A stretch of 64,000 nt of DNA, from positions 1-64,000 of the forward strand of contig JAHWKK010000020.1 in NCBI GenBank assembly GCA_019347945.1. Direction: 5' to 3'. The notes under the pieces are model-generated. The model ran no database searches. It was not told the origin of the DNA and saw only the letters and a program-made list of their open reading frames with translations. The DNA is from Acidobacteriota bacterium. GTDB lineage: Bacteria > Acidobacteriota > Thermoanaerobaculia > Gp7-AA8 > JAHWKK01. Positions 1 to 64,000 of this stretch are shown piece after piece. The stretch's first letter is position 1; the number at the start of each line of letters is the position of its first letter. The translations under genes were made by a program, and so were the position numbers.

Positions 1-223
1 TGGCTGCGCCCGGGGGGTTGCTCTAGCGGGCCCCCCCGGCGCGGGTGTGCGTGTTTTTTTTTCTGCTTCGGGGGCGGGGGTTTTTGGTTTTTTTTTTTTT
101 TTTTTTCCCCCAACCCCGGGTCGGGGGGGGGGGTTCTTACTTTCTAAAAAACACCAAAAAAAACCGTTTTTTGGTTGTTTTTTAAATTTTATTTCCAAGT
201 TCCCCCCCCGACCCCGTCTTCTG
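1..223. other. Low-quality contig end
   Basis: This stretch is dominated by long runs of single bases: T runs around 54-61 and 87-106, G runs around 124-132, A runs near 158-164 and C runs near 202-209. It does not resemble the rest of the window. No coding signal is credible here. The reading frame that crosses it on the plus strand is antisense to the aminotransferase. It probably reflects poor read support at a contig edge broken by a repeat. Confidence 0.8.
190..222. repeat. Degraded copy of the trpA-downstream palindrome arm
   Basis: The segment contains TTCCAAGTTC, then a run of C, then CGACCCCGTC. The right arm of the palindrome at 13763-13792 has the same order: TTCCAAGTTC, AGACC, CGACCCCGTC. 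Both copies lie next to the stop codon of a minus-strand gene. The C run is probably a sequencing or assembly error. Confidence 0.55.
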
Positions 224-1408
224 TCAGGCGAGCTTCGATACCGCTTCGCCGATGCGGCCGACCGCTTCCTTCAGCAGCTCGAGCGAGGTCGCGTAGCTGA
301 TGCGGACGTGCTCGTCGTTGCCGAACGCCGAGCCGGGAACGACGGCGACCCTCGCCTCGTCCAGCAGATATCGCGCGAACGACGCGGAGCTGTCGATCCC
401 CGAGCTCGAATAGAGCTCGCTCACGCGGGGAAAGACGTAGAAAGCTCCCGACGGCGGCTCGCAGTCGAGCCCCGGAATCTCGGCGAGCGCCGGAACCAGC
501 CACGCACGCCGCTCCGAATAAGCCTCGATCATCTTTCCGATCGATTCCCGGCCGTTCACCAGCCCTTCGACCGCGGCCCACTGCGAGATCGACGAAGCAT
601 TCGACGTCGTGTGACTCTGAATCTTTCCCAGCGCCCTGATGATGTCGGGATGCGCCACGGCCCATCCGATTCTCCACCCGGTCATCGCAAACGTCTTCGA
701 CATCGAGTTGACGATGACGATCGAGGGGGAGAGCTCTTCGAACCACTCCATCGCCGAAGCGTGCTCCGCCCCGTCGTAGACGAAGTGCTCGTAGGTCTCG
801 TCGAAGACGACGATGATTCCCTCCGAGTGACACAGCTCGGCGATCTCCCGCAGGTCCTCCCTTCCGATCACCGCGCCGGTCGGATTGGAAGGGGAGTTGA
901 GGATGAGGACGCGCGTGTGCTCCGTAATCTCGCTCCGGATCTGTTCCGCCGTGACTCGGAAGCCGTCGTCGGCGCTGAGGTCGACGATGACCGGGGAACC
1001 TCCGACGATCTCGACCTGCTGGGGAAAGCTCACCCAGTAGGGGCTCGGAATGATCACTTCGTCGTCCTCATCGACCAGTGCGAGCATCAAATTGAACAAC
1101 TCCTGCTTGCCGCCGTTGCCCGCTATGACCTGAGCGGGGGAGACGTCGAGCCCGTATCGCTCGTTGTAGTAGTCCGCGATGGCCGTCCGAAGCTCGAGGA
1201 TGCCGTTCGAGTCGGTGTAGCGCGTATGTCCCTCACCGATCGCCCTGACCGCCGCGCTGCAGACGTTTTCCGGGGTGGCGAAGTCCGGCTCGCCCGGCCC
1301 GAGATCGATCACGTCGATCCCGCGTTTGCGGAGCTCGGCGGCATGTTTCGCAACCGCGAGTGTCGGTGAGGTCTCGAGGCGGCTGAGACGACCTGCAAAT
1401 CGAACCAT
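224..1408 (-). CDS. Class I/II PLP-dependent aminotransferase, aspartate aminotransferase-like
   Basis: A 394-residue fold-type I aminotransferase, the usual length for bacterial AspC/AAT-I enzymes. It should transfer an amino group between an amino acid and a 2-oxo acid in the cytoplasm. Visible landmarks are the N-terminal DLGPGEPDF loop (residues 35-43), the NPTG motif (175-178), the FDETY aspartate that contacts the pyridine nitrogen (D203), and the PLP Schiff-base lysine in NSMSKTF (K238), with the following GWRIGW. The ATG at 1408 fits family N-termini. The gene is divergent from the aro-his-trp operon with about 60 bases between it and the leader peptide. Substrate is not determined by sequence alone; aspartate or aromatic amino acids are plausible given the context. 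Confidence 0.9.
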   Translation of the reverse strand: MVRFAGRLSRLETSPTLAVAKHAAELRKRGIDVIDLGPGEPDFATPENVCSAAVRAIGEGHTRYTDSNGILELRTAIADYYNERYGLDVSPAQVIAGNGGKQELFNLMLALVDEDDEVIIPSPYWVSFPQQVEIVGGSPVIVDLSADDGFRVTAEQIRSEITEHTRVLILNSPSNPTGAVIGREDLREIAELCHSEGIIVVFDETYEHFVYDGAEHASAMEWFEELSPSIVIVNSMSKTFAMTGWRIGWAVAHPDIIRALGKIQSHTTSNASSISQWAAVEGLVNGRESIGKMIEAYSERRAWLVPALAEIPGLDCEPPSGAFYVFPRVSELYSSSGIDSSASFARYLLDEARVAVVPGSAFGNDEHVRISYATSLELLKEAVGRIGEAVSKLA

Positions 1409-1433
1409 GCACCGATTCTACCCGAGGTACTGA

Positions 1434-1463
1434 TTGACAACATCCCGAGCGAGTGAATAACCT
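1434..1463 (+). promoter_or_regulatory. Candidate sigma70-type promoter of the aro-his-trp operon
   Basis: A perfect TTGACA at 1434-1439 is followed, after 18 bases, by TAACCT at 1458-1463, a weak match to TATAAT. It lies in the divergent gap between the aminotransferase start (1408) and the leader peptide ATG (1470). If used, transcription would begin near 1470, almost at the leader ATG, which also lacks a clear ribosome binding site. This is a motif match only. Confidence 0.35.
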
Positions 1464-1469
1464 CCGGGC

Positions 1470-1520
1470 ATGGCACGACCCGTTCCCTTCACGGCCCATG
1501 GATGGTGGAACGAGTTGTAG
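1470..1520 (+). CDS. trpL: Tandem-Trp leader peptide (trpL-like)
   Basis: A 16-residue reading frame, MARPVPFTAHGWWNEL, ends in TAG at 1518-1520. The two adjacent Trp codons (TGG TGG, 1503-1508) follow a Gly codon, which recalls the GWW of the E. coli trp leader peptide. It lies just upstream of a hairpin chain and terminator and of an operon containing all seven trp functions. The expected role is to couple charged tRNA-Trp supply to ribosome stalling, so its product probably matters little. There is no good Shine-Dalgarno sequence, so it may be translated from a nearly leaderless transcript. The assignment rests on motif and context; there is no family comparison behind it. Confidence 0.75.
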   Translation: MARPVPFTAHGWWNEL

Positions 1521-1521
1521 A

Positions 1522-1605
1522 CGGGGAGTGCTGACTGGCAGCGCCCCGGTACGGAAGGGGCGCGACACTCATGAAGACCTCTTCCGATGCCGGGAGAGGT
1601 TTTTT
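1522..1605 (+). promoter_or_regulatory. Transcription attenuator of the aro-his-trp operon
   Basis: Four successive, mutually exclusive pairings can be drawn. Segment a (1522-1533) pairs with b (1539-1548): CGGGG/CCCCG plus GCTG/CAGC. Segment b (1541-1547) also pairs with c (1557-1563): GCGCCCC/GGGGCGC. Segment c (1552-1560) also pairs with d (1578-1586): CGGAAGGGG/CCTCTTCCG, one G-U. Segment d also pairs with e to form the terminator. A ribosome stalled on the Trp codons would leave a free, allowing a:b and c:d (read-through). A ribosome at the stop codon would cover a, allowing b:c and d:e (termination). The pairings are visible; the regulatory logic is inference. Confidence 0.65.
1577..1605 (+). 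terminator. Intrinsic terminator in the operon leader
   Basis: ACCTCTTCCG (1577-1586) pairs with CGGGAGAGGT (1591-1600) as a 10-bp stem with one G-U pair and the tetraloop ATGC. Six T residues (1600-1605) follow. The U-tract ends 1 base before the aroDE ATG. The only good ribosome binding site for aroDE, GGGAGAGG (1592-1599), is inside the 3' arm, so the hairpin would also block translation of any read-through message. Confidence 0.8.
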
Positions 1606-1606
1606 C

Positions 1607-3037
1607 ATGAGCGAAATCTTTCTGACGATTCACGAGCCGGACGCCGCGGCGGCATTGAGCGCCATCGCGCAGGAGGGGAGCGCGCCGCTCGACGGGTTCG
1701 AGATCCGCGCCGATGCAATCGACCCGGATCGAAAAGGGATCGATCTCGCCGCCTTCCGCAAGGCGACCGATCGTCTCCTCGTCCATACGAGACGCTCATC
1801 CCCGGGCCAGGCGCGATTCGATCGCGAGGAGGCGGAGCGTGCACTGGCGTCGGGATTCGACCTCGTGGACGTCGAGTGGTCGCCCCGGCTCGATCCGGAA
1901 TGGGTGCGTCTTCATCGAGACCGTGTGATCCTGTCGCATCACGACGCCGCGATGCCGGAGCTCGATCCTCTCGCGGAAGAGCTTCGACGTTTTGGAGCCG
2001 CGCGGATCAAGATCGTCGTGACGCCCGAATCGTTTCGCGACGAGCTGAGGATCCTCGAGCTCGTCGCCGGCAGCAGTGCGGCAGGCGATCTGACGGCGTT
2101 CGGGATGGGCGAACGAGCTCTGTACAGCCGGGTGGTCGCACCTTCCCTCGGGTCGAGGATGACGTTCGTCGCCAGGGAGGGACGTCCCGGCGCGCCGGGA
2201 CAGTTGACCATCGATGAGATCGAAAGGGCGGACGTCACGCGACCCGGTCGCGGCTATGCGATCTTCGCGGTCGTCGGCTCGCCGGTCCGTCACTCCCGCT
2301 CGCCGGAGATTCACAACCGGATCTTCCGCGAGCGGCTGCTCCCGGCTCGATACGTCTGCATCGAGCCCCGAACGGTCGCGGAGGTGATCGATGAAATGGC
2401 CGACGGGCATCCGCTTGCGCCGCTCGGAATCAGCGTCACGACTCCCTTCAAGAAGGACGCTTTCGACGCGGGGAAGAAGCGTGGCTGGAGAATCTCACCC
2501 GAGGCAGTGCGGGCATCGGCGGTGAACACGATCGTGATGACGGGGGGACCGGGATTGGCGGCGAACACGGACGTCGACGGCTTCGCACGCCTTCTGGGAG
2601 GCCGCCCGTCCGGCAGCCGCAGCGTCGCGGTCATCGGTGCCGGCGCGACTGGGAGGGCCGCGGTCGTGGCATCCCTGGCAGCTGGACTCGATGTCACGCT
2701 GGTCAATCGCGATTCCGAGAATGGTCGTCGCACCGCGCGCGAGCTCGACGTACGATTGCGCTCTCCCGGCCGGGCGCCAATCGAGGAGGACGTCGTCATC
2801 GACACGCTGCCTCCCGGTCTGATCGACGACTGGGCGGATCTGATCCGGCCCCGGAGGATGTTCATCGAGTCGAGCTATGCTCGCGGTACGGGGGCCTTCG
2901 CGACCGCGATCCGCAGGGAGGCTGGTCTGCAGATACACGACGGAATCGATCTCCTTCATGCGCAGGCCGTTCTCCAGAGTGAGCTCTTCGTGCGGGCGAT
3001 CCAGCGGGCCGTCCGGAAGGAACGGAGTGAGCTATGA
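1607..3037 (+). CDS. aroDE: Bifunctional 3-dehydroquinate dehydratase (type I) / shikimate dehydrogenase
   Basis: A two-domain fusion of 476 residues for two consecutive shikimate-pathway steps: dehydroquinate to dehydroshikimate, then to shikimate with NADPH. The first ~215 residues form a short type I dehydroquinase (early FEIRAD; VILSHHD; IKIVVT, where the lysine is the likely Schiff-base residue). The second part, from FAVVGSPVRHSRSPEIHN, is shikimate dehydrogenase, with VTTPFKKD (shikimate binding and catalytic lysine), a GAGATGRAA nucleotide-binding loop and a C-terminal QAVLQSELF stretch. I chose ATG 1607 because GGGAGAGG lies 7 bases upstream. An in-frame ATG at 1571 would read through the attenuator terminator. 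First structural gene of the operon, supplying the chorismate branch used by trpE. Confidence 0.9.
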   Translation: MSEIFLTIHEPDAAAALSAIAQEGSAPLDGFEIRADAIDPDRKGIDLAAFRKATDRLLVHTRRSSPGQARFDREEAERALASGFDLVDVEWSPRLDPEWVRLHRDRVILSHHDAAMPELDPLAEELRRFGAARIKIVVTPESFRDELRILELVAGSSAAGDLTAFGMGERALYSRVVAPSLGSRMTFVAREGRPGAPGQLTIDEIERADVTRPGRGYAIFAVVGSPVRHSRSPEIHNRIFRERLLPARYVCIEPRTVAEVIDEMADGHPLAPLGISVTTPFKKDAFDAGKKRGWRISPEAVRASAVNTIVMTGGPGLAANTDVDGFARLLGGRPSGSRSVAVIGAGATGRAAVVASLAAGLDVTLVNRDSENGRRTARELDVRLRSPGRAPIEEDVVIDTLPPGLIDDWADLIRPRRMFIESSYARGTGAFATAIRREAGLQIHDGIDLLHAQAVLQSELFVRAIQRAVRKERSEL

Positions 3038-3143
3038 TTCGGTTTCGATCGTCAGTCGGGCAGCGGCTCACAGGCCCCACCGCGCGTCCCGAAGGCGATT
3101 GTCCGCGCAGGACCTCCAGCATCTCATTGATGGGCAAAACTCT

Positions 3144-4418
3144 ATGAAAACTCTGAAGTACCGCACTCCTCAGGCGAGCCGGTGGCTCCGAAAACAGACC
3201 GAGCAGCGGGCCGAAGCGCTCGCCGAAGCCGCCGAGGCTGCCGCGGTGATCGTGAACGAAGTTCGGGAAGAGGGCGATCGAGCCGTATCGCGATCGATCC
3301 GGCGATTCGATCGCGGCTCGCTCCGGCCGAACGAAATCCTCGAACGGCTCGGACCGAAATCGAAGTCCGGATCGGATCTCGATGCCACGGTCGACCGGAC
3401 GATCGAGCGGATTCGTCAGTTTCACAAGCGTCAGGTGGAAGCGGATTACGCCGTCGAGATCAAGGGGCTCCGTCTGCAGCACCGCGTCCGGCCGATCGAG
3501 CGTGTCGGCGTTTACGTGCCGGGAGGGAAAGCGATCTACATCTCGACTCTTATGATGTGCGTCGTCCCCGCCAGGCTCGCGGGCGTCGACGACATTGTCG
3601 TGGCAACGCCGATGTCCGCGGCGAAGGCTCCGGAGTTTCGTGCGGTGTGCAGGAAGCTCGGCATTCGCGAGATCTACCGGGCCGGGGGTCCTGCGGCGAT
3701 CGCCGCGATGGCTCTCGGCACGCAGACTTTGAAGAAGGTGGACAAGATCGTGGGCCCGGGCAACCGTTACGTGGTGGCGGCCAAACAGCTTCTCAGCCCC
3801 GAAGTCGGGATCGACATGACCGCGGGACCGGCCGAGATCGTGATTCTGGCCGACGAAACGGCGGACGTCGAAATGGTCGCGGCCGAGCTGCTGGCGTGCG
3901 CGGGTGTCGGAGACGGCACTCTCGCGATCTGTGTGACGCCGTCGCCGAAGTTCGAGAAGGATCTCGTGAGCCATCTGAGGAGCTCGAAACGGACGCATGG
4001 ACGGTCGATTGCGGCCGAGCGGTCGCTCGAGCGCAGCGGGGCCATCCTGCTCGTCAGCAACGAGAAGGAAGCCGTGCAGTTCATCAATGAGCATGGACCG
4101 CAGCAGGTTCAGATCATCACCAGAGAGCCCGCAGAAGTCGCTTCGCACATCGTCAACAGCGCGAGCATCGTCCTCGGTGCCCGAACGCCCGTCACGCTCG
4201 GAAGCTACGCAGGTCCGAATCACGTCCTCCCGACCGACGGAACCGCTAGGTTCAACTCACCGCTCGGTGTGTATCACTTCTACCGGAGGACCAACATCGT
4301 CGAGGCAGGCGAAGACCTCGCTCCGGAAATCTTCGACGATGCGATCGAGCTCGCACGAGCGGAAAGAAAACCGCTCCACGCGGCATCTCTCGAATCGAGT
4401 CGGGAGGGAGGCGAGTGA
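3144..4418 (+). CDS. hisD: Histidinol dehydrogenase
   Basis: About 424 residues, the normal HisD length; it catalyses the last two steps of histidine synthesis, L-histidinol to L-histidine with 2 NAD+ and a Zn2+ ion. Family signatures are VGVYVPGGKA, the KIVGPGNRYVVAAK segment, DMTAGPAEIVILAD, and SYAGPNHVLPT followed by the C-terminal SPLGVYHFYRRT block. I start it at ATG 3144; the open frame runs further upstream into aroDE but has no family similarity there. About 106 bases separate it from aroDE, the only real gap in the operon. It overlaps the next gene by 4 bases (GTGA). Histidine genes hisG, hisB, hisC, hisH and hisI/E are not in the window. Confidence 0.93.
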   Translation: MKTLKYRTPQASRWLRKQTEQRAEALAEAAEAAAVIVNEVREEGDRAVSRSIRRFDRGSLRPNEILERLGPKSKSGSDLDATVDRTIERIRQFHKRQVEADYAVEIKGLRLQHRVRPIERVGVYVPGGKAIYISTLMMCVVPARLAGVDDIVVATPMSAAKAPEFRAVCRKLGIREIYRAGGPAAIAAMALGTQTLKKVDKIVGPGNRYVVAAKQLLSPEVGIDMTAGPAEIVILADETADVEMVAAELLACAGVGDGTLAICVTPSPKFEKDLVSHLRSSKRTHGRSIAAERSLERSGAILLVSNEKEAVQFINEHGPQQVQIITREPAEVASHIVNSASIVLGARTPVTLGSYAGPNHVLPTDGTARFNSPLGVYHFYRRTNIVEAGEDLAPEIFDDAIELARAERKPLHAASLESSREGGE

Positions 4419-5896
4419 ACGGTTTCACGGTCATCCCCTCGATCGATCTTCTCGATGGCAAAGTCGTCCGCCTTCTGAGGGGCGACTTCGACGAGGTCAC
4501 GCAGTACGGGGATCCGATCTCGACGGTCGAGCGGTGGCAGATTCCGATGGGCGTGCCCATCCACGTGGTCGACCTCGAGGCTTCGCGAAAAGGGACGCCC
4601 ACGGAGGTTAAGACGATCGCGAAGCTCGCACAGCTCGGCTACCCCACGCAGATCGGCGGAGGTGTCCGCTGTCTCGAAGACGCGAAGCTCTGGATCGATG
4701 CAGGGGCCTCGACGCTCGTCATCGGAACCATTGCGGCCGAGGATCCGGTGATGCTCGAAGCGATCGTACGGACCGTTGGCGCGGAGAAAGTGCTTCCCGC
4801 CGTCGACATGAGCCAAGGGGTGGTACGCGTGTCGGGTTGGGAGACGAGCTCCTCGAAATCGGCTCCGATGATCTTCGAGCATCTGGAGAGAATCGGGCTC
4901 ACATCGGTCCTGATCACCGACATCTCCAGGGACGGGACAATGGATGGGCCCAACTTCCGGCTCTATCGCGAGATCCGGGAGCTCACGAAACTGCGGGTGA
5001 TTGCTTCCGGCGGAGTCGGAACGCTCGAGGACATCACGTCGCTCGCACGCATCCCGGCGCTCGATGGGGTCGTGATCGGAAAAGCGCTCCACGAACGGAC
5101 GTTTACCTGGGCCGAGGCGCACGCGCGCGCGATGACGGCTGCGTCGCTTCCGGCAAAGGTGGTTCCGGTGATGGAGATTCGCGACGGAAGGCTGATGAAC
5201 GGCTACCCGGGAACGCGTGATCCTGGAAGCCCGTCGGAGCTGGCGGCGCGATGGGAAGCGGATGGCGCCGACGAGATTCTGATCATCGAGCGATCCGAGA
5301 CGACCGGCGGAACCGAAGCCGGCATCGCCGTGATCCGTGAGATTACGACGCGCGCGTCGGTGCCGATCGTGGCGGGAGGCGGGATCAGCGAACGCGCCCA
5401 GGTCGCCCGTCTCCGCGAGGCCGGTGCTGATCGTGTGCTCATCGCCGCGGGGGAGCTCGATCTCGATTCTCTAGCCGCCGCCGTGGTCGAGTACGGCTCG
5501 GGCGCAATCGTCGCTCGGATCGACGTCCGGAATGAGGGGGGGGAGATCTCGGCGATGGGGCAGAACGGGGACGAGCTCGATCTCTCCGTCCTTGCCACGC
5601 GGCTGGATGCGATGGGAGTCGGCGAGATCCTCATGGCGTTCGACAAGGACGGCGATCGTTCGTTCTCTCCGGTCCCGGCGCTTCGAACGGTGGGCGCCGC
5701 GGTGCGGACGGGTGTCTCGATCCTGATGAACAGCGCCTCGCGGGAACCGATGCTCGATGCGATCGAGGCGGGCGGGGCCCGCGGAGTCGCGATCCGCGAT
5801 CTCGGAGAAGCGGGCTCGAACCGACTCCTCGCGATCAAGGACGAGCTGCAGCAGCGAGGCATCCCCACACGACACAAACGGAGAAGGGCGCGGTGA
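4415..5896 (+). CDS. HisA-HisF tandem (beta/alpha)8 fusion with degenerate HisF half
   Basis: 493 residues made of two related barrels. Residues 1-245 match HisA (ProFAR isomerase): IPSIDLLDGKVVRL with catalytic D11, IGGGVR, the second catalytic aspartate in LITDISRDGT (D169), and ASGGVG. Residues 248-488 match HisF, the cyclase half of imidazole glycerol phosphate synthase: DPGSPSELAARW, GADEIL, VAGGGI, GVGEILMAFDKDG and a final RGIPTR. In the HisF half the catalytic CLD becomes VME (E254), the VVKG lysine becomes N262, and the late ASGGAG and AAS phosphate loops are lost, while the second aspartate (D410) remains. HisA activity is likely; cyclase activity is doubtful. GTG start overlapping hisD by 4 bases, with GGGAGGCGA just upstream. 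Confidence 0.82.
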   Translation: MNGFTVIPSIDLLDGKVVRLLRGDFDEVTQYGDPISTVERWQIPMGVPIHVVDLEASRKGTPTEVKTIAKLAQLGYPTQIGGGVRCLEDAKLWIDAGASTLVIGTIAAEDPVMLEAIVRTVGAEKVLPAVDMSQGVVRVSGWETSSSKSAPMIFEHLERIGLTSVLITDISRDGTMDGPNFRLYREIRELTKLRVIASGGVGTLEDITSLARIPALDGVVIGKALHERTFTWAEAHARAMTAASLPAKVVPVMEIRDGRLMNGYPGTRDPGSPSELAARWEADGADEILIIERSETTGGTEAGIAVIREITTRASVPIVAGGGISERAQVARLREAGADRVLIAAGELDLDSLAAAVVEYGSGAIVARIDVRNEGGEISAMGQNGDELDLSVLATRLDAMGVGEILMAFDKDGDRSFSPVPALRTVGAAVRTGVSILMNSASREPMLDAIEAGGARGVAIRDLGEAGSNRLLAIKDELQQRGIPTRHKRRRAR

Positions 5897-7179
5897 AAGT
5901 GCAGTCGCTTCCCGGTTTCAGGGATTTCGATCCGGAGCGGATGGCGCTCCGCAACCACATTCTCTCGACCTGGCGGGAGGTTGCGCTCGCCTGGGGATTC
6001 GAGGAATACGATGGCCCGCCGCTCGAGCCGCTCGAGCTCTACATCGAGAAATCGGGCCCGGAGATCGTCGAACAGCTCTTCAATTTCACCGACAAGGGCG
6101 GCAGAGAAGTCGCGCTTCGTCCGGAGATGACGCCGACGATCGTCCGGATGCTCGGCGGCCGGATCAAGGGGATGCCGCTTCCGGTCCGGTGGTTCTCCAT
6201 GCCGCAGCTCTTCCGCTACGAGAAGCAGCAGCGCGGGCGGCTCCGCGAGCATTTCCAGCTCAACATGGACATCGTCGGGGAGACGTCCGTCGATGCCGAT
6301 GCCGATCTGGTCTGCGCGGCGTTCGAAGTTCTCCGGCGTCTCGGGCTGACGAGCGACGACGTCGTCGCCCGGATCTCCGACCGGAGAATTCTCCGGCAGC
6401 TTCTGCTCGAGAGTGGAGTTCCGGAGAATGCCCTCCACGTCGCGTACAACGTCATCGACAAGGTGGAGCGGGACCCGCGCGCGACCTGCATTCAGCGGCT
6501 CGTCGCGATCGGTGTCGATGAAAAGTCGGCAGACCGGATTCTCCGATTCGCCGAGATGTCGCTCGACGACATCCGGCGTGAGTTCCCCGAGAGCGGCGAG
6601 CTTCGCTCGATCGCGGAAGAGCTCGATCGCTATTTCGAAGCGATTACGAACCTCGGTTTCGGCGAATGGGTTCGCTTCGATATGAAGATCGTCAGGGGTC
6701 TCGCGTACTACACCGGAATCGTCTTCGAGATCTTCGACCGGAAGGGGGAGTTGCGCGCAATCTGCGGAGGTGGCCGCTATGACGGGCTCTTTGCCTCGCT
6801 GACCGACTCCGATGTTCCGGCGCTCGGCTTCGGCTTCGGCGACGTCGTTCTCGGGGAGCTTCTCCGGGACCGGTCGCTCGTTCCGAAGGTCTCGTCCGGA
6901 CCGGATACGGTGGTGATTCCCGTCGACGAATCGGTGCGACCGGCGGCGCTGAAGCTGGTGGCCGCTTTGAGGCGGCAGGGGCGCCGGGTCGTCTTCCCCT
7001 ACGGTAAGAGCGGTGTCGGCAAGACACTCAAGAAAGCCGCGTCGCAGGGAATCGCTCAGGCCTGGATTCTCGGACCGGACGAGCTGGCGAGGAACGAGGT
7101 GAAGGTGCGCGAGCTCTCTTCCGGTGAAGAAACGTCACGAGATCTCTCGGGGGTGCTCGGAGAAACGAGCGGTGGCTGA
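5893..7179 (+). CDS. hisS: Histidine-tRNA ligase
   Basis: 428 residues, class II aminoacyl-tRNA synthetase that charges tRNA-His. It opens with LPGFRDFDPE, has a motif-2-like ALRPEMTP and LFRYEKQQRGRLREHFQ region, the histidine-recognition motif RGLAYYTGIVFEIF and the motif-3 region GFGFGDVVL. A C-terminal anticodon-binding domain follows (from about residue 330, VVIPVDES), which argues against the catalytically inactive regulatory paralogue HisZ. The D-to-A change in the usual RGLDYYT is seen in some lineages. GTG start overlaps the preceding stop by 4 bases. A synthetase gene in the middle of an amino-acid operon is unusual and puts His-tRNA charging under the leader that senses Trp. Confidence 0.88.
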   Translation: MKVQSLPGFRDFDPERMALRNHILSTWREVALAWGFEEYDGPPLEPLELYIEKSGPEIVEQLFNFTDKGGREVALRPEMTPTIVRMLGGRIKGMPLPVRWFSMPQLFRYEKQQRGRLREHFQLNMDIVGETSVDADADLVCAAFEVLRRLGLTSDDVVARISDRRILRQLLLESGVPENALHVAYNVIDKVERDPRATCIQRLVAIGVDEKSADRILRFAEMSLDDIRREFPESGELRSIAEELDRYFEAITNLGFGEWVRFDMKIVRGLAYYTGIVFEIFDRKGELRAICGGGRYDGLFASLTDSDVPALGFGFGDVVLGELLRDRSLVPKVSSGPDTVVIPVDESVRPAALKLVAALRRQGRRVVFPYGKSGVGKTLKKAASQGIAQAWILGPDELARNEVKVRELSSGEETSRDLSGVLGETSGG

Positions 7180-8662
7180 AGGATTCTTCACGGCGCTTCG
7201 GAATCCGGACGTTGCCGAGCTCGACGAGCTCCGTCGCGAATGGGAAGTCATTCCCTTCGTTCGTCTGCTCTGCGCGGATACGATTACACCCGTGGCGGCG
7301 TTTCGGAGCCTCGCCGACGGAGGTGAGGCCTTCCTGCTCGAGAGCGTCGAGCGGGGAGAGCAGCTCGGTCGCTACTCGTTTCTCGGAGTCCGGCCGCGCC
7401 GGTCGCTCAGCATCGACTGCGACGATGAAGGAGCAGTGGACCGGCTCCGCGAAGAGCTGAGGCCTCTGCGCGTATGGAGATCGGATGTCCTTCCTCCATT
7501 CTTCGGAGGGGCGGTCGGCTACATCGGTTACGGCGCGGCGCAATGGACCGAGAAACTTCCCGACCGCCACCGCTCCGACGACGATGGGCCAGACGCCGAG
7601 ATCGTTTTCTTCGATCACGTCGTCATCTTCGATCATCTGATGTCGCGTCTTCTCCTCGTCGTCAACATCGTCTCGTCGCGAGAGGAATCCTCGGAGAGTC
7701 TGATCGCGGAAGCGGCGGCGATGCTCGACGACTACGAGAATCTTCTCGCGCGGGCGGCTCCCGATCTGGTGCGATTCGACTCGACCGTAGATTCGAAATT
7801 CGAATCGAACTTCACCCGGGAAGAATTCGAATCCGCCGTCGAGCGTGCGAAGGAGGAGATCCGGGCCGGGGAGGCGTTCCAGATCGTTCTGTCGCAGCGG
7901 TGGACCGTCCCGTTTCCAACCTCGGAAGCGCTGATGTTCTATCGAGCGCTCCGCGCGCTCAATCCCTCTCCCTATATGTTTCTCCTTCGCACGGACGATC
8001 TCACAGTCGTCGGCTCGTCCCCCGAGCTGCTCGTAAGCGTCACCGGCGACCGGCTCGAGACGCATCCGATTGCAGGGACCCGCCCGCGAGGCAGAAACGC
8101 CGAGGAGGACAGGAGGCTCGCCGAGGAACTGCTCGCCGATCCGAAGGAGAACGCGGAGCATCTGATGCTCGTCGATCTCGGACGAAACGACATCGGCAGG
8201 GTGAGCCGCCCGGGAACCGTCCGGGTCGAACGCTTCCGGGAGATCGAGCGGTACAGCCATGTGATGCACATGGTGAGCAGCGTGACGGGGCGGCTCCGGG
8301 AGGATCTGAGTCCGATCGACGCTCTCCTCGCGGCGTTTCCGGCCGGAACCGTCAGCGGCGCGCCCCGGATTCGCGCGATGGAAATCATCGATGAGATCGA
8401 GCCGTCGCGACGAGGCGTCTACGCCGGTGCAATCGCCTACTTCGGCTTCTCCGGAAATCTCGACTCCTGCATCGCAATCCGAACGGTCGTTCTCAGCGGC
8501 GACGTCGCCTCGATCCAGGCGGGTGCCGGGATCGTCTTCGACTCGGTCCCGGCCACCGAATGGCAGGAGACGGTCAACAAAGCCGAGGCGATGCGCACGG
8601 CGCTGTCGCTGGCCCGGGGCGCGCTCGAACAGGACCGGGCGCTCGAGGCGGAAAGAAAATGA
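7172..8662 (+). CDS. trpE: Anthranilate synthase component I
   Basis: About 496 residues; converts chorismate and ammonia from TrpG into anthranilate, the first Trp-specific step. N-terminal LLESVERGEQLGRYSF carries the LLES element that binds the feedback inhibitor tryptophan. The C-terminal chorismate-binding domain shows ALNPSPYMFLL, PIAGTRPRG, DLGRNDIGRV and GTVSGAPRIRAMEI, and ends with WQETVNKAEAM. I prefer GTG 7172 (VAEGFF), overlapping the hisS stop by 8 bases; a GTG at 7124 would add 16 unconserved residues. It overlaps trpG by 4 bases (ATGA). Confidence 0.95.
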   Translation: MAEGFFTALRNPDVAELDELRREWEVIPFVRLLCADTITPVAAFRSLADGGEAFLLESVERGEQLGRYSFLGVRPRRSLSIDCDDEGAVDRLREELRPLRVWRSDVLPPFFGGAVGYIGYGAAQWTEKLPDRHRSDDDGPDAEIVFFDHVVIFDHLMSRLLLVVNIVSSREESSESLIAEAAAMLDDYENLLARAAPDLVRFDSTVDSKFESNFTREEFESAVERAKEEIRAGEAFQIVLSQRWTVPFPTSEALMFYRALRALNPSPYMFLLRTDDLTVVGSSPELLVSVTGDRLETHPIAGTRPRGRNAEEDRRLAEELLADPKENAEHLMLVDLGRNDIGRVSRPGTVRVERFREIERYSHVMHMVSSVTGRLREDLSPIDALLAAFPAGTVSGAPRIRAMEIIDEIEPSRRGVYAGAIAYFGFSGNLDSCIAIRTVVLSGDVASIQAGAGIVFDSVPATEWQETVNKAEAMRTALSLARGALEQDRALEAERK

Positions 8663-9228
8663 TTCTCGTCATCGACAACTACGACTCCTTCACCTGGAAT
8701 CTCGTGCAGCTGCTGGAGATGGCGGGAGAGAAGGACCTCCGGGTCGTCAGAAACGACGAAATCACGGTCGGCGAGGTCGAGGACATGGGCCCATCCGCGA
8801 TCGTGATCTCGCCGGGACCCGGCCGGCCCGAAGGCGCGGGGCGGTGCATCGAGATCGTCAGAGAGACTTCCACCGTGCCGACTCTCGGTGTATGTCTGGG
8901 ACACCAGGCAATCGCGGTGGCGCTCGGAGGATCCGTCCGTCGAAGCGACGTTCCGCGGCATGGCAAGATCAGCCAGGTCAACCACGACGGCAAGGGACTG
9001 TTCCGAGATTGCCGGCCCGGGATGAGCGCGGTCCGGTACCACTCGCTCGAGATCGATCGTGAAACTCTTCCCGCCGAGCTGAAGGTCGTGGCAGAAACTC
9101 CGGACGGGACGATCATGGCGATCGAGCACGTGAGCCGCCCTCTGTGGGGAGTGCAGTTTCACCCGGAATCGTTCGGAACGGATGATGGTGCGAAGATGAT
9201 CGGCAATTTTCTCGAGGAGAGACGGTGA
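8659..9228 (+). CDS. trpG: Anthranilate synthase component II, glutamine amidotransferase
   Basis: 189 residues, a class I glutamine amidotransferase supplying ammonia to TrpE; it may also serve aminodeoxychorismate synthase. It begins MILVIDNYDSFTWN, has the oxyanion-hole SPGPGRP segment, the nucleophile in GVCLGHQ (C79) and the catalytic VQFHPES histidine and glutamate near the C-terminus. The ATG at 8659 overlaps the trpE stop by 4 bases, and the open frame upstream of it is only trpE in another frame. Overlaps trpD by 4 bases. Confidence 0.95.
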   Translation: MILVIDNYDSFTWNLVQLLEMAGEKDLRVVRNDEITVGEVEDMGPSAIVISPGPGRPEGAGRCIEIVRETSTVPTLGVCLGHQAIAVALGGSVRRSDVPRHGKISQVNHDGKGLFRDCRPGMSAVRYHSLEIDRETLPAELKVVAETPDGTIMAIEHVSRPLWGVQFHPESFGTDDGAKMIGNFLEERR

Positions 9229-10241
9229 AGGAAACGATTGCACGTCTGATCGGCGGTGACGATCTCGCGGCAGACGAGGTCCGGGAGCTCTTCGGAGCGA
9301 TGATGGACGGGGAGCTCTCGGAGATTCAGAAGACCGCGGTGCTGGTCGCCCTCCGGATGAAGGGCGAGACTGCCGAGGAGATACGAGGTGCGGCCGAGGC
9401 GATGCGGAGCCGGATGTCATCGATCGAGGTCGACACGACCCATCTGGTCGATACCTGCGGGACGGGCGGCGATGCCCGTGGCACGGTGAACATCTCGACG
9501 ATCGCGGCGATCGTCGCGGCTGGAGCGGGAGCGCGCGTCGCCAAGCACGGCAACCGCGCGGTCTCGTCATCGTGCGGGAGCGCGGACATCCTGCGCGAGC
9601 TCGGCGTCAATGTCTTGATCGATGCAGATCAGATGAAGGAAGTTCTGCGACGCGTCGGCATCGCGTTTCTCTTCGCCCCGGCGCTGCATCCGGCGATGGC
9701 GCAGATGATGCCGGTCCGGACCGAGCTCGGCGTCCGAACGGTCTTCAACGTCCTCGGACCGCTGACCAACCCGGCCCGTGTGAAGCGTCAGGTGCTTGGC
9801 GTGTTCGCATCGGAGCTGGTCGAGCCGCTCGCGGAGGTGCTGCTGCAGCTCGGAGCCGAACATGCGATGGTCGTTCGCGGTCTCGACGGGATGGACGAGA
9901 TCTCGACGACGGCGCCGACGCTCGTCGCGGAGGTTCGGGACGGGCGGGTCACCACGTCGCAGCTCGACCCGGAGAGTCTCGGATTCGAGCGCGCCTCGCT
10001 CGAAGATCTTCGCGGCGGCGATGCAGCGACGAATGCGGGCATCGCCAGGGAAGTGCTGAATGGCGATGAAGGAGCGGTGCGCGACATCGTGGAGCTGAAC
10101 GCCGGCGCCGCGCTCTACGTTTCGGGACTCGCCCGGACGATCGAGGATGGGATCGAGCTCGCAGGGGAGTCGCTCGACTCCGGCGCCGCGAGAAACACGC
10201 TCGATCAACTCGTCCGCGTTTCTCACGAGGTCGCGGAATGA
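9225..10241 (+). CDS. trpD: Anthranilate phosphoribosyltransferase
   Basis: 338 residues; joins anthranilate to PRPP. Family motifs present: DTCGTGGDARGTVNIST (PRPP diphosphate binding), VAKHGNRAVSSSCGSADILRELGV, the RTELGVRTVFNVLGPLTNPA block, and GLDGMDEIS. Starts with GTG overlapping trpG by 4 bases and overlaps trpC by 4 bases, typical of translational coupling. Length and motifs are complete, with nothing missing. Confidence 0.96.
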   Translation: MKETIARLIGGDDLAADEVRELFGAMMDGELSEIQKTAVLVALRMKGETAEEIRGAAEAMRSRMSSIEVDTTHLVDTCGTGGDARGTVNISTIAAIVAAGAGARVAKHGNRAVSSSCGSADILRELGVNVLIDADQMKEVLRRVGIAFLFAPALHPAMAQMMPVRTELGVRTVFNVLGPLTNPARVKRQVLGVFASELVEPLAEVLLQLGAEHAMVVRGLDGMDEISTTAPTLVAEVRDGRVTTSQLDPESLGFERASLEDLRGGDAATNAGIAREVLNGDEGAVRDIVELNAGAALYVSGLARTIEDGIELAGESLDSGAARNTLDQLVRVSHEVAE

Positions 10242-11026
10242 CTGGAATTCTCGATCGGATCGTCACCGGCACGAGGAGAGATCTCGATCGCCTCACCGAA
10301 GCCGAGCGGGAGCGGATTCACCATGCTGCGGCGGCAAAGGGAAAGGGCGACCATCGATTCCGCCGAGCGCTCGAAGAGCCCGGCATCCGGATCATTGCCG
10401 AGATCAAGGCCGCCTCCCCCTCGGCGGGTACCATCGCCGGGGAGGTCGATCCGGAAGCGATCGCGCGCCGGTACGCGGAAGGAGGAGCGGCCGCGCTCTC
10501 GGTCGTGACCGAGCCGCATCACTTTCGCGGGTCGAGAGACTGGATCCCGGAGGCGAAGAAGTCGGACCTGCCGGTCATCATGAAGGATTTCGTGGTCGAT
10601 CCCGTCCAGATCGATCGTGGCTTTCTCGCGGGTGCCGATGCCATTCTGCTGCTCGCTTCGATTCTCGACGAAACGCGGTTGCGCGAGCTTCGGCAGAGAA
10701 TCGAGACTCTCGGTCTCGATGCGCTCGTCGAGGTTCACGATGAAAAAGAGCTGGATCTCGCGCTTTCCTCGGGGGCGCCGATCGTCGGAGTCAACAATCG
10801 CAACCTGCGTACGTTCGAGGTCGATCTACGAACCGCGGAGCGAATCGCCCGGCGCATTCCTCCGGACGTCGTCATGGTCGCCGAAAGCGGCATCCACACG
10901 AGGCGCGACATCGAACGGCTCGAGGCCGCGGGTTATCGGGCTTTTCTCGTCGGGGAAGCGCTGATGCGGGCCGGAGATCCTGTGTCACTTCTCAGGACTC
11001 TGACTGCCGCGGAGGTGGAATCATGA
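10238..11026 (+). CDS. trpC: Indole-3-glycerol-phosphate synthase
   Basis: 262 residues, a single-domain (beta/alpha)8 enzyme closing the indole ring from CdRP. Diagnostic segments are IIAEIKAASPSAG (catalytic lysine in strand 1), LPVIMKDFVVDP, ALVEVHDEKEL, VGVNNRNLRTF and AESGIHTRRD. It is monofunctional; PRAI is the separate next gene. ATG overlaps the trpD stop by 4 bases and the stop overlaps trpF by 4 bases. Confidence 0.96.
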   Translation: MTGILDRIVTGTRRDLDRLTEAERERIHHAAAAKGKGDHRFRRALEEPGIRIIAEIKAASPSAGTIAGEVDPEAIARRYAEGGAAALSVVTEPHHFRGSRDWIPEAKKSDLPVIMKDFVVDPVQIDRGFLAGADAILLLASILDETRLRELRQRIETLGLDALVEVHDEKELDLALSSGAPIVGVNNRNLRTFEVDLRTAERIARRIPPDVVMVAESGIHTRRDIERLEAAGYRAFLVGEALMRAGDPVSLLRTLTAAEVES

Positions 11027-11637
11027 CGCTGGTCAAGATCTGCGGAATCACCCGTCCTGAAGATGCCAGGCTGGCCGTCGAAGCCGGGGCGACGTGGGTC
11101 GGAGTGATTTTCGCTCGAGAATCGAGGCGAAAAATCGATGACGCCGCGGCGAAGGAAGTGAGAGCGGCACTGAACGATCTGGGACATGGTGAGCTCGTCG
11201 GAGTTTTCGTGAATGAGGATCCCGCGCGGATCAACCGGCTCTGCCGGGACGTCGGTCTCGATCGTGTGCAGCTCCATGGTGACGAGTCAGACGTCGACAT
11301 CGAACGCATCGTTGTTCCGGTGATCCGAGCCATTCGGGTGGGTGCGGCCCCTCCGGAGATGCCAGTGGGGGGTTCGCCCGGGATGTGGCTGTTCGATACC
11401 GCCGACGCGTCGGGAAGGGGAGGCACGGGAAAATCTTTCGACTGGAAACTGCTCGACGCATTGCAGGGACATCGCCCGTTTCTGCTCTCCGGCGGACTCG
11501 ATCCGGAGAACGTCGCCGACGCGATTCGCCGCGTCCGGCCCGACGGAGTCGACGTGGCCAGCGGGATCGAGTCGTCCCCCGGAATCAAGGATCACGACAA
11601 GCTCCGCGCCTTCATTCGCGAGGTGAAGAATGCGTGA
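11023..11637 (+). CDS. trpF: Phosphoribosylanthranilate isomerase
   Basis: 204 residues, isomerising phosphoribosylanthranilate to CdRP. The N-terminal [12 protein letters not shown] carries the catalytic cysteine; later landmarks are [11 protein letters not shown], the [19 protein letters not shown] loop with the general-acid aspartate, [11 protein letters not shown] and [15 protein letters not shown]. Overlaps trpC by 4 bases and trpB by 8 bases. Complete and ordinary. Confidence 0.95.
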
Positions 11638-12826
11638 GACGCTTCCCGACAGTGACGGATGGTTCGGCCGGTTCGGAGGGAAGTACGTCCCCGAGACGCT
11701 GATCTACCCGATCGATGAGCTCGGGAAAGCGTACGGGAAGGCGAGAAAGGATCGCGACTTCCGCAACGAGCTCGATGATCTCCTGCGCGACTACGTCGGC
11801 CGCCCCAGCGCGCTGACCGAGGCACCCGGGTTTGTCTATGCGATCGGCGGTGACTTTCGCCTCTTTCTCAAGCGAGAGGATCTGAACCACACCGGCGCCC
11901 ACAAGATCAACAACGCTCTCGGTCAGGCGCTGCTTGCCAGGCGGATGGGGAAGAAGCGAATCATCGCCGAGACCGGTGCGGGCCAGCACGGCGTCGCAAC
12001 AGCGACGGCCTGCGCGCTGCTCGGGCTCGACTGCGTCGTCTACATGGGACGCGTCGACATGGAGCGACAGGCACCCAACGTCTACAGGATGAGGATCCTC
12101 GGAGCCGACGTCGTCCCTGTTGATTCCGGAAGCAGGACGCTGAAGGATGCGATCAACGAAGCGATCCGCGACTGGGTCACGAACGTCGCGACGACCCACT
12201 ACATCATCGGATCGGTGCTCGGTCCGCACCCCTACCCGATGATCGTCCGGGATTTCCAGTCGGTCATCGGACGGGAAGCGATCGAGCAGCTCGACAATGC
12301 CGTCGGGAGACTGCCGAACACCGCAATCGCATGCGTCGGCGGGGGCTCGAATGCAATCGGTCTTTTTCACGCGTTGATCAGGAAGAAGAAGGTCCGGCTG
12401 ATCGGGGTCGAAGCGGGCGGATCCGCGCTCGAGCCCGGGAAGCACGCCGCACGATTTTCCGGCGGTTCGGAAGGCGTCCTTCACGGAACCCGATCGATGT
12501 TGCTCCAGGACGAGGCGGGACAGATCCTCGAGACGCATTCCGTTTCGGCAGGGCTCGACTATCCGTCAATAGGTCCCGAGCACGCGTTTCACCAGGAGTC
12601 CGGGCGGATCGAGTACACCTCGTGCGACGACGACACCGCGGTCGAGGCCTTCCACCTGCTCAGTCGATCGATGGGGATCATTCCCGCCCTCGAGTCCGCT
12701 CACGCCCTCGGTTATCTCCTCCGGAATCCGGACGAGCATCGCGGGGAGATCGTCCTGCTCAATCTCTCGGGAAGGGGAGACAAGGACGTTGCGACGGTCG
12801 CCCGGCTCGAGGGGGATTCGATTTGA
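11630..12826 (+). CDS. trpB: Tryptophan synthase beta subunit
   Basis: 398 residues, PLP-dependent beta-replacement of serine hydroxyl by indole. It is a TrpB1-type sequence: [13 protein letters not shown] near the N-terminus, the PLP lysine in [10 protein letters not shown] (K92), [13 protein letters not shown], the phosphate-binding [10 protein letters not shown] loop, and a C-terminal [11 protein letters not shown]. It forms the alpha2beta2 channel complex with trpA, which follows with a 4-base overlap. Confidence 0.97.
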
Positions 12827-13611
12827 GCCGGATCACGAAAATGTTTCGCCGGCTCGACCGCGAAGAGCGGTGCGGCCTGATCGCGTACGTCACATGCGGA
12901 CATCCCGACCTCGAAACGATTCCGGAGATCGTCGAAGCGCTCGAAGCGAGCGGCGCCGATGCCATCGAGCTGGGAGTCCCGTTTTCCGATCCGATCGCCG
13001 ACGGTCCCGTCATCCAGTCCTCTTCCCGGCATGCGCTGCAGCGAGGGGTGTCGACGGCGGATTGCATCGCCGTTGCGGCCGCGATTCGTGAACGATCGGA
13101 GATTCCGCTCATACTTTTCTCCTACGTCAACCCGCTCATGAGACTCGGCGCGGGAGGTCTCGCGAAGAGCGCCGACGCCGCCGGGATCGATGCCGTGCTG
13201 ATCACCGATCTCCCGCCGGAGGCCTCGGGTGAGTTTCGCCGGGCACTCTCCCGCCGGAAAATCGGAATGATCTTCCTCGCATCTCCGACCTCGTCGGCGG
13301 CGAGGCTGCGGCTCATCGACCAGAAGAGCGACGGATTCGTCTACTACGTGTCGACGACCGGCGTCACCGGGCCCCGACGCGAGCTCGAGGAAGATCTCAC
13401 CGCGCGGCTCGATGCCGTCCGGGCGAAGCTGAAGAAGCCGCTCGCCGTCGGCTTCGGGGTTTCGGAGCATCAGCACTACGAAGCGCTGCGGGATCACTGC
13501 GACGCTGTCGTCGTCGGAAGCGCGATCGTCCGGGCGATCGGTGAGGGTAAGCGCTCCGGAGCCGCAAAGCGAGCGGCCTCGGTGGTGAGCCGGATCAGGG
13601 GTGGCGTGTAG
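12823..13611 (+). CDS. trpA: Tryptophan synthase alpha subunit
   Basis: 262 residues; cleaves indole-3-glycerol phosphate to indole and glyceraldehyde-3-phosphate. I chose the TTG at 12823, which overlaps the trpB stop (TTGA) and has GAGGGGGA a few bases upstream. With this start the catalytic residues in [14 protein letters not shown] fall at E49 and D60, the same numbers as in the E. coli enzyme. Other landmarks are [30 protein letters not shown] and [11 protein letters not shown]. An ATG at 12841 is the alternative. Last gene of the operon. Confidence 0.95.
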
Positions 13612-13659
13612 GGGTGGGACCAGACGGCTGAATCGCTCGAACCGGTGCCCTAAACATCA

Positions 13660-13674
13660 GACCACGCGGTGGTC
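13660..13674 (+). terminator. Weak hairpin after trpA
   Basis: GACCAC-GCG-GTGGTC forms a 6-bp stem with a 3-base loop about 50 bases after the trpA stop. No T run follows, so a terminator role is uncertain. The much stronger palindrome at 13701-13792 is a better candidate. Confidence 0.3.
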
Positions 13675-13700
13675 GCCAGGCTCCGGCAACGCTGTGAGGC

Positions 13701-13792
13701 GGGGTCCGGGTCTGAACTTGGAACTTAACTCGTGAAATTCGGTATTTTTTCAACCGATTCCGGAGTTAAGTTCCAAGTTCAGACCCGACCCC
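13701..13792. repeat. Long inverted repeat between trpA and the exporter, possible bidirectional terminator
   Basis: A 24-bp perfect inverted repeat (13708-13731 with 13763-13786) is extended by GGGGTC/GACCCC (13701-13706 with 13787-13792) across one bulged base, giving a stem of about 30 bp around a 31-base loop that contains TTTTTT. It lies between convergent genes, and its right arm encodes the last residues of the exporter on the minus strand. A degraded copy of the right arm is at 190-222, which suggests a dispersed element. Confidence 0.8.
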
Positions 13793-15169
13793 GTCGTTTC
13801 TTAGCATCGTCGCCGATATGACGGGCGCGACGAGCAGAAAACCCGCCGAGACGAGCATCGCGATCCGGAATCCCGCGGAGAATCGCTCCGGGGCGAGATG
13901 CTGTGCTGCGGGAAGCCCCGCCAGCAGTGGAATGACGCTGATCCCGATGAGCTGAGCGAGTCTCGCGACGGCATTGTTCGCTCCGGAGGCGAGCCCCGAG
14001 TGTGCGTCGTCGAGAGCGCCGAGCGCGGTCGCGGTCAGCGGGGCTACGGTTAGCCCGAGTCCGATCCCGAAGACCACGATCGGGACGAGCACGGCGGGGA
14101 CGTAGGGATCGCCGTCGGCAACCCGGCTCATGAAGTACGTTCCGACCGCACAGATCGCGGGCCCGGCGATCAGTGGGATCATCGGACCGTGCAATCCGGC
14201 CCACCGCCCCGCGAGCGGCGAGAGGATCAGCAGCAGCAACGTGACCGGCGCGGTTGCCAGACCGGCCTGGAACGCCGAATATCCGAGCACGTTCTGCAAC
14301 TGAATTGTCAGAAGGAAGAAGACCGTCCCGAGAACGCCGTAGACGACGATGGTGATCAGGTTTGCGGCGATGAAGGGGCGCGACTCGAAGATCGGCGGCG
14401 GCAGGAGGCGCGTCTCCCCCCGGCGGCGCTGCTGAACGATCAGTGCAGGGAGGAAAGCGAGGAAAGCCACACCCGCGGAGAGCACGGGCAACGAGGTCCA
14501 TCCCTGGACCGGACCCTCGATGAGCACGAAGAGGAGAGTGCCCGCCGATGCGATCAGCAGCGCAGCTCCGGCGTAGTCGATCGCCGATCGTTTCGCCGGC
14601 TCGTCGCTCGGGATCGATCGCGTGAGAAACGCCGTCACGAGCGCCAGCGGGAGGTTCAGAAAGAAGACGACGCGCCACGAGATCGCATCGACCAGCCATC
14701 CGCCGACGACCGGGCCGAGCACAGTCGACAGGCCCGAAAAGCCCGACCAGAATCCGATCGCGGTGCTTCGATCCTCCGATCGGAAGCTCGCCTGGACGAG
14801 CGCGAGGCTCGTCGGGACGACCAGAGCGGCCGCCGCACCCTGGAGCGTTCGGAAGATGATCAGCCAGACCGCCCCGGGCGCGAGACCGCACGCGAGTGAC
14901 GTTGCCGCGAAGGCGATCACGCCCCATGTGAAGACACGCTTCTTACCGACGTTGTCGGCGAGGCGGCCGACGGGGAGGATGAGAGCGCCGAGCGTGAGGA
15001 GGTAGCCGTCGAGGATCCATTGCAGCTCGGAGAAGCTGGCGCCGAGCTGCTCGGCGATTGCGGGGAGCGCGACGTTGACCGCGGTGGAATCGAGAAACGC
15101 CATCCCCGAGGCGAGGATCGTGGCGGAGAGCGTGAGGAGACCCTGCCGGGAGCGGAGCTCGAGCTTCAT
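13766..15169 (-). CDS. DHA2-family (14-TM) MFS drug exporter, EmrB/QacA-like
   Basis: 467 residues from the ATG at 15169 (MKLELRSRQG). An in-frame upstream ATG would add an unconserved 33-residue tail. It is a hydrophobic proton-coupled efflux pump of the inner membrane. Motifs are LDSTAVNVALPAI in helix 1 (family D1 motif), GRLADNVGKKR between helices 2 and 3 (motif A), and LGPVVGGWL in helix 5 (antiporter motif C). Length and helix density fit the 14-TM DHA2 type. No fusion protein (EmrA-type) is adjacent, so it probably acts alone. The last codons lie inside the long palindrome, so the natural C-terminus may have been altered by repeat insertion. Confidence 0.9.
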   Translation of the reverse strand: MKLELRSRQGLLTLSATILASGMAFLDSTAVNVALPAIAEQLGASFSELQWILDGYLLTLGALILPVGRLADNVGKKRVFTWGVIAFAATSLACGLAPGAVWLIIFRTLQGAAAALVVPTSLALVQASFRSEDRSTAIGFWSGFSGLSTVLGPVVGGWLVDAISWRVVFFLNLPLALVTAFLTRSIPSDEPAKRSAIDYAGAALLIASAGTLLFVLIEGPVQGWTSLPVLSAGVAFLAFLPALIVQQRRRGETRLLPPPIFESRPFIAANLITIVVYGVLGTVFFLLTIQLQNVLGYSAFQAGLATAPVTLLLLILSPLAGRWAGLHGPMIPLIAGPAICAVGTYFMSRVADGDPYVPAVLVPIVVFGIGLGLTVAPLTATALGALDDAHSGLASGANNAVARLAQLIGISVIPLLAGLPAAQHLAPERFSAGFRIAMLVSAGFLLVAPVISATMLRNDGVGSELGT

Positions 15170-15261
15170 CGGAACGCATTGTAGAATGCGTGCGAGCCGA
15201 GAATGCGTGCGGAAATAGGTATGACCCTCATTGGCGATCGAATGAGACACGGAGGCTCTCG

Positions 15262-15636
15262 ATGACAACCGGAGAACCGGAATCGGTCAGTTCGATTTCA
15301 TGCCGCGTCGTCGCCGCTCGCGAGGACGACTCGCGCTGGTGGAGTTTCTACCTGATCAACGACGAAGACTCGCCTCTCGGCTCGGCCGTGCTCGACAAGG
15401 TCTGTTACGAATGGGCCGACCAGTATCTGGAGACGAAGGAACCGAACGAGTGCGTGATGAATCTGGCGCCCGGGGACCGGGCACGGATCTGGCGGGACGA
15501 CGGAGAATCCGAGACGCGCATCGACCTCTGGCTCACCATCGAGCACCGAGGTCAGAGGGGACGATTCCTCTTCGAATTTCCAAAGCTCTACAAGCAGACC
15601 GGGAATCATCTGGACGGACTCGGCCCGGGCGCGTGA
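15262..15636 (+). CDS. Hypothetical protein, 124 aa
   Basis: Not recognised. The start at 15262 is supported by GGAGG 6 bases upstream. The product is soluble, acidic and rich in Trp and Tyr (WWSFYLIND, YEWADQYL, RIDLWLTIEHRG), without signal peptide or membrane segment. It has a single central cysteine pair region (VCYEW, ECVMN). It sits between the exporter and an exonuclease-like gene, with about 100 bases to the latter. Normal codon use for the window supports a real gene. Confidence 0.6.
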   Translation: MTTGEPESVSSISCRVVAAREDDSRWWSFYLINDEDSPLGSAVLDKVCYEWADQYLETKEPNECVMNLAPGDRARIWRDDGESETRIDLWLTIEHRGQRGRFLFEFPKLYKQTGNHLDGLGPGA

Positions 15637-15735
15637 GGTCGAACCGTAACCGGTTGCGCCCCGACTGGAGATTTTCTGTCGACCCCGCCTCGTGAGGCTG
15701 GAACGGTCTCAGGCAGGGGAAAGGAGGTTCACACC

Positions 15736-16296
15736 GTGAGCGAAGTCTATGTGAGCACGGACGTCGACGCCGATGGCCCGATACCCGGCCCGCACTCGAT
15801 GCTCAGCTTCGGGTCCGCAGCCTATACTGCGGACAAAGAGCTCCTCGGAACCTTCTCTGCCAACCTCGTCGCGCTCCCCGATGCAGAGCCGGACCCGGAT
15901 ACGGCCGCGTGGTGGGCCGGTCAACCTGAAGCATGGGAAGCGTGCAGGAAGAATCCGAGAGAGCCGGAGCTCGTCATGCGTGAGTACGTCGAGTGGCTGA
16001 AGAGTTTGCCGGGCAGTCCTGTCTTCGTCGGCTATCCGGTCACGTACGATTTCATGTTCATCCACTGGTATCTGACTCGATTCACCGGCGAGAATCCCTT
16101 CTCGCACTCGGGACTCGACGTCAAGACGCTCGCGATGGCGATGCTACGGAAACCGTATCGTGAGTCCACGAAATCGAACATGCCAGAACGATGGTTCGAC
16201 GATCTCCCGCACACGCACGTCGCCCTGGATGATGCGATCGCTCAGGGTGCGCTGTTCTGCAACATGCTTCGCGAGCTCCGCGGAGGACAGGTGTAA
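15736..16296 (+). CDS. DEDDh-type 3'-5' exonuclease-like protein
   Basis: 186 residues with the layout of an RNase H-fold exonuclease (DnaQ/RNase T superfamily). ExoI-like STDVDADGP gives the first acidic pair (D9, D11), [14 protein letters not shown] gives the second aspartate block, and [11 protein letters not shown] gives the late His-x-x-x-Asp pair of DEDDh enzymes. It should need two divalent metal ions; DNA or RNA substrate is unknown. GTG start is strongly supported by AAAGGAGGT 7 bases upstream. Stand-alone gene with no polymerase nearby. Confidence 0.75.
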
Positions 16297-16447
16297 AGCA
16301 GGGAATCGCGATATGAGAATCTCATCGATGGTGCGCCGTACGAGAACATTACTCCAATCCCGAAAACGCGGAGGACCGGCGATGACCGATCCAAGGGACC
16401 TTGAGTCGAATACCTCCCCGAACGTCCTGCACCGTGAGATTTTCTCT

Positions 16448-16966
16448 TCATCTGGTGAGCTTCTCGCAGCGCTGACGACGGTCCGGCGTGTCCATCCACC
16501 ACTGATTCCGTACCAGGGCGGTGACCGTACCGTCCGAAGCGATCAGGAACAGATCACGCGGAGACGCGACAATGAACGGCATCTGGAGACGCTTCGCCGC
16601 CCGCTGATCACGGAAGGAGGGAGCCGGGGCGTCCTTCGGATGGGTATGGGCGACGGCGATCGTCCCCACCGGAATCTTTCCGGTGAAGCGCTCCCGCCTG
16701 TATCCATTGTGGTACGGCCAGAGCAGACAGCGGTAACGACCCTCCTCGTCGAGCACGAGAAATGCGCCCCGCTCGGTGTTGCGGTGGCCGCTGCCGGATC
16801 GTCGCACGAGGTCCGCGAAAAAAGCCATGATCGCGGGACTCTTCAATAGCTCATCCATTTGATCCAGGGCGGTTTCCGCCGCATCTGTTCGCCGATCCTG
16901 CGCAGAACCGGGACCGGCAAAAACTGAGAAAAAGAAGGAAAAAAGAACCAGGACGATTGATCGCAC
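16448..16966 (-). CDS. Exported JAMM/MPN-motif protein, probable metallopeptidase
   Basis: 172 residues beginning with a clear signal peptide (MRSIVLVLFSFFFSVFAG, cleavage near SAQ at 21-23). The mature part contains the exact JAMM zinc motif: H107-x-H109-x7-S117-x2-D120 in AHTHPKDAPAPSFRD, with E66 as a possible catalytic glutamate. JAMM enzymes cleave isopeptide or peptide bonds, usually in ubiquitin-like systems or cell-wall peptides. A secreted form with no ubiquitin-like partner beside it points to an extracytoplasmic substrate. It resembles DUF4329-type sequences, from memory only. The only neighbours are the exonuclease gene and the divergent wHTH-FHA regulator. Confidence 0.65.
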   Translation of the reverse strand: MRSIVLVLFSFFFSVFAGPGSAQDRRTDAAETALDQMDELLKSPAIMAFFADLVRRSGSGHRNTERGAFLVLDEEGRYRCLLWPYHNGYRRERFTGKIPVGTIAVAHTHPKDAPAPSFRDQRAAKRLQMPFIVASPRDLFLIASDGTVTALVRNQWWMDTPDRRQRCEKLTR

Positions 16967-17115
16967 AGCCGCCTCCCTCGCCCCGGGCAGGGCGTAGAAT
17001 GGGCTCGGGCCGCTGCGACCTGAGCCGGCGTGCTGCGCAGCACTTTGTATCCTCCAGAATACTTTCGGCGTTTCGCCGAGTCGTCCGAGAGCGGTTGGAA
17101 AATGGCAGGAACTGA

Positions 17116-17760
17116 ATGATGAGGGTTCGATTCGACGTCTTCACGCTCGACGGCGGCACGCGTGAACTGCTGCGCCGAGGAGCGTTGGTAGGGATCACAC
17201 CGAAAGCCCTCGCCCTTCTCGAGTACCTCGTGCGGGAGCGTCCGCGTGCCGTGTCAAAGCGTGAGATTCTGGAGCGTATCTGGCCGGACGTAATCGTCGA
17301 GGAGCAGAACGTGAAGAATCTCGTTCGGGAGATCCGAGCGGCGCTCGCCGATGACGCGACAAATCCTCGCTTCATACGGACGGTGTTCGGTCACGGCTAC
17401 GCCTTCTGCGCGGAGGCGTGGATACCGCGCTCACCACCGGGACTGAAGACCCCGCGACTCGTCCACGCCGAGGGCGTCCATCATCTGGCGCCGGGTGAGA
17501 ACGTCATCGGAAGAGGAGAGGACTGCTCGATCGTCCTGGATTATTCGGGACTGTCGCGTCATCACGCGACGGTGCGGTTCGCCGATGGGGAAATCATTCT
17601 CGAGGATCTCGGCAGCAAGAACGGGACGTGGCTCAACGGCCGGCGGATCGAAGCGCCGGAGCTCCTGCGTCACGGTGATCGGATCCGGATCGGAACCGTC
17701 GTTCTGGAGTTTCGTGCCGACGGTCGCGCGGACACGACCTCGACGCTTGCCGGATTCTGA
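17116..17760 (+). CDS. OmpR-type winged-helix / FHA domain regulator
   Basis: 214 residues in two domains. Residues ~1-98 are a Trans_reg_C DNA-binding domain (RFDVFTLDGGTRELLRRG; ALALLEYLVRERPRAVSKREILERIWPD; NLVREIRAAL; FIRTVFGHGYAF). Residues ~115-205 are an FHA phosphothreonine-binding domain (NVIGRGEDCSIVLDYSGLSRHHATV; DLGSKNGTWLNGRRI). There is no receiver domain, so a phosphopeptide probably replaces response-regulator phosphorylation as input. It is convergent with a large Ser/Thr kinase whose stop is 15 bases away, a natural candidate partner. GGCAGGA upstream of ATG 17116 supports the start. Confidence 0.88.
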   Translation: MMRVRFDVFTLDGGTRELLRRGALVGITPKALALLEYLVRERPRAVSKREILERIWPDVIVEEQNVKNLVREIRAALADDATNPRFIRTVFGHGYAFCAEAWIPRSPPGLKTPRLVHAEGVHHLAPGENVIGRGEDCSIVLDYSGLSRHHATVRFADGEIILEDLGSKNGTWLNGRRIEAPELLRHGDRIRIGTVVLEFRADGRADTTSTLAGF

Positions 17761-17775
17761 GATCGGCGTCAGCCG

Positions 17776-20448
17776 TCAGTCGTCGAGCTCCTCGGACCAA
17801 TTCAGAACGACGTTTACCGGGCCTACCTCTTCATTACTTTTAACGAGAAGGAATCGATCGCCGAAAACATCGAAACTTCGAATCCCCTCGATCGTGAAGA
17901 GAAGACGTGGAGTCGCAGGCTTCAAGCTCTCCCCTCGTCTCTCCATCTCTACAAAGTAAAGATCGTTGCCGCGCCAGTAATAAACCTCAGTTCCGTCGGC
18001 TGACCAACGGGGTGGGCGGCCGCCCCAGAGACGACCCCAGAACGTACCCACCCCTTCCGCCGATACCTGCCACCGCTTTCCGCTCTCCAGAGACTGGATC
18101 TGGACCTCCGTCCCTTTGTCGTGGTCGGAATAATAGGCCAGCCACTTGCCGTCGGGCGAGATGCTGGGCATGAACTCGTTGTGCGGAGTGCGGACCACGG
18201 GACGGGGGACACCGTTACCGGTGAGTGGCAGAAACCAGATGTCATGGCCGGTTTCCGGCGCCTGGCGTGAGAATGCGAGAACGGATCCATCCGGCGAGAC
18301 CGATACCGGGCGCCCGGGTGAAGCGATCAGCCTTCTTGATGGAGCAGCGCCATCGACTGGCGCAGCCACGATCGATTTCAATTGTCCCGAAAAATAAATC
18401 ACCTCGGTCTCATCGTGAGACCACACGGGATACACCTCATCTCCTGGCTCGAAACTGAGTCGGGTCGCGACGCCAGTCGGGAGGTCATAGGTCCAGATGT
18501 CGTCGTTTGCGGCGCCCACCGTCAGGGCAATCCTCTCCTGGCTCGGGGCAACGGTGGCGTAGACCATGTCGAAGTCCAGCTTCGCCAGCGTCTCAGTTCG
18601 GCCAGTTCGATCCGCAACGAGGAGAGAGGTCGATCGCGAACCGGTGCCGGGAAGGTACACCAACGCACGATCCGTGACGTCGAAGTGAGCAGCCCCGCTG
18701 GAGGGACTCCACACCACACCCTCGAGCACCTTTCGAGGCTTTCCTGCAACCGCCCACCGCCTCTCGTCAAGGGGGAGGGTATAGATATCAGCGTCACGTC
18801 CGAAAAACAGATAGCCGTCGACATAGCGGGCGCAGGACCCTCCTTCCCAGATCACCCGCCACTGCCTCGTTTTCAGCGAAAGAACTGCGATTCTCGCCTC
18901 GTCGAACGACGTCATCTGTTCCGTTCGAATCGTGAACAGCAGCGATTCGCCATCCGGAAGCGCGTGAGGCCACCGATGGCTATTTTCTCCCGCGCTCGAA
19001 TCGGGAACGGTGATCTCCTCCGGCCGGCCTCCATCGGCGGGCACCCTCCAGATGCCTCCCGAGGACGAACGAGAGTAGTAGATGAATCCATCGCGGCTCC
19101 AGGTTGCGCCTCGTCCGGCCCCTCCCACTCCAGTCGCAAGGGTCCGGGGAACTCCTCCGCCAGCTGAGACCCTTTTGATGTCCCTTCCCGAGAAGAATCC
19201 GATCGAGCGGCCGTCGGGTGAGAAAAAAGGCATCCACCCGTTCTCGATTCGGGTGCCTGCGTGGAACTCGTCGAGACGTCTGACGTAGAACCCAGGCGCT
19301 CCCTGTTCCACACGACTGTAAATGATGGAGTCACTGTTTGGAGAGACGGCAACCGTGGGAGTGCCGTGGCCTAGCCCCACACCCTCGCTGCCTGTGAGAG
19401 GGACGGACAAGCGAACCACTGAGCGATCGTCGACGCGCGCCTGACGGGAGGCGAGGGCCCAGGCGGCCGCCATGGCAACTGCGGCGACTACCAGCGCGGT
19501 TATCGCCACGAACCGCCAGCGAGGCCAGGAGCGCACGGCGTTTTCCGGTTCGGTCGCGCTCTCGCGGATCCAGCGCAGTTGCTCGGCGAGATCGTGCGCC
19601 GACTCCCATCGTGCCTCCGGATCCTTTGCCAGACATCTGTCGACAAGGTATTGCAGCGCGGGACGAACCGTGCAATCGATCTCGCGAAGCGGTCGTGGGC
19701 TGTCCCGGAGAATCGACGCAACGATGTCGGCCTTGCTCTCTCCCGTGAACGCCGGCCGGCCGCCCGCCATCTCGTAGAGGACGAGTCCGAGAGCGAAGAT
19801 GTCGCTCCGCGAGTCCGCCTTTTTTCCGGAGAGCACCTCGGGAGCCATGTACCGGAGCGTGCCGGCGAATCGTCCCTCCTCGGTTGGATCGAGGCGGATG
19901 GTCGTGGTCGAGTCTCCCTCGACGAGGTCGAGGAGAGGTCTGGCGAGACCGAAGTCGAGCAGCTTCGCTCCCGATCGCGTCAGCATGATGTTCGACGGCT
20001 TCAGGTCTCGATGGATAATGCCCGAGCGGTGCGCCATCGCGAGGGCTTCGGAGATCTCGATTCCGTAACCGAGGAGCTGGTCGTGGGGGAGCGGTCCACG
20101 CTCGAGACGTTCGGCGAGGGTTTCGCCTTCGCAGTACTCCATGACGAGATAGGTAAATCGGGATTCTTGAGCCGAGGGATCCTTTCTCGTGCCGCTCCGG
20201 GCCGTCGCTTCTCCAACGTCGTGGAGGACGCAGATGTGCGGGTGGTTCAAGGTCGCGACCACCCTGGCTTCCCGATCCAGCCGGGCTCTCAGGTGTATGT
20301 CTTCGGCGAACTCGGCGGGGAGAACCTTGACCGCCACCGGCCGGCCCAGACGCGTGTCCTCCGCTTTGTAGACCTCTCCCATCCCGCCGGTGCCGATCGG
20401 CGCGACGATCTCGTAGGGCCCTAGGCGAAGCCCGGATTGAAGCGTCAT
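17776..20448 (-). CDS. Membrane Ser/Thr protein kinase with TolB/PD40-type beta-propeller
   Basis: 890 residues. The kinase domain (about 10-300) is complete: GTGGMGEVY glycine loop, VAVKVLP lysine, IIHRDLKPSNIM catalytic loop, LLDFGLA, and YMAPEVLSGKKADSRSDIFALG. One transmembrane segment follows (about 312-335, FVAITALVVAAVAMAAAWALA). The outer part carries repeated PD40/WD40-like blades (FSPDGRSIGFF, VWSHDETEVIYF, VSPDGSVLAF, ISPDGKWLAYYSD), which in such kinases probably sense ligands or bind partners in the periplasm. Stop is 15 bases from the convergent wHTH-FHA gene. Confidence 0.93.
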   Translation of the reverse strand: MTLQSGLRLGPYEIVAPIGTGGMGEVYKAEDTRLGRPVAVKVLPAEFAEDIHLRARLDREARVVATLNHPHICVLHDVGEATARSGTRKDPSAQESRFTYLVMEYCEGETLAERLERGPLPHDQLLGYGIEISEALAMAHRSGIIHRDLKPSNIMLTRSGAKLLDFGLARPLLDLVEGDSTTTIRLDPTEEGRFAGTLRYMAPEVLSGKKADSRSDIFALGLVLYEMAGGRPAFTGESKADIVASILRDSPRPLREIDCTVRPALQYLVDRCLAKDPEARWESAHDLAEQLRWIRESATEPENAVRSWPRWRFVAITALVVAAVAMAAAWALASRQARVDDRSVVRLSVPLTGSEGVGLGHGTPTVAVSPNSDSIIYSRVEQGAPGFYVRRLDEFHAGTRIENGWMPFFSPDGRSIGFFSGRDIKRVSAGGGVPRTLATGVGGAGRGATWSRDGFIYYSRSSSGGIWRVPADGGRPEEITVPDSSAGENSHRWPHALPDGESLLFTIRTEQMTSFDEARIAVLSLKTRQWRVIWEGGSCARYVDGYLFFGRDADIYTLPLDERRWAVAGKPRKVLEGVVWSPSSGAAHFDVTDRALVYLPGTGSRSTSLLVADRTGRTETLAKLDFDMVYATVAPSQERIALTVGAANDDIWTYDLPTGVATRLSFEPGDEVYPVWSHDETEVIYFSGQLKSIVAAPVDGAAPSRRLIASPGRPVSVSPDGSVLAFSRQAPETGHDIWFLPLTGNGVPRPVVRTPHNEFMPSISPDGKWLAYYSDHDKGTEVQIQSLESGKRWQVSAEGVGTFWGRLWGGRPPRWSADGTEVYYWRGNDLYFVEMERRGESLKPATPRLLFTIEGIRSFDVFGDRFLLVKSNEEVGPVNVVLNWSEELDD

Positions 20449-20847
20449 CGCGGAACTTCAGCATACACCCGATCGCAAGCCTTACGAATCGGGCATGCCC
20501 CTGAAAGCAGTCTCTCCGGGCGGGAGAAGATGGGAAGAAGAGCCGAGAAGAGGAGAAGAGGATCACACCTCAGTACAGTCATCGTAGTCGGAACCAGAAT
20601 GGCTCCGCCGTTCAGAAAGAATTCGAGGCACGCCTCGCGACCTCCGGGAACGCGGCCGAGAAGATGCGTCGCCTCGGTGAGGTTGGGTCACAGCCAGAGA
20701 ATCAACTTCCGGCCTCGTTAAGTTGCGTTTCTGGCCCTGGCCCCAACTTCCCGAATCTTGACCCGGGCACGCACTCCGATGGGTGGCCCCAATTTGCCTT
20801 TTTCGCTTAGGCTTCTGCCAGTAGATTTGTTCGGAAATGTCAGCATG

Positions 20848-20873
20848 GAGAGGCGCCCGATCGGGCGCCTCTC
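20848..20873. terminator. 26-bp perfect palindrome
   Basis: GAGAGGCGCCC and GGGCGCCTCTC (20848-20858, 20863-20873) flank GATC, so the whole 26 bases read the same on both strands. The stem would be very stable. No T run follows on either side, so it could be a factor-dependent terminator, a protein site or a REP-like unit. Confidence 0.5.
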
Positions 20874-21136
20874 GTACGTTCAGCGATCAGCGATCAGCAA
20901 TCACTCGATTGAACAGTTGTCGGAGCTCTGAGACGTCAGCCGTTTTACCCGCGTTTTTGCAGCGAGAGGCTCATCGCACGGTCCTCTGGCGACTCCCGAA
21001 GGTTGCACGCTTCTTCTCGGCCTGTCACACGCCGACTTCCGCGGCATTACAGCCTGACGGCAGAGGCGGCAATTGTCAGGACGGATTGGAGGGTCACCCA
21101 TTGCGACCAGACCCGGTTTGATCCGCGCAGCATAGA

Positions 21137-21162
21137 GGGTCAGACCTTCGAAGGTGTGACCC
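21137..21162. repeat. Compact palindromic member of the GGGTCACACCTTCG element family
   Basis: GGGTCAGACCTTCG is directly fused to CGAAGGTGTGACCC, sharing the central TTCGAA, and is preceded by CATAGA as in the copies near 36844 and 57171. It looks like the two terminal repeats of the 195-bp element at 57179-57373 with the interior missing. Confidence 0.6.
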
Positions 21163-21538
21163 CGATTTCTGGATGTTACTCAGCGCTATCACGTTCCACT
21201 GCTGCCCAAAACGAAGATTAGAATCCCGGCACGAGTCCAATCAGGTCGTAAGTGGCGGTCGATGGGCCGATGGGCGTGATGGTGATACGGGACGCCGGTA
21301 GAGCAGGAAGAAGTTCGGACCTGGAGCGACAATGCGATGAGCTGGATGCCATGAGCCCGAAGGAGCGTGAGAAACATCTCATTCCGCAGGGGAAGTGTTC
21401 TGACGGCTGCGCGAGGAGTTCGAGAAGGGGGTAGACTTTTCGCCTTGATTCGACGTCACGGTCATCAGCCGCATCGCGGAGCTCATATCGCGTCATAGGC
21501 TGGGTCGGTATCGTATGTCGCAACGAAAGGAGGAAGCG

Positions 21539-22900
21539 ATGAATCGCGGAAACCGTCACTGGAGGGGAATCATCATCGTCGTGGCGACTCTGGCGTGGGG
21601 GGGCCCTGGGGCGCTCCGGGCGGACTCGGAGATCAAGGCTCTGGTCGGCGGACGGTTGATCGATGGCTTCGGGGGACGGCCGGTGGCGAACAGCGTCATC
21701 ATCGTCGAAGGCGAGCGCATCCGGGCGGTGGGGCGGATGGGAGAGATCGAAATCCCCGAACAGGCCGAAATCATTTCGACTGAAGGGATGGATGTGCTGC
21801 CGGGGCTTTGGGACATGCACGTCCACCTGATGATCAATGGTCACGCGGACTACGACCACTGGTTCTCGACCTATCCCGATCTCTACCGCAGTGTCATTAT
21901 GCCCGCGTCCGCGAACCAGCTCCTGCTCGCGGGTGTGACGAGCGCCCGCGATCTCGGTGCTCCGCTCGAAGACATCATCGCCGTCCGGGATGCGATCAAC
22001 CGCGGAGAGATTCCGGGACCCACGATGTACGTCTCGGGTCCGTTCATTCAGCACCGGCCGTATCCCGGCACCGAGCAATACCGTTGGGGGGTGAGCGGAG
22101 CGGAAGACGCACGAAGAAAAGTGCGGCGGCTGATCGAGGCCGGCGTCGACGTGATCAAGCTGATCGATCAGGATCAGATGACGATGGAGGAGGTCCGGGC
22201 CGTCGTGGAGGAGGCGCATCGCCATGGCCGCACGGTCGTCGCGCACGCGCACCGTCCGGAGGAGATCCGGCGCGGACTGGAGGCCGGCGTCGACTGTTTC
22301 GAGCACACCGGGCTGGCGAGTGCGCCCGAGTACCCGCCGGACGTCATTGAGATGATTCGGGAAAGGACGGCTCAGATGAACCGCGGGCCGCTCTTCTGGA
22401 CCCCGACCGTCGAGGGGCTCTTCAACTACGAAGCGCTGCGGGACAACCCGGAGATCCTCGATTCGACCGAGTGGCATCTCGGACTGCCCGAGGAGATCAT
22501 TCGCGACATCCGGGACTCGTTCCGCCATCCGGAGCGACTTTCCTACTTTCAGCTAACGCCGCTCCGCCGTCCGACGCTCCGGCATAAGATCGAGCAACTG
22601 CGGGAATCGGGAGTGGTTCTGCTGATCGGCACCGACAGCGGAATCCCGATGAAGTTCCATAGCCAGTCGACGTGGAACGAGCTCGAGGTCTGGGTGCGGG
22701 GGATGGGCATCAGCCCGATGGAGGCGATTCGGGGCGCCACCTACTGGCCATCGGTCCTGATGAAGGTGTCGGACGAGGTGGGCACGGTCAGCGAAGGAAA
22801 GTACGCCGACCTCATCGCGGTGCGGGGAGACGTCCTGAGGCACATCAGCCTTCTTCAGAGGGTCGATCTCGTGATGAAGCGGGGGACGCGATACAAGTGA
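21539..22900 (+). CDS. Exported amidohydrolase (imidazolonepropionase/prolidase-like)
   Basis: 453 residues from ATG 21539, backed by AAAGGAGG 5 bases upstream. An N-terminal hydrophobic stretch (GIIIVVATLAWGGPGALRAD) suggests export. The metal-dependent hydrolase core shows LVGGRLIDGFGGRPV, the metal-binding DMHVH, the catalytic-lysine region VDVIKLI, the VVAHAH and CFEHTG histidines and a LLIGTDSG aspartate, followed by GTVSEGKYADLIAV. Related enzymes hydrolyse cyclic amides or X-Pro dipeptides; the substrate cannot be read from sequence. It stands alone on its strand. Confidence 0.9.
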   Translation: MNRGNRHWRGIIIVVATLAWGGPGALRADSEIKALVGGRLIDGFGGRPVANSVIIVEGERIRAVGRMGEIEIPEQAEIISTEGMDVLPGLWDMHVHLMINGHADYDHWFSTYPDLYRSVIMPASANQLLLAGVTSARDLGAPLEDIIAVRDAINRGEIPGPTMYVSGPFIQHRPYPGTEQYRWGVSGAEDARRKVRRLIEAGVDVIKLIDQDQMTMEEVRAVVEEAHRHGRTVVAHAHRPEEIRRGLEAGVDCFEHTGLASAPEYPPDVIEMIRERTAQMNRGPLFWTPTVEGLFNYEALRDNPEILDSTEWHLGLPEEIIRDIRDSFRHPERLSYFQLTPLRRPTLRHKIEQLRESGVVLLIGTDSGIPMKFHSQSTWNELEVWVRGMGISPMEAIRGATYWPSVLMKVSDEVGTVSEGKYADLIAVRGDVLRHISLLQRVDLVMKRGTRYK

Positions 22901-22927
22901 AGTGACGTCGCTCAGCGGGCAGTCTGA

Positions 22928-22949
22928 GGCTGGGTTTTGAAACCCAGCC
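22928..22949. terminator. Hairpin between convergent amidohydrolase and diguanylate cyclase genes
   Basis: GGCTGGGTT and AACCCAGCC form a 9-bp stem with the loop TTGA, 28 bases after the amidohydrolase stop and between two convergent genes. No clear U-tract follows. Confidence 0.4.
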
Positions 22950-23065
22950 ATTCAGGCGAACGCCGGGTCCGCTCGGCTGATCCTGAGCAGGTGGAGAAAG
23001 GCTGGTTTTCCGGAGCTGGCCCCACCCGTGGGCCTGCGGCTACTCGAACGGTACCAGGCACTCTT

Positions 23066-24919
23066 TCAGTCTGGCAGGGGCCGGGGTCCGCCGGATCCGA
23101 CGGTGATTCGATCACGCCCGAGTCGCTTCGATGCGTAGAGCGATTCGTCCGCGATGCGAAGCAGCGCTCCGACCTCCTCTCCGTGGTCCGGGTAGACAGC
23201 GATTCCGATCGAGACGGTGATCGGCATCGAGACTTCTTCGTAGTGCTGGATGCGTAGTTCCTTCTGGAGACGGTTTGCGTAAATGAGAGCGCCCGCTTCC
23301 CCCGTGTCGGTCATGGCGACGAGGAACTCTTCTCCGCCGGTCCTGACGGTCAGATCGCTCGTCCGAGCCGTGTCACGTATGACGTGAGCGACACGCACCA
23401 GGATTTCATCGCCGCGAGCATGGCCGTACGTGTCGTTCACCTTTTTGAAGTGATCGAGATCGATGGCGATGAAGCTCACCTGAGTTTTGCGACGGCGGGC
23501 CATTGCCATGTGGATCCGCAGGTACTCGTCGACGAACCGGCGGTTGTAGAGGCCCGTCAGAGGATCGGAGATCGCCTGTTGCTCGAGCTCCCGATTCTTT
23601 TCGTCATGATCGAGCATCATCTGAACATTCTCGATCCCCAGTGCGATCAGGTTGGCCACGGAGGCGATCATGCTTGCTTCCCGCGGGGTCAGCGCGTGAC
23701 GCGTGGTGCTCAGCGCGGTGATCACGCCCACCGCGCGTGTCCGCCCCTGAAGGGCTACACAGACGAGCGGATACAGGCGCTCATCCCTCGCTCGGTCCTG
23801 AAGCTGGAATTCGCTGATCGGAAGGTCCCGATTGTGGATCGTTCCGGAAAGCCGGCTCTGAACCTGCTCGTCGATCTGTTTTTCCTTGTCGCGTGCAGCG
23901 CCGTACGAGGCATGCAGGCGCAGACGCCCACGCTCGAGAAGATGGACGACCACTCCATCGACGAGCTCGTTCCTGATGAGAAGGTCGATCGCGTCGGCGA
24001 GAAACGCGTCCGGATCTGTTGCTGCGGCGGCGAGCAATCCGACCCGACTGAGCGTGTCCGCCTGCTCTTTTCGTAGCCGCATCTTCCTGCGCGAGATCCC
24101 GAATGCCAGCAGGAGGAGCACCAGCAGAGTGATTGCGAAGGCGACCGCTTTGCCGTACCGGTTCACCCATGCGCCGATCGGAGATGCCTTCGACTGCACG
24201 CTGATCCAGGAGGGCGAGCCAACCATGAGTTGAAAGCCGTCGTTATGGGGAGGGTTTTCTGAATAGATGGTCACGACACCGGTAACGCTCACCTCGGACG
24301 AAGGCGGAACAGAGGTCACCGCGAAGTCCCGCAGCACGCCTGGCGGCAACGCCAGTCGCATCGTGGAGCCCGCGTGCTGGAGGTCATAACCGACGTAGGG
24401 ACCCAGCTGGACCGGGGTCCCGATGGAGCCGCGCACTGTTACAAGCTTTCCGTAGTGCTTCCATTGTGCTGCCTCTTGCAGAGTCAGCACGAGCGGCTCG
24501 GGCAACTCCCGCTGGCCTAAAATCGCGACGCGAGGCCGGTTGATCTGAATGGCGCCTCGATACTGATCGACGGTGCCCACCACGTCGATGAGCGCGCCTG
24601 GCGGGATGTTGGGTCCACGCTCGGCAATGGAGAAAGCGTACGTGCCGGCCGTCTCATCCTGGAAGTAGACGTGCAGCCTCTCCTGAGAGACGACGCCGGA
24701 GCCGATTGTGACTGTTCCCCGGACATGAACAGGTTCGCCGAGCCTGTCAGGGATCGTATCTCCGTTCGAATCTCGAATTACCTCAGCGATTGTGATTATG
24801 CGAAGAGATGCCGCCGCCCCGGAGGGTGTCTCGCTCTGTTCCTGGGCTGATGACAGCGCCGGAAGCATCGCGGCAATCGCCAGGAGGGTCCGGAGTCGTT
24901 TCGAGCAGACGGCGGGCAT
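23066..24919 (-). CDS. Membrane diguanylate cyclase with periplasmic OB-like and cytoplasmic GAF domains
   Basis: 617 residues that should make cyclic di-GMP. Order: signal peptide (about 1-25), periplasmic region with two OB-like repeats (HVRGTVTIGSG ... IDVVGTVDQYRGAIQI; LVTVRGSIGTPV), one transmembrane helix (about 255-277, FAITLLVLLLLAFGI), a GAF-like domain (about 295-440), and GGDEF from DPLTGLYNRRFVDEYL. The active-site motif is GGEEF, competent for catalysis. An RxxD inhibitory site is not obvious just upstream. Divergent from the kinase at 25090, with about 170 bases between starts. Confidence 0.9.
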   Translation of the reverse strand: MPAVCSKRLRTLLAIAAMLPALSSAQEQSETPSGAAASLRIITIAEVIRDSNGDTIPDRLGEPVHVRGTVTIGSGVVSQERLHVYFQDETAGTYAFSIAERGPNIPPGALIDVVGTVDQYRGAIQINRPRVAILGQRELPEPLVLTLQEAAQWKHYGKLVTVRGSIGTPVQLGPYVGYDLQHAGSTMRLALPPGVLRDFAVTSVPPSSEVSVTGVVTIYSENPPHNDGFQLMVGSPSWISVQSKASPIGAWVNRYGKAVAFAITLLVLLLLAFGISRRKMRLRKEQADTLSRVGLLAAAATDPDAFLADAIDLLIRNELVDGVVVHLLERGRLRLHASYGAARDKEKQIDEQVQSRLSGTIHNRDLPISEFQLQDRARDERLYPLVCVALQGRTRAVGVITALSTTRHALTPREASMIASVANLIALGIENVQMMLDHDEKNRELEQQAISDPLTGLYNRRFVDEYLRIHMAMARRRKTQVSFIAIDLDHFKKVNDTYGHARGDEILVRVAHVIRDTARTSDLTVRTGGEEFLVAMTDTGEAGALIYANRLQKELRIQHYEEVSMPITVSIGIAVYPDHGEEVGALLRIADESLYASKRLGRDRITVGSGGPRPLPD

Positions 24920-25089
24920 GATCAGATCGGCTTCATCATACCGGTGTTGCGGGCGGATCGCATCTGCCGATGCGCCCTTGCGGCAAGGCGCTATGGCGAT
25001 TCGGTCTGGTTTTTTCGATGTGCGGGAGGCTGCTTCCTCGCCGATTTCTGCGCTGTTCCATTCCCAATGGACTTCCTCGGCTTCACGTT

Positions 25090-27483
25090 ATGATGCCAAT
25101 CATGATCGGATCGACGGTTTCGCACTATCGAATCCTCGCTCCACTGGGTGAGGGTGGGATGGGCGTAGTCTTCGAGGCGGAGGACACGCGGCTGCGCCGA
25201 CGCGTGGCGCTGAAGTTTCTTCCGAGCGGAACCGCCGTCAGCACCGAGGCGGTTCTGCGCCTGAAGCGCGAAGCGGAAGCGACGTCCGCACTGAATCATC
25301 CGAACATCTGCACCATCTTCGACATCGGGGAACACGCCGGTGCTCCTTTCATCGTGATGGAGAAGTTGACCGGGTCGACGCTCAAGCAGTACATCGGGGG
25401 CAGGCCTCTCCCCCTGGAGCGCCTCCTCATCCTTGGGGCCGAGATTGCCGACGCGCTGGACGCGGCGCATGGCGCGGGAATCATCCATCGGGACATCAAG
25501 CCCCAGAACATATTCGTCACCAGCCGCGGCACAGCGAAGCTGCTGGATTTCGGTCTGGCGCGACTCGACGACACGAAAGCAGCGGGAGCGGATCCTGTGG
25601 ATTCCGAGTCGCCGACGGTTGCCTTGCCCGGCCAGCTCACGGCGTTAGGCGCCACGGTAGGCACCCTCGCTTATATGTCTCCGGAGCAGGCGCGTGGTGA
25701 ACCGGTGGACGCGCGTTCGGACCTCTTTTCGTTCGGCGCAGTGCTGTACGAGATGGCGACCGGCCGCCCACCTTTCGTCGGCCAGAGCTCGGCTGTCATT
25801 CTCGACTCCGTTCTCAACCGGGAACCGCCTTCTCCATCGCAGATCAATCCAGCCCTGCCGCCGGAGCTCGATACCCTGATCGTGGGCGCTCTGCAGAAAG
25901 ATCGAGACGTGCGCGTGCAGAGTGCAGCAGAGATTCGCGCGCAACTCATGCGCCTCCGGCGACAGGATGCGACCGGTCAGAGCCGCCCCGCCGCTCCTGC
26001 GCGTATGCTCTCCAGCCGCAAGGCAATCGCAGCATCGGTAGTTCTCGCCGTCCTGATCGTCGCAACGGTCTCGGTCCTGCTCCTGAGACGCAACCATACG
26101 GCCGATGACGCCGGACCGATCACCTCCGTTGCTGTACTTCCGTTTGTCAGCGCAACAGGGAGCGAGGAAAGCGAGTACGTGAGCGAGGGACTCGCGGAAA
26201 CGCTGATGAATCACCTGTCGAGAAATCCGCGGCTCAGGGTGATTCCGCGGAGCACGGTATTCCGATACAAAACCGAGAAGATCTCTCCGAAGCGAATTGC
26301 GGAGGAGCTCGGGGTCCGCGCGATCGTGGCGGGCCGTCTCGTTCAGCGTGGGGACCGATTGACCGTACACGTGGAGCTGATCGATCCGAGAGCGGATGCT
26401 CAGTTGTGGGGCGCGCGATACGAGCGGAGTCGGGCGGAGCTCCTCACATTGCAGCGCGAAATGTCGGAAGAGCTCGCGCGCGCACTAAGGACGCGCGGCG
26501 CTCCGGTCGAGGAGACGTCGCCGCGGCATATGACCTCCGATGAAGAGGCGTTCCAGCTCTACCTGAAAGGCCGTTACGAGTGGAACAAGAGAACGGGACC
26601 AGCGCTGCGAACTGCGTTATCGCACTTCCAGTCTGCCATCGCACGTGATCCCGACTTCGCGCTCGCTTACCTCGGGCTCGCCGACACGTACGCAATCATG
26701 GAACAGTACACCGATGAGCCGGCCGCGGTTCTGCTGCCGAAGGCGAGAGAGGCGGCAGTGCGCGCCCTGGAGGCCGATCCCTCGCTCGCCGAAGCCCACG
26801 CCACGCTCGGCCTGATTTATCAGCAGATGTGGCGATGGGAGGAAGCCGAAGCCGAATTCCGGAAAGCCATTGCCCTCAAGCCGAACTACCCGACGGCGCG
26901 CCACTGGTACAGCATTCATCTGCGCTCCGTCGGCCGACCGGAGGAAGCCCTCGAGCAGATCCGCATCGCCCAACGGCTCGATCCTCTGTCAATGATCATC
27001 GGCGTTGCCGCGGCGTCAACACTCGCGGAGTCCGGACGTCATGAGGAAGCGATCAAACGATACCTGGAGCTCGATCCTAACTTCTACATCGTCCAATCGC
27101 GTCTCAGCCGGTCATACTCGGAACTCGGAAGGCATGACGACGCCGTACGCTCGGCCCGCTATGCCGTGCAGCGTTCGGGCGGAGCTTGTGAACAGCTGGC
27201 GGATCTCGGGAGGGCCTGCGCAATGGCCGGCGATACGAGCTGCGCGACGGCAGCCTTGCAGGATCTCCGGAGCGGTTCCGACGGAGCGGCTTGTGATCCG
27301 GTCTGGGCTGCGTACGTCCATGCCGCACTCGGTCAGGCTGATGCCGCCTTCTCCGCTCTGGAGAACGCCTACGATCAGAAGAGCGCGAGGCTCTCGTACA
27401 TCGAGACCGACCGGATCATGCTGGGACCGCTGCAGACCGACCCCCGCTACGCCGAGTTGCTCCGAAATATGAGCATTCGATGA
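25090..27483 (+). CDS. Ser/Thr protein kinase - TolB-N-like domain - TPR protein
   Basis: About 797 residues from the ATG at 25090; ATGs at 25093 and 25102 are equally possible and no ribosome binding site decides. Kinase domain with GEGGMGVVF, VALKFLP, IIHRDIKPQNIF, LLDFGLA and YMSPEQARGEPVDARSDLF. A transmembrane segment (AIAASVVLAVLIVATVSVLLL) follows. The outer part opens with SVAVLPFVSATGSEESEYVSEGLAETL, the TolB-N/FlgO-like fold common in adenylate cyclases and CadC-like regulators, then VRAIVAGRLVQRGDRLTVHVELID. The last ~250 residues are TPR-like helices (HFQSAIARDPDFALAYLGLADTY; EAEFRKAIALKPNYPTA). Confidence 0.92.
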   Translation: MMPIMIGSTVSHYRILAPLGEGGMGVVFEAEDTRLRRRVALKFLPSGTAVSTEAVLRLKREAEATSALNHPNICTIFDIGEHAGAPFIVMEKLTGSTLKQYIGGRPLPLERLLILGAEIADALDAAHGAGIIHRDIKPQNIFVTSRGTAKLLDFGLARLDDTKAAGADPVDSESPTVALPGQLTALGATVGTLAYMSPEQARGEPVDARSDLFSFGAVLYEMATGRPPFVGQSSAVILDSVLNREPPSPSQINPALPPELDTLIVGALQKDRDVRVQSAAEIRAQLMRLRRQDATGQSRPAAPARMLSSRKAIAASVVLAVLIVATVSVLLLRRNHTADDAGPITSVAVLPFVSATGSEESEYVSEGLAETLMNHLSRNPRLRVIPRSTVFRYKTEKISPKRIAEELGVRAIVAGRLVQRGDRLTVHVELIDPRADAQLWGARYERSRAELLTLQREMSEELARALRTRGAPVEETSPRHMTSDEEAFQLYLKGRYEWNKRTGPALRTALSHFQSAIARDPDFALAYLGLADTYAIMEQYTDEPAAVLLPKAREAAVRALEADPSLAEAHATLGLIYQQMWRWEEAEAEFRKAIALKPNYPTARHWYSIHLRSVGRPEEALEQIRIAQRLDPLSMIIGVAAASTLAESGRHEEAIKRYLELDPNFYIVQSRLSRSYSELGRHDDAVRSARYAVQRSGGACEQLADLGRACAMAGDTSCATAALQDLRSGSDGAACDPVWAAYVHAALGQADAAFSALENAYDQKSARLSYIETDRIMLGPLQTDPRYAELLRNMSIR

Positions 27484-27597
27484 TCGCTTCGATCACCTTT
27501 TGCTGACCCTCGCGAAATGCGCCGCCCGGCTGATCAGGCGACTTCCTGAGACAGCCGAGAGCAGTGGCTCCGACTTCACCGTTTCTCTGCTTCGTCC

Positions 27598-27906
27598 TTA
27601 CAGCGAAACCGACTCCCATCCCATGAACTGCGGATGTCCGATCATCATCCCCTCGGGCATCCTGGCCGACGCATGCGCCTTTCGAAACGCTTCGCTCCTC
27701 GTCCAGTCGACGAACTGCTGTTCGGTTTCCCACATCACGTGACTGGCGTAGCGATGGGAGCCGTCGTCGTGATCGGCGCCGCGCACGAGATGGAACTGCA
27801 TGAAGCCGGGAACTTCGTCGAGGTGCGTCGTCCGCTCCCGCCATCGTCCTTCGAACTCTTCACCGCGTCCCGCGGCGATCCGGAAATGATTCATAGCGAT
27901 GTACAT
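27598..27906 (-). CDS. ABM-domain (heme-degrading monooxygenase-like) protein
   Basis: 102 residues, the size of a single antibiotic-biosynthesis-monooxygenase domain. MNHFRIAAGRGEEFEGRW at the start, PGFMQFHLVRG in the middle and WETEQQFVDWTRSEAFRKAHA match IsdG/HmoB-like proteins; the Asn (N6), Trp and His expected for heme cleavage are present. It could equally be a cofactor-free oxygenase of aromatic polyketides. It lies alone between two kinase genes on the opposite strand. Confidence 0.8.
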   Translation of the reverse strand: MYIAMNHFRIAAGRGEEFEGRWRERTTHLDEVPGFMQFHLVRGADHDDGSHRYASHVMWETEQQFVDWTRSEAFRKAHASARMPEGMMIGHPQFMGWESVSL

Positions 27907-28063
27907 GACGAGAGTTGTAACACATCATTCGGAAAGCGCCCCCGGCAGGGCTGCAGGAGCGCGCGCGCGGTCGATCTTCGACTGACCACAATCCCGGGCG
28001 AGAGACCTCACCGATTTAAATTGCAGTCCGCGCCCTCATACGCCATCATTCCACAATCAGCCC

Positions 28064-30478
28064 ATGACACTGCCAAACGGAAGCAACCTCGGGCCGTACC
28101 AGATCGTTTCGCGACTGGGTGCCGGTGGCATGGGAGAAGTCTACAGGGCACTCGACACGCGGCTCGACCGCAGCGTCGCCGTCAAGGTACTTCCTTCTGA
28201 TACTTCGGGAGACGAGAAAGCCAACGCGCGGTTTCAGCGTGAGGCGAAGCTCATCTCGCAGCTCAGCCATCCGAACATCTGCGCTCTCTACGACATCGGC
28301 AGGTCCAACGAAACGACCTACATCGTCATGGAGCTGATCGATGGAGAGACTCTCGGCTCGCGCCTCCAACGGGGTCCCCTCCCTCTGCGCGAGATCTTCC
28401 CCTGCGCGATTCAGATCGCGGATGCTCTCGACCGCGCGCACCGCACGGGAGTGATTCACCGCGACCTCAAGCCGGGCAACGTCATGCTGACCAGGGGAGG
28501 CGCGAAACTCCTCGATTTCGGTCTGGCGCGTGCGATCAACCCGGTGGTCGCAGAGGATGATCCCACCCAGGCCGCACCTCTGACCTCCGCTGGAATGGTC
28601 GTCGGAACACTGCCGTACATGGCTCCCGAGCAATTGCACGGTCGCGAGACCGACGAACGTTCGGATATTTTCGCGTTTGGCGCTTTGCTCTACGAGATGA
28701 TCACCGGCAGGCGGGCCTTCCACGCCAGCAGCTCCGCGAGCCTGGTTGCGCAGATCCTCGAGCACGAGCCGCCCGCTCCATCCTCGCTTCAGCCCATCAC
28801 ACCCGCTGCACTGGAACGAGTGGTCATGACCTGCCTCGAGAAAGATCCCGAGCGGCGATTCCAGTGCGCTGGTGATCTCGCAAGAGAACTGCGTAGGATC
28901 GAAACAGGGACTGCCATCGAGCTGGAAACGGCGACCACGATCGGACCGCTTAAGTCGCGGCCGATGCTCTACGGTCTGATCGCAGCCGGCGTCGTCGTGG
29001 CGCTCGCCGCGGCGGTTGCGGGATTTCTCGCCGGCCGCCAGGGAACCGATCCGGCACCTAGAGCAACGTTCACTCAGCTGACGTTCGGCAGCGGCGAAGA
29101 GCTTCATCCGACGATCTCACCTGACGGGAGAATGTTTGCTTACGTCAAGAGGGCCGATGGTCAGCGGGACATCTTCCTGCAACGGACCGGAGGATCGAGC
29201 GCCATCAATCTGACCGAGGGAAATCAGCTTGACGATGAGGCACCAGCATTTTCACCCGACGGCAATCTGATCGCCTTCCGGTCGGACAGGGACGGAGGCG
29301 GCATCTTCGTCATGGGGGCTACCGGGGAGTCGGTTCGGCGCCTGACGGAGAGCGGTTTCAACCCCGCCTGGTCGCCGGATGGCTCGAGGATCGTGTACTC
29401 GACGGAGAGGACCGGTACTCCGCGCACCGTCTACGGCGGTGGTGAGCTCTGGACCGTCGAGCTGGGAAGTGGACGCTCGGAGCGGCTTTTCGAAGGTCCC
29501 GCTCTGCAGCCGTCCTGGTCACCCGATGGACGGCGCATCGCCTTCTGGGCCGGCCGCAGTGGTGGCCACCGCGACATCTTCCTGATCGACGCAACAGGGG
29601 AACCGGAGAGCCTGGTCAATGTGACGGCGGATGCTCATCTCGACTGGAATCCCGTCTGGTCGCCCGACGGGACCACTCTCTACTTCTCGAGTGAGCGCAA
29701 CGGCACGATGAATCTCTGGCGCGTCGCCATCGATCAGACTTCGGGGAAGCCGGCCGGCGCGGTCGAACCGCTCAACGCCGCCTCGCCGGACGCGTCGTCC
29801 ATCTCTATTTCAGGAGACGGCACGCGGATACTGTATCGATCCACCTCTCACTACGGAACACTCGAAAGGATCCGTTTCGACGCCACAACGGAAACCGTGG
29901 AAGGGGACGGAGTCGTGTTCGACGGGTCGCTTCCCATTCGCAACGCGGCCGCATCCCCCGATGGTTCGTGGATCGCATTTTCGACCTCCGGCATTCAGGA
30001 GGACGTGTACGTGATGGCGGCCGACGGCACCGACGTTCGGCAGCTGACCAGTGACGCTTCGCGTGATCGTGGCATCAGCTGGTGGCCGGACGGCTCGCGC
30101 ATCGTCTTCTACTCCAATCGTACCGGCACATGGCAGGGGTGGACGATCCGTCCCGACGGAAGCGGCCTCGAGCAGCTTACGGAAATGGCGGCAAACTGGC
30201 CGCGGATCTCCCGCGACGGGACGCGCGTCACGTTCGTTGGCGAGAATCAAGGAATCGTCGCGGAGCTTGCGACCCTGCCGGTAAGTGAGGGGAGGCCGCT
30301 TCCCCGGGTCGAAGGGAGTTCCTTCGCGCCCGCGACATGGTCGCCCGACGGAACGAAAGTCGCGGGAGCACCGTGGGGCAGTGTAGGTACCTACATTTAC
30401 TCGCCGACGATCGGCCCCGCCTGGTCTCCCCGACGGCGAGGATCAGCGCTTTCATCGACGACCGGCGCCTGCTGTTGA
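28064..30478 (+). CDS. Ser/Thr protein kinase with PD40 propeller, 3' end frameshifted
   Basis: 804 residues in the open frame. Kinase: GAGGMGEVYRALD, VAVKVLPS, VIHRDLKPGNVM, LLDFGLARA, YMAPEQLHGRETDERSD. One transmembrane helix (about 304-325, LYGLIAAGVVVALAAAVAGFL). The propeller repeats are TISPDGRMFAYV, AFSPDGNLIAFRSDRDG, AWSPDGSRIVYSTERTG, VWSPDGTTLYFSSERNG and others. After GTYIYSP (near 30405) the frame continues into an unlikely Arg/Ser-rich tail ending at 30478, while the homologous ending continues in another frame to 30678. Either a real frameshift or a base-call error. Confidence 0.88.
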   Translation: MTLPNGSNLGPYQIVSRLGAGGMGEVYRALDTRLDRSVAVKVLPSDTSGDEKANARFQREAKLISQLSHPNICALYDIGRSNETTYIVMELIDGETLGSRLQRGPLPLREIFPCAIQIADALDRAHRTGVIHRDLKPGNVMLTRGGAKLLDFGLARAINPVVAEDDPTQAAPLTSAGMVVGTLPYMAPEQLHGRETDERSDIFAFGALLYEMITGRRAFHASSSASLVAQILEHEPPAPSSLQPITPAALERVVMTCLEKDPERRFQCAGDLARELRRIETGTAIELETATTIGPLKSRPMLYGLIAAGVVVALAAAVAGFLAGRQGTDPAPRATFTQLTFGSGEELHPTISPDGRMFAYVKRADGQRDIFLQRTGGSSAINLTEGNQLDDEAPAFSPDGNLIAFRSDRDGGGIFVMGATGESVRRLTESGFNPAWSPDGSRIVYSTERTGTPRTVYGGGELWTVELGSGRSERLFEGPALQPSWSPDGRRIAFWAGRSGGHRDIFLIDATGEPESLVNVTADAHLDWNPVWSPDGTTLYFSSERNGTMNLWRVAIDQTSGKPAGAVEPLNAASPDASSISISGDGTRILYRSTSHYGTLERIRFDATTETVEGDGVVFDGSLPIRNAAASPDGSWIAFSTSGIQEDVYVMAADGTDVRQLTSDASRDRGISWWPDGSRIVFYSNRTGTWQGWTIRPDGSGLEQLTEMAANWPRISRDGTRVTFVGENQGIVAELATLPVSEGRPLPRVEGSSFAPATWSPDGTKVAGAPWGSVGTYIYSPTIGPAWSPRRRGSALSSTTGACC

Positions 30479-30678
30479 TCGAGCGCGACGGACGGATTCG
30501 GGTCGCGGATGTGGCAACACTGGAAGCGCGAGACGTCGGGCACGTCCCGACCTCGGACGACACGGACGCGCTCGACTCCATCTCGATCTCGACCGACGCC
30601 GACACCATTCTCCTGGTCCGCACCCGCGCCGACAGCGACATCTGGCAGATGACCATCCCCTCCACTCCGAGCCGGTAA
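30400..30678 (+). pseudogene. Out-of-frame 3' end of the kinase-propeller gene
   Basis: In a different frame from 28064-30478, the sequence reads DDRPRLVSPTARISAFID and DRRLLLIERDGRIRVADVAT and ends with RTRADSDIWQMTIPS, which is the expected last blade and C-terminus of a PD40 kinase. Restoring one frame at about 30405 would give one protein ending at 30678. Confidence 0.65.
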
Positions 30679-30709
30679 CTCATGAGGGGTCCGCGCGGCT
30701 CGGAAACTG

Positions 30710-30790
30710 TCGTGACATCTCTCCACCAGGAGTAGAATGCTCTCGAGCCGAAAATGTACGAGGAACCGAAAAACGAACGTGTGGTCCCCA
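30710..30790. repeat. Dispersed repeat family B, copy 1
   Basis: The segment with CTCCACCAGGAGTAGAA, GGAACCGAAAA and GTGGTCCCCA aligns over about 80 bases with 53971-54049 (CTCCACCAGGAATAGAA, GGAACCGAAAA, GTGGCCCCA). Both copies are intergenic and on the same strand. Confidence 0.7.
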
Positions 30791-30851
30791 TTGGGACATT
30801 TTGATTTTTTACCCATTTTTTACGCGATCACTCACTCGCGAGTGCCCGTTC

Positions 30852-30881
30852 GGGCAACAGCCCGCGAACGGGCTGTTGCCC
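30852..30881. repeat. Hairpin, 13-bp perfect stem
   Basis: GGGCAACAGCCCG (30852-30864), loop CGAA, CGGGCTGTTGCCC (30869-30881). The left arm and loop recur at 31150-31166 without the right arm, so this is a mobile or recombining unit and not simply a terminator. Confidence 0.65.
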
Positions 30882-30923
30882 AAACCCGGGGATAGAGACG
30901 ATGGCGGGGAAAAGTCCGCCCAT

Positions 30924-31054
30924 GTCATCCTGAGCCGCCGAAGGACGGCGAAGGATCTGGGGGTGGCTCGCGAATCATCGTGGTGGCGGGCCGGAGGAAT
31001 CATTCATGAGCCCGCGCCCAGATCCTTCGCCGTCCTTCGGCGGCTCAGGATGAC
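30924..31054. repeat. 38-bp perfect inverted repeat around a 55-bp spacer
   Basis: Bases 30924-30961, beginning GTCATCCTGAGCCGCCGAAG, are the exact reverse complement of 31017-31054. Related motifs built on TCATCCTGAGC and GAAGGATCT are, from memory, common dispersed repeats in several soil-bacterial phyla. No coding capacity in the spacer. Confidence 0.75.
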
Positions 31055-31262
31055 GAGTGTGAACGCGTCGACCATGTCCGGCGAAGCTCGTGAATCGCGG
31101 TTGAAGAGGCGGGCGCGACCTGATCCGGTTCTCTCGGGTTTTTCGGTTTGGGCAACAGCCCGCGAAGACCTGACCCTAATTTGGAATTTGCCAATATGCC
31201 CAATTGGCCGCTGTCCACCGATCCGGGGCAACCTCAACCCTCTACAGCGAAGGAGCGAAAGA

Positions 31263-31622
31263 TTGAAAGGATCATCGTGGTTCATGGTTGTAGCTCTCAT
31301 GGCCGGGTTGATTGTTTTGACCGGCATGATGGGTCGCCGTTCGCGCCGGGAAAGGGCCCACCTCGCCGCTCACAGTCGGTCTGATATTAACGCTCTTGAA
31401 TACAGGCGATGTCCCTTCTGTCGGGGAGAGTTACGTCACTTATCGGGCTCCGGCAGGGAATACTTCGGCGCGACTAAAGACGTCGACGATTTCAAGTGCC
31501 GCAACTGCCGACTCAAGTTCCGGCACATCGTAAAGGACAACATCAGTACGTTCTACGAGTGGTGGGGCTTGAAGACTGGGTGGGATGAGTGGTCAGATTT
31601 GGTCACGCGCCATGAACGCTGA
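31263..31622 (+). CDS. Small membrane-anchored zinc-ribbon protein
   Basis: 119 residues from TTG 31263, chosen because AAGGAG lies 6-7 bases upstream; ATG 31284 is an alternative. An N-terminal hydrophobic segment (FMVVALMAGLIVLTGMM) precedes a basic stretch and a Cys4 zinc ribbon (CPFC at about residue 54, CRNC about 30 residues later). The rest is soluble and aromatic. Function unknown. Other small zinc-ribbon membrane proteins occur at 52384 and 54147, but similarity among them is only in the cysteine pairs. Confidence 0.55.
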   Translation: MKGSSWFMVVALMAGLIVLTGMMGRRSRRERAHLAAHSRSDINALEYRRCPFCRGELRHLSGSGREYFGATKDVDDFKCRNCRLKFRHIVKDNISTFYEWWGLKTGWDEWSDLVTRHER

Positions 31623-31718
31623 CCCGCTCGCAGCAACCCAAGTTGGCTTAGACGGTCGCGAGAGCGACGCGTAGATCCCGGAGTCCATCGTGTAGTATCA
31701 GGTGAACGGGGAACACCG

Positions 31719-32112
31719 ATGGGCAGCCCCTTCGCGAGCGGCACCGAGGTCTCCCGCTACCGGATCGCCGAGCGAATCGGGGCGGGTGGGATGGGTGAGG
31801 TGTACTCCGCGGAGGACCCGAGGCTCGGGCGGCACGTTGCGCTGAGATCCTGCCGCCGGGAGCTCGTCGAGAACGAGGACCGGGGCTGGAAGGAGGAGAT
31901 GCTCCGCGCTGGTCGAAGGACGAGAACGAGTTGTTTTATTTTACTCCGGCCGACGAGCTGATGGCTGTCGACTTAGGCGTCGACGGTGAGCGGATCGAAG
32001 TCGGGAAGCCACGCCACCTCTTCACGACATCGACGTACCGCTGGAACGAATTTTTCGATGTGTCGGCTGACGGCCAGCGTTTTGTCGCCCTGTTTCCGCT
32101 ATCCTTACTGAG
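31719..32112 (+). pseudogene. Ser/Thr kinase remnant with the middle deleted
   Basis: The first ~55 codons (SRYRIAERIGAGGMGEVYSAED, LGRHVAL) and the 5' flank closely match the intact kinase at 33966. Two compensating indels turn the lysine segment VALKILP into VALRSCR. The sequence then jumps, in another frame, to a kinase-propeller C-terminus (FYFTPADELMAVDLG, FDVSADGQRFVA). About 800 residues, including the catalytic loop, are missing. Confidence 0.85.
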
Positions 32113-32123
32113 AGGACGAGGGA

Positions 32124-32936
32124 ATGGCGCGTTTATTCGACGACGAATCGAGTCGGGATTTCTTTTCCGAAAAATACTCCAGGATCCAATCTGCCGCGGC
32201 GCTCAGAATAGAGGAGGCCGTCCTCGGGCATGCTTCCGGGCTGAGCGGTTACACGACCGTCGAGCAGGCCCGGCTTCTCCGCGAGAGAATAGAGCTCTCT
32301 CCGGAATCGCGGACTCTCGATCTCGGCGCAGGGAGAGGATGGCCGGGGGCGTATCTGGCGCGTGAGACGGGATGTCCGCTCGTTTTTTGCGATACGCCTT
32401 TCGAATGTCTTCACGAAGCTCTGCTGCAATCCGGATGCGACACCGATACGAGCCTCTCGGCCGTCGTCGCGGATGGACGTGCGCTGCCCTTCCGAGCGGA
32501 GACATTCGACGCGATCGTCTTCGCCGACGTCTTCTGATGAATCGAGGACAAGCTCTCCGTGCTGAGAGCTTCCCGCAGAGTCCTCGCCCGGGATGGCCGT
32601 ATCGGGGGCTACACGATTCATACGCCGCCAGGTCTGTCAGAGGAAGAGGAAGCGCTGGCGTGCGAGTACGGGCCCTCTCAGGTGAACGGCTCGTCACGAC
32701 CCGATGAGCTCTTCGAGAGCGCCGGTTTCACCGTTCTGGAGATGGCCGACGTCACCGACTCGCTCGCGGAGGCGTGTCGTTCGCTCGCCGAAGGCCGGGC
32801 AGGGATCGAAGCGATCCTCCGCGAAGAGGAGGGCGATCAGAGATACGAGGAGGACCAGCAGAAGAAGTGGGGGATGGTGAAGGGAGTCGAAGAGGGACTC
32901 CTCCGAAGGACGCTCATCATCGCGGTGAAGAAGTGA
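32124..32936 (+). pseudogene. SAM-dependent methyltransferase interrupted by two in-frame TGA codons
   Basis: Frame 32124-32936 would encode about 270 residues of a class I methyltransferase: SAM-binding LDLGAGRGWPGAYLA, an acidic motif II region (LVFCDTP), VVADGRALPF and AIVFADVF. At 32535-32540 TGA TGA interrupts it where other methyltransferases read a short linker, after which the same frame continues as IEDKLSVLRASRRVLARDGRI and ends GLLRRTLIIAVKK. No frameshift is involved, so the change is nonsense mutation or read error. The 3' end is duplicated as a remnant at 36885-36924. Confidence 0.75.
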
Positions 32937-32939
32937 TGG

Positions 32940-33117
32940 TCACTCGGCTTCGAGGAGTTTGAGCTGCCAGAGATCGCGGGCGCTGCGATGCAGCACCGGC
33001 GCGAGTGCGAGGTGGCCCGTCTTCCCGATGCTCTTCTCGAGGAAACGGAGCTCCTCGAGCTTCGCCGCGATCGTCGGATCGGGTGGGACCAAAAAGCCGG
33101 ACTCCCGCATCATGTCA
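32940..33117 (-). pseudogene. C-terminal fragment of a PrsW-type protease paralogue
   Basis: On the minus strand the segment reads MMRESGFL, AKLEELRFLEKSIG, LALAPVLHR and DLWQLKLLEAE, then stop. It aligns to the last ~58 residues of the PrsW-like protein at 36949-37947 (MMRENGFE, AKLEELRYLEKSIG, LAIAPILHR, DIWQLRLLESG). The upstream 270 residues are absent; the vapC stop codon lies at the break. Confidence 0.85.
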
Positions 33118-33522
33118 GAGCGTGACCGCTTTTGCCGTCGTCAGACCGGAATCGAGAATGCGAGTCAGATCGCGATCACGAGCGAGCAGGTCGGCCCCGT
33201 GCAGCTCAGCCAGTTGCACGATCAGGCAGTCGATCGTCGAACGCACCGTCACCCCGCGTCTGCGGAGCTCGCGATACAGCTCCGCCGCGGAGAAGTACGT
33301 TTCCGGTTCGATTGGTGCGAGACAGACCATGTCGCGAAACTGTCGCTCGAGCGCCGTCAGAGTTCTGGAGCGCCGGAGACCCTGAAAAAACTCGGCGATC
33401 ACGACGCCACACGTGACGAGCTCGACTTCATTCGTGATCAGACGCACGAGAATGTCGGCTTCCCTGGAGCCCGCCTCGTTGAAGAAATCCGCCCAGACGG
33501 ACGTGTCGACCAGGACTCTCAC
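33115..33522 (-). CDS. vapC: VapC-family PIN-domain ribonuclease toxin
   Basis: 135 residues with a complete PIN domain: MRVLVDTSVW (catalytic D6), VIAEFFQGL (glutamate), STIDCLIVQLA (central aspartate) and LLARDRDLTRI (late aspartate). Such toxins cleave specific RNAs, often tRNA or rRNA, when freed from their antitoxin. The GTG or ATG start overlaps the antitoxin stop by 4 bases. The toxin's last codon abuts a truncated PrsW paralogue. Confidence 0.92.
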   Translation of the reverse strand: MRVLVDTSVWADFFNEAGSREADILVRLITNEVELVTCGVVIAEFFQGLRRSRTLTALERQFRDMVCLAPIEPETYFSAAELYRELRRRGVTVRSTIDCLIVQLAELHGADLLARDRDLTRILDSGLTTAKAVTL

Positions 33523-33713
33523 CGCCGCTCTCTCAATTTGTCGATCTCACCTTCCCAGGCGACCTTTCCGCGGAGGTCGAGGAGTCGCTTCCGCCGTTTT
33601 GCTCGGGCAAAAGCACGCAGAGCCTCATTGACGACTTCGGTCTTCGTCCGACTCTCGGAGGCCTCCATCGCTTCCTCGAGTGCGATCTCGTCGATGTTGA
33701 GTGTCGTTCTCAT
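33519..33713 (-). CDS. vapB: VapB-type antitoxin (type II TA)
   Basis: 64 residues of the ribbon-helix-helix type: MRTTLNIDEIALEEAMEAS then KTEVVNEALRAF, followed by a basic and acidic C-terminal tail that would wrap the toxin. It precedes vapC with a 4-base overlap, and the complex should bind its own promoter just upstream of 33713. Confidence 0.9.
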   Translation of the reverse strand: MRTTLNIDEIALEEAMEASESRTKTEVVNEALRAFARAKRRKRLLDLRGKVAWEGEIDKLRERR

Positions 33714-33965
33714 TATCTGCCTCCATCCTCATATCATAACAGAGGAATCGATGCGGATCATTGCATACATTGGGTTCCAGCCTTATTTGGAGCGCGGTAC
33801 GAAGTGCCGCTTCATTTCTTCCTCTCCCCGCCGACGAAGTGCGGGTAAGACGCGACGTTACTGCGGGGAGAGTGAAAAGGTGCCGCGGTGACACGAGCCG
33901 AAGATCTGGCGCTCGAGGGTGAGATGCCGGAGTCATCGTGTAATATCAGGTGAACGGGGAACACC

Positions 33966-36713
33966 ATGGGCATCACCTTCGCGAGGGGAACCGAGCTTTC
34001 CCGCTATCGCATCGTCGAGCGGATCGGTGCGGGCGGGATGGGTGAGGTCTACTCCGCAGAGGACCCGACGCTCGGCCGCAAGGTGGCGCTGAAGATCCTG
34101 CCATCGGAGCTCGTCGAGAATGAGCAACGGGTCGCCCGGTTCGTGCGAGAGGCGAAGACAGCCTCGGGGCTCGATCATCCGCACATCGTCACGATCCATG
34201 AGATCGGCGAGGCCCAGGTGTCACCCGACGGTGCCGCGACGCCGTCGACGATTCACTACATCGCGATGGAGCTGGTTCACGGCTCGACGCTCGCGCGAAA
34301 GATTCACGAGGAACGCACGGAGCTGCGCGAGCGAGTACGCTGGCTCGCGCAGGCGGCTGACGCCGTGGCGAAGGCACACGACGCAGGCATCATTCACCGC
34401 GACCTGAAACCGGAGAACATCATGGTGACGGCGGACGGCTACGCGAAGGTGCTCGACTTCGGCCTGGCGAAGCTCACCGAGACGGGAGAGGTCAGTGCAG
34501 ACAAGACCACCGCCGCAATGGATCGAGACACAGCCGAGGGTGTGGTCCTCGGGACGCTCGCCTACATGTCGCCCGAACAGGCGCGTGGCCAGCGGGTCGA
34601 TGCCCGATCGGACATCTTCTCGTTCGGCTCGATCCTCTACGAGGCGGTGACGGGTCAGCGTCCATTCGAAGGGGATGAGAAGATCGAGCTGGCACACGCG
34701 ATCGTTTCGCAGAAGCCAAAGCCGATCCGCGAGCTGAACCTCGCTTGTCCCGACGAGCTACGAAAGCTGATCGGACGCTGTCTCCGCAAGTCCCCTGACC
34801 GCCGCTACCAGTCGATGAAGGACATCGCGATCGAGCTCGCCGAGATGGCCGAGGACTGGGAAACACTGTCGGTGGGCGGGTCGACTTCATCTGGAGCGAC
34901 CGTGCCATTCTCCGGCATCAGACACGCCGGCTGGAAGACATGGCTGGCGGTGGCCGGAGTCGTTATCGGGCTTTTGGCGGCGGGTGGGATCCTCACCGAG
35001 CTGTGGCGATCGCAGTCTACCGTCGCACCGGCGACTTCGAGTCCCCGCTTCCAGCTCGAGCCACCGTCAGGAGTGTTGATCGAAGAAAGCGGTGCGCAGA
35101 CGACGTTCAGTCTGTCTCCGGACGGTCGCCTCATCGCGTTCATGACCCGGGGAGGAGAAAGACAGATTTACCTTCGCTCGATCGACGAGATCGAAGCTCG
35201 TCCATTCGTCGACGGATCCGATCCGTTCTTCTCGCCCGACAGCCAATGGCTCGGATACCGGTCGGGTGGTCGGATTTGGAAAATCCCTGTGACGGGAGGC
35301 ATGCCGATCCCGATCTGTGACGCGCCAAGGGTACGCGGTGCGAGCTGGGGAGAGGACGGCACGATCCTCTTCTCGGCCGGGAAAGGTCTGCTCCGCGTCG
35401 ACGAGAATGGAAGCGAGCCCGAGATCGTCACGGACCCGGAAACCGATTCGACTGGAATCCGGCACTACTGGCCGCAATACCTTCCCGGTGGCAAAGCGGC
35501 GCTGATGACGATTCATAAGGGCGTCACGGAGCGTAACCGGGAGCTCGCCGTGGTGACACTCGACACCGGTGAAATCCGCACCCTCGTGACAGGCGGTACG
35601 TCCCTGCGTTTTACTCCGAACGGTTATCTGCTGTTCAACCGGTACGGAACTCTCCATGCGGCGCCATTCGACCTGGAAGATCTCGAGATCACCGGTGAGA
35701 TCAGGCCGGTTCTCGAAGACATCTACTACTATCCTGGAAGCGGCTTCACCGCGGCGGAGCTGAGCAGGGACGGCGCGCTCAGCTACATCCCCGGGGCACC
35801 CGGCCTGCGAGATGCTGAGCTCGTCTGGATCGACCGGGCTGGAGTGGTGGAGCCCGCTGACGAATCGAGCCGACCTTTCGGGGCACTCACCTTCTCCCCG
35901 GATGGACGGTACCTTGCCGCAAACATCCGCGAGGATCTCTCCGAGTCACGAGTTCACATTCAGGATCTCCGCACCGGAGGCTGGCGCTCGCTTCCGGGCC
36001 GTGTGGCTTCGAGCCGACTTGTTTGGTCTTCGGAAGGTAAATGGATTTATACGAGTGCAATCAGGAACGGACGCCCTCAGGTGGCTAGGATTGCAGCGGA
36101 CAGGACAACTCCACCCGAGCCTGTAACACCCGGCGACTTACCCCACTGGGAGTATGTAAATTCAGTTGCACCTGACGGACGGCTCTTGTACCAGAAGCAG
36201 GTCGCGGCTGCCCAATGGGATCTCTATCTGATTGAACCGGATGGTAAAGGACGGCCGGAACCATTTCTCGCCACCCCGGCGCTGGAGGCAATGGGAAACT
36301 TCTCTCCCGAGGGACGGTGGGTGGCATACGAATCCTTCGAAACCGGATCTCGCGAGATCCACGTCCGCCCGTATCCGGAGGGGGCACCGAGGATCACGAT
36401 CACCACCGAGGGAGGATCCGTGCCGTTTTGGAATCCGAACGGCGAAGAGCTCTTCTACCGCTGCGGCAAGACGGCTTATTGTGTCGTGCCTGTTGAGACT
36501 GAACCGACCTTCTCGGCCGGAGAGCCTCGTATTCTCTTCGAGGCGGACTTTCTCCCTCGTCACTGGCAAACCAGTATCGACGTCGCCCCCGACGGCGAGC
36601 GATTCCTGGTCATCAGGCCCGCCCCCGAGGAGGTCCCGGAACGGAAGATCGTCTACATCCCGAACTGGGTCCACGAGCTCGACCGGATCTACAAGGAGGG
36701 CGGCATCCGGTGA
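33966..36713 (+). CDS. Membrane Ser/Thr protein kinase with PD40 propeller
   Basis: 915 residues. Complete kinase domain (about 12-290): GAGGMGEVYSAED, VALKILP, IIHRDLKPENIMV, VLDFGLAKL, YMSPEQARGQRVDARSDIFSFG. A transmembrane helix (about 320-342, LAVAGVVIGLLAAGGIL) leads to a propeller with FSLSPDGRLIAFM, FFSPDSQWLGYRS, FSPDGRYLAANI, FSPEGRWVAYESF and FWNPNGEELFYR. Start ATG 33966 has AACGGGGAACACC directly upstream, a sequence also conserved before the kinase remnant at 31719. It is the intact copy of a duplicated segment. Confidence 0.94.
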   Translation: MGITFARGTELSRYRIVERIGAGGMGEVYSAEDPTLGRKVALKILPSELVENEQRVARFVREAKTASGLDHPHIVTIHEIGEAQVSPDGAATPSTIHYIAMELVHGSTLARKIHEERTELRERVRWLAQAADAVAKAHDAGIIHRDLKPENIMVTADGYAKVLDFGLAKLTETGEVSADKTTAAMDRDTAEGVVLGTLAYMSPEQARGQRVDARSDIFSFGSILYEAVTGQRPFEGDEKIELAHAIVSQKPKPIRELNLACPDELRKLIGRCLRKSPDRRYQSMKDIAIELAEMAEDWETLSVGGSTSSGATVPFSGIRHAGWKTWLAVAGVVIGLLAAGGILTELWRSQSTVAPATSSPRFQLEPPSGVLIEESGAQTTFSLSPDGRLIAFMTRGGERQIYLRSIDEIEARPFVDGSDPFFSPDSQWLGYRSGGRIWKIPVTGGMPIPICDAPRVRGASWGEDGTILFSAGKGLLRVDENGSEPEIVTDPETDSTGIRHYWPQYLPGGKAALMTIHKGVTERNRELAVVTLDTGEIRTLVTGGTSLRFTPNGYLLFNRYGTLHAAPFDLEDLEITGEIRPVLEDIYYYPGSGFTAAELSRDGALSYIPGAPGLRDAELVWIDRAGVVEPADESSRPFGALTFSPDGRYLAANIREDLSESRVHIQDLRTGGWRSLPGRVASSRLVWSSEGKWIYTSAIRNGRPQVARIAADRTTPPEPVTPGDLPHWEYVNSVAPDGRLLYQKQVAAAQWDLYLIEPDGKGRPEPFLATPALEAMGNFSPEGRWVAYESFETGSREIHVRPYPEGAPRITITTEGGSVPFWNPNGEELFYRCGKTAYCVVPVETEPTFSAGEPRILFEADFLPRHWQTSIDVAPDGERFLVIRPAPEEVPERKIVYIPNWVHELDRIYKEGGIR

Positions 36714-36843
36714 AGTTGTCGAGGGGCGCCTGACTGTTCCGAATCCTTCACGTGAAGCACAGGCCTGCGGGCCGTCTCCACGAGCTCGGGCCGGTCGACG
36801 TTGCGCTGGGGTGATGGATGCTCGGTCGAGCATGGCTCTGTTC

Positions 36844-36890
36844 AGAGCATAGAGGGTCACATTCGTTATTGGGTTCAGTCGCGCGAAAGA
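36844..36890. repeat. Partial copy of the GGGTCACACCTTCG element
   Basis: AGCATAGAGGGTCACATTCGTTATTGGGTTCAGTCGCGCGAA aligns with the left half of the element at 57171-57212, with a missing base pair in the terminal repeat. It ends where the methyltransferase remnant begins. Confidence 0.7.
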
Positions 36891-36924
36891 GGGGCTCCTC
36901 CGAAGGACGCTCATCGTCGCTGTA
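36885..36924 (+). pseudogene. Methyltransferase 3'-end remnant
   Basis: The codons read ERGLLRRTLIVAV, matching EEGLLRRTLIIAVKK at the end of the methyltransferase at 32124-32936. In both places the sequence is followed within 5-30 bases by the minus-strand end of a PrsW-like gene. Confidence 0.75.
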
Positions 36925-36948
36925 ACGCAACGAGGTCAGGTCGAACGC

Positions 36949-37947
36949 TCAGCCGGATTCGAGGAGTCTGAGCTGCCAGATGTCCTGGTCGTTGCGATGG
37001 AGAATCGGCGCGATCGCGAGCCGCCCGGTCGGTCCGATGCTCTTTTCGAGATAACGGAGCTCTTCGAGCTTCGCATCGATGATGGCGTCCCTCCGAATCT
37101 CGAAGCCGTTCTCGCGCATCATCAGGATTCCCTTGGCCCGCAGGGAGAGCTCGGCGTAGAGGCGGAGATAACAGAGCATGTCCGCGAGAATCTCTCCCGG
37201 AAATCGTTCGCGAAGAGACTGAAGATAGGAGCCGACGCGCGATTCGCTGAAATACCCGGAGTGGAGCAGCTCGAGGAGCTCGCTGTCGATATCGAATCCT
37301 TTACCGAGCCAGGCCTGGAGGAACCGCTCGCTCTGGGCAAATACGACGATCACGATGGAGGGTAGCGCGATCATCACGAGAGCCGTCGACATCAGCGGTG
37401 AGATGAGAAAGTGGTTGAATCCGGAGTGGATCGCTACCGCGACGAGTAGCCCCGGTATCGTATCTGCGAGCTTCTCCCGGCCTCGTCTCTCTGCCAGCAG
37501 TTGTGCGAGCATGGCGAATGTCGCGGTCGTCCCGCCGTGCATCACCGCCGTACCGAATCCTCGCACGACCCACAGCGCAGTCGCAGATTCGGGCAGAGCC
37601 GTGAGGTAGTAGAGATTTTCCAGCAGCGCGAACCCGGTCCCGATCGCAAAGCCGTAGATCGCGGCGTCGACCAGGAAGCCGATCCTCTTCATGCGGAGAA
37701 GCAACACGATCGGAACCGCCTTGAAGATCTCTTCGACCAGAGGGGCGGCGAACCGTGTCACCAGCCTCTCTTCGATCCCGAAAAGCGGCAAGATCGTCAC
37801 GTTGACGCCGTAGCTGACGATGGCGGCGGCGCATCCCGCGAGGATCGTGCCGATGATGTTGCGAAACCGGACGAGCTTGTAACTGTCGAGATAGACGAGG
37901 CTGGCCAGAAAGAGACAGACGGGGAGAAGTCCGAGGGCTGTCCTCAT
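36949..37947 (-). CDS. PrsW-type intramembrane metalloprotease
   Basis: 332 residues with about 7-8 hydrophobic helices in the first 210 residues and a cytosolic C-terminal tail. Catalytic elements of the PrsW/CPBP-like glutamic-type family are present: LVEEIFK (E72, E73, K76), FALLEN (E110), AVMHGG (H137) and IHSGFNH (H174, H179). In Bacillus, PrsW makes the site-1 cut in the anti-sigma factor RsiW. Here it is the last gene of a minus-strand run that includes an ECF sigma factor and a transmembrane anti-sigma factor, so a comparable role is a reasonable inference. 31 bases separate it from the peptidase-barrel gene. Confidence 0.85.
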   Translation of the reverse strand: MRTALGLLPVCLFLASLVYLDSYKLVRFRNIIGTILAGCAAAIVSYGVNVTILPLFGIEERLVTRFAAPLVEEIFKAVPIVLLLRMKRIGFLVDAAIYGFAIGTGFALLENLYYLTALPESATALWVVRGFGTAVMHGGTTATFAMLAQLLAERRGREKLADTIPGLLVAVAIHSGFNHFLISPLMSTALVMIALPSIVIVVFAQSERFLQAWLGKGFDIDSELLELLHSGYFSESRVGSYLQSLRERFPGEILADMLCYLRLYAELSLRAKGILMMRENGFEIRRDAIIDAKLEELRYLEKSIGPTGRLAIAPILHRNDQDIWQLRLLESG

Positions 37948-37978
37948 ACGGATATCCTCGCCGGTCTCACGATGACCG

Positions 37979-40918
37979 TCAGCGGAGAAGCTTCAGTGAC
38001 GCCATGAACTCGTCGGACGTATCGTCTCCTCTCTCCGCGACCGCATAACCGAACGAGAATGTCGCGTCGAGGTTTGAGAACATGACCAGAGAAACATCGA
38101 CCTGCGCGCCGATGTTGCCGAGCGTGTCGCGCAGTTCGCTCTCGTCGAAGTTCGTGACGAGCCCGGAGGTGAAGAGCGCCGCCCGCGCCCAGCGGGCGTA
38201 GAGTCCCGGAACGCCGACGCGCTCGAACCGGACAGGGGGAAGTGTCAGCTCCAGCGTCACCTTCCCCCAAGTCGCCGCACCCGCCTCGTTGAGCTCGAGC
38301 CCCGGGAAGGCGTAGAAATTCCGGTAGCGCCGTACCGGACGATCATCGACCCAGTTGTTACCGAATCCGCCGAAGAAGAAGTTCGCGAATGCGTTGTCTC
38401 GATCGCCGAATGATGTTCCCGCCGAGGATCGAATCCAGAGTGACGTATGGTCGATCGGGAGGAGAAACCCGTAATCGAAAATGCCGTGGACCTTCGTAAA
38501 GAGCTCGTCGTTGACCCAGCTTGTTCCCCCCTGGAGTGCCCACTGGGTCCCCCGTTCGTAGTCGACGGCACCGATCGTTCTCTTCAGATTTCTGTAGTTG
38601 AGCTGAGCATCGAAGGTGGCAAACTCATCGAACGGCGCACTGACGTTCTGATACTCGGGGAGCGTGTCGATCCCTCCGTACCAGGAACCGGTCAGCGTGT
38701 AATCGAGAACGCGCGGCCGTTCGTAGATGAGGTAGTTGCCGTGAGCGAGTGAGGCGGAGTAGCCTTTCCGGCTCGTCTTTGTCGGCCCGAAGAGATCGTA
38801 GAAATCGGTGTCGTTGTAGCGGAGTCGTGCCTTCCACGGCGCGTGGTCCCAGCTCGCGGAGAAATGAAACATCTCCTCGTCGTCGAGGTCGTGCTCGGGT
38901 GAGACAGCGACCGTGGCATCGATCATGTGCAGGCCGAGGGGATCGGCGAAGTTGAACCTGAGGCCGACGGCCACCGAGTCCTTATATCCCTCGACGATGG
39001 GGTAGACCGAGGTGAGCCCGACTGACTCGAACGGTTTGTACTCTCCCGTGTAGGTCGTCACCTCGCGAAGATCGACGTCGGCGGGTGACCCTGCCATCCA
39101 CTCTTCGAGTTGTGGGTGACGGTTGATCACCTCCTGCCCGAGGTAGCGGATCGCGTTGACATCCTCGGTGACCTCGATCGGTATCGACACCGGCACGAAA
39201 CCCTCCGCGGTGTAACGGAACGCGATCAGCTCGTCATCGGAGATCGGCAGGGGACGAACCAGGCCGGTCTCGGCGTTGGAGAGCGCTTCGATCTCGCCAC
39301 TCTCGAAGTCGTAGCGGAAGATATTCGACACACCGGTGTAGTAAGAGGTGCCGTAGAGGTAGCGGTCGTCTGGAGAGAAGACGAAGTTTGCCGGTGTATT
39401 GTTCTCGAACTCGTAGAGAATGTCGTACGAGCTGTCGCCGGAGAGAAGACGCTCGATGTCGAGCCGGACCAGCTGCTGTCGTCCGCTGATGTCGATCATG
39501 GAGCAGGTGAGGGTCTTCCCGTCGTTCGAGATGGCGAGATCGAAGATGTCCCGCCCGTAATCGAGCGTCAGGATCGTGTTCCACCCGTCCCACGGTGGAG
39601 GGATCCGCACGAGGGTAGAGAGGCCGTTGTGATGCTGAACGGCCCATATCGACTGGTCCTTCGGATGGACGACCAGGTCGCCGATGCGCGCGTCTTTCAG
39701 CAGCTGGCTCGACTTGCCGGTCTCGATGTCGACGACCTCGAGGTCGCGCCACCCACCCGAGTTGTCGCTGGTGTAGAAGAGCTTGCCGCTCTGCGGATCC
39801 CAGGCGAGGGAGGTGACGTAGTAAAGGGCAGGGGAGTCGACTTCGGTGATGTTGCGCAACTCTCCTGTCTCGATGTCGAGAGCGACGATCCTCGCCGGCT
39901 CGGCGGGTCGGGTGATCGCTACATAGAGCTCGTTGCGCTCCGGATCGTAGTGAGAGCGTGAAACGGAGCCGAGTGTTTCCGGGTGGAGTGGCTCGCCACG
40001 GGTGACCGGATATTCGTGGATCCGCTCGAGATTATCGCGTTGCCATCCAGCTTCCCACGCGATCCATCGCGACCACTCATCGTCGAGAGATCTCCCGTAC
40101 ACCTTCTCGAACTGAGCGGCGAAGTATCGCTCGCTTCCTTCCGATCGATCGAACCACTCGAGGAGTTTCTCCGGGCCGTACTGAGCAGCGAGCCAGGTTA
40201 CGAAGCGTGTCCCGTAGAGATACGAGTTCTGGCCGACCTGAAAATCGATCGTCGTGCCTTCCGACTCGAGGCCGACGATGTCGTAAAAGTACGCATCCTC
40301 GAGGGCCATCGTCCTGAAGACCATCTCGTCGTAGCCGCCGAGCACTCGGCCGATTCCCCCCGCCATCCACGTCTCGAGAAAGACGGCGATGCCCTCGTGG
40401 TACCAGCGTGGGGAGTACCAACGGGGGCTCGTGAGGTAGCTGTAGAACATCGAGATCGGATTCTCTGCGATCGGCGTGACCTTTCCGCGGAAGAGACTGC
40501 GCCAGAACTCATCCTGAGGAGCCGCCTTGTCGGTGGCGACGACGTGGACGAGCTCGTGGTGCATCAGCCAGTTCATCCGCTCGTTTGCGGGCATCGTCTC
40601 ATAGACGTAATCGAAGGGCTCGATTCCGATACTGAGGTAATTCCAGGGTACGGTCGAGGTCCCGCCGTGGCCGAAGTCGCCGAAATCCTGCATCAGCAGC
40701 ACCACTTCCTCCGAGGGGGTGTAATCGAACAGCTCGCGGTGGAAGCGGAGGGAGTTCTCGAACGAGCGAGCGAGATGGTAGGTGAGATACTCGTGCTCGG
40801 GAGTGTAGTAGATGAGGTTCAGGAATTCGGTCTGCCGCGAATAGAGCTTCTGGTCGGCACCGGCCGGAAGGCAGACGACTGCCATCACGATCGCGGCGAT
40901 TGCCCGTTTGACTTCCAT
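37979..40918 (-). CDS. Exported HExxH peptidase fused to a beta-propeller and probable outer-membrane barrel
   Basis: 979 residues from ATG 40918, which has GAGGAGGT 6 bases upstream. A signal peptide (AIAAIVMAVVCLPAGA) leads to a gluzincin-like peptidase domain: HHELVH (zinc histidines H121 and H125, catalytic E122) and a third ligand in YHEGIAVF (E175). From about 330 to 640 come propeller blades (LAWDPQSGKLFYTSDNSGG, VVHPKDQSIWAV, FSPDDRYLYGTSYYTG). The last ~330 residues are aromatic-alternating beta strands ending in MASLKLLR, like a surface-antigen barrel. It would be anchored in the outer membrane with peptidase and propeller in the periplasm or outside. Confidence 0.8.
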   Translation of the reverse strand: MEVKRAIAAIVMAVVCLPAGADQKLYSRQTEFLNLIYYTPEHEYLTYHLARSFENSLRFHRELFDYTPSEEVVLLMQDFGDFGHGGTSTVPWNYLSIGIEPFDYVYETMPANERMNWLMHHELVHVVATDKAAPQDEFWRSLFRGKVTPIAENPISMFYSYLTSPRWYSPRWYHEGIAVFLETWMAGGIGRVLGGYDEMVFRTMALEDAYFYDIVGLESEGTTIDFQVGQNSYLYGTRFVTWLAAQYGPEKLLEWFDRSEGSERYFAAQFEKVYGRSLDDEWSRWIAWEAGWQRDNLERIHEYPVTRGEPLHPETLGSVSRSHYDPERNELYVAITRPAEPARIVALDIETGELRNITEVDSPALYYVTSLAWDPQSGKLFYTSDNSGGWRDLEVVDIETGKSSQLLKDARIGDLVVHPKDQSIWAVQHHNGLSTLVRIPPPWDGWNTILTLDYGRDIFDLAISNDGKTLTCSMIDISGRQQLVRLDIERLLSGDSSYDILYEFENNTPANFVFSPDDRYLYGTSYYTGVSNIFRYDFESGEIEALSNAETGLVRPLPISDDELIAFRYTAEGFVPVSIPIEVTEDVNAIRYLGQEVINRHPQLEEWMAGSPADVDLREVTTYTGEYKPFESVGLTSVYPIVEGYKDSVAVGLRFNFADPLGLHMIDATVAVSPEHDLDDEEMFHFSASWDHAPWKARLRYNDTDFYDLFGPTKTSRKGYSASLAHGNYLIYERPRVLDYTLTGSWYGGIDTLPEYQNVSAPFDEFATFDAQLNYRNLKRTIGAVDYERGTQWALQGGTSWVNDELFTKVHGIFDYGFLLPIDHTSLWIRSSAGTSFGDRDNAFANFFFGGFGNNWVDDRPVRRYRNFYAFPGLELNEAGAATWGKVTLELTLPPVRFERVGVPGLYARWARAALFTSGLVTNFDESELRDTLGNIGAQVDVSLVMFSNLDATFSFGYAVAERGDDTSDEFMASLKLLR

Positions 40919-41033
40919 CAAAACCTCCTCGGATCGCGATCCGGTATCGATTACATCGTAAACGAAAAATGAAAAACGCCGCGGACCGGGAGTGGGCCGC
41001 GGCGCTTTCACAGGCTTCAAGCAGCCTTCTCTG

Positions 41034-42536
41034 TTACTGTGCGAACCTCGACTGGAGAGTGTCTGCGCGGTTGCTCAGCTGCGAAATACGGGACTGCAGC
41101 TGATCGCGATTTTGAACCATCTGGCGATTCTGCAGAAGCTGTCTGTCGGCGAGCATCGTGCTCAGGTTCGACAGATACTGCGGGAAGGTCCGGTCCGCCA
41201 GCTGGCGATGCTCGAGCATTCTTGACTGCAGCTCCGAGCCTCTCGCTTCGAGCATTCTTGACTGCAGCTGGCTTCTCTGTGCGAGATGCCTGTCGATCGC
41301 TCCGAGCTGCGCCTCGATACTGGCGAGCATACGGCTCTCGAGCGCCGAGACACGGTTACTGAGCTGCGCCTCGAAACTGCCGAGCTGTGCTTCGAACGAC
41401 TGGAGGGCAGCGCGATTCTCGACCTGATTGGCCTGGTTGGCCAGCTGCCTGTTGGCGAGCGCGATCGAGTCACTGATGCTGGCGAGTTGTTTCGAAGCGA
41501 GCATCCGGTTCTGGAGGTGGAGGTCCATGTTCGCGAGCGCACGGCTCTCGAGCATGGAGGCACGCTCGGCCAGAGTGATCACGGAGCTTTCGAGCGCCGA
41601 GATCCGGTTCGCGAGAGCTGAACGGTCTGCCAGCTGCTCACGCGACTCGAGAGCCTGAATGAAGGAGCCGAGCTGAGCCGAGATGTTCTCCAGCATTGAC
41701 ATCTGGTCCGACATCGCTCCCAGGTAGTTCACCCGGTGCGCGAGGAAATTCTCCCGGTTCGCCATGAACGCGGGGAAGCGGGCAGCGAGCGCCTCGCGTG
41801 CTGCCAGCTGCCGCTCCATCGACTGAAGCTCGACCGTGGCGTTCTGGAGGAAACGACTCTCGAGCTGCTCTCGATTTGCGAGCTGCGCGCTGATGTTGGC
41901 GAGCTGCGCTTCGATCTGATCGATCCCGTGCGATGCGAGGAACCTGTTCGCGAGCTGAGAAGCAAAGCTCTCGAGCTGCACACCGAAGTCTGCCATCTCA
42001 CTCGAGCTGAGCTGCTGGCGGTTCTCGAGCGCGGCGATTCGGCTCGCGAGCTCGGCTCGGAAGCTCTCGAGCGCGGCGATGTCGACGTTGCCCTTCAGCG
42101 CATCGCGCTGCTGGAGGATCATATCCATCGAGGCCAACGAATGACGAATATTGGCGAGAGCGCGATTCTGAAGCGCTTGGACGTGACTCGCGAGCTGCGT
42201 TTCCGCGCTGGCGAGCGCGGGACGAATGTTTGCGAGATCCGTCCCTTCACGATGCTGCATGACCACATTGGCGAGATCCGCCTGGATGTTGTCGAGAGTG
42301 GCGGCATCGTCCAGATAGCCGGCGTAGACGACCTGCTCGGCTTCACGTTCGAGCTCGTCACCGAGGATGACGTCCTCGTCACCGATCTGCTGCTGACGGT
42401 GCTTCTCCACTGCTCCGATCGCCCCGGCTGCATCCTCAGAGGTGAACGGAGGTGAAGGCCTGAATACGGCGAGAGCGATGACAGCCAATACAGCTACCGC
42501 CGCAAGTCCAACCAAAAACAGCGATCTTCTTTTCAT
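41034..42536 (-). CDS. Membrane-anchored long coiled-coil protein with heptad repeats
   Basis: 500 residues. An N-terminal basic start (MKRRS) and one transmembrane helix (about 6-26, FLVGLAAVAVLAVIALAVF) are followed by an almost uninterrupted helical region from about residue 70 to 500. It is built from heptads rich in Leu, Ala, Gln, Arg and Ser, for example SFEAQLG SFEAQLS, then repeated LANR, LESR, LQSR and LASR endings. Only a few prolines occur after residue 110. It lies 57 bases after the anti-sigma gene in the same direction. No family recognised. It could be a periplasmic rod, tether or mechanical sensor. Low composition complexity is a caution. Confidence 0.8.
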   Translation of the reverse strand: MKRRSLFLVGLAAVAVLAVIALAVFRPSPPFTSEDAAGAIGAVEKHRQQQIGDEDVILGDELEREAEQVVYAGYLDDAATLDNIQADLANVVMQHREGTDLANIRPALASAETQLASHVQALQNRALANIRHSLASMDMILQQRDALKGNVDIAALESFRAELASRIAALENRQQLSSSEMADFGVQLESFASQLANRFLASHGIDQIEAQLANISAQLANREQLESRFLQNATVELQSMERQLAAREALAARFPAFMANRENFLAHRVNYLGAMSDQMSMLENISAQLGSFIQALESREQLADRSALANRISALESSVITLAERASMLESRALANMDLHLQNRMLASKQLASISDSIALANRQLANQANQVENRAALQSFEAQLGSFEAQLSNRVSALESRMLASIEAQLGAIDRHLAQRSQLQSRMLEARGSELQSRMLEHRQLADRTFPQYLSNLSTMLADRQLLQNRQMVQNRDQLQSRISQLSNRADTLQSRFAQ

Positions 42537-42593
42537 GAGTTCCTCCTCGGTTTAAATGTTCCCTGGTGCTGGCTTCTGTTCTTCAATTACAGT

Positions 42594-43397
42594 TCACTGG
42601 GTAGAAAGTTGGTTTTCGCGCCTCGGGTCGCCGAGTCGAATTTGTTCGGTGACCGATTCGCCGTTGCGCGAGACGATCTCGATGTCAATGCCAGGGCTCG
42701 GACGCTCGAGATCGACGAGAAAGAGAGTCACTTCGACCCTCCGGGCGGCGGCGATTCGCGCCAGCCCCGGTTCGAGAGAGAGAGAGTCGACAAAGGAATC
42801 GTCGCGGCTGAAGCCCGCGAGACCGAGCTCACTCGCGTCGTAATGGATCTCGATTCCGGCCTTCTGACGGAGTGTCAGATCGAGCGCGATAGCGACGATC
42901 TCGCCCGACCGCGTTGCTTCGACACTCCCTTCGAGAGCGCTGTTCTCGATCATTCTGTTGTCGATGAGCTCCCATTCCTGCGTCGCTAGATGCGCTTGCA
43001 TCGCACCCGTAGCATCGGTCGGGCTTATCGCAGGCGCGCTGGCATTGAAGAGCACGGGACCGAGAAGCAGGCCGACAATGAGACCCGCCGCGAGCGCCCA
43101 GGCGTAACGGAAAAAGCGACGGCGCTTCTCGGCGGCGAACGGAATCGGAGCCGGTCTCACCGCGGTGACACTGCCTGAATTCGACCTGATACGGGCCACG
43201 ACTTCCTCCCGGAAGCCGGCAGGGGGCTCTTCCAATTCGATCTCATCGAGCTTTCCGGAGATCTCCCGCATCTGAGCTCGCAGTTTCGCCGCCTCGGGGT
43301 CGCTTTGGACCCGACGACGCAGCTCGGTCTCTTCTTCAGGCGAGATCGCGCCGTCGATCTCCAGATTGACCAGCTCGAATAGTCGTTCATCCGTCAT
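42594..43397 (-). CDS. Transmembrane anti-sigma factor
   Basis: 267 residues. The N-terminal ~95 residues are cytoplasmic and helical (MTDERLFELVNLEIDGAISPEEETELRRR), as in anti-sigma domains, but lack the HxxxCxxC zinc signature. One transmembrane helix is at about 97-118 (YAWALAAGLIVGLLLGPVLF), and a ~145-residue extracytoplasmic part follows. It starts 4 bases inside the end of the ECF sigma gene, the standard arrangement for a cognate pair. Release of the sigma factor probably needs proteolysis, for which the PrsW-like gene downstream is a candidate. Confidence 0.82.
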   Translation of the reverse strand: MTDERLFELVNLEIDGAISPEEETELRRRVQSDPEAAKLRAQMREISGKLDEIELEEPPAGFREEVVARIRSNSGSVTAVRPAPIPFAAEKRRRFFRYAWALAAGLIVGLLLGPVLFNASAPAISPTDATGAMQAHLATQEWELIDNRMIENSALEGSVEATRSGEIVAIALDLTLRQKAGIEIHYDASELGLAGFSRDDSFVDSLSLEPGLARIAAARRVEVTLFLVDLERPSPGIDIEIVSRNGESVTEQIRLGDPRRENQLSTQ

Positions 43398-43939
43398 TTT
43401 TCGTTTATCCAGCCTTTCCCGACGAGCAGCCTGCGCAGTTGACGGCGTCCGTCGAAGAGCCGCGATTTGACGGTTTTCTCGGGGATGTCGAGAATCCGGG
43501 CCATCTCCCGGTAGCTGAGATTAAAAAAGTGGCGCAGCAGTATGACCGCGCGGTAGTCCTGCCCGAGCTCGTCGAGAGCGCTGTGCACCTGCCGTCCTGT
43601 TTCGGAGGCCTCGTAGGCGCGGGCAGGATCGGGTCTGTTCGTCGGCAGCTGAGCCGGAAGATCGCTCTGCGGCCGGGGCTTGCCGAGAAAATTGATCGAT
43701 TCGTTGATCGCAATCCGGTAGATCCAGCTGAAGAAGTTTCTCTCCGGATCGAACTGCCTCAGATTCTCGAAAGCTTTGACGAAGACGTCCTGCGATATCT
43801 CTTTGGCGTCCTCGTAGCTCCTGACCATTCGAAGGACCACATTGAAGACCGGTCCCTGGTATCTGTCTACGAGTAAGCCGAATGCTTCCACGTCGCCCTC
43901 CATACAGCGAGAGATGACTTCATGATCATCCTCACTCAC
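43394..43939 (-). CDS. ECF-family RNA polymerase sigma factor
   Basis: 181 residues, RpoE-like. Region 2 is EAFGLLVDRYQGPVFNVVLRMV with the DAKEISQDVFVKAFENLRQF -10 recognition helix; region 4 is DELGQDYRAVILLRHFFNLSYREMARILDIPEKTVKSRLFDGRRQL. GTG start at 43939. It is followed by its anti-sigma gene (4-base overlap) and preceded by a STAS gene 45 bases away. Such genes usually activate their own promoter; I did not find a convincing ECF promoter in the short gap. Confidence 0.95.
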   Translation of the reverse strand: MSEDDHEVISRCMEGDVEAFGLLVDRYQGPVFNVVLRMVRSYEDAKEISQDVFVKAFENLRQFDPERNFFSWIYRIAINESINFLGKPRPQSDLPAQLPTNRPDPARAYEASETGRQVHSALDELGQDYRAVILLRHFFNLSYREMARILDIPEKTVKSRLFDGRRQLRRLLVGKGWINEK

Positions 43940-43984
43940 GAAATACCGGGCGGGGTTGCGAAAAGTTGGTGAATCATTCGAGGA

Positions 43985-44269
43985 TCATTCGATTTTGAAG
44001 ATCTGATCGAATCCCGAGAAGTGGAAGATGTCGCGGATATGGCTACTGACATTGACGAGCCGCAACTCGTGGCCCTGCTCGCCGAGCCGTTTCTGCGCCG
44101 CGAGGAGAACCCCGAGTCCGGCACTGGAGATGTACTCGAGACCGGAGAAGTCGAGCACCCGGCTCTCCGTTGTCTTGGCGAGGTGGGGCTTCGCTTTGTC
44201 GACCTGCGCCGCATCGAGTCGGCCCTCAAACCGGAGCGTACCATTTGCATCTTCAGTGATTTCAAACAT
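43985..44269 (-). CDS. STAS-domain anti-sigma factor antagonist
   Basis: 94 residues, one STAS domain as in SpoIIAA and RsbV. FEGRLDAAQVDKAK, VLDFSGLEYISSAGLGVLLAA with the expected phosphorylatable serine (S48/S49), and a C-terminal FHFSGFDQIF. Unphosphorylated, it should bind the RsbW-like kinase encoded 2 bases upstream; the PP2C protein before that would reactivate it. Together these three genes form a full partner switch. Confidence 0.93.
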   Translation of the reverse strand: MFEITEDANGTLRFEGRLDAAQVDKAKPHLAKTTESRVLDFSGLEYISSAGLGVLLAAQKRLGEQGHELRLVNVSSHIRDIFHFSGFDQIFKIE

Positions 44270-44271
44270 AT

Positions 44272-44673
44272 CTAGGCTATTGACTTGACCATAGTGATGG
44301 TACCTTCCCGGCCGTTGAATGTGTAATCTACCCGGTCCATCACTTTCCGGATCAGGTGAATCCCGAGTCCACCGGGAGTGCGTTCCGAGACGGGCAGAGT
44401 GACATCGACTGCTCCCGCCTGTTCGAAATCGAACTCGTCCGCATCGAAGTCGGTAAGGGAGATGACGAGCTCGTCCTCCTCCCTCTCGAGAGTGACGAGG
44501 ATGTCTCCCTCACCGTCCGGGTTGTACCTGACCATGTTCGTAAAAGCTTCCTCGAGTGCGAGATCGACTGCATGGCGATGCTGCGGTTCGAGATTCTCGG
44601 CCTCGAAAAAACGCTCGATAAATCGGACGATCTGCTCGATGGCGCCGATTTGTCGCTTGAACCTGGCTCTCAT
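44272..44673 (-). CDS. RsbW-like anti-sigma serine kinase (HATPase)
   Basis: 133 residues of the GHKL ATPase fold. The N-box is AVDLALEEAFTNMVRYN, the G1 region DFDADEFDF is followed by TPGGLGIHLIRKVMD, and the end is GREGTITMVKSI. It should phosphorylate the STAS protein and bind a sigma or other target when the STAS protein is phosphorylated. It starts 130 bases after the PP2C gene and is 2 bases from the STAS gene. Confidence 0.93.
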   Translation of the reverse strand: MRARFKRQIGAIEQIVRFIERFFEAENLEPQHRHAVDLALEEAFTNMVRYNPDGEGDILVTLEREEDELVISLTDFDADEFDFEQAGAVDVTLPVSERTPGGLGIHLIRKVMDRVDYTFNGREGTITMVKSIA

Positions 44674-44803
44674 TTCTCTACCGTTTGTCCGAAGAGATGA
44701 AAAAATAGTATGCCCGGCTCGCGGCAGGGGTCAATCACGCTGGTGCGACACTAAATCGCAATCTGAGGCCCTCACTGGTTGAATGTGACGCAATGATGGA
44801 AAC

Positions 44804-46459
44804 TCAGTCCGTACGCTGTACACACACGATGGCAATGTCGTCCGACTGGGAAGCGCCGCCGGCGAACTCGGTGGCGGCCCTGACCGATTCGAGGGCGATC
44901 TCTCGAGGATCTTCCGACTGGCGCCGCTCGAGCGTTTCGATGAGCCGCCCGACCTCGAACAGTTCGTATTCAGCGTTGGCAGCTTCGGTGATGCCGTCGG
45001 TGTAGAGAAAGAGTGTTCCACCTTTCGGCATCTCGAGCTCTCCCTCGGTGTACACATACGATCCGAGGACTCCGAGAGCGACTCCGGGATTGGTCTCGAT
45101 CTGTGTCACCTGATCGGCGGCGATCAGGATCGGTGGATTATGACCTCCGTTGCAATAGGAGACTTTTCCGGTCGCCGGGTCGACCAGAGCGCAGAAGGCC
45201 GTCACGAACATCGAGGGGTCGGTTTTGGCGGCGAGCATGCGATTGAGGTCCGTGAGGATCCGCGAAGGGGAGTGGTCGTACAGAGCCATGGTGTAGAACG
45301 AGGCCGCCACACCCGCCATCACGAGTGCGGCTGTGATCCCTTTTCCGCTCACGTCGGCGATGATCACGTAGATTCGTCCGTCGGGGCGGACGACGAAATC
45401 GTAATAGTCCCCACCGACCGTCCGGCACGGCTGGTTGTAGCTGGCAAAGATGAACCCTTCAACTTCTGGAGTCGTCGATGGAAGGAGACGGCTTTGGATC
45501 AGGAAAGCGGTCTCCAGCTCCTTTTCCATTCGCTGCTTCGCCTCGACCTCCTCACGAAGGAGTGTCGTTTCCAGCTTTCTGGCTGCAATTCGTGCGACCT
45601 GAGCGGCGAGCGCGACGTCCTCCTCCGTGATCAGTCGCTGTGTCAGCTTGTAATCGATGTAGAGGATCCCGGTCACCTCGTCGCGGACGATGATCGGTGC
45701 GCAGAGAGCCGCCCGAATGCTCTGCCCCGCAATCGACTTCGCCGCGGCGAGATCGGAGAAGTCGGAGTCGTCGGCGAAGGATACGGCTCTCCGCTTTTCC
45801 ACGACTTCATTCAGCAGGGTCCTGCTGATCCGCAGATCGGCGTCTTCTTCATCACTGCTCCGCCGGACCCTGACGTCAGTGAATGTTTCCCGGTCTGGTG
45901 CGAGAACACCGAGGGCGACCCGTGTAGGAGTGAAGAGCTCCATCACCTTGTCGACGATGAAATCGAAGAGCTCTTCCATCGGCTTCTCTTCGAGCAGTTC
46001 CATCGCGAGACGGTTGAGGAGATTGAGCCGCTCTGTCTGCCGGTCTTCAGAGCGCTTCTTGGTAGAGGCGTCGATGGCGGGGAGAGAGAGGTTGATGGTG
46101 GAGGAGGGGAGATCGGGAGTGATCGTCAGACGGCTCGGGGGAGCGGTCTCTCCTTCGTCGACCATGATGATCTCGTTCTCCCCGATCGTGATCCGGTCTC
46201 GTGGGGTGACCGGTATCAGGCTCTCGACTCTGTGACCATTCAGGTACGTGCCATTGGCACTCCCTTTATCTGAGACGAACCAGGCGTCTCCTTTCCGCGT
46301 GAGCTGAGCATGCTGCCGGGAGAGGTACCGGTCCGGGATCTGAATCGTGCACGACTCCGCCCGGCCGATCGTCACGACATCGTCGGTGAGTGCGTAATCC
46401 GTCGCCGCGACGTTGGGGCGGCAGACCCTCAGCTTGAGAACATTTTCGGAAACCGCCAT
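44804..46459 (-). CDS. PP2C/SpoIIE-type phosphatase with FHA and GAF domains (RsbU-like)
   Basis: 551 residues from ATG 46459 (MAVSENVLKL), with GGGGAA upstream; an in-frame ATG at 46519 has no ribosome binding site. Order: FHA (about 8-100; VTIGRAESCTIQIPDRYLSRQHAQL, SANGTYLNGHRV), GAF (about 125-300; ALGVLAPDRETF, CAPIIVRDEVTGILYIDYK), coiled linker, and the phosphatase (about 320-550; GGDYYDFVVRPDGRIY, ADVSGKGITAALVMA, NGGHNPPIL, LYTDGITEA, QSDDIAIVCVQ). The metal-binding aspartates are present. It should dephosphorylate the STAS antagonist; the FHA domain offers an input from one of the nearby Thr kinases. Confidence 0.93.
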   Translation of the reverse strand: MAVSENVLKLRVCRPNVAATDYALTDDVVTIGRAESCTIQIPDRYLSRQHAQLTRKGDAWFVSDKGSANGTYLNGHRVESLIPVTPRDRITIGENEIIMVDEGETAPPSRLTITPDLPSSTINLSLPAIDASTKKRSEDRQTERLNLLNRLAMELLEEKPMEELFDFIVDKVMELFTPTRVALGVLAPDRETFTDVRVRRSSDEEDADLRISRTLLNEVVEKRRAVSFADDSDFSDLAAAKSIAGQSIRAALCAPIIVRDEVTGILYIDYKLTQRLITEEDVALAAQVARIAARKLETTLLREEVEAKQRMEKELETAFLIQSRLLPSTTPEVEGFIFASYNQPCRTVGGDYYDFVVRPDGRIYVIIADVSGKGITAALVMAGVAASFYTMALYDHSPSRILTDLNRMLAAKTDPSMFVTAFCALVDPATGKVSYCNGGHNPPILIAADQVTQIETNPGVALGVLGSYVYTEGELEMPKGGTLFLYTDGITEAANAEYELFEVGRLIETLERRQSEDPREIALESVRAATEFAGGASQSDDIAIVCVQRTD

Positions 46460-46673
46460 CGGATTCCCCGCGTCTATCCGTCCAAAACCGGAGCTTAAAA
46501 GAATAGCGGACCCGGGCATGGATGTGCTAGTTGAAAAAGGCGACGACCGAAAAATGAAGGTCCCCTCATTTGCTTTGCTGAGCGATTCTTCGGCGGAGGA
46601 CGGAATGAAGTGCCAAGGAGCATGGATGAGCCTATCCCTCCTTCGTCGGATCTTCGCGGGGTAAAATCACCCC

Positions 46674-49600
46674 TTGGCTCCGGAGGTACTTTCCCACTAT
46701 AGGATCGACCGCAAGCTGGGGCAGGGCGGGATGGGGGAGGTCTACCTTGCCGAGGATCTCGTTCTCGGTCGAAAGGTGGCGATCAAACTGCTGTCAGAGG
46801 CAAGTCGATTCCAGGAGAACGCGATTCGCCGCTTCCGGGGGGAGGCGCGTGCGATCTCTGCCCTGAATCATCCGAACATCGTGATCATTCACGAGATCGG
46901 GGAGGACCAGGGTCAGTTGTTCATCGTCACCGAGCTTATCAAAGGAAAGACTCTGCGACAGATCATCGGGCACTCCCAGGAGCTCGCCGAGATTCTCGAC
47001 ATCGCCGTCGAGATCGCCGCGGCGCTGCAGGGAGCCCATGAAGCAGGCGTCATCCACCGCGACGTCAAACCGGAAAATATCATGGTCAACGAGTACGGAG
47101 TAGTGAAGCTGCTCGATTTCGGGCTGGCCAAGCTCACAGCCGACGATACCCAGCAGCCGGAGACGGGGATCGTGCTCGGAACGCTTCCGTACATGGCTCC
47201 GGAGCAGATCAGGGCCGAGCTGGTGGATGAGCGATGCGACGTCTTCAGCCTCGGAGTGATCATCTACGAGATGATTTGTCGCCGCCGCCCATTCGATCAC
47301 GGCAGCTCCGAGGCGCTGATCAACACGATTCTCGGAAGCGAGCCGGACCAGCGCTGTCTTCTCCCGCTTCCCGGCGAGCTCCGGCGTCTTATCGTGCAGA
47401 TGCTCTCGAAATCACGCTTCGAACGTCCCTCCAGCGAGGCAGTCGCACACCAGTTGCGGGCGATTCGCACGATTCTGCATCAACCGGCCCCTCCCCACGA
47501 TGACGACGTCACACTGGAGCTGCACCGTAACGTTCCGGAGGAGGTGCCACATAATCTTCCTCCTGTCGAGGGCCCGCTCTACGGCCGGGACGAGGAGTTG
47601 CGCTCCATTCGAGCGATGCTCGAATCGTCCGAGATCCGTCTCATCACACTCACCGGCAGTGGCGGATGCGGGAAGACGCGCCTGGCACTGGAGATCGGGC
47701 ACCAGTTGCGCGGCAGCTTCCGGAATGGCGTCTATTTCGTTCACCTCGATACTGTGGACGATCCAGATCTGGTTCCCGCGGCCATCGGCCGCGCCATCGG
47801 CATCAGGGAGAGCGAGGGCAAAAGCATCGAAGATCTCCTGATGCTGGAGCTCAGGAACAGTAAGACACTGCTCATTCTCGACAATTTCGAGCACCTGACA
47901 GAGGCGTCGATCTTCATTTCGACTCTTCTCACCGCGTCCGAGAGGTTGAAAATTCTCGTCACTAGCCGCGCTCCTACGCGCACACGCTGGGAGCAGGAGT
48001 TTCCGCTGGAAACGCTGGCGGTCCCAGCTCTCTCGGATCCCTTCCGGCAGCTCTCCGAGAGTCCCGCCATTCGATTGTTCGTCAGACACGCCGTGCGAAC
48101 GATGCCGGCGTTCGAGCTCTCGGTCGAGAATGCTTCGGCCGTCGCCGAGATCTGCCGTGCACTGGAAGGAATGCCGCTGGCAATCGAGCTCGCTGCAGCG
48201 CGTGTAAAAGTCCTCTCGCCACGGGCGATCGCCGATCGACTCGGAAGTCCTCTTTCCCTTCTCACGGGGGGAGCGAGGGATCTGCCTGAACGTCAGCAGA
48301 CCTTGAGAGCGACGATTGAATGGAGTGTCCGTCTTCTGACCGACGAGGAGCGACGCTACTTCAGGGTTCTCTCCGTCTTTCCGGGAGGGTGCGGGATCGA
48401 GGCCGCGGAATCGATCGGGGAGAGGACCGAGGAGGGGGATGTGCTCGAAATGCTGGGAGCCTTGGTGGACAAAAGTCTTCTGCGGCAGTATCCCGACGCG
48501 GACGGGGCGGTACGGTTCACGATGTTCGAGACGATTCGCAGCTTCGCCTCGGAAATGCTGGAAGAAAGTGGAGAGGCCGAATGGGTGCGCGATCACCATG
48601 CGAAGTTTTATGCCGGGTACGCCGAAGAGTCGGACCCGCATCTGATCGGCCCGACGCAGGCGGTGGCACTGAAGCGTCTCGAGACCGAGCACGCGAACCT
48701 GCGATCCGCCATCACGTGGTGCATTCAACGGGACGACACCGATACCGCTCTCCGGCTGGCCGGCTCACTTTGGCGCTTCTGGAATCTCACGGGGCGATTG
48801 AGCGAAGGACGTGCACTACTCGCGAAAATCGTCGACAGCGAAGAGGGCCGGGCTGCTCTCCGAATGCGCGCGTTCTACGGCGCCGGGGTCCTTGCGGATT
48901 CGCAGGGAGACTTCGAAGAGGCACAGCGCCACTTTTCCCGTATGCTCGAGCTCGCGCAGGTTGAAGGGAGCGAATGGGGTGTTGCGAATGCGACCAATAA
49001 CCTCGGGATCGTCGCACTTCGTCGTGGCGATCTGTCTGCTGCCGAATCAGCGTTGGAGAAGGGGTTTCAGGCATGGAGTGAACTGGGAAACGATATGGCC
49101 GCGGCGCTCAGTCTCCAGAACCTGGGTAACGTCGCACGCGAGGCGGAGGATCTCCCGCTCGCAAAGCGACGGTACGACGAAGCTCTGGCCGGGTTCCGGC
49201 GTCTCGGGGATAAACGTGGAGAGGCATGGTCGCTCGACCTGATCGGCGACATCGAACGGCGGTGCGGAAACTTATCGGAAGCGCGGGAGCTGCTCGAGGA
49301 AAGTCTCGAATCGTTCATCGGGATCAACGATCACTGGGCGGTTGCTTCAGTCATGGCGGATCTCGGCAACGTGAATCGAGAGATGGGCGAGCTCGAGGAA
49401 GCGCGCGCTCTTCTCGAGGAGAGCCTGCTCATCTTTCGTGAGGTTTCCGATCTGAAGAGCTGCGCCGGCGTTCTCGACATGATTGCGGTGCTCTCCGGCG
49501 TAGCTGGGGAGCACGAAAGGACAGTGACGATCGCGGCTGCCGCCGTTGCGATTCGGCGTTCCATCGGTGCTCTCGCACCCACCAACCGGGGTAGTCTCGA

Positions 49601-49724
49601 TGAGTATCTCATCGAGGCGCGCGAGCATATCGGGGATGCCGCAGCCGACGAAGCATGGCGACGAGGTTCAGAGCTCTCACTCGAGCAGACGATCCGTTAT
49701 GCAGAGACCGGTTCCGGTCTATAA
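46674..49724 (+). CDS. Ser/Thr kinase - NB-ARC-type ATPase - TPR protein
   Basis: 1016 residues. Kinase (about 8-270): GQGGMGEVYLAED, VAIKLLS, VIHRDVKPENIMV, LLDFGLAKL, YMAPEQIRAELVDERCD. AAA/NB-ARC-like ATPase (about 300-600): YGRDEELRSIRAML, Walker A GSGGCGKTRLALE, Walker B LLILDNFEHL, then LEGMPLAIELAAARVKVLSP and the winged-helix region TIEWSVRLLTDEERRYFRVLSVFPGG. The C-terminal ~400 residues are TPR units (GVANATNNLGIVALRRGDLSAAESAL and similar). No transmembrane segment is evident. TTG start with no alternative nearby. It resembles signal-transduction ATPases of the AfsR/MalT class joined to a kinase. Confidence 0.92.
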   Translation: MAPEVLSHYRIDRKLGQGGMGEVYLAEDLVLGRKVAIKLLSEASRFQENAIRRFRGEARAISALNHPNIVIIHEIGEDQGQLFIVTELIKGKTLRQIIGHSQELAEILDIAVEIAAALQGAHEAGVIHRDVKPENIMVNEYGVVKLLDFGLAKLTADDTQQPETGIVLGTLPYMAPEQIRAELVDERCDVFSLGVIIYEMICRRRPFDHGSSEALINTILGSEPDQRCLLPLPGELRRLIVQMLSKSRFERPSSEAVAHQLRAIRTILHQPAPPHDDDVTLELHRNVPEEVPHNLPPVEGPLYGRDEELRSIRAMLESSEIRLITLTGSGGCGKTRLALEIGHQLRGSFRNGVYFVHLDTVDDPDLVPAAIGRAIGIRESEGKSIEDLLMLELRNSKTLLILDNFEHLTEASIFISTLLTASERLKILVTSRAPTRTRWEQEFPLETLAVPALSDPFRQLSESPAIRLFVRHAVRTMPAFELSVENASAVAEICRALEGMPLAIELAAARVKVLSPRAIADRLGSPLSLLTGGARDLPERQQTLRATIEWSVRLLTDEERRYFRVLSVFPGGCGIEAAESIGERTEEGDVLEMLGALVDKSLLRQYPDADGAVRFTMFETIRSFASEMLEESGEAEWVRDHHAKFYAGYAEESDPHLIGPTQAVALKRLETEHANLRSAITWCIQRDDTDTALRLAGSLWRFWNLTGRLSEGRALLAKIVDSEEGRAALRMRAFYGAGVLADSQGDFEEAQRHFSRMLELAQVEGSEWGVANATNNLGIVALRRGDLSAAESALEKGFQAWSELGNDMAAALSLQNLGNVAREAEDLPLAKRRYDEALAGFRRLGDKRGEAWSLDLIGDIERRCGNLSEARELLEESLESFIGINDHWAVASVMADLGNVNREMGELEEARALLEESLLIFREVSDLKSCAGVLDMIAVLSGVAGEHERTVTIAAAAVAIRRSIGALAPTNRGSLDEYLIEAREHIGDAAADEAWRRGSELSLEQTIRYAETGSGL

Positions 49725-49752
49725 TGGGGAATCGCTTTTACGGAGGTCGAAA

Positions 49753-50019
49753 ATGGCGCGGTACATGGTGACCCGAACGCTACCGCCACTCTCGGAGGAA
49801 CAGCTGAAAGAGGTCGGCAGGAAAGTGGTCGAGGCATGCAACGAGATCGAGGGGATGGAGTGGGTGCGCAGCCACATCACCTCGGATGGCAAGCATTCAT
49901 TCTGCGAATTCATTGCACCATCAGCCGAAGCGTGTCGCGCGCACGCTAAGCGGGCAGGACTGCCTGTGGACGATGTCCACCCGATCGGCGGACAGATCGG
50001 CCCGAAAAGTGAAGCCTGA
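49753..50019 (+). CDS. DUF4242 (nickel-binding SCO4226-like) protein
   Basis: 88 residues from ATG 49753 with GGAGG 6 bases upstream. MARYMVTRTLPPLSEEQLKEV, EGMEWVRSHITSDGKHSFCEFIAPSAEACRAHAKRAGLPVDDVHPI matches the small ferredoxin-like DUF4242 family, one member of which binds nickel in Streptomyces. Metal binding here is inferred. It follows the kinase-ATPase gene by 28 bases and could be cotranscribed. Confidence 0.85.
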   Translation: MARYMVTRTLPPLSEEQLKEVGRKVVEACNEIEGMEWVRSHITSDGKHSFCEFIAPSAEACRAHAKRAGLPVDDVHPIGGQIGPKSEA

Positions 50020-50036
50020 CTGACGTTGAATGGGCG

Positions 50037-50080
50037 GATCGTCCCGAACCACCCGGCCGATCGTCCCGAACCACCCGGCC
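50037..50080. repeat. 22-bp tandem repeat, two copies
   Basis: The unit GATCGTCCCGAACCACCCGG plus two C residues occurs twice in a row (50037-50058 and 50059-50080) and a third begins at 50081 before running into the duplicated phosphatase 5' end. Confidence 0.7.
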
Positions 50081-50225
50081 GATCGTCACGACATCGTCGG
50101 TCAGTGCGTAATCCGTCGCCGCGACGTTGGGGCGGCAGACCCTCAGCTTGAGAACATTTTCGGAAACCGCCATCGGATTCCCCGCGTCTATCCGTCCAAA
50201 ACCGGCGCTTAAAAGAATAGCGGAC
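50074..50225 (-). pseudogene. Duplicated 5' end of the PP2C phosphatase gene
   Basis: The 152 bases here match 46360-46511, the first ~33 codons and upstream flank of the phosphatase gene, with about two base differences and no gaps. On the minus strand it reads MAVSENVLKLRVCRPNVAATDYALTDDVVTIGR up to the tandem repeat and then leaves the frame. It carries the native start and possibly the promoter of the phosphatase gene but no gene body. Confidence 0.88.
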
Positions 50226-50289
50226 TTCGGGCTGGAGGGCGAGGGCATCGGCTTACATACATGGAGCCTTCTTTCGCGGCAGGAAGAGC

Positions 50290-50565
50290 CATAACGGATT
50301 CACGATACGAACTGACCTTCAGTGCCGCGAGCTTCTGGGAAATCACGATCAAGAGCTCGCTGGGGCGAGACGAGTTCCGGGTCGAGCCCCGGCTTCTCCG
50401 CCGGGGTCTGCTGGACAACGGCTATATCGAGCAGTCGAACTCCCTGGAGCGATCCACCGCCCAATGTACCGGAACATCGACCGTTTCCGGACTCGAGCAG
50501 GCGCCCGATCTTCCGCGATCGGGTCTTCGTTTGATGATCCCCGAGCGGCTTGATATGGTCGAAGA
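50290..50565 (+). pseudogene. Decayed VapC-type PIN toxin fragment
   Basis: FSAASFWEITIKSSLGRDEF and RRGLLDNGYIE match the middle of PIN toxins of the type with SAASLWEIAIK. A further part, MYRNIDRFRT and DDPRAA, lies in a different frame with a stop inside it. The N-terminal catalytic segment and the antitoxin gene are missing. Confidence 0.6.
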
Positions 50566-50792
50566 AACAGCGCAGGGAGGAATCCTCGTGAATCGTCGAT
50601 CGATCAATGGTTTTCGGCCGCGGGCTGCATCTGAGCGGAGCGGGGGGCTGTTCTCACGTCTTCTCATGGTGTTGTCTCCTGGTCGTAGACACCGCGTTTC
50701 CGGACGAGACGGAGATCACCCTGGAGGTCTGTCCTGCGGGGCTCGTGCAGTCTGCGAGCGAGACACCATCAATCTTTTCGAAAGGGGTAGTC

Positions 50793-51407
50793 GTGTCCAT
50801 TCGAATCGGTTGCTTGTTCGGAGCGATTTTGTCTGTGCTCCTGGCCACTCCCGTCGTGGAGGCGGATGCTGGCCGATCACCTTCCGAGATACTGGAGCTC
50901 GAGCGGAAGGCGATTCTCGCCGCAAAGACGCTCGACGAGGTGATCCAGTACATGCCGCCCGGTTATCAGGACAAGGCGCGCGAATTGCCCGACGAAAGAA
51001 AACAGGCGGCGCTCGAGGAGTGGAAGGTGCACGTGAAACCGCTCATTTACGAAAAGTTGGTGGAAGGCGATCGCGGCGCTGTGCTTGTCGAGAATCCAGT
51101 CAGAGACAGCGTGGAGATCAAAGTCATGAAGCGTGACGGTGAGCGGTGGGTCGTCGTGCGCGAAATCGGGCACGTCACCGCGACCGCGAGTGCACGGGGA
51201 ACGTTCTCGACGGAAGAGGCCGATGTGAACGTCACCTCCGCTCTCGTTATGCAGACGCACATCAATGGCATTCCTGTTCTCAGCCTCAGCAATGCGTTGC
51301 GGAATGCGCTGAACGAGGAGACCGAGGTTCCCTCGGTGATGATCCCGCTCCAGTCATGTCACGAGGCAGGCGTCTACGAATTGTCGCCGCGGAGCTCCGG
51401 AACGTGA
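50793..51407 (+). CDS. Exported hypothetical protein, 204 aa
   Basis: Not recognised. GTG 50793 is preceded by AAAGGGG at a good distance. A signal peptide (IGCLFGAILSVLLATPVVEADA) leads to a soluble domain of about 180 residues. A helical first half (SPSEILELERKAILAAKTLDEVIQYM, KQAALEEWKVHV) is followed by a beta-rich second half (GAVLVENPVRDSVEIKVMKRDGERWVVVREIG). The layout resembles small periplasmic proteins that carry a DUF4878-like half, but I cannot name it. It lies between a VapC remnant and an amine oxidase remnant. Confidence 0.65.
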   Translation: MSIRIGCLFGAILSVLLATPVVEADAGRSPSEILELERKAILAAKTLDEVIQYMPPGYQDKARELPDERKQAALEEWKVHVKPLIYEKLVEGDRGAVLVENPVRDSVEIKVMKRDGERWVVVREIGHVTATASARGTFSTEEADVNVTSALVMQTHINGIPVLSLSNALRNALNEETEVPSVMIPLQSCHEAGVYELSPRSSGT

Positions 51408-51411
51408 CCGG

Positions 51412-52222
51412 ATGACGCTCGGCGAGCACATGCGGGCAGAGGGAGCCTCACCGGCCGCCGTCGAGCTGGTTCGCGACACCATGTGGTTCGGTGCCGCTGT
51501 AGAGGGTGGCTCCGCACTCTCGTCGGTCTTCTCGGATCTGGGGCTCTTCATGGGCGGCGTGCCGTTCGTCCTGACCGGAGGCAATGATCAGCTTCCCACG
51601 AAGATGGCCGACCGCCTCGGTCGCAACATCCGATACGGGGTGGAAGTCGTCGGCATCCGCGATGCCGGCGATGCGGTTGAAGTTCGTACCCGACGCGGCG
51701 ATCAGTTGGACAGGCAGCAGGCCGAGCGCGTCATCTGCACGATCCCGGCGACCGTTCTCCGGACCATCGACTTCGACCCGGTGGTTCGACGAAGGAGTCA
51801 CCGCGTTCGCGCCGACCGACCTCCCCATCGGGGACATCCTCAGGCAGCCATCACACGATGTCGGAGGACCTCGGAAGCGGGCGATTCTCGAAGCGCAGAC
51901 CGTCGGACCGGACGCGCGGCGCCTCGCCGCGAGACCCGATTCGGAGATCATCGACGAGGTGGTTCATTACATGGAGATGGTCCATCCGGGGGTTCGTGAA
52001 CATCAGGAAGGCGGAACGGTCTGGGCGTGGAGCCGCGATCCCTATGCGATGGGATGCGTCTCCTGGCCCGCTCCGGGAGATGTGCTGCGCTTCCTCGAGC
52101 CCCTGCAGCGTTCCTGGGGACGGGTGCACTTCGCCGGCGAGCACACGACCATCTTACGTTCGACGATGGAGGGGGCGATCCGTTCCGGTATCCGTGCTGC
52201 GCACGAAGTGAACGAGGCGTAA
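51412..52222 (+). pseudogene. Flavin amine oxidase remnant with N-terminal loss, internal deletion and frameshift
   Basis: Frame 1 reads FGAAVEGGSALSSVFSDLG, VLTGGNDQLPTKMADRLG and ICTIPATVLRTIDFDP, typical of the middle of monoamine oxidases. After about 51781 the homology resumes in another frame (FAPTDLPIGDILRQPSHD, EMVHPGVREHQEGGTVWAW) and ends with VHFAGEHTTILRSTMEGAIRSGIRAA, the FAD-binding C-terminal motif. The N-terminal Rossmann GxGxxG part is absent, and about 30 residues are lost at the frame change. Non-functional. Confidence 0.85.
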
Positions 52223-52383
52223 TTTCGCAGATCGAATGCCTCCGGGTCAGGTCTGGTGTGGCCCCATTGTGCTGAAGGTGTGGCGCATTTCCCACTTCGC
52301 CCATTGCGCCATTTCGCCTATTTCCCGTAGCGTATGCATGGAGTGCGAAGGTTCGGACCATCGTCTAAGGAGGAGAGAAGACC

Positions 52384-52737
52384 ATGACGACAAACTGTCC
52401 ACAGTGCGAAGCACCCATCACGTTCTGGAGACATCTGAGGCAGCCGACGCCGTTCCGCTACCGATGTTCGTCCTGCAACACGAAATTTCGGCTCGAGACC
52501 CCTCGTATGAAGACGATCTTTCTCGCCGTATGTCTGCTCTTCGCCGTACTGGGAGCTACGTTCGTGATCGGCCTCCAGCAGTGGGGCGTGGGCTTCGGTA
52601 TCGGCTTCGGGATAGTCATCATCGGCGTCCTGCTGGCCCTGGAAGTATGGGCGCAGCGGCTGATCACTGCCGGAGCGACATTCACGAAAATCGACGAGAA
52701 GCCGAAACGAACCGCCACCGACGCTCCCGGTGCGTAG
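52384..52737 (+). CDS. Zinc-ribbon membrane protein, 117 aa
   Basis: Start at 52384 is supported by AAGGAGGAGAG 8 bases upstream. The N-terminus is a Cys4 ribbon (CPQC at residues 5-8 and CSSC at about 28-31), followed by two hydrophobic helices (TIFLAVCLLFAVLGATFVIGL; GFGIGFGIVIIGVLLALEVW) and a charged tail. Similar ribbon-plus-helix proteins are widespread and uncharacterised. No operon partner; an amine oxidase remnant lies upstream. Confidence 0.75.
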   Translation: MTTNCPQCEAPITFWRHLRQPTPFRYRCSSCNTKFRLETPRMKTIFLAVCLLFAVLGATFVIGLQQWGVGFGIGFGIVIIGVLLALEVWAQRLITAGATFTKIDEKPKRTATDAPGA

Positions 52738-53076
52738 GACCATCGGCGCGACTCTGACCGCCAAGCCCTACCCACGAGGAGCCGATCCAGATACGAGGTC
52801 GTCGGTTTTGTTGCTCGTGCGACCGGTCGAATAGTGGCGTCGAGACAGCCGGGCTGTTGAGGATGACCCGTAAGACCGAAGACCACGGGCATCATTCCGC
52901 GCGTAACCTGTTTCGGAATTCGTATTTCAGCTCGATGGCCCTGGCGACGCAGCGCAACCTGGAGCTTTCACGCCATGGACGACATCCGCCTTCGCGCGGC
53001 AGTCATCGAAGTGGCGCTGCATGGACTCGATCGGATCCAAAAAACGAAGGCCTGAACATCCCTCGGTTGAGTGCGC
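52738..53076. other. Intergenic region with a diverged repeat copy
   Basis: No gene is seen. Bases 52749-52862 align with the interior of the 195-bp element at 57179-57373 (CGATCCAGA, TTGTTGCTCGTGCGA, GTGGCGTC, GAGACAGCCGGGC) but both terminal repeats are lost. The remaining 200 bases show nothing I can name. Confidence 0.6.
52749..52862 (+). repeat. Diverged interior copy of the dispersed element
   Basis: Same order of blocks as 57214-57330: TCTGACCG, CCACGAGGA, CGATCCAGA, GTTGCTC, TGCGA and AGACAGCCGGG, with many substitutions. It is the oldest-looking member of the family in this window. Confidence 0.55.
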
Positions 53077-53667
53077 CTACGAGATCCCCTTCCCCCACTC
53101 CAGCACCTGGACCCTCACCTCGGCTCGTCCCGCGCTGATGAAGTCGAGCTGCTCCGCGGCGCGGCGCGAGAGGTCGAGCACAGGGCGGCTCGCCCTTTTG
53201 GGTTTGGCGAACGGACCGCGGTCGACCACGCGCACGTTCACCGACTTGTGGTTGCGAACGTTCGTCACCCGCAGAACGGTGCCGAACGGGTAGGCACGGT
53301 GCGCGGCGACCATCTGGTTCTGGCGAAACGGAATCCCGCTCGCGGTACGCCGGCCTTCGAACTTGTCGGCGTAGAACGTGGCCGTTCCGGTGATCTCTTC
53401 GAGAATCGCCGGCGAGAGCGCGTCGGCGATCGCGCCGGGGATGTCCGCCGGATTCGCGCTCGGGCGAGGCTGGGGCGGCGGTGCAGGCTCCTTTCGCAGG
53501 ACCGGAAACTGGTCCTTCAGTTCCGCGAGCTTGTCGGAAGAGATCGTGCCCGTTGCCGCACTGGCTTCCGCAATGCTGTCGGCCTGGACCTCCGTCGGAC
53601 CGTCACTTTCACATCCGAGCAGGGCTAGCCCGGCGGTACACACGACTGCTGCAAAAAGGCGCTTCAA
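53077..53667 (-). CDS. rlpA: RlpA-like lipoprotein (double-psi beta-barrel, septal-ring type)
   Basis: 196 residues. Lipobox LALLGC (C19) after a short signal peptide marks an outer-membrane lipoprotein. A proline-rich linker (EPAPPPQPRP) precedes the DPBB domain (about 93-190): GTATFYADKFEGRRTASGIPFRQNQMVAAHRAYPFGTVLRVTN, VNVRVVDRGPFAK and LDLSRRAAEQLDF. RlpA proteins bind or cleave peptidoglycan strands lacking stem peptides at the septum. There is no SPOR domain, so localisation to denuded glycan would need another route. Confidence 0.9.
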   Translation of the reverse strand: MKRLFAAVVCTAGLALLGCESDGPTEVQADSIAEASAATGTISSDKLAELKDQFPVLRKEPAPPPQPRPSANPADIPGAIADALSPAILEEITGTATFYADKFEGRRTASGIPFRQNQMVAAHRAYPFGTVLRVTNVRNHKSVNVRVVDRGPFAKPKRASRPVLDLSRRAAEQLDFISAGRAEVRVQVLEWGKGIS

Positions 53668-53764
53668 GGGTCCTCCTTTGGACTAAGTTATTAAAAAGTA
53701 ATACTTTCAAAGATCATTCCGAAAACGTAGGGAAGGGGGTCAACCGTCGCGGCCAGCCACTTGC

Positions 53765-53884
53765 TTCCTCTGGCTCGCGACGGACATCGACACGAAGGCA
53801 AGGCAATTCTACGAGCGCAACGGCTGGATCTGCTCCGGACCATATGGCGATTCCGAGCTCCGGTACGAACGACCGAATCGCTGA
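53765..53884 (+). pseudogene. C-terminal remnant of a GNAT acetyltransferase
   Basis: The frame reads FLWLATDIDTKARQFYERNGW and ELRYERPNR followed by TGA. This matches the last ~40 residues of GNAT N-acetyltransferases (aromatic residue, N/D-x-x-A-x-x-F-Y-E-x-x-G-W/F). The acetyl-CoA binding part is absent. Confidence 0.7.
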
Positions 53885-53970
53885 CGGCCCGAAACTCCGT
53901 CGCACTCAAAAGCTGTCAAGGGGAGGAAATCACGTAAAGCCTCCTACCACGACTCTGGTGTTAGTTCTTT

Positions 53971-54049
53971 CGTGTCACTTCTCCACCAGGAATAGAAAGC
54001 ACTTCTCCCGAGAAATGCATGGGAACCGAAAACGGAGGGCGTGGCCCCA
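53971..54049. repeat. Dispersed repeat family B, copy 2
   Basis: Aligns with 30710-30790 as described there, with a short insertion. It is followed by CAATTGT TAATTG ACAATTG, a 7-bp stem that is not present at the other copy. Confidence 0.7.
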
Positions 54050-54146
54050 ATTGTTAATTGACAATTGTTGCCAGTCCCCAGGTGGTACCGGACCTGTGAT
54101 GATCCGGATCTCAGATCCCGACAGATTTCGACGCTACAATCATTCC

Positions 54147-54737
54147 ATGCTTCCGAATCTGAAGGTGCGCCGGGAGTTTCAGGATCGCTGCGCTAAATCA
54201 TTCCTCCTCCTTGTCGCGGGAGTTCTGACCGCCGGCGCAGGTGCGTATTTCCTTTTCGCAGGTGACAGCGGGTTCGCTCTGCCCGTCGTTCTCGCGGGAA
54301 TTGCAATCGCGGCGTGGGCAACCTATCTCCGGCGCTGCCCTGGGTGCGGGATCATGGTTACGGAATACGCGCCCCGCCAGTGCCCCGGATGTGAAACCGA
54401 TCTGACACCAGTACCTGTTTCGCATCCCGATCGTGTGGACGTTCCCGCTCTGTACCGAAGGAACCGAAGGTTAGCCATCGGGTTGATGGTCGCAGCCATA
54501 GTGATCCTCGCTTCAGAGTCATTTCTCGCCTTCGGGTCTTCGGAGGCTGAGCTCAGCACCTTGCTACTGCCCGCGATCATCTCAATCATGCTGGGCATCG
54601 GTTCGGTCTTCGCCTACCGGTGTCCGGCGTGCCGCCAGATTCTGATGCGTCCTGGGAGCGGAAAAAGGATCGAACAGATGCGACTCCAGAGATTTAAGCC
54701 GGTGCCTTCCTGTCCCTTCTGCGGCATTGGCTATTAA
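54147..54737 (+). CDS. Membrane protein with four CxxC zinc-ribbon knuckles
   Basis: 196 residues from ATG 54147. Two hydrophobic helices near the N-terminus (FLLLVAGVLTAGAGAYFLF; ALPVVLAGIAIAAWATYL) are followed by CPGC and CPGC (a ribbon at about 65-85), two more helices (LAIGLMVAAIVILASESFLAF; LLLPAIISIMLGIGSVFAY), then CPAC and CPFC at the C-terminus. Two separate metal knuckles are thus displayed on the same side of the membrane. No family recognised. No convincing ribosome binding site. Confidence 0.65.
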   Translation: MLPNLKVRREFQDRCAKSFLLLVAGVLTAGAGAYFLFAGDSGFALPVVLAGIAIAAWATYLRRCPGCGIMVTEYAPRQCPGCETDLTPVPVSHPDRVDVPALYRRNRRLAIGLMVAAIVILASESFLAFGSSEAELSTLLLPAIISIMLGIGSVFAYRCPACRQILMRPGSGKRIEQMRLQRFKPVPSCPFCGIGY

Positions 54738-54907
54738 TGCCGTAAAGGTAAGTCAGGACCGAGCTGACCTCCCTTTCCGGGGGAGCACAGTGATTCAGAA
54801 GGGCAGGCAGAAGGATAGGAACCTCCGGCGGCGCGTCGATGAGGGCTTCGGTCTGCTTCCGGCAGGTGATCATTGTGGCACGCTGCGCGGGCTCATAAAC
54901 TGGCTCG

Positions 54908-55828
54908 ATGGCTGCCGAACCACCGGGAACTTTTCAGCAAATGCGTGCGAAAGTGGCCGGCGTGCTGATGCGCTTCGCGGCCTCGGGCATCGTACCCGCG
55001 CGCCTGTTTCTTCCTTCGCTGCCTGAAGAGCTTGCCCCGAAAATCGGGCGCCTGCGAATCGAGATCGTCAGCCATTGCTGGAACTACAATCAGTTTCTCG
55101 CCTACCAGCTCAGCTCGCTCGTCAACCACCCCCCGTCTGACGTGGCGGTCACTATGACTGTCTTCTATTCACCCGGAGACGAGGGGACGGCCGCGACGCT
55201 CGCATTCTTCGAGCAGATGAACGTCCCCGGCGTAACGTGGAACTGGCGCCCCCTCGACAAGTACTCGCTCTTCCGGCGAGCGATCGGGCGCAACATGGCT
55301 GCGAAGACCACCGAGGCCGACTGGATCTGGTTCACGGACTGCGACGTGATCTTTCACCAGGGGTGTCTCGATGCCCTCGGCGCGCAACTCCAGGGACGGC
55401 GCGACCGGCTGGTGTTCCCGCGAATCGAGCACTGCACGCCGCTGCTCGCCGATAACGATCCGCTGGTGTCGGCCGCAGTGGACGGACCGCGACTCGTCGA
55501 GATCGACACGAGCTTCTTCCATTCCCGGCTTCTCGACGTCGCCAAGGGTCCGGTTCAGATCACGCACGGTGATCTGGCCAGAGCCGTGGGATACTGCGAG
55601 TCGCTGAACGTCTATCAACGGCCCGAGCCGCGATGGAGCAAGGCGTGGGAGGACCGGGCTTATCGCTGGCTTCTCCGTACCGATGGAGCTCCGATCGACG
55701 TGCCGGGGGTGTACCGGATACGCCATTCGTCGAAGGGGCGGTACGGCAGGACCGGCCTTCTCCGAAAGGTGCGTGGCATGTCGAGACGTCTGCAGTCAGC
55801 GTGGCGAGACCGGCGCCTCGGTCATTAG
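54908..55828 (+). CDS. GT-A fold glycosyltransferase
   Basis: 306 residues. RIEIVSHCWNYNQFLAYQLSSLVNHP is the nucleotide-binding strand region of GT2-like enzymes; WIWFTDCDVIF holds the DxD metal-binding motif. Later segments (FPRIEHCTPLLADND, IDTSFFHSRLLD, VYRIRHSSKGRYGR) fit acceptor-side loops. The ATG at 54908 has no strong ribosome binding site; ATG 54941 is possible. It is followed after 9 bases by an FkbM methyltransferase gene, a frequent pairing in glycan decoration clusters. The donor sugar and acceptor cannot be deduced. Confidence 0.82.
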   Translation: MAAEPPGTFQQMRAKVAGVLMRFAASGIVPARLFLPSLPEELAPKIGRLRIEIVSHCWNYNQFLAYQLSSLVNHPPSDVAVTMTVFYSPGDEGTAATLAFFEQMNVPGVTWNWRPLDKYSLFRRAIGRNMAAKTTEADWIWFTDCDVIFHQGCLDALGAQLQGRRDRLVFPRIEHCTPLLADNDPLVSAAVDGPRLVEIDTSFFHSRLLDVAKGPVQITHGDLARAVGYCESLNVYQRPEPRWSKAWEDRAYRWLLRTDGAPIDVPGVYRIRHSSKGRYGRTGLLRKVRGMSRRLQSAWRDRRLGH

Positions 55829-55837
55829 GGAGACGAG

Positions 55838-56485
55838 ATGAACCTGTTGGCGTATCTGAGAAAGCTCGACACGAAGCGACGCGACCGGAAGAAGAGACCC
55901 GAAATGAAAGCGTTTCGGGAAGCGGTCGAGCGGTTGAAGCCGGGCGACGTCGCAATCGACTGCGGCGCGAACGTCGGAAAGTACACGGTGGAGATGGCTC
56001 GGTCGGGAGCAACGGTCTATGCCTTCGAACCGAATCCGGCGGCCTATGAGGCGCTCGTCGCTGCCACGCGCGAATTCCCTCTCGTGAAGACGTTCCATGC
56101 GGCGGTCACGGCGACGCCCGGACCGGTACGGCTCTACCTGCACAAGTGGTCGGACGAGGATCCCGTCTACTGGTCGACCGGATCCTCGCTGATCGCACAG
56201 AAGAAAAACGTGCGGCGTGGGAAATCGATCGACGTCGAGGGGATCTCACTCTCCCGTTTCATCGTCGATCTCGACCGGCAGGTCCGGCTTCTCAAGATGG
56301 ACGTCGAGGGGGCTGAGGTCGCAATCCTGAACGACCTTCTCGACCATGAGCTGCAGCATCGGATCGATGAAGCGTATGTCGAGGTCCACGACCGCAAGGT
56401 CGACGATCTCGCAGAATCGACGCGCGAACTGAAGAAACGCCTGTCGGAGCTAGGCGTCGCTCACTTCCGTCTCGACTGGCGGTAG
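55838..56485 (+). CDS. FkbM-family SAM methyltransferase
   Basis: 215 residues. FkbM features: AIDCGANVGKYTVEMARSGATVYAFEPNPAAYEAL for SAM binding, GSSLIAQKKN, SLSRFI and LLKMDVEGAEVAILN near the C-terminus. Start has GGGAGACGAG immediately upstream. O-methylation of a sugar added by the preceding glycosyltransferase is the natural reading, but is inferred from adjacency only. Confidence 0.88.
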   Translation: MNLLAYLRKLDTKRRDRKKRPEMKAFREAVERLKPGDVAIDCGANVGKYTVEMARSGATVYAFEPNPAAYEALVAATREFPLVKTFHAAVTATPGPVRLYLHKWSDEDPVYWSTGSSLIAQKKNVRRGKSIDVEGISLSRFIVDLDRQVRLLKMDVEGAEVAILNDLLDHELQHRIDEAYVEVHDRKVDDLAESTRELKKRLSELGVAHFRLDWR

Positions 56486-56491
56486 CAGACG

Positions 56492-57049
56492 CTACAGGAT
56501 CTCGACGTTGCGCTCGTCGACTACGAGGAACGCAGGTTCTCCCGCGATGATCTGGCGCGTCGAGGCGGATAGTGGCTCGCCGGGGATCGCATCGAGATCA
56601 GATGCGTCGGTATGCACCGTCGCATCGCGGAACCGGATCCGCTGATTCGCATTGATGTCCTTCGGCACCTCTGCGGGCTCGTCGATGAGCACGACGAAGA
56701 GCCGCTGGCCGTCCTCCTCGATCCAGAATCCGCGGTCCGTCGGTACCTCCGCGACTGTCGCTTCACCGCTGACCTGACGACCGCTCCAGGACACGGGTGA
56801 GACGCGAATGTCCGCCAGCCGGAAATCAACCACAGCGGTGTCGACCTCGCTGGCCGGTGGCGGATCGAGCGGGACAATCTCCTCGGCCACCTCGGTGTCG
56901 ATCGGTTCGATCACTTCCTCACCCGTCGGCCAGAGCCAGACGAAAAGCAGGATCAGAAGTATGACGACGATTGCCGCCCACAGCCATGCGAGACCTCTTT
57001 TCGCGGGCTCCTGGTGCGGCGGTTCAGTGATGTCTCGATTTTCGATCAT
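56492..57049 (-). CDS. Single-pass membrane protein with periplasmic OB-like domain
   Basis: 185 residues. A short cytoplasmic start (MIENRDITEPPHQEPAKRG) leads to one transmembrane helix (about 20-42, LAWLWAAIVVILLILLFVWLW), an acidic proline-containing linker, and a beta-rich domain of about 110 residues (SGRQVSGEATVAEVPTDRGFWIEEDGQRLFVVLID ... GEPAFLVVDERNVEIL) resembling single-strand OB-like folds of envelope proteins. Convergent with the FkbM gene (6 bases). Function unknown. Confidence 0.65.
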   Translation of the reverse strand: MIENRDITEPPHQEPAKRGLAWLWAAIVVILLILLFVWLWPTGEEVIEPIDTEVAEEIVPLDPPPASEVDTAVVDFRLADIRVSPVSWSGRQVSGEATVAEVPTDRGFWIEEDGQRLFVVLIDEPAEVPKDINANQRIRFRDATVHTDASDLDAIPGEPLSASTRQIIAGEPAFLVVDERNVEIL

Positions 57050-57432
57050 GACCTACCTCCTGCCCGTTGGGACGTGCAAGCACCAAACCCATTCAGTTTT
57101 CGAGACTTGCCGAACCCCTGTGCTGGCCGAAGGGGCACAGAAGGGGCATACAGCATAGAGCATAGAGCAGAGCATAGAGGGTCACACCTTCGTTATTCGG
57201 TTCAGTCGCGCGAATCTGACCGGCGAGACGATCCACGAGGAAAGCGATCCAGAAGCAGATCCTCGATTGTTGCTCATGCGAGCGTCCAAAAGTGGTGTCC
57301 AGACAGCCGGGCAGCTTCAGTATGGCGGTTGGATGAGGCCCTCGGCCGGTACGGAAAAGCGAAGGTGTGACCCCATCTCGATACGATGAAGGTCAACGAC
57401 GGCCCACTCTCTGGATGTACACTTCGAGAACC
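57050..57432. other. Intergenic region containing a complete dispersed element
   Basis: Short GCATAGA-type repeats (about 57151-57178) lead into the 195-bp element with terminal inverted repeats (57179-57373). The rest is the upstream region of the ECF sigma gene. No gene is seen. Confidence 0.7.
57179..57373 (+). repeat. 195-bp element with 14-bp perfect terminal inverted repeats (MITE-like)
   Basis: GGGTCACACCTTCG (57179-57192) and CGAAGGTGTGACCC (57360-57373) bound a non-coding interior. Related sequence occurs at 21137-21162 (ends only), 36844-36890, 52749-52862, 60441-60496 and 61125-61248. No transposase is encoded. I see no clear target-site duplication. Confidence 0.75.
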
Positions 57433-58149
57433 ATGGGCAACGGCCATGCGGGTCGAAGTCGCTTCGTGACGACGCAGTGGAGTCTCGTCCTGGCGGCCGC
57501 GGATCGAGATGGTACAGAGGCGCTGGCACGGCTCTGTTCTCTCTACTGGTACCCGGTCTTTGCGTTCGTCAGGAAACAGGTGCGATCGGCCGATGAAGCG
57601 CTCGACCTGACTCAGGGTTTCTTCGCGCGGCTTCTCGAAAAGGGTGAGCTGGGCCAGGCGGATCGAGAGCGGGGCCGCTTTCGCTCATTCCTTCTCTCTG
57701 CCTGCCGGCACTACATCTCGAATGAGCGGGAACGCAGCGGCGCGATCAAACGCGGGGGGAGTGTGACGACGATTCCGATCGACGTCGCGGAAGCGGAGGT
57801 ACGTTACGCGCGAACACTGGCAACGACGGAGACGCCGGAGCGTGTTTACGAACGCCAGTGGGCGCTGACTCTGATGGATCTCGTTCTCGACAACTTGCGG
57901 GAGGAGTACGCCGCCGCAGGCAACGAGCTGGTTTTCGAGAGGCTGAGCGGTTTCCTGACCGATTCCGCGGGGACTCAGGCCGGAGCCGCACGCGATCTCG
58001 GCATGTCGCTCTCGGCGGTCAAGATGGCGGTCCATCGGATGAAGAAGCGATACCGCGAAGCACTGAGGCAGGGCGTGGCCGATACACTCGACTCTGCCGA
58101 TGAGCTGGACGACGAGCTGCGGCACCTCATGAGGGCGGTCGGGGTGTGA
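57433..58149 (+). CDS. ECF sigma factor of the kinase-associated type
   Basis: 238 residues from ATG 57433; ATG 57415 is an alternative. FVTTQWSLVLAAADRDGTEALARLCSLYWYPVFAFVRKQV is region 2, with DEALDLTQGFFARLLEKGEL; region 4 includes GAARDLGMSLSAVKMAVHRMKKRYREAL. The QWSLVLAA opening is typical of a large ECF group common in Acidobacteriota and Planctomycetes (from memory). No anti-sigma gene adjoins. The next gene, 46 bases on, is a Ser/Thr kinase, which recalls ECF factors activated by phosphorylation. Confidence 0.9.
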   Translation: MGNGHAGRSRFVTTQWSLVLAAADRDGTEALARLCSLYWYPVFAFVRKQVRSADEALDLTQGFFARLLEKGELGQADRERGRFRSFLLSACRHYISNERERSGAIKRGGSVTTIPIDVAEAEVRYARTLATTETPERVYERQWALTLMDLVLDNLREEYAAAGNELVFERLSGFLTDSAGTQAGAARDLGMSLSAVKMAVHRMKKRYREALRQGVADTLDSADELDDELRHLMRAVGV

Positions 58150-58195
58150 CCATCCACGTCCGTTTTCTTAAGTAGTAGGCAGGAGGGTCGAAACC

Positions 58196-60406
58196 ATGAC
58201 TCGCGAATGTCCACGCTGCAAGAACGAAATCGAGGCCGACACTGAACTGTGCCCGGTGTGTCTTTTCAATGAAGGGCTGAAGGATGAAACGGTCGAGTGC
58301 CTGAACTGCCATACCGAGCTCGGGTCCGCGGCGCGCTTCTGTCCAGAGTGCGGGACGAAGGCCTCGCCGACCGCCGCGGCCGAGACCGATCCGATTCGCG
58401 CGGCACTCGAAAAGAAGCTCGCGTCTCAATACCGGATCGTGCGGTTGCTCGGGCGAGGCGGGATGGGGTCCGTCTATCTGGCACGCGACCTGACGCTCGA
58501 TCGAGAGGTCGCGATCAAGGTCGTCAACACGTCCGAGGGCTCGCAGGCGATCTACGAGCGCTTCCGGCGGGAGGCGAAGACCGCCGCGAAACTCTCCCAT
58601 CCGAACCTCGTTCCCCTCTATTCATTCGGCGAGGTGTCGGGAATGCCGTACTTCGTCATGGGCTACGTCCGTGGGGAGTCGCTCGCCGATCGTCTTCGAC
58701 GAGACGGGAAGTTGCCAGAAGACGAAGCGCGCCGGCTGGTCGTCGAAATCGCCGATGCGCTCGATCATGCCCATCGCCAGGGCGTGGTTCACCGCGACAT
58801 CAAGCCCGACAATGTCCTCCTCGAGGATGAGTCGGGACGTGCGCTCCTGACCGACTTCGGAGTGGCCAAAGCGTCCGGACAGGGTCAGACGCTCACAAAG
58901 CTCGGTAGCGTTATCGGTACGCCGCAGTACATGTCGCCGGAACAGGCTTCCGGGAGAGCGGACATCGATGGGCGGAGCGACATCTACTCCCTCGGAGTCA
59001 TGGCATGGGCGATGGTGACGGGTCGGCTGCCGTTCGACGGGAGCACCGCGGCCGACATTCTCAGGAAGCATCTGGTCGAGCAGCCGCCCGCGCTTCGTTC
59101 GATCGCGCCGGACGTGAGCGACGGCATGGCCCAGGCGATCGAGCGATGTCTGGCGAAGGAGCCGGATGGCCGATGGCCGGACGCCCGCTCACTCCGGATC
59201 GCTCTTGCAGACGACGGCGAGAGCTCCCTTCCCGATGCCCTCCGCCCCGCTGAGAGCAGCGGCGTCCCCGCACTGGCGACCACGTGGGCTCTCACCATCT
59301 TCTACGCGGCACTCATGGGAGGCGAAAAATGGGGATGTGGAGCCGGCGAAGCGTGTTGGGACAGATATTTCGTAACGGGCGGCATGCCTGTCCTCGCCCT
59401 GTCCGTCTACGCATTCTTCGTAAACCGCTTGCGGCGCGAGGGCATCTCTCCCGGCGAGTCGCAGCGCGTCATCTGGCGCGAACCGAGCTGGTGGCTCTGG
59501 TGGTATCCGCGCTCCCTTCGCAGGACAGGAAACGTATGGGACAGATTGCCCCCCACGGTCCGTTACCTCCGTTGGTCGATCGCCGCCTTCGTCGTCAATC
59601 TCCTCGCGGGGTGGACGATCTTCTCGATGATCGGATCCCAGTACGCCTCCCGCTCCCCCCAGGCAGGGTACGGTGCGGGTGCGACGATTCAGTTCACCGT
59701 CGTCACTCTGAACGTGATTGCGTGGGCCCTTTTCACGATTCTGGCGAGACGTAAACTGAGGAAGGCAAGCCTCTTCGAGGAAGACGTCAACCGCGTCATG
59801 ATGTCCATTCCTCCGAGTCGCATCGGTTTCTGGGCGCGTCCCCACATCGCGGCGATCCTTGCGCCGGCCGGGCCGGAAGAGACTTCACGCCGATCCGACT
59901 CTCCCCACGATCAGATGCAGGCGATCCTGCGTCAGGCGGACGATCTGTCGGGATCTCTGCGCCCGCTGGGTGCACAGGCAGCGGTCGCCGCGCGGCAGCT
60001 CGTCACCGCGATCGATCACATCGATCGCGAGATTGCTGACCTCGCCCGCAATCTCGAGCCGGGAGAGGAAGAGAGGATTTCGGGCAAGATCGAAGCTCTC
60101 GCCGCCTCATCGACCTCCTCCGAAGCATCCGTACCGATGCTTTCGCTGCTCGAGAAGCAGCGCGAGCTGATCCAGTCCATCTCCGCGCAGATCGAGGAAG
60201 CAAGAGAGAAGCGAACCCGTCGTATTGAGATGCTTCGCATGCTGGCTCTTCACGTGACGTCGCTCCACTCCCGCCAGTCGCCGACTCCGTCCGAGCTGCG
60301 CGAGATCAGTGACACCGTGCGAGCGCTCTGCGAAAACATCGGCGAACGCATCGTTACGCTGGCTTCCACCATCCAGCGGGATGAGGAAACCATGGAGCGG
60401 AGCTGA
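58196..60406 (+). CDS. Ser/Thr kinase with N-terminal zinc ribbons, multi-pass membrane domain and coiled coil
   Basis: 736 residues; GGCAGGAGGG precedes the ATG. Two zinc-ribbon pairs at the N-terminus (CPRC, CPVC, CLNC, CPEC; residues about 5-53). Kinase about 78-340: GRGGMGSVYLARD, VAIKVVN, VVHRDIKPDNVLL, LTDFGVAKA, YMSPEQASGRADIDGRSDIYSLG. After it come four hydrophobic segments between about 370 and 535, then a ~180-residue helical C-terminus with coiled-coil character (ARQLVTAIDHIDREIADLARNL; LLEKQRELIQSISAQIEEAREKR). Predicted partner is the ECF sigma factor just upstream. Confidence 0.93.
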   Translation: MTRECPRCKNEIEADTELCPVCLFNEGLKDETVECLNCHTELGSAARFCPECGTKASPTAAAETDPIRAALEKKLASQYRIVRLLGRGGMGSVYLARDLTLDREVAIKVVNTSEGSQAIYERFRREAKTAAKLSHPNLVPLYSFGEVSGMPYFVMGYVRGESLADRLRRDGKLPEDEARRLVVEIADALDHAHRQGVVHRDIKPDNVLLEDESGRALLTDFGVAKASGQGQTLTKLGSVIGTPQYMSPEQASGRADIDGRSDIYSLGVMAWAMVTGRLPFDGSTAADILRKHLVEQPPALRSIAPDVSDGMAQAIERCLAKEPDGRWPDARSLRIALADDGESSLPDALRPAESSGVPALATTWALTIFYAALMGGEKWGCGAGEACWDRYFVTGGMPVLALSVYAFFVNRLRREGISPGESQRVIWREPSWWLWWYPRSLRRTGNVWDRLPPTVRYLRWSIAAFVVNLLAGWTIFSMIGSQYASRSPQAGYGAGATIQFTVVTLNVIAWALFTILARRKLRKASLFEEDVNRVMMSIPPSRIGFWARPHIAAILAPAGPEETSRRSDSPHDQMQAILRQADDLSGSLRPLGAQAAVAARQLVTAIDHIDREIADLARNLEPGEEERISGKIEALAASSTSSEASVPMLSLLEKQRELIQSISAQIEEAREKRTRRIEMLRMLALHVTSLHSRQSPTPSELREISDTVRALCENIGERIVTLASTIQRDEETMERS

Positions 60407-60440
60407 CGGCAGGGGCCTGGTGACCGGAATTGAGAGAAGG

Positions 60441-60496
60441 GCCAAGAGGGTCACACCTTCGTCATTCGGTTCAGTCGCGCGAATCTGACCGGCGAG
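60441..60496 (+). repeat. Left-end copy of the dispersed element, upstream side of the TA pair
   Basis: GCCAAGAGGGTCACACCTTCG, then CATTCGGTTCAGTCGCGCGA and ATCTGACCGGCGAG, aligns with 57174-57226. It stops exactly at the stop codon of the DUF5615 gene. Confidence 0.75.
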
Positions 60497-60820
60497 CTAG
60501 CGGCCGATGTGCAGAACCTGTCCCGGTTTGGCATCCGCGAGAGCTTGTGTGACTTCAGGGATGAGAGGTGCGAGAACGTTGATGTCGTTGCTGGGCGCGA
60601 ACAGCACGACGATGATGAGCGAAAGATCCCTGAGATTCTGCTGGAGCTCCAGGTTCGTATCCGAGGTGAGGAATACATCGAACTTCGGCGCCGCGAGCGA
60701 GAGAAGCATGCCGTTCGAAATCCCGGACCAGCCGACCTCGGCGACCGAGAGTGCTGAGTGCGGAGGCTTGAATTCCCGTTTCAGCCTGCGCGGCAGGCAC
60801 TCATCGAGAAGAACTCGCAT
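60497..60820 (-). CDS. DUF5615 PIN-like toxin
   Basis: 107 residues of the Mut7-C/DUF5615 PIN-like fold. MRVLLDECLPRRLKREF carries the first acidic residue (D7), FLTSDTNLELQQNL holds the second acidic site (D54), and LIIVVLFAPSNDI is the late strand. It is the toxin half of a type II pair and probably a ribonuclease. Its start overlaps the DUF433 gene by 20 bases. Confidence 0.88.
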   Translation of the reverse strand: MRVLLDECLPRRLKREFKPPHSALSVAEVGWSGISNGMLLSLAAPKFDVFLTSDTNLELQQNLRDLSLIIVVLFAPSNDINVLAPLIPEVTQALADAKPGQVLHIGR

Positions 60821-61040
60821 GCGCGAGAAGGAGCCCTTTCGCCTCTTCCAGTGCCGCGATGGCCTGCTCTCGGCTCACCGATGGAAAATCCTCGAGGAAC
60901 TCGTCCAGAGAATGGCCACCCTCGAGATAGTCCACGAGGTTCCTGGCCGGTACTCTAGTCCCGGCAAACACCGGAGTACCGCTGAGGATCTCCGAATCGC
61001 ACCGGATGACGCTGTGACTCATAATCTCCTCAACATTCAC
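60801..61040 (-). CDS. DUF433 antitoxin
   Basis: 79 residues with the DUF433 winged-helix core: IRCDSEILSGTPVFAGTRVPARNLVDYLEGGHSLDEFLEDFPSVSREQAIAALEEA. Proteins of this type pair with DUF5615 toxins and usually repress their own promoter, here just upstream of 61040. Overlaps the toxin gene by 20 bases. Confidence 0.92.
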   Translation of the reverse strand: MNVEEIMSHSVIRCDSEILSGTPVFAGTRVPARNLVDYLEGGHSLDEFLEDFPSVSREQAIAALEEAKGLLLAHASSSR

Positions 61041-61124
61041 CTCGGAACGGGCTATTTCGCGAGGCCGTAACGTTCAGCGCTGAGCGGCTGCGGCCGACTC
61101 AGCGAAGTTGAAAGCAGAGGCATA

Positions 61125-61248
61125 GGGCCAAGAGGGTCACACGTCCGTCTTCGGTTCAGTCGCGCGAATCTGACCGTCGAGGGGCTCCACGAGGAAACGA
61201 TCCAGAAGCAGATCCTCGATTGTCGAGCGTGCCGAAGCATCCAGACAA
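61125..61248 (+). repeat. Longer copy of the dispersed element, downstream side of the TA pair
   Basis: AGAGGGTCACACGTCCG, TTCGGTTCAGTCGCGCGAAT, CCACGAGGAAACGATCCAGA and AGCAGATCCTCGATTGT follow the same order as 57176-57275. The right terminal repeat is missing. It has the same orientation as the copy at 60441-60496, so the toxin-antitoxin genes lie between direct repeats. Confidence 0.75.
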
Positions 61249-61275
61249 GAAGCGGCGTGGCAAAAACCGCTGCGC

Positions 61276-63381
61276 TCAGAACTTGCCGCGAATCGACAGG
61301 GAAAAGATGGGACCGATGAGTCGGTCACGACGCTCTACGAATGCGACCGAATCGGTCCGTCTTCCGTCGTAGACCGTCCGGTCCCACATACTCCTCGCAT
61401 CGGCAATGTTGTCGATCGAGCCTCGGATCGTCAGGCCGTAGACATCCTTGTGCTCCAGGTAGAGGCCGACCCAGACCGGACCTTCCCACAGTCTTCCCAC
61501 CTCTGTCAGCCGATAGTTCTTTTCAAAGTATGTGTAGAAAGCGCTCGCTCCCCAGGCCATATCCGTTCGCGGAACATCGTGGCGTAGAGCCAGACCGCTG
61601 TTCCGCATCACATTGTTGCTGATGGGTCGTTTCTCACCCGTGAGGGGATCTTCGACTTCACTCTCCTCGAGCTGCACGAATGCGTCGAGGCGGGCTCCAG
61701 GCCACCCGACCGAATCGAGATTGAACGTCGTGCTCGACCGAAACCCATACACGGTAGCCTGATCGATGTTGCCCGGGGCTTCTCCAGTGGGGCCGATCGG
61801 AACGTAGTCGATGATGTCGTCGATGAGTTGCCCGTAGAGGCGGAGCGTGGTCGTACCGAGGTCGCCAAGAGTCCGCACCGTCTCTATGTCGAGGTTCCAG
61901 CTCTGTTCCGGGACGAGATCGGGGTTGGCAGCGGTCTCGGTGTCATCGCGAAGGTTGACCGATGCGAGGAAGTCGTAGAAGTTGAGCTGGCCGACTCGCC
62001 TGGCGAGCTTCACGTTCAGGTCAGCCCGCGGTGAGATTTTCCAGGCTGTCGATATCTCTCCTTTCGGCCGGTAAAAACTACGCGGACCTTCTGCACTCCC
62101 GGCATCCAGTTTCGAGTATTCGGCACCGATCGAAAGTCTCAGGGCCACGTTCTCTCCCAGAGGACGGCCGTAGCTACCCATCAGTTCGTAGCGATCCTCC
62201 TCGACCTGAGCACTCGCGCCCGGAAGTGGAACCTCTTCATAGTTACCGTCGGTTCGGAGCACGAAGAGGTGTGAGAGGCTGTCGAGCTCGTTGTACGCTG
62301 CTTCGCCCGAGACCTGCCACTCCGCTCCGGCACTCTTCCAGCTGTACTCAGCCCGTCCGATCCTCTCACTCTCCTCGCCCGTTCGCGCGAAACGGCTGCC
62401 GATCATCGGCTGATCGTCGGCGAATGCAACCGTGACGTCAGTCTCACTCGGGATGCGATTTCCCGTGTAGATGCCGATCAGCTTCAGCCGGCCGGTTCCG
62501 AGGCCGAGCTCGTAGTCTCCGCCGACCTCATAGATGTCGCCTTCCTCCTCGATCATCACCCTGCGATTTCGTTCAGCCTCTCCTTCCCTGGTGCGAGTAC
62601 CGGTCTCGAGATAGTCGAACATGTAGCGACGGTAGGAGACATTGAGGTTGCCGATCGATCCCCCCTCTCCCTCGTACGCGAACTTTCCGCTGATTCTCGG
62701 GTTGTCCGAGTTGCCACGCCAGCGTTCATCGCGATGCTCGAGCAGGGTGCCATCCGAGTCGTAGATGAGGGTAGGCCCGCCGGCACCGCTTCTGTTTGCC
62801 CGGTTGTCGAGCCCGATCGTGTACTCGATCGCACCGGCTTTCCCGTTCGCCGAGACATCGAAGCTTGCGAGACGAGGATCGCTGAAGTACTCGCGGACCT
62901 GGGGATAATACCCGTACTGACCACTCAGCCCGCCGGAGCGGACGATCACGTTCGCCACCTGACCCGAGAGTCCCGGGATGTCGAGCGTTGCACCGTCCAT
63001 GATCTCGATCCGCTCAACGGAGTTTGCCGAGATGCGACCGAGGGCGGTGATGACGTCATTGGACTTGCCGGAGATTCGTTGACCATTGACGAGAACGTTC
63101 CCGGATGCGATCCCGAGACCCCGGTCGGAGTCTTCTTGCCGAATCGAGAAACCGGGAACACGCTGCAGCATGTCGAGCGCGGTCTGTGGTGCGTACCGCT
63201 CGAAATCGGCAGGGAGATACACCCTTTTGCCGGTGACCGCTTCCTCGGTGGTCGCCGCGGGCTGCGAAGCTGCACCCGGCGACAGTACGAGCATCAGAAG
63301 CAGGATCACTCCGACTCCGGATTTCACGAAACTCTCTCGCATTTCAATCAGCATCCTTTCAGAGCTCATCTTCGTTCTCAA
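61276..63381 (-). CDS. TonB-dependent outer-membrane receptor
   Basis: About 701 residues; the exact start is unsure, since ATGs at 63381, 63369, 63354 and 63342 are in frame and none has a strong ribosome binding site. A signal peptide (SGVGVILLLMLVLSPGAAS) is followed by the plug domain (ALDMLQRVPGFSIRQEDSDRGLGIASGNVLVNGQR; ISANSVERIEIMDGATLDIPGLSG) and a beta-barrel with typical outer-membrane receptor repeats, for example NPDLVPEQSWNLDIETV, ending in SLSIRGKF with a terminal Phe. Carbohydrate, vitamin or metal ligand unknown. No inner-membrane transporter is adjacent. Confidence 0.92.
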   Translation of the reverse strand: MRTKMSSERMLIEMRESFVKSGVGVILLLMLVLSPGAASQPAATTEEAVTGKRVYLPADFERYAPQTALDMLQRVPGFSIRQEDSDRGLGIASGNVLVNGQRISGKSNDVITALGRISANSVERIEIMDGATLDIPGLSGQVANVIVRSGGLSGQYGYYPQVREYFSDPRLASFDVSANGKAGAIEYTIGLDNRANRSGAGGPTLIYDSDGTLLEHRDERWRGNSDNPRISGKFAYEGEGGSIGNLNVSYRRYMFDYLETGTRTREGEAERNRRVMIEEEGDIYEVGGDYELGLGTGRLKLIGIYTGNRIPSETDVTVAFADDQPMIGSRFARTGEESERIGRAEYSWKSAGAEWQVSGEAAYNELDSLSHLFVLRTDGNYEEVPLPGASAQVEEDRYELMGSYGRPLGENVALRLSIGAEYSKLDAGSAEGPRSFYRPKGEISTAWKISPRADLNVKLARRVGQLNFYDFLASVNLRDDTETAANPDLVPEQSWNLDIETVRTLGDLGTTTLRLYGQLIDDIIDYVPIGPTGEAPGNIDQATVYGFRSSTTFNLDSVGWPGARLDAFVQLEESEVEDPLTGEKRPISNNVMRNSGLALRHDVPRTDMAWGASAFYTYFEKNYRLTEVGRLWEGPVWVGLYLEHKDVYGLTIRGSIDNIADARSMWDRTVYDGRRTDSVAFVERRDRLIGPIFSLSIRGKF

Positions 63382-63812
63382 AGAAGTCGTTACAGAGTGA
63401 CTCGGAGCGGTTCGCTGCTTCTGCCGCAGCGCACGATGTTTTCGACGTGGCGGGTCCGGACCGATCCCAGGTCGTATCGTCCGGTTGCTGTCCTGCTTCC
63501 GAGCGCGTTTCCAGATCTATGAGGTCTTCCCTTTCCCCGCTTCTGCCAGGAACTACGTCTGATCCCGCCGCCGGTTACCGAAACCGTTCGACACGCTCGT
63601 CACGGATGATTGATTTCGGGTGGGGCTAGGGTTTACGGGGAGACCCTCATTTCCCGAGGCGCTGGTAGAGCGCACTCGGCCGCCGGGAGGGAGGGAGGAC
63701 CGAGGAGACGGACGAATCGGTCTCCGCAAGGTACGTCCGGGAGAATAATAACCTCGATCGCTTCCGAATCTGAGGGTTCTGAGTGCGGGTGGGGGATAGA
63801 GGGTTACGGGGC
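63382..63812. other. Non-coding stretch before the window end
   Basis: No gene with family features or good codon pattern is seen in these 430 bases. Purine-rich runs (63680-63720) and short G-rich tracts occur. It probably holds the promoter of the TonB receptor at its left end. Confidence 0.55.
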
Positions 63813-64000
63813 TCACATCCCACAATGAGACGGCTGTGATGCGAGTGCGTGATCGAGCGCTGGATTGATGACATCGATCCAGGTCTGGTACCCGCGATCT
63901 GACGGATGAAACTCGTCGTCGCTGAAGAGAGTCTTGTCCTGCGCGAACAACGGCCCGGTCTTCTCGGCGATCGGGGCGAACGTAAGGTCGTAACGCTCCA
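63813..64000 (-). CDS. SGNH/GDSL-type hydrolase, C-terminal part
   Basis: The gene runs off the window end, so only about 61 residues are visible, ending at the stop codon TGA (63813-63815). FSDDEFHPSDRGYQTWIDVI carries the block V D-x-x-H catalytic pair of SGNH hydrolases, followed by the usual HPSxxGY extension. Such enzymes are esterases, lipases or acetyl esterases. Confidence 0.8.
   Translation of the reverse strand, partial: ERYDLTFAPIAEKTGPLFAQDKTLFSDDEFHPSDRGYQTWIDVINPALDHALASQPSHCGM

Follow-up and report, generated by a model that had tools for sequence, protein, structure and literature searches.

Which signal governs a transcript that joins shikimate, histidine, tRNA-charging and tryptophan genes? 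A predicted transcript of this kind, aroDE-hisD-hisAF-hisS-trpEGDCFBA, lies near the start of the 64,000-nucleotide stretch of DNA analysed here (the window), which comes from a genome of the class Thermoanaerobaculia in the phylum Acidobacteriota. A preliminary description, made from the window alone, had placed in front of it a trp-type attenuator with one pairing more than that of E. coli. Comparison with relatives makes it very probable that the whole aro-his-trp transcript is controlled by a five-segment, ribosome-mediated (leader-peptide) attenuator that senses both Trp and His.

Leader anatomy and the downstream operon

Directly 5' of aroDE, window positions 1470-1605 hold five RNA segments, a to e, that form four mutually exclusive pairings, together with a predicted U6 terminator (Table 1). 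The pairings are a:b (1522-1533/1539-1548), b:c (1541-1547/1557-1563, GCGCCCC/GGGGCGC), c:d (1552-1560/1578-1586, CGGAAGGGG/CCUCUUCCG, with one G-U) and d:e (1577-1586/1591-1600), the last running into the U6 tract. All coordinates first given for the leader, the segments and the U tract proved exact to the base. The leader ORF reads ATG GCA CGA CCC GTT CCC TTC ACG GCC CAT GGA TGG TGG AAC GAG TTG TAG; the preliminary description was right about both Trp codons but had passed over the His codon CAT. The RNA from 1470 to 1606 folds at -66.9 kcal/mol (z = -4.4), and none of 200 shuffled sequences was equally stable. Terminators were scored with a purpose-made pattern and folding; a strict promoter and terminator pattern search made no call at the window leader.

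Table 1. Features of the predicted attenuator and of the operon behind it, in window coordinates
Feature	Position	Strand	Basis or remark
Predicted sigma-70 promoter	1434..1461	+	TTGACA 1434-1439, spacer 16, AATAAC 1456-1461; weak -10
Leader peptide ORF MARPVPFTAHGWWNEL	1470..1520	+	16 codons; homologous leaders known; predicted (near-)leaderless
His codon CAT of leader	1497..1499	+	Sequence; His codons commoner in the leaders of operons with his genes
Tandem Trp codons TGG TGG, main regulatory codons in the window	1503..1508	+	Sequence
Segment a, partner of b	1522..1533	+	Begins 1 nt past the stop codon; covered by a ribosome at the stop
Segment b, partner of a or c	1539..1548	+	Sequence, conserved helices, covariation
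Segment c, partner of b or d	1552..1563	+	Sequence, conserved helices, covariation
Segment d, partner of c (antiterminator) or e (terminator)	1577..1586	+	Sequence, folding
Segment e, with Shine-Dalgarno-like GGGAGAGG (1592-1599) of aroDE	1591..1600	+	Sequence
U6 tract of the predicted intrinsic terminator	1600..1605	+	Sequence
aroDE, type I 3-dehydroquinate dehydratase / shikimate dehydrogenase fusion, first controlled gene	1607..3037	+	
hisD, histidinol dehydrogenase	3144..4418	+	
hisA fused to a second, diverged hisF-like His_biosynth domain	4415..5896	+	Second domain below hisF cut-off
hisS, histidyl-tRNA synthetase	5893..7179	+	Sole copy above HisRS cut-off in the genome
trpE	7124..8662	+	Longest ORF; true start possibly later
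trpG	8659..9228	+	
trpD	9225..10241	+	Homology in relatives
trpC	10238..11026	+	
trpF	11023..11637	+	
trpB	11630..12826	+	
trpA	12841..13611	+	

The genes follow in the order aroDE-hisD-hisAF-hisS-trpE-G-D-C-F-B-A, with an aspartate-aminotransferase-like gene as divergent neighbour, and homologues of aroDE begin at the same position as its ATG at 1607. Searches of the window genome (99.65% complete) found no hisG, hisB (IGPD) or hisI (PRA-CH), and no hisF above the cut-off. The his cluster, complete in relatives, is thus cut to hisD-hisAF here, and the organism is probably unable to make histidine de novo. The element had been proposed to control shikimate, histidine, His-tRNA synthetase and Trp genes; this stands for aroDE, hisS and the trp genes, while the histidine part shrinks to a remnant hisD and the hisA/hisF fusion. 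With hisG, hisB and hisI absent, "histidine" control would here be mainly control of HisRS.

Distribution in Thermoanaerobaculia

We found aroDE in 137 of 147 Thermoanaerobaculia genomes and took 100 loci for comparison. In many families of the class, the region upstream of aroDE carries a TTGACA promoter, a short Trp/His-rich ORF, five segments and a hairpin with a T-rich tail. Examples of the leaders are MNASLRLWWWPSSE (G001), MHADRSHWWWHGRR (G017), MFLTSWHWHWHHG (G036), GWWHGVHHHGDF (G098), AWAWRTHHHHAVS (G116) and MRIETRRHHHHWHWTVRR (G133). Aligned with one another, the leaders of relatives conserve both the Trp codons and the hairpin pairings, whose lack of conservation would have spoken against the original proposal. 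Among the loci compared, no attenuator precedes aroDE in families f6, f15 (mostly) and f16 and in several members of f2. In several of these f2 genomes, aroDE lies closely behind other genes. At one f17 locus (L193, genome G114), the attenuator is relocated between aroDE and trpE, around position 4.9 kb of the oriented locus, with the leader TLSGWWWLSHIHWTGV and the terminator AAAGCTCCTTCCGGTCCGGAAGGAGCTTTTTT.

Hairpins and short ORFs are common in GC-rich DNA, and the element might in principle be a chance ORF beside an unrelated terminator. As a control, we scanned for strong U-tailed hairpins preceded, at 25-90 nt, by the end of a short ORF with at least two Trp codons. On both strands of the window, this pattern returned the attenuator site (score 38) and one weaker match (20847, score 33), and 2.07 Mb of relatives' sequence gave a single further match, which resembles a trpE leader and probably is one. 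The attenuator is the sole strong candidate within the window. Since the element is also kept across the class, we rejected a chance origin, which we regard as vanishingly improbable. The weaker match in the window covers 20847-20874 (LRFWPWPQLPES) and is probably itself due to chance.

Compensatory changes in the alternative helices

The four pairings recur in the class with differing sequences. We aligned leaders separately per family group: A3 (the window's order), A5 (f7, f8, f12-f15 and f18) and A6 (f10). All four pairings were recovered independently as conserved helices in A6, and b:c, c:d and d:e in A3 and A5. Indels put the MAFFT columns of a:b out of register in A3 and A5, and column support for this helix comes only from A6 and partly from A4.

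A covariation check on homologous leaders, suggested in the preliminary description, came out in favour of the switch: compensatory changes in b:c and d:e exceed those in shuffles and slid controls. In A5, nine pairs of b:c and d:e changed on both sides, versus 4.4 in shuffles, with a covariation score above all 500 shuffles; in A6, the score of b:c and d:e was exceeded by 1 of 500 shuffles and that of a:b and c:d by 19 of 500, all comparisons that sequence relatedness inflates, so that covariation is supportive and not proof. The c:d helix of A5 is 90% paired with few double changes, and its covariation does not surpass that of shuffles. Near the window, strong conservation of the pairings deprives covariation of most of its information. 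A triple change in G046 and G131 illustrates the coupling of the segments: at one position, b went from C to U, c from G to A and d from C to U together, which keeps both b:c and c:d.

Ribosome position and the sign of the switch

In the mechanism we propose, the leader ORF would be translated from the extreme 5' end of the transcript. Under a shortage of charged tRNA-Trp or tRNA-His, the ribosome would stall at CAT or TGG TGG and leave a uncovered, a:b would form, and the unpaired c would join the emerging d in the antiterminator c:d; with e thus single-stranded, polymerase would read through and the aroDE Shine-Dalgarno would be accessible. With both tRNAs plentiful, a ribosome at UAG would cover a, b:c would form and d would be available for e; the d:e terminator would then form before U6, and the same hairpin would conceal the aroDE Shine-Dalgarno.

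We folded each transcript to the end of d with a masked ribosome whose 3' edge lay 12 nt past the start of the A-site codon. In 42 of 55 leaders, c:d pairing was higher for a ribosome at the first Trp or His codon than for one at the stop; 12 showed no discrimination, and one (G006) was reversed. The mean difference between stalled and stop positions was 0.227, versus 0.037 +/- 0.021 with the region from the stop to d shuffled. With the stall moved to the last regulatory codon, often a His codon, c:d was favoured by 43 to 1. The masked fold of the window, which had been named earlier as a check, gave a c:d value of 0.61 with the ribosome stalled versus 0.09 at the stop, and 0.34 without a ribosome. 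The model suggests that an untranslated leader would tend to read through, unlike that of E. coli trp. The sign first proposed, in which a Trp stall frees a for antitermination while a ribosome at the stop masks a for termination, agrees with the conserved layout, the compensatory changes, the mask folding and its shuffles; class-wide layout, compensatory changes and folding likewise bear out the additional pairing.

The sign also appears to survive the loss of two segments, as the parity of the chain would predict. In G002, a and b are lost while c, d and e are kept, the Trp codons lie next to c and the stop codon abuts c; its c:d value is 0.51 stalled versus 0.03 at the stop. Two segments can be gained or lost without a change of sign because in either form the first segment is the one covered by a ribosome at the stop. 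G002, and the Vicinamibacteria described below, operate with three segments, and the 12 five-segment leaders in which masking a has no clear effect could likewise be taken to mean that only c, d and e matter, with a:b serving for insulation or pausing and the four-step scheme excessive. Yet conservation of b:c is accompanied by compensatory changes in two independent sets, the effect is gone once the region from a to c is shuffled, and the stop codon of the five-segment leaders abuts a and not c, so that a ribosome there could not mask c and, without b:c, the terminator would never win. We therefore consider a switch limited to three segments quite unlikely in these leaders and retain the five-segment chain.

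Transcription start and output

An exact TTGACA stands at the equivalent position in 50 of 55 leaders. In the window, the leader ATG lies 8 nt past the -10 hexamer, and the distance is 7-11 nt in most families. The best promoter match would start transcription near 1468-1470, and not downstream of 1520, where a start would have counted against the attenuator first proposed. The leader AUG would thus sit at the predicted transcription start, and most leader ORFs appear to be leaderless.

In 43 of 55 leaders, the Shine-Dalgarno of aroDE lies inside segment e, with a start codon 8-18 nt downstream. Formation of the terminator hairpin should therefore prevent translation of aroDE as well, and the output might even be mainly translational, d:e hiding the Shine-Dalgarno and start of aroDE and the U tract being minor. 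The U-poor tails that follow the hairpin in some lineages (families f8 and f10) fit such an output, as tails such as GGTCTTCCCGTTT and GGTTTGAGTTG would make poor terminators, and termination may be weak there. In the window, however, U6 directly follows the hairpin, and in G001, G010, G014 and G017, 28-121 nt separate the terminator (U6 to U9) from the first possible aroDE start, so that hiding the Shine-Dalgarno is impossible there and only termination can act. A mainly translational output is accordingly unlikely, and we favour a terminator that, in most leaders, would also hide the ribosome-binding site.

Leader codons follow the gene content of the operon

If His is sensed together with Trp, His codons should go with his genes. 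We counted His codons in the last 16 codons of called leaders with known downstream genes. The mean was 2.88 in 40 his-containing operons versus 0.31 in 13 without his (Mann-Whitney p = 5.6e-7), and at least one His codon occurred in 38 of 40 versus 3 of 13 (Fisher p = 8.5e-7); the lineages are not independent in these counts, and within f2, f10 and f14 the direction is the same. The two his-containing exceptions, G063 and G064, have leader calls that look spurious by eye, as does that of G091, and all three were retained in the statistics. Operons with his genes have leaders with Trp plus His codons (SWHWHWHHG, AWAWRTHHHHAVS), whereas those without have mainly Trp alone. The full layout is seen in G098, aroDE-hisZ-hisG-hisD-hisC-hisB-hisH-hisA-hisF-hisIE-trp.

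The His-rich peptide could merely be inherited, with Trp alone regulating: the his-containing operons are clustered in the phylogeny, which makes the counts non-independent, and the window has only one His codon. Within families, however, f2 leaders contain 1 and 3 His codons with hisS versus 0, 0, 0, 0, 1 and 0 without, those of f14 contain 3 and 4 versus 2 and 1, and those of f10 contain 1, 1 and 1 where hisD alone was detected. The leaders of G118, G046 and G131 contain runs of His (HHHH or HHH) but no Trp, and a stall at the last regulatory codon gave the same fold result. Regulation by Trp alone is hence rather improbable. Judged by codon content, the sensor of relatives includes His codons, of which the window retains one. 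Across Thermoanaerobaculia, the regulatory codons match the gene content, and the switch would act as an OR gate for Trp or His shortage. In the three leaders without a Trp codon (L161, L234 and L220 in G118, G046 and G131, respectively), the switch layout is kept and Trp sensing seems lost.

In Vicinamibacteria, a leader with Trp, Tyr and Phe codons (..SSWWYYGF..) precedes aroDE-trpEGDCFBA in a three-segment form with c within the ORF. The operon continues with DAHP synthase and prephenate dehydrogenase genes in L054 and with a DAHP synthase gene in L067. Trp/Tyr/Phe-rich leaders (SSWWYYGF, SWWWYYAF) lie upstream of aroDE in L054, L055, L056, L059, L068, L070 and L093. Leaders of this type have a strongly conserved tail, TGEA(R/H)LP(A/S).

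Three features of a leader-peptide attenuator are found together here: a short translatable ORF with codons for the operon's amino acids; mutually exclusive helices, including a predicted intrinsic terminator, that are kept in relatives; and, in silico, a choice of structure between ribosomes at the regulatory codons and at the stop. More broadly, we lean towards a class-wide attenuator family in Acidobacteriota that is bivalent, with codons reprogrammed in the course of evolution to suit operon content (Trp; Trp and His; Trp, Tyr and Phe in Vicinamibacteria), an odd segment chain that is ON when untranslated, leaderless ORFs and a terminator that also hides the ribosome-binding site of the first gene. 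The phylum would thereby gain a conserved attenuator with a clear logic. It also offers a natural experiment, in which dozens of lineages gained or lost downstream his genes and the sensor codons changed to match. How attenuators come to sense a second amino acid, how a switch grows from three to five segments with its sign retained, and whether an essential HisRS is coupled to Trp supply in an organism deficient in histidine biosynthesis can now be tested.

Comparison with known systems

Sensing of both Trp and His by a five-segment chain, in keeping with a mixed operon, is apparently new and undescribed in the phylum. A 2010 survey had almost no predicted attenuator with an associated function in Acidobacteria (PMC2965389). 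In the open-access literature, we found no earlier description of mixed Trp/His leaders or of Thermoanaerobaculia leader peptides, and a prior mention is possible. The Rfam models for Trp_leader (RF00513), His_leader (RF00514) and the T-box had no match at gathering score in the window or in 20 related loci, and relaxed thresholds gave only two chance matches, below threshold. A T-box riboswitch, with no covariance model match in this set, was rejected.

As in the E. coli trp leader (RF00513), tandem Trp codons lie in a short ORF, the hairpins are mutually exclusive, a terminator precedes the trp genes and a stall would mean read-through. Unlike that leader, which belongs to the Rfam model that does not match here, the element has five segments instead of four and an aro-his-trp operon; its segment a follows the stop codon, where a stalled ribosome would leave it free instead of covering segment 1, and the untranslated leader is predicted to read through and not to terminate.

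In the enteric thrL, ilvL and ilvB leaders, a single peptide has codons for several amino acids made by the operon. The leader here is likewise multivalent, but the amino acids of those leaders share a pathway, whereas Trp and His share no biosynthetic branch beyond PRPP, and its codon content varies with the genes of each lineage.

In the Salmonella his leader (RF00514), the pause hairpin and the terminator are separated by a further hairpin (PMC1183508). That leader resembles the present element in its chain of more than three alternating pairings and in the His-codon runs seen in relatives of the class, and differs in that the codons here are mixed Trp and His, the number of segments is odd and not even, and its Rfam model finds no match. 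The trpL (rnTrpL) leader ORF of Sinorhizobium meliloti is leaderless and serves Trp attenuation of trpE(G) (PMC7298713). Our leader ORF likewise starts where transcription is predicted to begin, but in a different phylum, operon and RNA layout; S. meliloti trpL responds to Trp only.

Actinobacterial trp attenuators have double or triple UGG codons and complementary triples that form antiterminator and terminator (PMC1262725). The study found no such structures before histidine operons. Unlike the element here, the actinobacterial attenuators have no His codons, and no a:b and b:c steps are reported for them; it is the c-d-e core of our switch that the complementary triples resemble.
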